Source: a virus
Virus record (IMG/VR): IMGVR_UViG_3300010370_000242
Coordinates: 1-23,865 of that record
Strand: one strand, 5' to 3'
Length of the DNA stretch: 23,865 bases
In this document: positions 1 through 23,865 of the stretch, in pieces
Position numbering within the stretch: the first letter of the stretch is position 1
Layout of the letters: each line of letters opens with the position of its first letter
Translations under genes and position numbers: made by a program
Notes under the pieces: generated by a model
Told to the model about the DNA's origin: nothing
Database searches by the model: none
Seen by the model: the letters and a program-made list of their open reading frames with translations, nothing else

Positions 1-3
1 GCA

Positions 4-315
4 ATGGCCGATGACCAAGAGTTGGTCGAGTGGGACTGCAGCGTCTGCCACAAGAAGACCCTCACCGAGGACTTCATGCCCGTCGGCTGGTGCCGTGCGC
101 TCAACTCCAATACCGGAGACGTTCAATACACCTGCCTCGAATGCCAGATGTTCGGCATCAAGGTCCCCAAGAAGGAGCGCCAGTACCAGTGCATGGGGTG
201 CGATGCGGAGACGACTTCCATCGCCTTCCCTCCTCCCGGCTGGAAAGAGGTCGAGGACGGCGAGGTCATCTGCTTTGGCTGCGCCGAGGCCGACGCAGAA
301 GCAGGTGACGTGTGA
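4..315 (+). CDS. Small protein with two tandem zinc-ribbon-like motifs
   Basis: This 103-residue acidic protein carries four CxxC pairs: C12/C15, C44/C47, C63/C66 and C90/C93. They form two similar units, each with CxxC, then a P-x-GW motif (PVGW near 26-29, PPGW near 77-80), then a second CxxC. This looks like an internal duplication of a four-cysteine zinc-binding module. Such modules occur in many small phage and bacterial proteins and generally mediate nucleic-acid or protein contacts; no specific role can be assigned here. The ATG at position 4 is the only start visible, and any ribosome binding site lies outside the window. The stop overlaps the GTG start of the next gene, so the two are probably translationally coupled. 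It is the first of seven small genes leading to the large terminase. Confidence 0.8.
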   Translation: MADDQELVEWDCSVCHKKTLTEDFMPVGWCRALNSNTGDVQYTCLECQMFGIKVPKKERQYQCMGCDAETTSIAFPPPGWKEVEDGEVICFGCAEADAEAGDV

Positions 316-578
316 AGCGCCGCCGCCGTTCCAAGTGCAACCTCTGGTTCGCCGAGTCGCGCGAGCGTTACGACCTGAAGCGCCAGGAGTATCTGGCCGA
401 CAAGGCATGGCTCGCGACGACTGAAGGCGAGGCGTTCCTGGCCGAGTGGCGCGCGTCTCTGGAGGAGAGGCGTGAGCGCGTTCGTCTCATGCTGGAGAAT
501 CCAGAGTTGCTGAGCGACGCACTCAAGAGGACCTACCCCGACAACTTCGCTCCTGCTCCGCTGTGGTGGAAGTCATGA
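312..578 (+). CDS. Small basic/helical hypothetical protein
   Basis: This 88-residue protein starts with a strongly basic stretch (MKRRRRSK) and continues as a charged, probably all-helical chain rich in Arg, Glu and Leu. It ends in a Pro/Trp segment (FAPAPLWWKS). I do not recognise a family. The GTG start at 312 shares bases with the preceding stop (GTGA), and AGGTGA at about 303-308 can serve as ribosome binding site, supporting coupled translation. Third codon positions are GC-rich like the neighbours. The basic N-terminus could contact nucleic acid, but that is only an inference from charge. Confidence 0.7.
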   Translation: MKRRRRSKCNLWFAESRERYDLKRQEYLADKAWLATTEGEAFLAEWRASLEERRERVRLMLENPELLSDALKRTYPDNFAPAPLWWKS

Positions 579-826
579 ACCTTCCAGAACATGAGATGAC
601 TGACGAAGAGCTTCTCGCCTACCTACGCGACCAGTTTGACGAGCCGACGCTCGACGTAGAACCATGGTCGGAAGGCACCTTCCGCGTGTCGGTGACGCAG
701 AAGGAGATGGACGAGCACTACATCAACGACGAGTACGCGTGGGGCAACACGCCTCGTGCCGCGCTTCTCAACTGCATCCATCGCCACGGCGCAGTGATGA
801 AGCGAGAGGGGATCTGGAAGCGATGA
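575..826 (+). CDS. Small acidic hypothetical protein
   Basis: An 83-residue acidic protein starting MNLPEHEMTDEEL. It has one central cysteine (in LLNCIHRHG) and no recognisable motif. An in-frame GTG exists 12 bases upstream at 563, but the ATG at 575 forms the ATGA overlap with the preceding stop seen at several junctions in this cassette, and GGTGGA lies just upstream, so 575 is preferred. The segment YINDEYAWGNTPRAALLNCI looks folded, with a probable alpha/beta mix. The function is unknown; the position in a coupled small-gene cassette suggests an accessory phage protein. Confidence 0.7.
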   Translation: MNLPEHEMTDEELLAYLRDQFDEPTLDVEPWSEGTFRVSVTQKEMDEHYINDEYAWGNTPRAALLNCIHRHGAVMKREGIWKR

Positions 827-1206
827 ACCTCGCAGACCTTGGCCGCCGCGCGGTGGCGTGCAAGCACTGGCGGTGGATGCCGGGGATGCTTCTGCTCCCG
901 CACGTCGATGGTTGCGAGTGCTGCGAAGACAGAAACTTTCCTCGGCGCGCAGCTCGCATTCCTGCGGTCTTCACGACCGACATTGACGTGCCCGACCTCT
1001 CCGACCCCGCGACGCTCGGGTGCCTGCTGCATCTGGTGCGGGAGGCGTGGAAAGACCCTGATTTGACGGCAGACCGAGTGCTGCGCGGACCAGAAGAACG
1101 CGACATCTGGCAGGTCTACGTCTTCCACGAGAGTGGCGTGAAAGACGTGCTCTCGGGTCATTCGGAGATTGAGGCGCTCGTAGCCGCACTGGGGGCCGCA
1201 CCGTGA
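823..1206 (+). CDS. Conserved phage hypothetical protein (LGRRAVACK...RWMPGM type)
   Basis: This 127-residue protein begins MNLADLGRRAVACKHWRWMP and carries PDLSDPATLGCLLHLVREAW at about 58-76. From memory, this combination (LGRR-x-VACK-x-WRWMPGM, then a DPATLGCLL helix) recurs in small hypothetical proteins of phages of Proteobacteria; I know no established function. A cysteine cluster (CECCED, 31-36) sits between the two motifs and could bind metal, which is speculative. The C-terminal part (SEIEALVAALGAAP) resembles a helix that packs on a small alpha/beta domain. The reading frame stays open upstream to 664, but the ATG at 823 makes the ATGA overlap with the previous stop and follows GGAAG, so it is the likely start. 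Confidence 0.75.
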   Translation: MNLADLGRRAVACKHWRWMPGMLLLPHVDGCECCEDRNFPRRAARIPAVFTTDIDVPDLSDPATLGCLLHLVREAWKDPDLTADRVLRGPEERDIWQVYVFHESGVKDVLSGHSEIEALVAALGAAP

Positions 1207-1475
1207 TCCAGGACGAAAGCGCAATGAGACCAGTCGAACTCTTCGTCGTCGGTGCCCGTCGTGCTCCGGCATTCAAGGTCGGCGATGTGGTTGGGATTCT
1301 CACGGTCACAGATTCCGGAGACCCAACGATGCTCGCCGACAAGCGACGCGTGCATGTGCAGTGCACCGCGTGCCGGTACAAGTCGACTGTCTACGAGTCC
1401 TGGCTCCGCGCACTGCGCAAACGCTCCATCACCACGTGCTCCATGTGCAAAGATGTTCGCAGGAAGGCACAATGA
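1203..1475 (+). CDS. Stand-alone zinc-ribbon protein of the HNH/AP2-associated type
   Basis: A 90-residue basic protein. Residues 26-36 (VGDVVGILTVT) followed by C54-x-x-C57 and C79-x-x-C82 match the pattern 'GxxFGxLTV ... CxCxC ... LxxGxxxxCxxC'. I know this from the N-terminal zinc ribbon of many phage HNH and AP2-domain endonucleases and from free-standing phage zinc ribbons. No HNH or AP2 residues follow, so this is the binding module alone. A nucleic-acid-binding role is inferred. The GTG at 1203 overlaps the preceding stop; an ATG at 1224 (residue 8, behind AGGAC) is a reasonable alternative start. Confidence 0.7.
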   Translation: MIQDESAMRPVELFVVGARRAPAFKVGDVVGILTVTDSGDPTMLADKRRVHVQCTACRYKSTVYESWLRALRKRSITTCSMCKDVRRKAQ

Positions 1476-1981
1476 GCGACGACAAGTTCGACCCGATGTA
1501 CGTCGGCAAAGGCGACAAGCCGGCGCGCTACCAGCAAGAGAAGAAGCCCGTTCCTGGCGGGCGTGAGGTCGCTGGCGCAAAGCTCTACTGCCAGGCATGG
1601 CGCAAGTACGCAGAGCCGTTGGCCACTGCAACCGGCTGGCGCGTGCACTCCTTTGGCAACGGTTACGTACGACTTGTGTCCACCGACTACAAACACACCC
1701 AAGACATCAACCTGGCGTTTATCGAGGCACTCTGGCCTCTTGTGAAAGGATACGAATGGACCTCCAGCGAGCAGTCTTCCTCCGAGGCATCAGCGACCCA
1801 GCCGACATCTACCGGGTCACGACAACCCTTTTTCGGCCGAAGCACGCGGACCTACGCCTCGAAGACGGTTTCGTCGCCAGCGGCAACATCCGCGTCCCCA
1901 TCAGCAACGTCGTCGAACTCCGTACTCTCGATGCCCCTCCCGCTCAAGCCGCCGAGTCGACCGAAGCTCGGGGAGAAGTGA
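1472..1981 (+). CDS. Hypothetical protein with an overprinted C-terminus
   Basis: Starting at the ATG at 1472, behind AGGAAGG (1461-1467) and in an ATGA overlap, this reads as 169 residues. The first ~95 (MSDDKFDPMYVGKG through LWPLVKGYEW) look like an ordinary small folded protein. From about 1756 the chain becomes Ser/Thr/Pro/Ala-rich low complexity up to its stop, and over this stretch the G/C-rich third positions belong to the neighbouring frame, which encodes the next gene. So either the protein really has a ~75-residue overprinted disordered tail, or a stop or frame change is missing. The N-terminal half is secure as coding; the C-terminal half is doubtful. The function is unknown. Confidence 0.55.
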   Translation: MSDDKFDPMYVGKGDKPARYQQEKKPVPGGREVAGAKLYCQAWRKYAEPLATATGWRVHSFGNGYVRLVSTDYKHTQDINLAFIEALWPLVKGYEWTSSEQSSSEASATQPTSTGSRQPFFGRSTRTYASKTVSSPAATSASPSATSSNSVLSMPLPLKPPSRPKLGEK

Positions 1982-2052
1982 CGGATGTCGCGCCAAGCGA
2001 AGCCCCCAAGCGTCGAGGCCGCCCTCGCAAGCAATCCGACGTCTCCGAGTGA
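1756..2052 (+). CDS. AT-hook protein upstream of TerL; candidate small packaging protein
   Basis: A 98-residue protein from the ATG at 1756, preceded by AAAGGA (1745-1750). The N-terminal ~55 residues are a probable beta-rich domain (GISDPADIYRVTTTLF, then VPISNVVELRTL). An acidic linker follows, and a canonical AT-hook (KRRGRPRK, core GRP flanked by basic residues) lies close to the C-terminus. AT-hooks bind the DNA minor groove, so DNA binding is well supported by motif. Its place directly before the large terminase is where a small terminase usually lies, yet no helix-turn-helix is evident; a packaging role is inference only. It overlaps the previous frame by 226 bases and TerL by 68. Codon third positions strongly favour this frame. 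Confidence 0.7.
   Translation: MDLQRAVFLRGISDPADIYRVTTTLFRPKHADLRLEDGFVASGNIRVPISNVVELRTLDAPPAQAAESTEARGEVTDVAPSEAPKRRGRPRKQSDVSE
1970..1978 (+). promoter_or_regulatory. Ribosome binding site deciding the TerL start
   Basis: GGGGAGAAG lies 6 bases before the ATG at 1985. It supports this start even though it places the first 22 codons of TerL inside the end of the AT-hook gene. No other in-frame ATG or GTG follows for about 70 codons. Confidence 0.6.
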
Positions 2053-3646
2053 GCATGTCCTCGCTCAGTTTGAAGCTAGAGTCAAAGAGCAGCTGGCTCA
2101 GAAGAGCCTCACGCATTTCGAGGGTCTGCTCACCAGTCCTCTTGGCTTTGCTCTCACTACCGCATCACCTCTTCAGCGGGCCATTGCGCGCATCGTTGAT
2201 GGTCGGCCTTTGGATGAGCTGGCTGATGATGACGTGGTCCTGCGCGCATGCGGAGGAACGCTTCCACCAGCTGTTAAACCTTCTGAAGTCGCTATCGTTG
2301 CAGGCATTCGAACTGCAAAAAGCCTCAGTGCAGCGGCGCTCGCGGTATACTGGTCTCAGCGAGCAGACCTTACACGTCTTGGACCGGGTGAGATTCCGCG
2401 AATTTCGATAGTCTCGCTCTCGAAAGACCTCGCAGACGTCATCTTCGGCCACATCGTTGGCCGAATGATGGCCTCCCCGCTGCTGTCCAAGCTCATCTTG
2501 GAGACGCCAACGGCAGATACGCTGATGGTCAAGCATCCAAGCGGCAGGCCCGTCGAAATCAAGGTCGTAGCAGCGTCAAAAGCGGGCTCATCACTCGTCG
2601 CACGCTGGTCCGCAGGCGTCATCATGGACGAAGTCGCGCGATGGGGCGCGGATGACGCAGCGGTATCGGTCAACGACCTTCGTGATGCCGTCCTTCTGCG
2701 CATTCTCCCAGGTGCACAGCTGGTCTACATCAGCTCTCCATGGGCTCCGATGGGCTTTCTGTACGATCTCGTCAAAGAACGATGGGGAAAGCCCGATCGC
2801 GACTGCATCGTCATCAAAGCTCCAGCGTACGACATGGCGCCCATCATCTGGACGCCAGACAAGCTTGAGATCGCGCGGCGAGACCCGCGTATCTACCGCA
2901 CAGATATCGAGGCCGAATTCGCCGATCCGGAGGAGGCGCTCTTCACGACGTCGATGATCGAGACGGCAACGCGAGAGACGCCCATTATCGCTCCTCCGCA
3001 ACAGGGAATACGGTATACAGCCGCAATCGACCCCGCAACTCGTGGCAACTCGTTTACGCTGGTCGTGGCGACGGGCCAAGGGCGTAAGGAAAAAGTTATT
3101 TGCTTGGCAAAGCAGTGGACGGGAAGCGCGGTAAATCCCTTGTCTCCGGCTCACGTGCTGCAAGAGATCGCGACCATCTTGAGGGCGTACAAGGTGACCG
3201 TGCTCGACTCCGACCAGTACATGGGAGACGCCTTGCGAGACCTTGCGCACCAGGTTGGCCTCGTTCTCGTGCCGCACGCATGGTCATCGACCGAGCGAAC
3301 CAAGCGGTACCTCACCTTGCGCACCATGTTTGAAATGGGAGAGGTCGAGTTGCCGCCAGATACGCTCGTGAAGCAAGACCTTCAGCGCGTCGTTCGTCGC
3401 TACACGCAGAGCGGCGTCACGATCGATCTCGGTAAGACGAACGATGGGCGCCACGCGGACTATGCTCCAGCAATCTGCATGGCTCTGACCCGTTGGCATG
3501 AGCAACAGCCGACTCAGGCAGCAAAATCGTTCGAAGACGAGTACACCGGACTGACCGAGCAGGAGAAGCTGATTTGGCAGCCTCTCGAAAAGAGTATGCG
3601 TCGCAAAGCTGACCGAGCGTTCAGAAAGATGCGCTTTCGAGCTTGA
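1985..3646 (+). CDS. terL: Terminase large subunit (packaging ATPase/nuclease)
   Basis: This 553-residue protein is the motor that translocates and cuts phage DNA at the portal. The ATPase half shows a Walker A-like GIRTAKS (107-113) after VAIVA, and a Walker B VIMDE (212-216) with the catalytic glutamate. The nuclease half has the RNase H-like acidic set: D349 in AAIDPA, D408/D410 in VTVLDSD, and D492 in RHADYAP. Length is normal for the family. Walker A has Ala where GKS is usual, a deviation seen as intact coding rather than damage. The N-terminal segment LTSPLGFALTTASPLQRAIA (49-68) resembles the leader of related phage terminases. The basic tail (KSMRRKADRAFRKMRFRA) may contact portal or DNA. 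It is followed after 33 bases by the portal gene, as expected. Confidence 0.93.
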   Translation: MSRQAKPPSVEAALASNPTSPSEHVLAQFEARVKEQLAQKSLTHFEGLLTSPLGFALTTASPLQRAIARIVDGRPLDELADDDVVLRACGGTLPPAVKPSEVAIVAGIRTAKSLSAAALAVYWSQRADLTRLGPGEIPRISIVSLSKDLADVIFGHIVGRMMASPLLSKLILETPTADTLMVKHPSGRPVEIKVVAASKAGSSLVARWSAGVIMDEVARWGADDAAVSVNDLRDAVLLRILPGAQLVYISSPWAPMGFLYDLVKERWGKPDRDCIVIKAPAYDMAPIIWTPDKLEIARRDPRIYRTDIEAEFADPEEALFTTSMIETATRETPIIAPPQQGIRYTAAIDPATRGNSFTLVVATGQGRKEKVICLAKQWTGSAVNPLSPAHVLQEIATILRAYKVTVLDSDQYMGDALRDLAHQVGLVLVPHAWSSTERTKRYLTLRTMFEMGEVELPPDTLVKQDLQRVVRRYTQSGVTIDLGKTNDGRHADYAPAICMALTRWHEQQPTQAAKSFEDEYTGLTEQEKLIWQPLEKSMRRKADRAFRKMRFRA

Positions 3647-3679
3647 GCACGGGTAGAATTTCTGGATACTTGGCTGGAA

Positions 3680-5563
3680 ATGCCGGGTATCGCCGAGACG
3701 ACGGATGCGTGGTGGCTCCTTCATCAACAGAAGGAAGACCCGTACCTTGCGCTTGTCGGTGCGGTAACCGCGATTCGCAATGAGTCGGCGTACCGTCGAC
3801 AGATGTGGACGCGCGCGGCGGAGGTCTACGGCACCGATCTCAAGATGTTCGGAATGCCGGTAAAGAACGTCTGGGACGAGCGGGTCTCGTTCAATGTTGC
3901 GCGGAACGCGATCCACACCATGCAGGCCAAGCTTGCACGGCAGATGCCTTTGCCCAGCACCGTGACGGTCGGCGGAGACTTCTTGCAGCGGTACCGTGCA
4001 AAGCGGCTTGATCGGTTCCTCGCGGGCGCGTTTTCGGCCGCGGAGTACTCGAAGATCTACTCGCAGCTGTTGCTCGACGTCCTCGTCTTTGGCCAGGCAA
4101 TGGTCAAGGTCTACGTCAACGCAGACCGTCAGATCGTTATCGAGCGCATCCCGGTGTTCGACATCCTCGTGAGCGAGCCCGAGGCGCGATACGGAACGCC
4201 ACGGTGTTTGTACCACCGTTGCTACATGGATCGTTCCGTCGTGCTCGAAGCATTTGGCGATGACGACCCGAGTCTGTATGGCTCGAAGGCGGACCGTCGC
4301 AAGGCAATCTTCGACGCGCCGAAGCCTGCTGACGACGACTCCAACTACATGAATTCGTCGCGCTACTCGGACCAGGTGCTGGTCTACGAAGGCGTGCATC
4401 TTGCCTCGGGCGCCTCGGCAAAGGATGGCCTTCGCGTCATTGCATTGCAGACCGGCACGCTGCAGGCGACCCCGTGGCGTCGTTCGTCCAACTTTGGTTG
4501 GGCCTTTCTCCGTCTCAACTCGACGCTGGCAGGGTTCTACGGACCATCGATGGCGCTCGAACTGGCGGCTGCGCAGGACGAGTACGATCTCCTCAGCGAG
4601 AAGATTCAGACCGCGCACAACCTCATGGGCGGCTCGCACTTCGCTGTGCAAGCCGGCACCATGACCAAGACCAAGATCGACAACGATGTCGGGACCATCT
4701 TCGAATACGAAGGTGCGCCCCCGATCGTCTTCAATCCGCAGCCGGTCCACCCCGACACGTATTCGTACAAGGACATGATCGCGCAGAACATGCTGCGCTA
4801 CGAGGGCATCAGCGAACTGGCCGCGCAGTCAGTTTTGCCGGCCGGTCTTCGTCAAGCATCGGGGCGTGCCCTCACGGTCTACGACGACATGGAAGACTCG
4901 CGCTTCCGTGTTGCGCACGAAGCAGTCCGGCAATTTCACGTCGACATTGGGTGGCTCATTGTCGATGCGTGCGAAGAGGCGGCTGCGGACGGGATCGAGG
5001 TCGAGGTCCTTGGCCCTGGTGCTGGCCAGGCGGAGCGCATCAACTGGTCGCAGGTGGCGCTCGATCGCAAGGAGTACACGCTCCGCTGCGAGCCCATCAG
5101 CGCGCTTTCGCAGACCAAGGCTGCGCTCTTCCAAGAGGTCCTGGAACTCGTCGACCGTAAGGTCATCACGGACCGCCGTGTCGTTGCGAACCTCCTGAAC
5201 CTGGCGGACATCGATGCGGACCGCGACCTTGAGACTGCTGACATCGACGTGGTCGACAAGGCCGTGTCGCTGATTCTACGCGGCGAGGACTACCCGGATC
5301 CGGATAAGCGCCTTGACCTGGCTGTCGCGTACGACAGAGCGCGCAAGCATTACAACAAGGCCCGCGTCGATGGGGTGTCGGAGGACCGCCTGATCGCGCT
5401 CGATGACTACGTCACGAAGATCGAGGCGCTCATCGAGCAGGCCCGACAAGAGCAACAGGCTGCGGCGGCAGCTGCCCAACGGGCACAACAGGAGCAGGCT
5501 GCCCCGCCGCCACAGGAAGCACCTCAGCCCGAGGCGCAGACGATGGAGGCCATGAATGTCTGA
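3680..5563 (+). CDS. Portal protein (head-tail connector)
   Basis: At 627 residues, located between TerL and an acidic scaffold, this is the portal that forms the dodecameric channel at one capsid vertex. The N-terminal helical part (SAYRRQMWTRAAEVYGTDLK) leads to VSFNVARNAIHTMQAKLARQ (69-88), a wing/stem pattern common in podovirus-type portals. The strand pattern AMVKVYVNADRQIVIERIPV and the core ...YDLLSEKIQTAHNLMG... follow. The last ~45 residues are Gln/Ala/Pro-rich coiled coil and disordered tail. The assignment rests on order, length and overall pattern rather than a diagnostic motif. The ribosome binding site before the ATG at 3680 is weak (GGCTGGAA). The end overlaps the scaffold start by 8 bases, which suggests coupled synthesis. 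Confidence 0.88.
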   Translation: MPGIAETTDAWWLLHQQKEDPYLALVGAVTAIRNESAYRRQMWTRAAEVYGTDLKMFGMPVKNVWDERVSFNVARNAIHTMQAKLARQMPLPSTVTVGGDFLQRYRAKRLDRFLAGAFSAAEYSKIYSQLLLDVLVFGQAMVKVYVNADRQIVIERIPVFDILVSEPEARYGTPRCLYHRCYMDRSVVLEAFGDDDPSLYGSKADRRKAIFDAPKPADDDSNYMNSSRYSDQVLVYEGVHLASGASAKDGLRVIALQTGTLQATPWRRSSNFGWAFLRLNSTLAGFYGPSMALELAAAQDEYDLLSEKIQTAHNLMGGSHFAVQAGTMTKTKIDNDVGTIFEYEGAPPIVFNPQPVHPDTYSYKDMIAQNMLRYEGISELAAQSVLPAGLRQASGRALTVYDDMEDSRFRVAHEAVRQFHVDIGWLIVDACEEAAADGIEVEVLGPGAGQAERINWSQVALDRKEYTLRCEPISALSQTKAALFQEVLELVDRKVITDRRVVANLLNLADIDADRDLETADIDVVDKAVSLILRGEDYPDPDKRLDLAVAYDRARKHYNKARVDGVSEDRLIALDDYVTKIEALIEQARQEQQAAAAAAQRAQQEQAAPPPQEAPQPEAQTMEAMNV

Positions 5564-6539
5564 TGAACTGGTAGCCAAGATGAAGGCTGCTGCGAGCAGC
5601 GCGATTGCAGAAGCTGATGCCGCGGCTGAGGCCGAAGCGCCCGAGGCGGAGGCGCAGGCAACGTCCGAAGAGGGGGCGACTCAGGACGCGCCTGCGGTCG
5701 AGGCAGATGAAGAGCCGGCTGAAGCCGAGCCCGAAACGGGTGACCCTGATGCAGAAACAGGGGAGTCCGAAGAGGAAGCCGGGGAGCCGGACTACGCCGA
5801 GCAGGTGCTCGCCATTCGGAAGCAGGCGGAAAGCCGCATTCGCAAGGCGGAGAACTACGCACGCGAACTGGAGCAAAAGCTGCAGTACGCGGCCAAGTAT
5901 ATTGAGCAGTCTAAGAAAGAGGTCGCAGAGGACATCTTTAAGAAGCTGCGTCGCGCTCCCGCGCGAACGTTCAAAGAGTTCGGCTTTGACTTCCAGGAAC
6001 TCATCGATGCCGGCATGCGAGAGGGGTCCAACGACCACTCGTATGGCGAGCTTGACGAGGTGCGGAGGGAGATTGCTGAGCTTCGCCGTGAGCGCGAGGA
6101 AGCGGCAGCCGAACGCTCTGCCATGATGCAGGAGCGCCAGCTCCAGGACGCGCGGCAGGAGTTTCTTCTGCAAGTGAAGAAGAGCGAGTTCCCGACGCTT
6201 TTCAACATGTTCTCCGACGATACGGAGGCCCTCTGGGAGGAGGCAATCCGCATGGCTGAGCGCCATGAGGAACGGTACGGCGAGCCTCCGGAGGACATGG
6301 ATGTCATCAGGGCACTGGAGAAAAAGTACGCGGATCGCTTGAAGCGATTCGGTGCGCCGTCTCCGACGAAGGCCGAGGTCGCTGCTGGCAAGAAGCCCGG
6401 AGCGAAGACCCTATCGACTAAGGCTGCCAGCGAACAGCGGACTGCTGGCAAGCCCTTTGGGCAGCTCTCTCGCGATGAGCAGAAAGCTGCCCTTCTGGCC
6501 GCAGTCAACGCAACACAGCCCACCAATCGGAGTAACTGA
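5556..6539 (+). CDS. Capsid scaffolding protein
   Basis: A 327-residue protein between portal and capsid with typical scaffold composition. It has an extremely acidic Ala/Glu-rich disordered N-terminus (about 15-80), a charged coiled coil (about 82-125), a second helical segment (about 165-205, RREIAELRRERE), and a Lys-rich C-terminal end (about 270-327) ending in a helix (SRDEQKAALLAAVNA) suited to bind capsid subunits. Scaffolds guide procapsid assembly and leave before or during packaging. No protease motif is visible, so exit or cleavage by a separate factor is assumed. The ATG at 5556 lies inside the end of the portal gene. Alternative: a head assembly chaperone of another kind, but position and composition make scaffold most likely. 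Confidence 0.85.
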   Translation: MSDELVAKMKAAASSAIAEADAAAEAEAPEAEAQATSEEGATQDAPAVEADEEPAEAEPETGDPDAETGESEEEAGEPDYAEQVLAIRKQAESRIRKAENYARELEQKLQYAAKYIEQSKKEVAEDIFKKLRRAPARTFKEFGFDFQELIDAGMREGSNDHSYGELDEVRREIAELRREREEAAAERSAMMQERQLQDARQEFLLQVKKSEFPTLFNMFSDDTEALWEEAIRMAERHEERYGEPPEDMDVIRALEKKYADRLKRFGAPSPTKAEVAAGKKPGAKTLSTKAASEQRTAGKPFGQLSRDEQKAALLAAVNATQPTNRSN

Positions 6540-6541
6540 TC

Positions 6542-7861
6542 ATGCCGTACACCAATCCCACCTACGCAGCCGTCCAGGCGATCCTCAAGACCAAGTACCC
6601 GGACGGCGCCATCCCCCAGGCGCTGTACAAGGACTTCCCGTTCGTGTCGCTCGTCAAGAAGACGACGAACTTCGACGGTGACTTCCGCGTGGTCGCCCTT
6701 CAGAACGAGCGTCCGCAGGGCTCGTCGTCGGTCTTCTCGACCGCGCTCGACGTTGCGACCAACGGCCTCGCCGGCGGCGGCGGCTCGTACAACCGCTTCC
6801 AGGTCTACCGCACGCGCCACTACGGTATCCTCCGTATGGACGGCGAGACCATGAAGGCGGCGGTTCGCACCTCGGGCGCGCTCGTTGACCTCTGGAACAA
6901 CGAGACGGACGGCATCAGCACGAACGAGCTTGCGGATCTCGAATTCCAGCTCTTCGGCGATGGCTCGGGCGTTCGTGGCACCGTCTCGTCGTACGCGGTG
7001 GCCCCCGCGAGCCGTATCACGCTCGCGACCCCGGCGGACGCGGTCTATTTCAACCTCAACATGCGCATCGAGATTCGTGACTCGGCCGGCGCCATCAAGA
7101 ACCCGAACAACGCCGGTACCGACAACTCGCTCTATGTGAAGGCGATCAACCGTACCGCCGGTACGATTGACATCCAGACGCGCACCACGTCGGGCTTTGT
7201 CGCCGCGACCTTTGCGACCAACCCGACCGCGAACGACGTCATTGCGCGCGCCGGCGACTGGCTCGCGGCTGCCAGCATCGGCACCGCGACCAACGGTTCG
7301 GCCAACGGCGTCGTGACCGGTGTTCAGGCGTGGGTCCCCTCGACTGTCACCGCGACTCCGTTCTGGGGCCTTCCGCGCGACACCGACCCGGTTCGTCTTG
7401 CTGGTCAACGCGTCAGCGGAGCTGGCCTTCCGATGAACGAGGCCCTCATGGAAGCCGAGGCGAAGGTCGCGGTGCAGGGCGTCGGCATGCCGGACACCAT
7501 CTTCATCAACCCGCTCGATCTCCAGAACCTCAAGAAGGCTCTCGGGTCGGACATCGTCTATGACCGCGTTGCCAGCAACGTCGCCGGCATCAGCTTCAAG
7601 GCGATTGAGTACGACGGCATGAACGGCCCGATGAAGATCGTCTCGGCTCCGTTCTGCCCGCGCAACAAGGCGTTCATGCTCCAGATGGCGAGCTGGGAAC
7701 TGTCGACCCTCGGGCCGGCTCCGCAGATGCTCGACTGGGACAACAACGACTTCCTCCGCGTGTCGGGTGCGGACCAGTACGAGGTGCGCTTTGGCCACTA
7801 CGGTCAGTTCATCTGCAACAACCCCGGCGCCAACATCATCGTCGACGGCTTCGGTCTCTGA
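6542..7861 (+). CDS. Major capsid protein, HK97 fold
   Basis: A 439-residue protein that should form the icosahedral shell. Its features fit HK97-fold capsids of podoviruses: an N-terminal arm with AIPQALYKDFPFVSLVKK (24-40), a long spine-helix region around 97-138, and a C-terminal axial-domain pattern (MPDTIFINPLDLQNLKKALG near 316-335). A beta-rich insertion lies at about 155-245 (ITLATPADAVYF ... YVKAINRTAGTIDIQTRT), a type I have seen in related capsid proteins, probably an inserted surface domain. Codon usage is the most biased in the window, with near-uniform G/C third positions, as expected for the most abundant virion protein. The start at 6542 follows GGAG two bases after the scaffold stop. 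No cleavable delta domain is apparent. Confidence 0.92.
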   Translation: MPYTNPTYAAVQAILKTKYPDGAIPQALYKDFPFVSLVKKTTNFDGDFRVVALQNERPQGSSSVFSTALDVATNGLAGGGGSYNRFQVYRTRHYGILRMDGETMKAAVRTSGALVDLWNNETDGISTNELADLEFQLFGDGSGVRGTVSSYAVAPASRITLATPADAVYFNLNMRIEIRDSAGAIKNPNNAGTDNSLYVKAINRTAGTIDIQTRTTSGFVAATFATNPTANDVIARAGDWLAAASIGTATNGSANGVVTGVQAWVPSTVTATPFWGLPRDTDPVRLAGQRVSGAGLPMNEALMEAEAKVAVQGVGMPDTIFINPLDLQNLKKALGSDIVYDRVASNVAGISFKAIEYDGMNGPMKIVSAPFCPRNKAFMLQMASWELSTLGPAPQMLDWDNNDFLRVSGADQYEVRFGHYGQFICNNPGANIIVDGFGL

Positions 7862-7874
7862 TCGGCCTGGCATT

Positions 7875-7903
7875 GGCGCGCTGCCACCCGGTGGCGCGCC
7901 TTT
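7875..7903 (+). terminator. GC-rich hairpin after the capsid gene
   Basis: GGCGCGC (7875-7881) pairs perfectly with GCGCGCC (7894-7900). A CAC/GTG stem and CCG loop lie inside, and TTT follows. It sits in the only sizeable gap of the structural operon. The short T run makes it a weak or partial intrinsic terminator, or an RNA-stabilising 3' structure that keeps capsid mRNA abundant relative to downstream genes. Confidence 0.5.
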
Positions 7904-7929
7904 GCCACACCTCCACTAGGAGAATCACA

Positions 7930-8346
7930 ATGGCTCTGAACCGATACCTTTATCCTGCGAAGAACTCGAACCTTCCCGAGTTCGTCATCATGTCGCAACG
8001 TTGGGGCGTTGGCGTCGATGGCGCGGTTACGCCGCTTGGTGCGACGACCGACCTTGGCCGTGGCCTTGAGCTGAACCTCACGGCTGCCCCCGGCGTTTCC
8101 CCTGGATCGTATATCCTGAAATTTGCGCCTACCAGTGACGGGCTATATCCGAGCGTTGGTGGCGTTGTGCAGCCGATCGTGACCATCATGGACTCGACGG
8201 TTCCGACCCTTGTGCAGATCACGGACATTGGGCCATCGTACGTCACGTTCCAGGTCACCACGTACACGGGCGCCCCGGACAACGTCTCGAACGGCGGCAA
8301 GATCTGCGTCAGCCTCATCTGCACCAACAGCTCGGTGGTTGCCTGA
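7930..8346 (+). CDS. Probable capsid-associated (decoration-like) beta protein
   Basis: A 138-residue protein starting MALNRYLYPAKNSNLPEF. The ATG at 7930 sits 6 bases after AGGAGA, and the open frame upstream is ignored for that reason. The sequence is beta-rich, with regular Val/Thr alternation (YVTFQVTTYTG, ICVSLICTNSS) and Gly/Pro turns, and ends in a short hydrophobic tail. Directly following the capsid gene, it is a good candidate for a head decoration or vertex protein. That function is inferred from position and fold type; no signature motif is recognised. It shares the TGATG junction with the next small gene. Confidence 0.65.
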   Translation: MALNRYLYPAKNSNLPEFVIMSQRWGVGVDGAVTPLGATTDLGRGLELNLTAAPGVSPGSYILKFAPTSDGLYPSVGGVVQPIVTIMDSTVPTLVQITDIGPSYVTFQVTTYTGAPDNVSNGGKICVSLICTNSSVVA

Positions 8347-8597
8347 TGAAGGGCAAGGGCGGCATGGCTCTCATGATCGCCATCGGCAAGAAGAAGCCGG
8401 GGATGGGGGAGGAGCGACCCTCCTCTCCCTCCCTGGGGTCTGATTCCGAGGATGAGGGCATGGACATGACGGGAACCTTGGAACCGCTTGCAAAGGCCTT
8501 CTTCGAGGCCGGCGCAAAGGGCAAGTTCAAGCAGGCCGCGCAGCTCTTCCAAGAGATGCAGAAGTGTTGTGGTGAGGACTACGAGGAAGACGACTGA
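8346..8597 (+). CDS. Small acidic head-region protein
   Basis: An 83-residue protein. It has a basic Gly/Lys start (MKGKGGMALMIAIGKKKPGM), an acidic low-complexity middle (SDSEDEGMDM), then a helix (LEPLAKAFFEAGAKGKFKQA, about 46-65) and a CCGEDYEEDD tail. From memory, many phages have a comparable tiny protein with a single amphipathic helix next to capsid genes; its role is not established. The start at 8346 overlaps the preceding stop (TGATG), and its own stop overlaps the next ATG at 8597, so all three are likely translated in series. Confidence 0.65.
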   Translation: MKGKGGMALMIAIGKKKPGMGEERPSSPSLGSDSEDEGMDMTGTLEPLAKAFFEAGAKGKFKQAAQLFQEMQKCCGEDYEEDD

Positions 8598-9589
8598 TGG
8601 CATACTCGCGGACTTTGTCTGAGCTTGAGTTGGCCGTGCGGCGTGAAGCCGACATGGTGAACTCTCAGTTCGTGACCTCGGACGAGGTGCGCGAGTACAT
8701 CAACCAGTCGTGGGCCGAACTCTACGACCGAATGGTCCTGTTTGATCAGGAGTATCTCCTGCGCTATGTGGACATCTCGTCTTCGGTGGCCAGTAGCGCA
8801 GGAGATTTTGACATTCTCAACGACGGCAAGACTGGCCTCGTGAGAAGCGTCTCCTGGATTTTGCCGAGCGGAACCGGCTACGCCGTGGGCGATATCATTG
8901 TCCTGACGCAGCCGTCCACCGGCGCCTCCAACGCGTGGGCGCAGGTTACCGAAATCACGGGCGGTGGCGCGGTTGTCGCGGCCGACGTCATCATTGCCGG
9001 CAGCGGGTATGTTAGCAACTCGTTGAGTACGTCGGTTGCGACCGTCAATATGAGTGCGGTCCCTGGTGGTGGCGGCTCTGGTGGCCAGGCGTTTGCGTAT
9101 GTCGAGTCGGACTTTTACAAGTGCAAGGGCGTGTGGGTTTCCGACACGACGGCAGGTGGTGCCGGTTGGAATCCTCTGCGTCGGTTCCAATGGGACGAGC
9201 AGAACGCACTTCGTCAGGCTGACCTGTATGGCGGCATGACGGCGCTGCCTCTCTATCGCCTGTACACGGTATTCGGGCGCGAGAAGGTCGGAATTGCGCC
9301 AATGATTACCGGCGTCTACAGGATTTGGTATTACCCAGCTCCTCAGAAGATGTTGCTCCCGCAGGATCGCATCGACGGTCGAGCGGGCTGGGACGAATGG
9401 GTTGTGAAAGACGCCGCGATGAAATGCCTCGTTAAAGAGGAAAGCATCGAGCAGGCCGCGAGCATGAAGGCGCTCCGCGACGAGATCTTCAAGCGTTTCG
9501 AGATCCATGCGGCTGAGCGCGATGCGACGCAGCCAGAGCGTGTGCGTGATGTTCGCCTGTTGAGTCGACGAACCTTTCCGTGGAGGTGA
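8597..9589 (+). CDS. Head-tail adaptor protein with an inserted beta domain
   Basis: The ends of this 330-residue protein match the gp6-like adaptor pattern. The N-terminus has TLSELELAVRREADMVNSQF, VTSDEVREYINQSWAELYDR (6-45). The C-terminus has YRIWYYPAP (241-249), then LDG-like RIDGRAGWDEWVVKDAAMKC, a KEES helix (280-283) and a DATQPERVRDVR end. Such adaptors ring the portal and connect it to the tail. Between 'FDI' (71-73) and 'AYVESDFYKCKGVWV' (167-181) lies an extra Gly/Thr/Val-rich stretch (about 76-166) with GTGYAVGD and GSGYV motifs. Typical adaptors lack it; it looks like a domain insertion. The start overlaps the previous stop, and GGAGGTGA near the end serves the next gene. Confidence 0.85.
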   Translation: MAYSRTLSELELAVRREADMVNSQFVTSDEVREYINQSWAELYDRMVLFDQEYLLRYVDISSSVASSAGDFDILNDGKTGLVRSVSWILPSGTGYAVGDIIVLTQPSTGASNAWAQVTEITGGGAVVAADVIIAGSGYVSNSLSTSVATVNMSAVPGGGGSGGQAFAYVESDFYKCKGVWVSDTTAGGAGWNPLRRFQWDEQNALRQADLYGGMTALPLYRLYTVFGREKVGIAPMITGVYRIWYYPAPQKMLLPQDRIDGRAGWDEWVVKDAAMKCLVKEESIEQAASMKALRDEIFKRFEIHAAERDATQPERVRDVRLLSRRTFPWR

Positions 9590-9592
9590 GCG

Positions 9593-10009
9593 ATGCCGCA
9601 AACGAAGCCGCAGCAGTACACGCCGGCACCGACTGGCAACGAGACGATTGACCGCATTCAAGACGTCGTGCGTCAGACGACGGAGGCAGTGCGCAATGGA
9701 CCGCCGAACCAGACGACGGTTAAGTCGCTCATCAAGAACAAGCCTGACCAGGGCATTGTGTTCCGTCCTGGGCAAACCGTGGACGTCCCGCACGACCTTG
9801 GCAGATCTGCCAATGGCTTCAACATCGCAAAAGTGTTGACCAACACGTCCTTGGCGAGCAGCGCGCCAGCAGCGGTTCCCAATCTGCAGGTCGTTCCTGT
9901 GTCGGGACCACTCGGGCAGAAGATCATGCGCCTGCGCTACATCGCTCCCAAGGACGCGGACGGGAATGATATCCTCGACCCCGTTCGCTTGCAGCTGGAG
10001 ATTCGGTGA
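9593..10009 (+). CDS. Hypothetical virion/connector protein
   Basis: A 138-residue protein with a strong ribosome binding site (GGAGGTG, 9582-9588, overlapping the adaptor stop). The first ~45 residues are polar and probably helical (TIDRIQDVVRQTTEAVRNG). The remainder is a probable beta domain (IVFRPGQTVDVPHDL, LQVVPVSGPLGQKIMRLRYI, VRLQLEIR). The gene lies between the adaptor and the large tail protein, so a small connector, tail or spike-anchor role is plausible but unproven. I recognise no family. Its stop overlaps the start of the next gene. Confidence 0.65.
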   Translation: MPQTKPQQYTPAPTGNETIDRIQDVVRQTTEAVRNGPPNQTTVKSLIKNKPDQGIVFRPGQTVDVPHDLGRSANGFNIAKVLTNTSLASSAPAAVPNLQVVPVSGPLGQKIMRLRYIAPKDADGNDILDPVRLQLEIR

Positions 10010-13000
10010 TGGAAGAGCGCGTTGTCAGTGTTCCCCTGATTGGTGGCATCAATGAGGAGGATGACATCTTTGCGGTGCAGCCGCCGGAGATGCTCCAACT
10101 CACGAATGTCCAAGCTGTCAAGAAGGGTGCACTGGACACGCGTCTTGGCTTTACGCTTGTCAGCAAGAGCCCGACGCTCGTGCAGCCGGCCTCGTCCTTC
10201 CGTTCGACGGACGGTACGACGCAGCTGATTGGGAACAAGATCGAGGCGCTTGGCACGTATGCGGCATCGACCGGCATGCGCCCGGTGCTGGCGTCGGACA
10301 GCAAGTTCTACGAGTACGTTGGCTCTGATGATTTGCACGGGTTCCGCGAGGTGAACGACCTGCCGGCGTACGTCGGCACGCTTGCCTCGGTTTCATCGAC
10401 GGGCGGCAGCATCATTGAGATCGAGAGCGCCCTGTTCGACGACGAGACGAAGCGTATTACGGTATGGATTACCGGCAAGCGCACTGGGCAAGAGCTGTCG
10501 TCGGACCGCATGATGCTCGATCAGGTATCGGGTGATGGAAACTCGGTCTATTACTCGATTCAGTGGGCCGACAACGAGGCGTACATCGTTCCTCCGACGC
10601 GCCTTCTCTCGTTTTCCACCGGGTATGTCACGAGCGCCACAAACCTTCGCCTTACTCTTGTGCAGGGGAACACGGCGACGCGCGAACCGATGGCGTTCTG
10701 GTGGAACTACACCTCCGGCGAAGTCGAATGCGTGGTGTTCTCACCGGTCACCGGTGAAGCGTTTCCCACGTACGTGCTCCCTCGTACGGTTTCGCTGGTA
10801 AATGCGCATCGAACGTTCGATGTCGTGGGGTTGTACAGTGTTACGTCAAACCCCTATCCGTACTACACGTTTATGTACGTCCTGTGTGAACAGGATACCG
10901 CGAGCAACACTACAGCGGCGCGCGTAGAGGCGTACGTTGCGTCGATTGCGCCTGGCATTCCAGGCGTCACGACGCTTGCCACCATCTCGGATATTCTTCC
11001 GAGGACGGGTAGCGGAAGCTTTTACTTCGTACCGTGGGCAAATCGTGGAGCGGTTCTTGAGCAGGAGCCAGAGATGGTGTCCGGCACTGGAACGGATTGG
11101 ACCGGGACCGCGTCAATCGCCGTACGTGTCATTGCGCGACAGTACGGGCCGGAGGGTATCCCAAGCCCCAAGCTGGATGGCCAAATGGCGCTTGGTCGGC
11201 TTGTTGCCTCAAGCGCAGGAGGTGTAGTGACCCTTGCGAAGCAAGGTTTTAAGTACATCCCGTACATTGGCTTTCAGACCAACGACGACATCACGCAGGT
11301 GACCGCGACGACCGCGGCGCCGTTCCACTACAGCGGCGCTCCGCGTACGACCAGGCCGCTGAAGACGCTCGTGAACGCGTTGATGGTCGCTCTGCCGGAA
11401 GACGGTCCGTACGACGCGTCGGGTACGGCCGTGCAGACGAATCCCATTGCGAGCGAGTGGGCGGTGACGATGACTCTCGCCGACCCGTTCAACAGCCAGC
11501 AGACGTACATGTGCACGGCTGGCGTTGGCGGCGACGAGCTGTTTACGCTGACCCCGTCGTCCTCGCGAGCGTTCATGACTCTCACGAGCGGTCTTGATGC
11601 GAACGCTCGACCGCTTCAGAGAATTCGTGATGCGTATCCGCGTACCGAGCATTCGTACCTAGGCGGTATTGAAATCCCGTTTTTCACAGTCACGTTTCCA
11701 AACAACCAGGTAAACCTGCTGGAGATTCCGGCGGCCGGTGTAAACAATATCGGATTCACCAATGGCATCTATACCGGTGTGAGTGTGTTCGATGCTCCTG
11801 CCGGCAATGTGATTGCAACGGCAACCGTGTGCGTGGTCAATGGATCGATTGCCTCTGCGGCGATCGAGAACACGCTTGCTGGGCCACTCCCTGGGTATGC
11901 ATTTGCGGGCCCTGGCACCTCGATTGTCGGTATCCAGTTTGATCCACTCTATGTCGGCGCAGGGACGCTCACGGGCGCTCGCGCGTGGAACGTGACGCAT
12001 AGCCTTCTGCAGGTCCCGACCGGCTTTGATGAGCCGGACCGAAGCACGCTGCCGCCCAACAATTTCTACTTCACGTGGGTGAACCAGCAGGAGCACTGCG
12101 TGCATCGCTGGTCGGTCGCGCATTCCGCCGGGATGGACCTGCTGTTGTTGTCGAGCACGAGCGCGACGCCAGTAACGAATCCACAGGCGGACGCTCCATT
12201 CGGCGCTGCAAGCCCGATGCGGTACAACAACTTCTGCGAGTTGTACCGGTACACCTCTGCAGTCATTCCAGAGTATTCTGCGCTTGTGCCGATCAACGGA
12301 GGCGTAGTCTCGAATAGCCCGTTGTCATGTGCGATGGGCGGGCCGTGGCGCGTAGTTGGCGGCCTTGTGCGAGACAACGACAAGTTCTACGCAGCCGTGT
12401 CTCCGTCGGGAGACGACTCACAAACGAGCACGTTCCTGCTCCGCATGTCGCTCTCCGACGAGGTAACGATCATCGTGCCAAACGGGCAGGACTATGAGCC
12501 TAGGCCTAGCCCGTCCATGTTTGAATACATCAACAACAAGGCCATGTTTGTCGAGGCGGCAAACATGATGCGCGTAACGGCCGTGCCGTTGAACGTGCCC
12601 ACGTTGCGAGTGACGAACGCCGGCATGACGATGGGCGCGATGCGCAATGGGTCGTCGAAGGGCACGCAGGAATGCATGGCGCTCGACTATGAGTTCGTGG
12701 CGCAGAACTATCGCACGATGCTGCGCATGTCGGACTACACCTTCGTCAACGGTGGTGTTCTTTCGGCGTTTGACGGCGTGAATGTGAGCGAGGCGGGGCT
12801 GTTGATGTGGCCTCAGCGAGACCTCACGAGCGTGTCGTGGAGCGATGGCTCGGTACGTGCCGCATACATCGCAAGCGATCCGGTCCTCAGCGTGCAGATG
12901 TTTGAGCAGTTTAACGACAGCACGCCATTCCGTGGCTCGCACACGCTGCTGTTCAACGTCACGCGGCCCTACTTCTTCTACGAGGCGGGGCTCAATGGTG

Positions 13001-15051
13001 GGGCTAATCCTGCTCGATGGGAGCAGGTGCGCACCAACTGGGGCGGCGATCCGTCGCAGAACTACGAGGCGGTCTACGCGGATTCGAGGCTTCAGCAGTT
13101 CTCGACCACCACGAAGGTGGGGGCACGCGGCGGTGTCGACTTCTACGGGCCGCACTACTACGGCCGTTATCAAGCCACGCCGACCGACTTTGAGATGATC
13201 GCGCCGTACAATGCTCTCCGCCGACAGCAGGCCGGCTCTGCGAGCTTGTCGGCGTACTTCCTGTGGGCTCCGCGTGCCGCGCGTGGGTGGACGTTTCCGC
13301 AGAACAAAGAGAGCGCCTATACGCAAGCGGAAGCGGCCGGCGACTTCTTGATGTCGTGGTGCTACGAATATGCGGATGGCACGGGCCGCATGGTGCGCTC
13401 GGCCCCGTCGTCTCCGCAGCAATTCACGGTTTGCGCGGAGATCTGGAGCCCGGACGGTTCGCCCGGAACGCTCGGTCGTCGCCGAGCTGGTGGCGAGGTC
13501 TCGCGGTATCGGTGGGGATTCTTCGCTCCGCGTCTGGAGCTGACGAATCGCCTGTCATCGGCACAGGTCGATCCACGCCGGGTGCTGTTGCAACCGTACG
13601 CGACGTGCGAGCCGTACGCCACGGTAATGTATCGCATGCCGTGGTCGAACTTCCAGAATCCCATCAGTGACTTCGTCGTTCCTCGGAATGCTACGCGTGG
13701 CGTTGTTCCAAACGTTACGACTCCGTATTACCCAAACAACCCGTGTGGATTCGTCACGACGAACATCAACCAGCCGCCGTCGGTTCCCGGTGCGACGGAT
13801 GGCGCGAACGCGATGTTCGACGGTCCAACGGGCGATTACATGGGGATGTTGCGTGAGCCGTTCCTGTACACGACGGGAGGCGTTCTCGACAACGTGGCGA
13901 CGCCTGGCTGCAAGGCGATGTGCGTGCACCAGAATCGACTCGTGGTGAGCGGAGCGGATGACGCTACGGTCGTTTGGTTCTCAAAGGAGCTGACGCCGAC
14001 GGACGCCGTTGGTTTCAACGACCTGCTCACGCTCAACATCGAGGCAGGTGGCGCCGTGACTGGTCTTGCGTCGATGAACTCGGCGTTGTTCGTCTTCAAG
14101 AAGAATGATGTCTACGTCGTCTCCGGAACGATGCCCGACAACTCTGGCAATCGCTCCGGATTGTCGGAACCTACGCGACTCCCGTCGGGTATCGGGTGCA
14201 TCGACCACCGCAGCGTACTCTCGACGCCGATCGGTATCTTCTTCCGGTCAACGCGCAGCATCGAGCTACTGAGCCCGGACCTGCAGATTCGCTCGATTGG
14301 CGACAAGGTGATGGACCGCCTGAAGGCGTACCCGTACGTAGTTTCCGTCTCGCACAACGCAATGACCCAAGAGGTGTACTTCGTATGCCAGACGAATCGA
14401 CTGTCGCGCACTGTCGGAAGTGCGGATGTCATTGTGCTCGTCTACAGCTACCTCATCAACGCGTGGTATGAGTGGGACGTCACTGCAATGGGCACGGGGC
14501 AGGCGTGCATGACCGTGCTCGGCGATCAGCCGTGGATTGCCATGAAGGAGCCAAACCGCATCACGCCGCCGACTCCGCAAGCATATGTGTACCGGCAGAT
14601 TGAGGACCAGTATGCAGACTGGCTTGAGACGCCGGGCGTGAACACGTGGCTCTACTCGTTCATTCCTGTGTCGTGGTTCACCGCGCCGTTTGCCCTGAAC
14701 CAGGTTCAGGGATTCCAGCGTGTCAAACGATGCAGGCTTCTCGCGCGCATCAACAGCGGGCCGGATATTCCTGGCTTTCAGTTTTCGTTGGCGACCGATA
14801 CGAGCGCCGCGCAAACGTCCTCCTGGACGTCCGCTCAGGTGACCCAGGTCTACGCCACCCAGAATGCGATTCAGCTTGAGACGCACGTGGCAAACCAGAA
14901 GGGTCAGTTGCTGGCCCTTGGGTGCCAAACAACGGCTCCGACGTCTGGTGTTACCTCAACTGGAAGCAACATCCGGTTCAGCAACATTGCGCTCGTTGTC
15001 GGCTTGAAGGCTGGCCTGAACAAGCGTATCACCGAAGAAGCAAAGCACTAG
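10009..15051 (+). CDS. Giant nozzle-like tail protein (1680 residues)
   Basis: By order (after portal, scaffold, capsid and adaptor, before ejection proteins) this is the counterpart of podovirus tail nozzle/tubular B proteins (T7 gp12 or P22 gp10 role). The N-terminus VSVPLIGGINEEDDIFAVQP resembles the start of those proteins. A beta-propeller-like region near the C-terminus (about 1295-1500) has repeats such as AMCVHQNRLVVSGADDATVV, FVFKKNDVYVVSG and GIGCIDHRSVLSTPIGIFFR (about 1395-1414), a pattern I associate with phage nozzle proteins. The middle ~1000 residues are Thr/Asn/Tyr-rich beta sequence with no recognised motif. The protein is about twice as long as T7 gp12. The ATG at 10009 (TGATG overlap) is preferred to the GTG at 10006. 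It may combine nozzle and fibre functions. Confidence 0.75.
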   Translation: MEERVVSVPLIGGINEEDDIFAVQPPEMLQLTNVQAVKKGALDTRLGFTLVSKSPTLVQPASSFRSTDGTTQLIGNKIEALGTYAASTGMRPVLASDSKFYEYVGSDDLHGFREVNDLPAYVGTLASVSSTGGSIIEIESALFDDETKRITVWITGKRTGQELSSDRMMLDQVSGDGNSVYYSIQWADNEAYIVPPTRLLSFSTGYVTSATNLRLTLVQGNTATREPMAFWWNYTSGEVECVVFSPVTGEAFPTYVLPRTVSLVNAHRTFDVVGLYSVTSNPYPYYTFMYVLCEQDTASNTTAARVEAYVASIAPGIPGVTTLATISDILPRTGSGSFYFVPWANRGAVLEQEPEMVSGTGTDWTGTASIAVRVIARQYGPEGIPSPKLDGQMALGRLVASSAGGVVTLAKQGFKYIPYIGFQTNDDITQVTATTAAPFHYSGAPRTTRPLKTLVNALMVALPEDGPYDASGTAVQTNPIASEWAVTMTLADPFNSQQTYMCTAGVGGDELFTLTPSSSRAFMTLTSGLDANARPLQRIRDAYPRTEHSYLGGIEIPFFTVTFPNNQVNLLEIPAAGVNNIGFTNGIYTGVSVFDAPAGNVIATATVCVVNGSIASAAIENTLAGPLPGYAFAGPGTSIVGIQFDPLYVGAGTLTGARAWNVTHSLLQVPTGFDEPDRSTLPPNNFYFTWVNQQEHCVHRWSVAHSAGMDLLLLSSTSATPVTNPQADAPFGAASPMRYNNFCELYRYTSAVIPEYSALVPINGGVVSNSPLSCAMGGPWRVVGGLVRDNDKFYAAVSPSGDDSQTSTFLLRMSLSDEVTIIVPNGQDYEPRPSPSMFEYINNKAMFVEAANMMRVTAVPLNVPTLRVTNAGMTMGAMRNGSSKGTQECMALDYEFVAQNYRTMLRMSDYTFVNGGVLSAFDGVNVSEAGLLMWPQRDLTSVSWSDGSVRAAYIASDPVLSVQMFEQFNDSTPFRGSHTLLFNVTRPYFFYEAGLNGGANPARWEQVRTNWGGDPSQNYEAVYADSRLQQFSTTTKVGARGGVDFYGPHYYGRYQATPTDFEMIAPYNALRRQQAGSASLSAYFLWAPRAARGWTFPQNKESAYTQAEAAGDFLMSWCYEYADGTGRMVRSAPSSPQQFTVCAEIWSPDGSPGTLGRRRAGGEVSRYRWGFFAPRLELTNRLSSAQVDPRRVLLQPYATCEPYATVMYRMPWSNFQNPISDFVVPRNATRGVVPNVTTPYYPNNPCGFVTTNINQPPSVPGATDGANAMFDGPTGDYMGMLREPFLYTTGGVLDNVATPGCKAMCVHQNRLVVSGADDATVVWFSKELTPTDAVGFNDLLTLNIEAGGAVTGLASMNSALFVFKKNDVYVVSGTMPDNSGNRSGLSEPTRLPSGIGCIDHRSVLSTPIGIFFRSTRSIELLSPDLQIRSIGDKVMDRLKAYPYVVSVSHNAMTQEVYFVCQTNRLSRTVGSADVIVLVYSYLINAWYEWDVTAMGTGQACMTVLGDQPWIAMKEPNRITPPTPQAYVYRQIEDQYADWLETPGVNTWLYSFIPVSWFTAPFALNQVQGFQRVKRCRLLARINSGPDIPGFQFSLATDTSAAQTSSWTSAQVTQVYATQNAIQLETHVANQKGQLLALGCQTTAPTSGVTSTGSNIRFSNIALVVGLKAGLNKRITEEAKH

Positions 15052-15055
15052 GAGG
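15050..15055 (+). promoter_or_regulatory. Consensus AGGAGG ribosome binding site
   Basis: Perfect AGGAGG overlapping the stop of the giant tail gene, 4 bases before the ATG at 15060. It fixes the start of the next gene, whose frame is open well upstream inside the tail gene. Confidence 0.8.
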
Positions 15056-15059
15056 CGCC

Positions 15060-16130
15060 ATGGATCCACTGACTCTTTCTGCCACGGCAGCAGCCGTCAA
15101 CGCGGCCACGCCGTTTGTCTCTCGTGCTCTGCAGGGGCTGTTTGGCGTTCGCAGCGCCGAGGACGAAGAGCGCAAGCGCATCGAAGACGCCATGGCGCCC
15201 TACTTGGCGGTTGCCCAAGGCGGAACGACCCAGGGCCAAGCAGGCCTCTCCTATGCGCGCGGACGAGCCGCACAGGAACTCCAGGGCCAGGCTGCTCGCG
15301 GCACTGCGCAGCAGCAGGCGGGTCTTGCGCGAGAGGCAATGCGTGTTGGCCAGGACGTCAATGCGCAGTACGCGGCACAGCTCGCGGATCTTCGTTCGCG
15401 CGAGCAGGAGCGTGCGCGTCAGGGCGTGGCGCGAGGACAGATGGCGCTCGCGGACGTGGCGCAGGCGGAAGCGGCGCGTAAGCGTCAGGAGCTTGCGGGC
15501 TTTGTCGAGGGCGTTGGCGGACTCGCCGCGCGCATGCTCGCCCCCGGCGATTTGCCTGCAAAAACCGGGAAGGTATCTCCACTGACTGCGCAACGACGCG
15601 CGGCCAGGGCAGCTGCCGAAGCGGGCGGAAGCAGTGCGACAGCGGCGGCCCCTGCGGTCGCGTCTCGCATGCGCATCGGTAGCTCCGAAGTGACTCCCGT
15701 CGGCAAGTATACGCCCTCGGCGAGTGTGCGAGACGTTGGGGAAACGGGCGGTGCGGTGCCGGAGGTCGACAACCTCGCTGCGACCATGCGGGCAGCGACG
15801 CCGGCTCCGGAGAGCCTTGCCAAGTCTGCGTTTGTTGCGCCAGAACCTCCTGCGAACAGCATCTACGGTGGCGTCAGCCTCGGTAGTCTCGGCGCAGCAG
15901 CCGGGCCGGACATGGGATACTCCCCGGTCGGGATGACGACGAGCCCCTTTGCGCGCCTTCGTCCGGGTAGTTCACCGGTCCCGCAAATGGCTCCGAACAG
16001 CCCCGTCACGCCGACGCGCCGACGGGCGATTGTGGCTCCGAAGCAGCGCCTCGCTCCTGTCAATCTTGGTGAGGTTGATTCCCCTGAATTTCTGACGGGG
16101 CGTCGACCGGCGAACCTCCGCACCCGCTAA
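15060..16130 (+). CDS. Ejection (internal virion) protein A candidate
   Basis: A 356-residue protein. It begins with a hydrophobic/amphipathic helix (LTLSATAAAVNAATPFVSRA, 4-23), then a long Ala/Gln/Arg-rich helical region (about 35-150, probable coiled coil QLADLRSREQERARQGVARG). A short hydrophobic segment GVGGLAARML (151-160) follows, then a ~195-residue Pro/Ala/Ser-rich disordered tail. A first small protein of this build, placed right after the nozzle gene and followed by two larger helical proteins, matches the T7 gp14-gp15-gp16 or P22 gp7-gp20-gp16 arrangement. Those proteins leave the head and form a channel in the cell envelope. The function is assigned by order and architecture; no sequence signature is diagnostic. 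Confidence 0.65.
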   Translation: MDPLTLSATAAAVNAATPFVSRALQGLFGVRSAEDEERKRIEDAMAPYLAVAQGGTTQGQAGLSYARGRAAQELQGQAARGTAQQQAGLAREAMRVGQDVNAQYAAQLADLRSREQERARQGVARGQMALADVAQAEAARKRQELAGFVEGVGGLAARMLAPGDLPAKTGKVSPLTAQRRAARAAAEAGGSSATAAAPAVASRMRIGSSEVTPVGKYTPSASVRDVGETGGAVPEVDNLAATMRAATPAPESLAKSAFVAPEPPANSIYGGVSLGSLGAAAGPDMGYSPVGMTTSPFARLRPGSSPVPQMAPNSPVTPTRRRAIVAPKQRLAPVNLGEVDSPEFLTGRRPANLRTR

Positions 16131-16139
16131 GAGGACGTC

Positions 16140-17825
16140 ATGGTTGACTTCTTGAGCCTTCCGTATGGTGCTGCGCGATACGATGATCCAGCGTCGGCAA
16201 TGCTCGACACGGATATGGCGGCTGAGCAGGTAGCTGCCACGCAAGCTGCCGCGGAACAAGCGCAAAGCCCGACGTTCACGCAGATCCCTCCGGAACGTGA
16301 GGGAACGCCCGTAGACCAGCCTCCGACGCCTCAGCGGCAGCCGACGGCGGAGGAGCTCCAGGCGGCAGAGGATGCGCGCCTGCAATCGCAGCTTGCGGCC
16401 GTGGACCGTCGCATGAAGATCCTGGGGCTCACCGGTGGTGGGCGCCCAGCGATTGCCATGAACGCCCTGCAGAAGGAAGGGTTTGATCTGCAGCAGCAAG
16501 CTCTCGATGAGATGCGGACTCCGCTTGAGCGGGAGACGCGTGCACGAGAGAATGCAATGCGCGCGGCTCAGGCCGTTGGCGCCAACTACATGAGCGACCT
16601 GGAGGCTCTGAAGGGTCGACAGGCAGAGCTTTTCAAGGCACGCAAAGAGGCAATGGCAGCCGACGAGCGACGGCTTGCTCAGACCGAGCAGGACTTCGAT
16701 GCGTCGCGGCTGCTTCGTCAGTTGAGTGATCGACCGTTGGAGACGACGGCGCTGTCGTTCGCGGCCGGACTCGTTGGTATGCTCAAAGGCAGTGCAGGTC
16801 GAACCTCCACGAACGACGTGCTTGCCGAAGTCGACAAGGCGGTCGAGCGCGACGTGACCAATCAGAAGACGGCCTACGACCGCATGATTCGCGGGATGGA
16901 AGCGAGGCGCACGAACTTCCTCGATGCGCGGCAGATGGGTGCGGACGAACAGGCGGCGCTTGCGACGTCGGCGGCGGCGGCATTGGATCAGTATCGTCGT
17001 GCGATCGACTTTGCGGCGCAGCGCGTTGGAGATGCGCAGAGCAAGGCAAAGCTTACCGAGGCGTCTGGCCATCTGAAGATGCAGCAGGGCGACCTGCAGA
17101 TGCGCATCGCGGAGAAGAACGCAGCAGCGGCAGCGGCGCAGTCAGCGCGCGTCCAAGAGATGCGCATGAAGATGCTTGGCCAAATGCAGCAGGCCACCCA
17201 GGCGGATCCTGCGCTTGCCGAGGATATGGCCAAGCGATATCCGGAACTCTATACGAAGTACGACAACAAGATTCGCAGTTCGAATGGCTTGGCGGCACTC
17301 GCGAAGACCATTACGGAAGCAGGAAACCCGCAGGCGCTCAAAGACTACTGGAACACGACGGTCACCAAGGCATACCGTGACGTGCTTGCGAAAGTCGAAG
17401 GAGACATCGCTTCGGATCCGAAGACGGGATTCTTCGATGGGCTGCGGACGGCGCTCGTCCGCAAGCTGCAGCAAGATGCGGCGACGCCAGAGCAAAAGCA
17501 GTTGGCGGCGGCTGTTCAGCAACTCGTGAACTACAACCTCCGCGACATCAGCGGTGGTGCAGTCACGAACAATGAGAACGGGCGCGACATCTCGTCTCGT
17601 GTGTTCAGCTCGTGGGACGGTCTAAACAACTGGGTCGACGCGCAGGCGCAGGATGTGCGTTCTAGCATTGGCGGCCTGATTGAGGCGGAGAAGGGTCATA
17701 ACCCAGCACTTGCGGCCCGAATTGCAGCTGACTGGGGCGCTGGGTTGACCGCATACGATGAGTTGACGCGACTTCGATCAGCTACGAGCGCGGCGCAGCG
17801 CATTGCTGCGAAGGGTAAGCGATGA
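16140..17825 (+). CDS. Ejection (internal virion) protein B candidate
   Basis: A 561-residue protein with AGAGGA before the ATG at 16140. Residues 1-75 are disordered Gln/Pro-rich; 75-190 are charged helices. A short hydrophobic segment lies at about 203-218 (TALSFAAGLVGMLKGS), followed by a long helical region containing TSTNDVLAEVDKAVERDVTN (222-241). That 'NxxLxxVxxAxxRDxxxQK' pattern recalls a helical motif I have seen in large virion proteins of marine and environmental podophages. The C-terminus includes NNENGRDISSRVFSSWDGLN, probably a small folded domain. The role as the second component of the ejection complex is inferred from order. It overlaps the next gene by 4 bases (ATGA). Confidence 0.62.
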   Translation: MVDFLSLPYGAARYDDPASAMLDTDMAAEQVAATQAAAEQAQSPTFTQIPPEREGTPVDQPPTPQRQPTAEELQAAEDARLQSQLAAVDRRMKILGLTGGGRPAIAMNALQKEGFDLQQQALDEMRTPLERETRARENAMRAAQAVGANYMSDLEALKGRQAELFKARKEAMAADERRLAQTEQDFDASRLLRQLSDRPLETTALSFAAGLVGMLKGSAGRTSTNDVLAEVDKAVERDVTNQKTAYDRMIRGMEARRTNFLDARQMGADEQAALATSAAAALDQYRRAIDFAAQRVGDAQSKAKLTEASGHLKMQQGDLQMRIAEKNAAAAAAQSARVQEMRMKMLGQMQQATQADPALAEDMAKRYPELYTKYDNKIRSSNGLAALAKTITEAGNPQALKDYWNTTVTKAYRDVLAKVEGDIASDPKTGFFDGLRTALVRKLQQDAATPEQKQLAAAVQQLVNYNLRDISGGAVTNNENGRDISSRVFSSWDGLNNWVDAQAQDVRSSIGGLIEAEKGHNPALAARIAADWGAGLTAYDELTRLRSATSAAQRIAAKGKR

Positions 17826-20800
17826 AGGCAGCCAACGTTCGCCTCCGTGATAAGCAAGGCCGTACGGTCGATGTCCCGCAGGCGGACGCCGGCCGACTGT
17901 TGGACTTCGGGTACAATCCAGTAGATCCGAAGCAGACGGTCACGCTTGCCGAAGGCGGCGGCGAGATTTCACTTGGAGATCTTGTCTCTGTCCGAAACCA
18001 ATACGGCATCACTCCGCGGTTGGAGTTGCCAGAGGCAACGTTCGCGCGCACGGGTGAGGAACGCTTTGGCGGCGCATTCGGTACTGCCGCTGCGCTTGCG
18101 TATGGAGGGGCGCAGTCTCTTAGCGGTGGCCTTGCGGGCAAGGGCCTGATTGAGACAGGCCTTGTGGAGCCGGAAACGCTCGGCCAGCTTGAAGCAACGC
18201 GGCCAAAGACGGTCCTCGCTGGCGAGATGCTCGGAACCATTCCTCTCGCGTATGCGACAGGAGGCCTTGGCGCCGGTCGTGGAATCGCAGGTATTGCGGC
18301 GCGCGAGGCGGCCATCGGTGGCATTTACGGCGCAGGGTCGGAGATCTCACAGGCAGCGATTGAGCAGCGAGAAGCGCGGCCGTTTGAGGCGGGCGTAGCG
18401 GGCACTGTGGCAGGTGGCCTGCTCGGTGGTGCTTTTGGAGCAGCCGAGGGCGCTATTGCGCGTCGTCAGGCCGCGCGCGAGGCAGCTGCTGCGGCTAAGG
18501 CCGGGGAGGAAGCGGCGCTTCGGCAGGGCCAAGCAGCGGTGATTGACCAGGCAAAAGATCTGGCGACCCGAATGGAGTCGACGGCGGGCGAATACAACTC
18601 GTTCCTCAATACGCTTGAGGAGCTTGGCGTATCGTCTCCGAAGGCGCTTCGGAAGAAGTATGAGCAGGTTGGGAGAACGGCTGATGCCCTCACCGACGCG
18701 CTGACAAAAGCGACGGTGGAAGCAACGACGCTCAACGAGGGCATTCTGCCGCTTCGCGAGAGTATCGCGCAGCACAAGAGCAGCATTGCGCGAGCAGTGG
18801 AGACGACGGTCAAGGATCGCGAGACGCGCCTTGGAGAACTCCTGACGCTTCGTGCGACCGAGGAAGCCGAGCGTGCGGCGGGCCGCAGCACAAAGGGTCT
18901 TCTTGGGAAGATCAAGAAGGCCGAAGCGGATGTCTCGGCCTACGAAGCGGCGCAGCGATCGCTGGAAAACCAAGCACGGTCTCTTGCGGAGACTGCCGGC
19001 ATGGTTGAGGCGCATTCGGCCGGCAACGCAGCGGCTGTGGCAGAGGCATCAAAGGTCGTCGATGAGATGACCCGCATCGTGGGTCAGGATGCTCGCGCGG
19101 CAGCGGAGGTCGGTCGAGTCAACGCAGGAAAGGCGCGTATCAACGCAGAGTTTGAGGATGCGGCGCTGCGCGAAGCGGGTTTGACGCCGACGACGGACTC
19201 GGTCGTGAATGGCGCGCTCCTCGCTGCGAAAGACGTGGACGCTACGAACTGGCGTCCGTGGCTGCAGCGCGTCATGAGCATTGAAGCGGGCTCGGGGCGC
19301 GGCGCAAGCATCTTTGGTCAGATCCTGGCCAACGATTCGATCATGACGAAGCTCCCCATCGAGGCAGCGGCGACGATGGTGCGCGTCGTGGACCGAGCGA
19401 TGGCCGAGGGCTCGACGGTTGGCTTTTTGAAGCGCACAACGGCGATCGGCGGAAATCGTCCGGAGTTTCTCAGGCTTTCGAAAAACGCAGAACGAATTCG
19501 GAACCTGGTCACTAACGCTGCCGGCGTTGAAGCGAAGGCGCTGCTGCAGAATGCAGGCCGCGAGGCGGATGCGCTCGTCACGGCTGTGAGGTCTGCGGAT
19601 CCTGCGATTGCCGGAGAAGCGATTCGTGAGTTCACCAGCATCATCCCCAAGACGGAGGCATCCGTCGCAAGGTCGCCCATCACGGATGCGGCGCATAAGG
19701 ATGCTGTCGAACAGGCGGTTACGGCGGTTCAGCTGCAGGGCTCCGTGCAGGGTGCCGAGGACGCCACTCGTGCACTTGCAGCTCGCGAAGCAAAGCTCCT
19801 CAAGGAGGTAGCCAAGCTGGAGCGCGCCGCGGGAGCACAAGGCGCAAAGGGTGCCGCTGCAGAAGCGCGCCTCGCGAAGATGCAGGCCGAACTGAAGGCG
19901 GTGACTGCGACGCGCCAGGCGAGCGAGACGACGATCCGGACTGCGCGCGCTGCTGCGGATGAAATGCGCAAGGCTGGTGCGGCGGCAGCGTCGGCGACGG
20001 CGACGGAGCGAGCAACCATCGCTGATCTGAATCGTCAGATGGAGAACGTTCGCGCGGCAGCGCAGCTGGCCGAGGCTAGCGCGAAGGTGCGTGCGCTGAC
20101 CGAGAAACAGAAAGCAGCCGTTTCGCTGCGTGAACTCCTTGCAGCCAAGCAGCAGGATTTCCAGACGCTTCGCGATGGCATTGTCGCCCTGGAAAAAGAG
20201 GGTGGCCGCTTCCGAACGACTCAAGGGCGGCTCGTGGCCCCTGGCGAAGAGGCGCTCGTCAACAAGCAGCTCAAAGCCTTCTACAAGACGGAGGAAGGCG
20301 CGAAGGTGTATGCGGCGCTCAAGGGCGTTGGTGTCGAGCCGGAGAGTGCGTCGACCCTTGGTGGCGTCATCGGCTCCGCCATCATTGATAGCGTCTTTGG
20401 CTACAGCCTGGTGGGCACGATCATTGGCGGGTTCATCGGCGCCAAGCTTGGTGGTCGCGGCGCTGGCAAGGTCGTTGCGCAGATCATGAACCAGCTCAAG
20501 ACGACGCAGGCCGTCGACAAGATGATTGCTGGATTCGAGCGCGTGGCTCCTCCTCTTGGCCGGGCGTCGATGTTGTCCTCGACGTACAAGTTCCCCGTGC
20601 AAGAGGCGCACTCCTTTGTTGAGGACCTCAAGAAGGAACGAGACGCAATTGGCGCTATGTGGAAGAACATCGAAGCGATGCCCGACATCAATCAGCGGGC
20701 GATTGCTGATGCGAAGGCAAGGTTTGACGAGGTCGTGCAGTATCTCGATCGGAAGCGACCTCCAGCGGGCATTGTGACCGGAGCCAATGCGACTGAGTTC

Positions 20801-21163
20801 GCCCGAGCGGTGGCCGTCATCAAGAACCCAGAACTGATCCAGAGGTTCATCCGTGACGGCGCTCTTCGGCCGTCCGATGTCGAGACGCTGCAGCGCGTTT
20901 CCCCTGCGGCATACCAGAGCTTGTCCGACGCGGTGCGTCTACTCCACGTCGAGCGTCCGGATATGGCGATTGCACCACTCTTTGGCTTGAAGAAGTCGAA
21001 GAAAAAGGCGACTGGCTACACCATGAGCGTCTACGAAAGTCAGCAGTACATCAATCGCGCTCCATCGCGCGAGACGTCGATGCAAGCTGGCTCGGACGCT
21101 GCAGCAGCGCGAGCGCGACCTGGGAGCAAAAGCTTGTTGGTCGAGAACGTCCGGCTGCGTTGA
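17822..21163 (+). CDS. Large ejection (internal virion) protein C candidate with glycine-zipper segments
   Basis: A 1113-residue Ala-rich, mostly helical protein. The N-terminal ~60 residues form a small domain (VRLRDKQGRTVDVPQADAGR). Gly-rich hydrophobic segments follow at about 130-175 (GGLGAGRGIAGIAA) and 190-212 (AGTVAGGLLGGAFGAA), and a third lies at about 845-884 (LVGTIIGGFIGAKLGG). These resemble membrane-inserting glycine zippers. Long coiled coils lie between (about 215-470 and 640-780). The C-terminal domain has FARAVAVIKNPELIQRFIRD then VETLQRVSPAAYQSL, a motif pair I recall from other large podophage virion proteins. It fits the T7 gp16-like position, but no lytic transglycosylase motif is apparent. 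A role in the trans-envelope DNA conduit is inferred. Start by ATGA overlap. Confidence 0.65.
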   Translation: MKAANVRLRDKQGRTVDVPQADAGRLLDFGYNPVDPKQTVTLAEGGGEISLGDLVSVRNQYGITPRLELPEATFARTGEERFGGAFGTAAALAYGGAQSLSGGLAGKGLIETGLVEPETLGQLEATRPKTVLAGEMLGTIPLAYATGGLGAGRGIAGIAAREAAIGGIYGAGSEISQAAIEQREARPFEAGVAGTVAGGLLGGAFGAAEGAIARRQAAREAAAAAKAGEEAALRQGQAAVIDQAKDLATRMESTAGEYNSFLNTLEELGVSSPKALRKKYEQVGRTADALTDALTKATVEATTLNEGILPLRESIAQHKSSIARAVETTVKDRETRLGELLTLRATEEAERAAGRSTKGLLGKIKKAEADVSAYEAAQRSLENQARSLAETAGMVEAHSAGNAAAVAEASKVVDEMTRIVGQDARAAAEVGRVNAGKARINAEFEDAALREAGLTPTTDSVVNGALLAAKDVDATNWRPWLQRVMSIEAGSGRGASIFGQILANDSIMTKLPIEAAATMVRVVDRAMAEGSTVGFLKRTTAIGGNRPEFLRLSKNAERIRNLVTNAAGVEAKALLQNAGREADALVTAVRSADPAIAGEAIREFTSIIPKTEASVARSPITDAAHKDAVEQAVTAVQLQGSVQGAEDATRALAAREAKLLKEVAKLERAAGAQGAKGAAAEARLAKMQAELKAVTATRQASETTIRTARAAADEMRKAGAAAASATATERATIADLNRQMENVRAAAQLAEASAKVRALTEKQKAAVSLRELLAAKQQDFQTLRDGIVALEKEGGRFRTTQGRLVAPGEEALVNKQLKAFYKTEEGAKVYAALKGVGVEPESASTLGGVIGSAIIDSVFGYSLVGTIIGGFIGAKLGGRGAGKVVAQIMNQLKTTQAVDKMIAGFERVAPPLGRASMLSSTYKFPVQEAHSFVEDLKKERDAIGAMWKNIEAMPDINQRAIADAKARFDEVVQYLDRKRPPAGIVTGANATEFARAVAVIKNPELIQRFIRDGALRPSDVETLQRVSPAAYQSLSDAVRLLHVERPDMAIAPLFGLKKSKKKATGYTMSVYESQQYINRAPSRETSMQAGSDAAAARARPGSKSLLVENVRLR

Positions 21164-21170
21164 ACTCATG

Positions 21171-21184
21171 CCGGCACAGGCCGG
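21171..21184 (+). repeat. Small inverted repeat in the gap before the fibre genes
   Basis: CCGGC (21171-21175) and GCCGG (21180-21184) form a 5-bp hairpin with loop ACAG, 8 bases after the stop of the large ejection gene. No T run follows, so terminator activity is unlikely. The rest of the 21164-21268 gap holds only the short reading frame described separately. Confidence 0.3.
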
Positions 21185-21213
21185 GGATACGACAGGCGCG
21201 AAAGGGCAAAACC

Positions 21214-21267
21214 ATGAGTCGACTCAAACAAGAGAAGCACGCGGTACACCTGGCAGTGGAACCGTAA
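21214..21267 (+). CDS. 17-codon short frame, leader peptide or broken 5' end of the fibre gene
   Basis: The ATG at 21214 follows AAAGGG (21201-21206) at good spacing and reads MSRLKQEKHAVHLAVEP, stopping at TAA 21265-21267, one base before the GTG start of the next gene. The +1 frame is open across this stretch from 21218 into the fibre gene and has better third-position G/C. A single +1 shift near AAACAAG (about 21226) would therefore give one protein starting at this ATG. It is either a tiny coupling leader or the true start of the fibre gene separated by a frameshift or a base error. Confidence 0.4.
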   Translation: MSRLKQEKHAVHLAVEP

Positions 21268-21268
21268 G

Positions 21269-21793
21269 GTGCCGGCCCCACGACTTGCTCACGCGAACCC
21301 GTCGCTCATCACGAAGCGATGGGGCTCGTTCTGGGATGCAAACGCGCCTCAGACGATTCCGTCTGCAAACGCCACGGCGATCATCACGTTCAACACGTCG
21401 GACCCGCTGAGCAACGGTGTCAGCATGGTGAGCGGAAGCCGGATGACGTTTGCGACAGCGGGCGTGTACTCGATCACGTTCTCGATCCAGTGGTCGAACA
21501 GCAGCGCGACGGCGTACGATTCGCAGGTCTGGCTTCGCAAGAACGGGATTACGTCCGCGTTTGACGTCGCGGATTCGAACAGCCGGTTCACGGTCACTGG
21601 CAAACACGGAGCAACGCACGGCCACATCATCGGCACGGTGAACTTCGTGATGACGCTGGCCGCTGGCGATTACCTCGTGTTGGCCTGGTCAGCGGAGGAC
21701 GTTGCCGTCACCATCGAGACGACGGCGGCATCGGCTGGACCTCCGCAGGTACCTCGCACGCCTGGGATTATCCTCACCGCCACTCAAGTTTGA
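21269..21793 (+). CDS. Jelly-roll (C1q/TNF-like) tail fibre or receptor-binding protein
   Basis: A 174-residue protein. RWGSFWDANAPQTI, then MTFATAGVYSITFSIQWSNS, DSQVWLRKNG, LAAGDYLVLAWSAEDVAVTI and a closing GIILTATQV match the strand order of the phage jelly-roll domain common in tail and head fibre proteins of environmental phages. Such trimeric domains usually bind receptors or glycans. The GTG at 21269 is the first start in this frame and has only a weak ribosome binding site. The upstream short frame with a good site suggests the real N-terminus may be longer via a frameshift. Residues 1-17 before the jelly roll would then be part of the particle anchor. Confidence 0.75.
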   Translation: MPAPRLAHANPSLITKRWGSFWDANAPQTIPSANATAIITFNTSDPLSNGVSMVSGSRMTFATAGVYSITFSIQWSNSSATAYDSQVWLRKNGITSAFDVADSNSRFTVTGKHGATHGHIIGTVNFVMTLAAGDYLVLAWSAEDVAVTIETTAASAGPPQVPRTPGIILTATQV

Positions 21794-21812
21794 CGACTAC
21801 AGGAGAAGCATC

Positions 21813-22205
21813 ATGACTCGCATCGGAACTGGACTCAGCAGCAAGACCCGCGTGTACTCCGTTGTCCCCACGGACACGGCCTTCCACCTGTTGGAAAGCC
21901 CGATTCCTCAGGGCAGCCAGGTGCCGGTCATTGGCACTCCGGTGAACCTTGCCAGCGGCCCCGTGCGCACGCTCGACAGCTCGTACGTGCAAGGCGTCAC
22001 GATCTACAACGACACGACGACGGCGAGCGAATTCCTGTACGTCGCGAGCGCGGACTACGACACGGTGGCGCTTGGGGCTGGATCCCCGACCGCGTTCAAG
22101 GTCATGCCGGGCGAGTCCATCGCCATCGACTGCCGTGATGGCTCGGGTATCGCCATCGCCTTCAGCAGCACGGCTGGGCGCTCCGCCCGCGTGATCGGGA
22201 ACTGA
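21813..22205 (+). CDS. Small beta-sandwich-type virion protein
   Basis: A 130-residue protein with AGGAGA 6 bases before the ATG at 21813; the upstream open frame is not used. It is beta-rich: VQGVTIYNDTTTASEFLYVA, FKVMPGESIAIDCRDGSGIA and a closing STAGRSARVIGN. The pattern of an N-terminal linker plus a sandwich with 'xVMPGESIxIxCxD' recalls small phage proteins that coat heads or link fibres, in which a position-specific value and a 'Gly-x-x-hydrophobic' ending recur. No function is assigned. It is set between two fibre genes, so it is likely part of the adhesion apparatus or a fibre linker. Confidence 0.65.
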   Translation: MTRIGTGLSSKTRVYSVVPTDTAFHLLESPIPQGSQVPVIGTPVNLASGPVRTLDSSYVQGVTIYNDTTTASEFLYVASADYDTVALGAGSPTAFKVMPGESIAIDCRDGSGIAIAFSSTAGRSARVIGN

Positions 22206-22206
22206 C

Positions 22207-23349
22207 ATGGGCGCCCCTCGTATCCTTGCCCCGACGACGATCTCGGGCGGCATCCCCACGGCTGGTGCGGGTACGCTCAACACGGTTGCGCTGTGGACGC
22301 CTGACGGGTTCACGCTCGGCAACTCGCTGCTGACGCAGGCGGGAAGCGTCATCACGAATGCCACCGGAGCAATCCGCGCCAACGGCACGACGCAGACGAC
22401 TCCAGCGTTCATGCGTTATGACGCGACGAACAGCGGCATCTACTTCCCGGCGGCGAACGAGATCGGATTCACGATCTCTGGTCAGCACGCGATGTTCATC
22501 AGCTCCGGTCGCCTCGTCGGCATCGGCACGACGAATCCGGGCGCCAAGCTCCATGTCGTTGGCAATACATGGATCACGAGCGGCAACCTCTTTACAGACA
22601 CCATCGTCCCGTATTCTGGAGGTGCAACACCTCTAGCAATTGCAAGTTTAATCTACGCTCGCGTGGATACGAACACCGTCGGCATCGGCACGGCGAGTCC
22701 GGGTGCTCAGTTTCAGGTGGAGCGTGCTGGAGGGCTTACGGCGAACGCTGAATATATTCGCCTGCGGAATACGACAGTCGCATCGGGATCGAACGTTTCG
22801 CAGAGCTTCTTCGTCAACGGAAACACGGTCGCCACGGGGAACATTTCGCATACCTGGAACGGCACGACTTACGACACCATTTTCAACGCATGGAACGGCT
22901 CCGCGCTTGCGGAAGCTGGCCGCGCCGTTGGTGGAACGACGCCTGTTCTCTCCGTGCCGTCAGGCCTCAAGCTCCCCGCGACGCCGGGCAACGCGGACAC
23001 GCAGACGTTGGACTGCTACGCGGAGGGCACCTGGACGCCAACGGTTACTGGTTTTGGAGGTACAGCGCCCACCGTCACGGGACGATATACGCGCGTTGGA
23101 CGACTTGTAACGCTCTCCGTGCTGGTATCGGCTACGGGTGGCGCGCAGTTTAGCTCGACCGCAACGACTACCTACATTTCGTTGCCATCGGGAATGACGC
23201 CAACGACGGCATCGCAGCCCGGCGCAACGTCGAACAGTGGCATCGCAGCGGATGGGCCATGCGTTGCGTATACGAACGGCAATCTGTACTTGCCGACGTT
23301 CGCGCTGCGCACCGCCGATACGTTCCTAACCGTCACCTACATGATTTGA
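22207..23349 (+). CDS. Tail fibre with GIGT beta-repeats
   Basis: A 380-residue fibre protein. Two VGIGTxxPGAxxxV repeats (VGIGTTNPGAKLHV near 104-117, VGIGTASPGAQFQV near 158-171) are the well-known beta repeat of trimeric phage fibres and of proteins ending in an endosialidase-type chaperone domain; no chaperone domain is present here. The C-terminal EGTWTPTVTGFGG, GRYTRVGRLVTLSVLV (from about 274) is a common tailspike/fibre tip domain. The short N-terminal part (PTTISGGIPTAGAG) probably anchors to the tail. The ribosome binding site is weak (CGGGAAC). A lower-GC stretch with a hairpin lies between the two repeats, which may mark a module joint. Confidence 0.85.
   Translation: MGAPRILAPTTISGGIPTAGAGTLNTVALWTPDGFTLGNSLLTQAGSVITNATGAIRANGTTQTTPAFMRYDATNSGIYFPAANEIGFTISGQHAMFISSGRLVGIGTTNPGAKLHVVGNTWITSGNLFTDTIVPYSGGATPLAIASLIYARVDTNTVGIGTASPGAQFQVERAGGLTANAEYIRLRNTTVASGSNVSQSFFVNGNTVATGNISHTWNGTTYDTIFNAWNGSALAEAGRAVGGTTPVLSVPSGLKLPATPGNADTQTLDCYAEGTWTPTVTGFGGTAPTVTGRYTRVGRLVTLSVLVSATGGAQFSSTATTTYISLPSGMTPTTASQPGATSNSGIAADGPCVAYTNGNLYLPTFALRTADTFLTVTYMI
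22516..22692 (+). repeat. Direct DNA repeat encoding the GIGT motif
   Basis: The 15-base GTCGGCATCGGCACG occurs at 22516-22530 and 22678-22692, followed in both by a similar (N/S)PG(A) segment. It is the DNA trace of the protein repeat, 162 bases apart and in frame, so recombination between the copies would remove exactly 54 codons. Confidence 0.7.
22616..22636 (+). repeat. Hairpin inside the fibre gene
   Basis: CTGGAGGTG (22616-22624) and CACCTCTAG (22628-22636) form a 9-bp stem, with one G-T pair, around a CAA loop. It starts a locally AT-richer patch with unusual codons (CTA, TTA) and contains an internal Shine-Dalgarno-like GGAGGTG. Confidence 0.55.
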
Positions 23350-23356
23350 GGTTTCC

Positions 23357-23773
23357 ATGTACGCAACCATCGAACCCGTAACCGTCTTCCCGTCCACCGC
23401 GACGGTGCTCTTCATCAACAACGTCAACGTGCAGCCCGGCACGAGCGCGAGCTACCAGTGGTGGCTTCAGGACGCCGAGCGCGCGAACCTCACGACCGGA
23501 ACCATCAACCTCACGGGCGACGCCTACGCCGCGTGGGGCACGGACGACGATTACCTGTACACCTACACCGCCGCGCAGCTCGGCCTGACCATCATCGAGA
23601 TCGTGCCCGACGCGCCTGCGATGGTCGAGCCACCGCCGCCCGTCGTCGAGCCGCCCGCGCCGGTCATCACGGCGCCGCCCGTGCTCCCCGATGGGGCTCC
23701 ACTCCCGCCAGTGGTTGACGACACCGCCGCTCCCGTGGCACCTTCTGTGGCAGACTCGGAGGAACCGAAATGA
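23357..23773 (+). CDS. Virion protein with a Pro-rich tail, unknown function
   Basis: A 138-residue protein with GAGGTTT before the ATG at 23357. Residues 1-80 form a small beta domain (TATVLFINNVNVQPGTSASY, then YLYTYTAAQLGLTIIEIV). The last ~55 residues are a Pro/Val/Ala-rich extended tail (VEPPPPVVEPPAP..., LPPVVDD). The N-terminal half resembles short immunoglobulin-like domains in phage fibre regions, but I cannot name a family. The Pro-rich tail could span a gap between fibre parts or bind a partner. The stop overlaps the next start (ATGA). Confidence 0.65.
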   Translation: MYATIEPVTVFPSTATVLFINNVNVQPGTSASYQWWLQDAERANLTTGTINLTGDAYAAWGTDDDYLYTYTAAQLGLTIIEIVPDAPAMVEPPPPVVEPPAPVITAPPVLPDGAPLPPVVDDTAAPVAPSVADSEEPK

Positions 23774-23865
23774 CCACAGAACAAGCATTCCAGAACATCA
23801 TCGCCGTCGTCATGCGCGCCCAAAAGGGCGGCCTGTTGGAGCTGCACGAGGCCGTCGCCACGAAC
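23770..23865 (+). CDS. Start of a small hypothetical protein, cut by the window end
   Basis: The ATG at 23770, with GGAGGAA at 23758-23764, opens a frame that runs off the window after 32 codons: MTTEQAFQNIIAVVMRAQKG, then GLLELHEAVATN. It resembles small helical phage proteins that begin 'MTTEQAFQNII'. The function is unknown. Confidence 0.55.
   Translation, partial: MTTEQAFQNIIAVVMRAQKGGLLELHEAVATN

Follow-up and report, generated by a model that had tools for sequence, protein, structure and literature searches.

Adaptor rings are commonly regarded as conserved virion plumbing. A 23,865-nucleotide stretch of viral DNA (IMG/VR record IMGVR_UViG_3300010370_000242; hereafter the window) encodes a putative head-tail adaptor that carries an additional segment rich in glycine, threonine, and valine. 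This raises the questions of whether the segment is a domain separate from the adaptor core, and what such a domain might do at the neck of the virion.

Results

Domain organization of the adaptor protein

The open reading frame at positions 8597–9589 of the plus strand encodes a protein of 330 residues, which can be divided into an N-terminal core, an inserted beta-module, and a C-terminal core, all given here in plus-strand coordinates. The N-terminal core (residues 1–74, positions 8597–8818) comprises helices and the first dock hairpin. The beta-module (residues 75–169, positions 8819–9103), delimited by comparison with relatives and supported by its predicted fold and variability, includes the Gly/Thr/Val-rich stretch described in the initial annotation, with the sequence motifs GTGYAVGD (residues 92–99, positions 8870–8893) and GSGYV (residues 135–139, positions 8999–9013). 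The C-terminal core (residues 170–330, positions 9104–9586) was defined from block identities and a family-to-family profile alignment. The chain re-enters the core at SDFYKCKGVW (residues 171–180, positions 9107–9136), which is invariant in 22 aligned sequences. The limits of the insert were set by eye because aligners misplace the gap approximately 20–30 residues too far upstream: carriers have the insert between FDIL and SDFYK, and in insert-free proteins YxLP is joined directly to SDFYK. The limits proposed previously, 8822–9097, deviate from these by at most two residues.

The structure of the 330-residue protein was predicted from 22 aligned sequences, selected from 34 by excluding near-duplicates and truncated copies. 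The model has a mean pLDDT of 72.9 and a pTM of 0.67, with values below 50 for residues 201–215 and 303–330. It can be superimposed onto the SU10 adaptor (PDB chain 7z4f_H) with a Z-score of 10.0 and an rmsd of 3.3 over 190 residues, and onto the SU10 chains in general with Z-scores of 9.7–10.0 (188–190 residues). The adaptors of cyanophage A4 (Z-score 10.7), KHP30 (10.0), GP4 (9.8), and N4 (8.9) are tied with that of SU10 within the method, and a SU10 chain ranks first in Foldseek (E 1.2e-4). The model thus indicates a head-tail adaptor fold of the SU10/T7 type, composed of a helix bundle, a beta dock region, and a C-terminal segment, and the parts flanking the insert do follow the adaptor pattern recognized initially. 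The same three elements are shared with SU10 gp11 (PF24175) and, by domain plan, with T7 gp11; the 250-residue SU10 gp11 has no domain comparable to the insert.

At the sequence level, the Pfam family PF24175 (SU10_adaptor) does not match the window protein, either with the insert or as the excised core, and hhalign finds no match to the SU10 adaptor by itself. The family is matched by 13 of the 22 aligned relatives at E-values up to 1, and in single scans six of nine close relatives exceed 27 bits (L003, L018, L021, L024, L027, and L062; L-numbers denote related contigs), with L015, L017, and L023 below. Rough mapping through the PF24175 coordinates places the insertion site near residues 60–75 of the SU10 protein.

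The gene context is compatible with that of the SU10 record. The window contains a terminase match (phrog_38, E 9.7e-9) and a SU10-type major head protein (PF17236, SU10_MCP, E 1.6e-8), which, as in SU10, is followed by a small gene and then by the adaptor gene. The portal is assigned by size and place, and the scaffold by place alone. The putative portal gene, 3680–5563, has a single PHROG match of weight, to phrog_332, which is labelled head-tail adaptor. Positions 10006–15051, 3′ of the adaptor gene, encode a giant protein of 1681 residues, the only PHROG match of which is phrog_511 (internal virion protein) at residues 1303–1464. By eye, the start of this protein looks nozzle-like.

The SU10 adaptor is described as a dodecamer between the portal and the nozzle, the dock domain of which receives the long fibers (PMC9509320). 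The T7 adaptor is reported to have the same plan, including the fiber dock (PMC6702177), and the P-SCSP1u adaptor is described as following the plain T7 plan (PMC10575957).

The insert is a predicted beta-domain absent from the distant relatives surveyed

The insert is predicted to fold into strands and turns, with pLDDT blocks of 80–93 over residues 71–180, which speaks against an unstructured linker. The predicted strands span residues 80–86, 100–105, 110–120, 126–133, 147–154, and 164–171. Segment 75–169 is therefore modeled as a beta-domain inserted in the dock region, in agreement with the initial reading of a beta-domain interrupting the adaptor.

A protein search identified 33 contigs encoding relatives at 60–80% identity, and all 33 carry the segment. 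The 80 relatives kept of 113 from a profile search added nine carriers and 39 distant relatives; 38 of the latter span the site and, judged by eye, lack the module, and L099 ends before it. In a survey of 63 distinct distant adaptors, taken from the best 80 of 351 relatives of an insert-free query and, because of that query and selection, biased towards insert-free proteins, the module occurs in none. The site in these proteins holds 0 (31 proteins), 2 (11), 8 (16), or 14–17 (5) extra residues. The insert-bearing and insert-free family profiles align end to end except for the insert (1–323 with 1–223, Prob 99.9, E 2.5e-36). The possibility that close homologs carry the segment as an integral part of the core fold is borne out as regards its presence in every close relative found; integral it is not, since it is exchanged among relatives and missing from distant ones.

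Searches of named phages detected no relative of the window adaptor at E-values up to 1, nor, at E-values up to 1e-3, of one insert-free adaptor relative or the putative portal. In bacterial and archaeal genomes, 23 stretches fit a pattern, none of which was confirmed as a relative.

Additional segments also occur elsewhere in distant adaptors. Those of L094 (5001–5843) and L101 (5001–5936) have them shortly 5′ of a DGISGW/DGVSGW motif. The adaptor reading frames of L074, the start codon of which is unsure, and L075 have N-terminal additions; judged by eye, the addition in L075 resembles a fibronectin type III domain. Matches of the adaptor model in BFVD include several predicted proteins of uncultured phages with lengths of 280–745 residues and one of 1308 residues, so enlarged adaptors may be common.

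Exchange and enlargement of the insert

Block identities were calculated for 23 dereplicated proteins of the 34, after removal of the truncated L028 and L030 and of near-duplicates. Averaged over pairs, identity is 0.93 for residues 1–56, 0.60 for 57–74, 0.40 for the insert (75–169), 0.67 for 170–260, and 0.81 for 261–330. At the DNA level, the insert is seen to be replaced within nearly identical flanks: identities of the N-terminal core, insert, and C-terminal core are 0.98, 0.53, and 0.87 for L013–L021; 0.98, 0.53, and 0.85 for L012–L021; and 0.94, 0.56, and 0.90 for L017–L023. The insert is the least conserved of the three DNA blocks in 17 of 21 chosen pairs, the exceptions being L012–L013, L015–L033, L012–L014, and L032–L069. 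Cores are at least 85% identical in 29 of the 231 pairs formed by 22 genomes; the inserts of ten of these pairs are at most 45% identical and those of three at least 85%. A control block, the 95 residues after SDFYK, never falls below 75% identity in the 29 pairs, which are not independent of each other and include the enlarged L062 insert in two of the ten low-insert pairs.

Silent distances decouple in both directions. The core is close and the insert distant in L007–L016 (0.032 and 0.348) and L062–L065 (0.025 and 0.205), and the reverse holds for L015–L033 (0.273 and 0.051) and L017–L020 (0.113 and 0); L012–L013, L023–L031, and L012–L014 display no decoupling. The dN/dS ratio of the insert was defined in 13 of 15 pairs, where it ranges from 0.04 to 0.88 and is thus always below 1. 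Positive selection as the only driver of insert divergence was set aside because the silent sites of the insert have diverged as well. The insert behaves as a variable cassette that is swapped among related phages almost independently of the adaptor core, probably by recombination.

The same site accommodates a much larger insert in five related contigs (L062–L066), the proteins of which are 96% identical. As measured on L062, this insert has approximately 415 residues. It opens with the initial half of the standard module, continues for approximately 330 residues in which a propeller-like repeat is discernible by eye, and re-enters the core at SDFYK. The L062 core is identical to that of L008 at 67 of 71 and 151 of 162 positions. 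The propeller region has sub-threshold Pfam matches to DUF6923 (E 0.001) and SGL (E 0.059), and a sequence search against the PDB gave no match at E-values up to 1. The predicted structure of the 649-residue L062 protein, with a mean pLDDT of 43.8, was discarded. The visible repeat and the Pfam matches make a nested propeller probable in the inserts of L062–L066.

The insert does not co-vary with neighboring structural genes

Distance correlations were calculated for 22 hand-picked genomes, without near-duplicates and truncated copies, using the best tblastn segments for gene distances. The insert correlates at 0.03–0.24 with the core and with seven neighbors, namely the portal, g327, the head protein, the gene in decoration position, g83, g138, and the first 500 residues of the giant protein; these low values arise in part because the distances of strongly diverged inserts saturate. 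The core correlates at 0.41–0.65 with six of the seven neighbors and at 0.13 with the gene in decoration position. In partial Mantel tests controlled for the core, the insert gave null results against the portal (−0.16, p 0.95), g327, the major head protein (−0.001, p 0.49), g83, g138, and the giant protein (0.12, p 0.12, n 22). The suggestion that the domain docks the giant downstream tail protein thus finds no support in the distances.

A fiber-like protein is encoded at 22207–23349 (phrog_18345, E 1.3e-5). Its N-terminus is 83% identical to that in the L021 contig (residues 1–113) and 79% identical to that in the L023 contig (residues 1–121), and the remainder diverges. The inserts of L021 and L023 are 28% and 24% identical to that of the window, so that three phages combine similar fiber N-termini with three different inserts. 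Matches to the fiber were found in four of the 12 contigs searched, which may stop short of the fiber gene. The two cases argue against insert-specific docking of the window fiber, the seat of which on the adaptor is itself putative; docking of a fiber or of the giant protein by the insert is possible. The product of 21269–21793 has a weak, below-cut-off match to the BclA C-terminal domain (E 0.0056) and could be a receptor-binding head.

Related modules in other virion proteins

Among 50,697 phage records searched with the L017 insert at E-values up to 0.01, the only match is the tail sheath of Xanthomonas phage X1 (E 5e-3). The insert profile aligns to residues 238–299 of this sheath (Prob 92.5, E 5e-7). 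With L024 as the query, the X1 sheath (E 0.02) and a structural protein of Synechococcus phage S-RIM2 (E 0.8) are both matched on the insert region. The GxGY module of the X1 sheath is therefore profile kin of the insert, although its carrier is a sheath protein.

A second likeness is to domain I of the T4 sheath protein gp18, an insertion that is reported to protrude and to bind retracted fibers, and in which three mutations inhibit fiber retraction (PMC3004832). Against eight T4-type domain I sequences, the insert profile reached Prob 36.5 and P 3.7e-4. When repeated with controls, the comparison scored 26.1, whereas 100 column shuffles reached at most 13.2 and the reversed profile 8.5; three unrelated profile comparisons gave P 0.25–0.53. 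Residues 99–188 of gp18 (PDB: 3fo8) can be superimposed onto residues 83–171 of the model with a Z-score of 6.4, which may reflect a common arrangement, and an rmsd of 3.8 over 80 residues with 16% identity. The insert may share with domain I the plan of a small, inserted beta structure, that of gp18 being a protruding barrel, and GSNYAVGD of gp18 corresponds to GTGYAVGD of the window. They differ in carrier protein, the profile probability is only 36.5, and the window family stays under the Pfam cut-off for domain I (PF22639), which three of 22 sequences matched at E-values up to 1, with 0.029 as the best value; scores of 13.7 and 13.2 bits fell short of the required 27.

Seven of the eight inserts scanned have weak PHROG hits at E-values of 0.1 or less, some of them to baseplate wedge, head decoration, head closure, and tail proteins, and one insert has none. 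For the window's own insert, the single hit (E 0.075) is to a major tail protein. In the PDB, the family profile sub-significantly matches the Dpo31/Dpo36 tailspike over the insert (profile positions 79–176, E 0.086), a match that the insert profile did not recover; the latter matched MapZ (E 1.5). The insert-free profile gave two unrelated PDB matches (E 0.3–0.5), and a match of the window protein to adenylosuccinate synthetase (E 0.045) was rejected as chance-like. No carbohydrate-binding family was detected at its cut-off; CBM_6 appeared in three of 22 sequences at E-values up to 1 (best 0.037; L015 13.5 bits against 28.9). The sheath, PHROG, and tailspike matches are in keeping with the resemblance to fiber and spike surface modules that the composition had suggested.

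A GxGY stretch is also present in the gene in decoration position, the place of SU10 gp10, in four of 22 contigs (L002, L014, L018, and L021). The L021 protein is 42% identical to the L062 insert (E 6e-6) and matches the insert profile with P 1.6e-4. In the window, the gene occupies 7930–8346, between the major head protein gene and a gene for 83 residues; its start codon is probably the ATG at 7930, not the TTG at 7873. It represents a second variable slot: the MALN start is kept and the length varies from 128 to 347 residues across the 22 contigs. L008 has a tandem pair of MALN-family genes, at 4925 and 5342, and the other 21 contigs examined have a single one.

Discussion

We favor, at close to an even chance, the explanation that the insert is an exposed accessory surface module for adhesion or decoration, an exchangeable beta-cassette in the dock of a SU10/T7-type adaptor. 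The anatomy has good support: a small, separately folded module interrupts the dock region, inserted between two of its strands, and related phages swap it, presumably by recombination, and now and then enlarge it. Because adaptors of this type form 12-fold rings in SU10 and T7, the module would be displayed twelve times around the neck, presumably facing outwards. There it may contact outside partners, such as host-surface polymers, instead of forming a fixed structural joint. We prefer this explanation because the insert is exchanged and enlarged, does not co-vary with the capsid, portal, or giant protein, and is shared with decoration and sheath proteins.

The strongest rival, on account of the position in the dock and the precedent of T4, is that the module extends the fiber dock and seats or retracts tail fibers as gp18 domain I does. 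The carrier domain is indeed the fiber dock in SU10 and T7 according to the cited descriptions, and the insert resembles domain I in structure and profile. The conserved fiber N-termini beside divergent inserts, and the existence of the same adaptor type without any insert, make this role rather unlikely. A bracing role, in which the module connects the capsid vertex or the portal with the adaptor ring, has a precedent in roseophage R4C, the adaptor of which is described as having an Ig-like attachment domain that contacts both (PMC10276861). R4C likewise has an extra beta-domain beside the adaptor core; it is an N-terminal Ig-like domain of a siphophage adaptor, and not an insertion in a dock hairpin. 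Since inserts are exchanged between near-identical cores and do not track the head protein or portal, we give a brace only a slim chance. Nearly as improbable is a tolerated passenger, a mobile domain of little consequence for the virion in a hairpin that is merely permissive. The range of sizes at the site, from 0–17 to approximately 415 residues, and the look-alike modules in other virion proteins would fit such a passenger, whereas the retention of the insert in all close relatives found and its dN/dS ratios below 1 oppose it.

A wider form of the surface-module explanation, which is conceivable but doubtful, makes the neck ring a variable display platform. Its permissive dock hairpin would accept exchangeable binding modules of up to approximately 415 residues with a nested propeller, presented as twelve adhesins. 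The cassettes would be exchanged independently of the capsid, portal, nozzle, and fiber anchor, and drawn from a repertoire of modules in which head decoration and tail sheath proteins also take part. Our searches of the open-access literature turned up no description of an adaptor with an exchangeable module. GxGY modules recur in decoration proteins and sheaths, and because insert-free and module-swapped versions exist in nature, the role of these modules is directly testable. The locus suggests that the phage neck can act as a display surface. If so, the neck would join the fibers and capsid decorations in the outward interactions of the virion, by means of an exchangeable ring domain.
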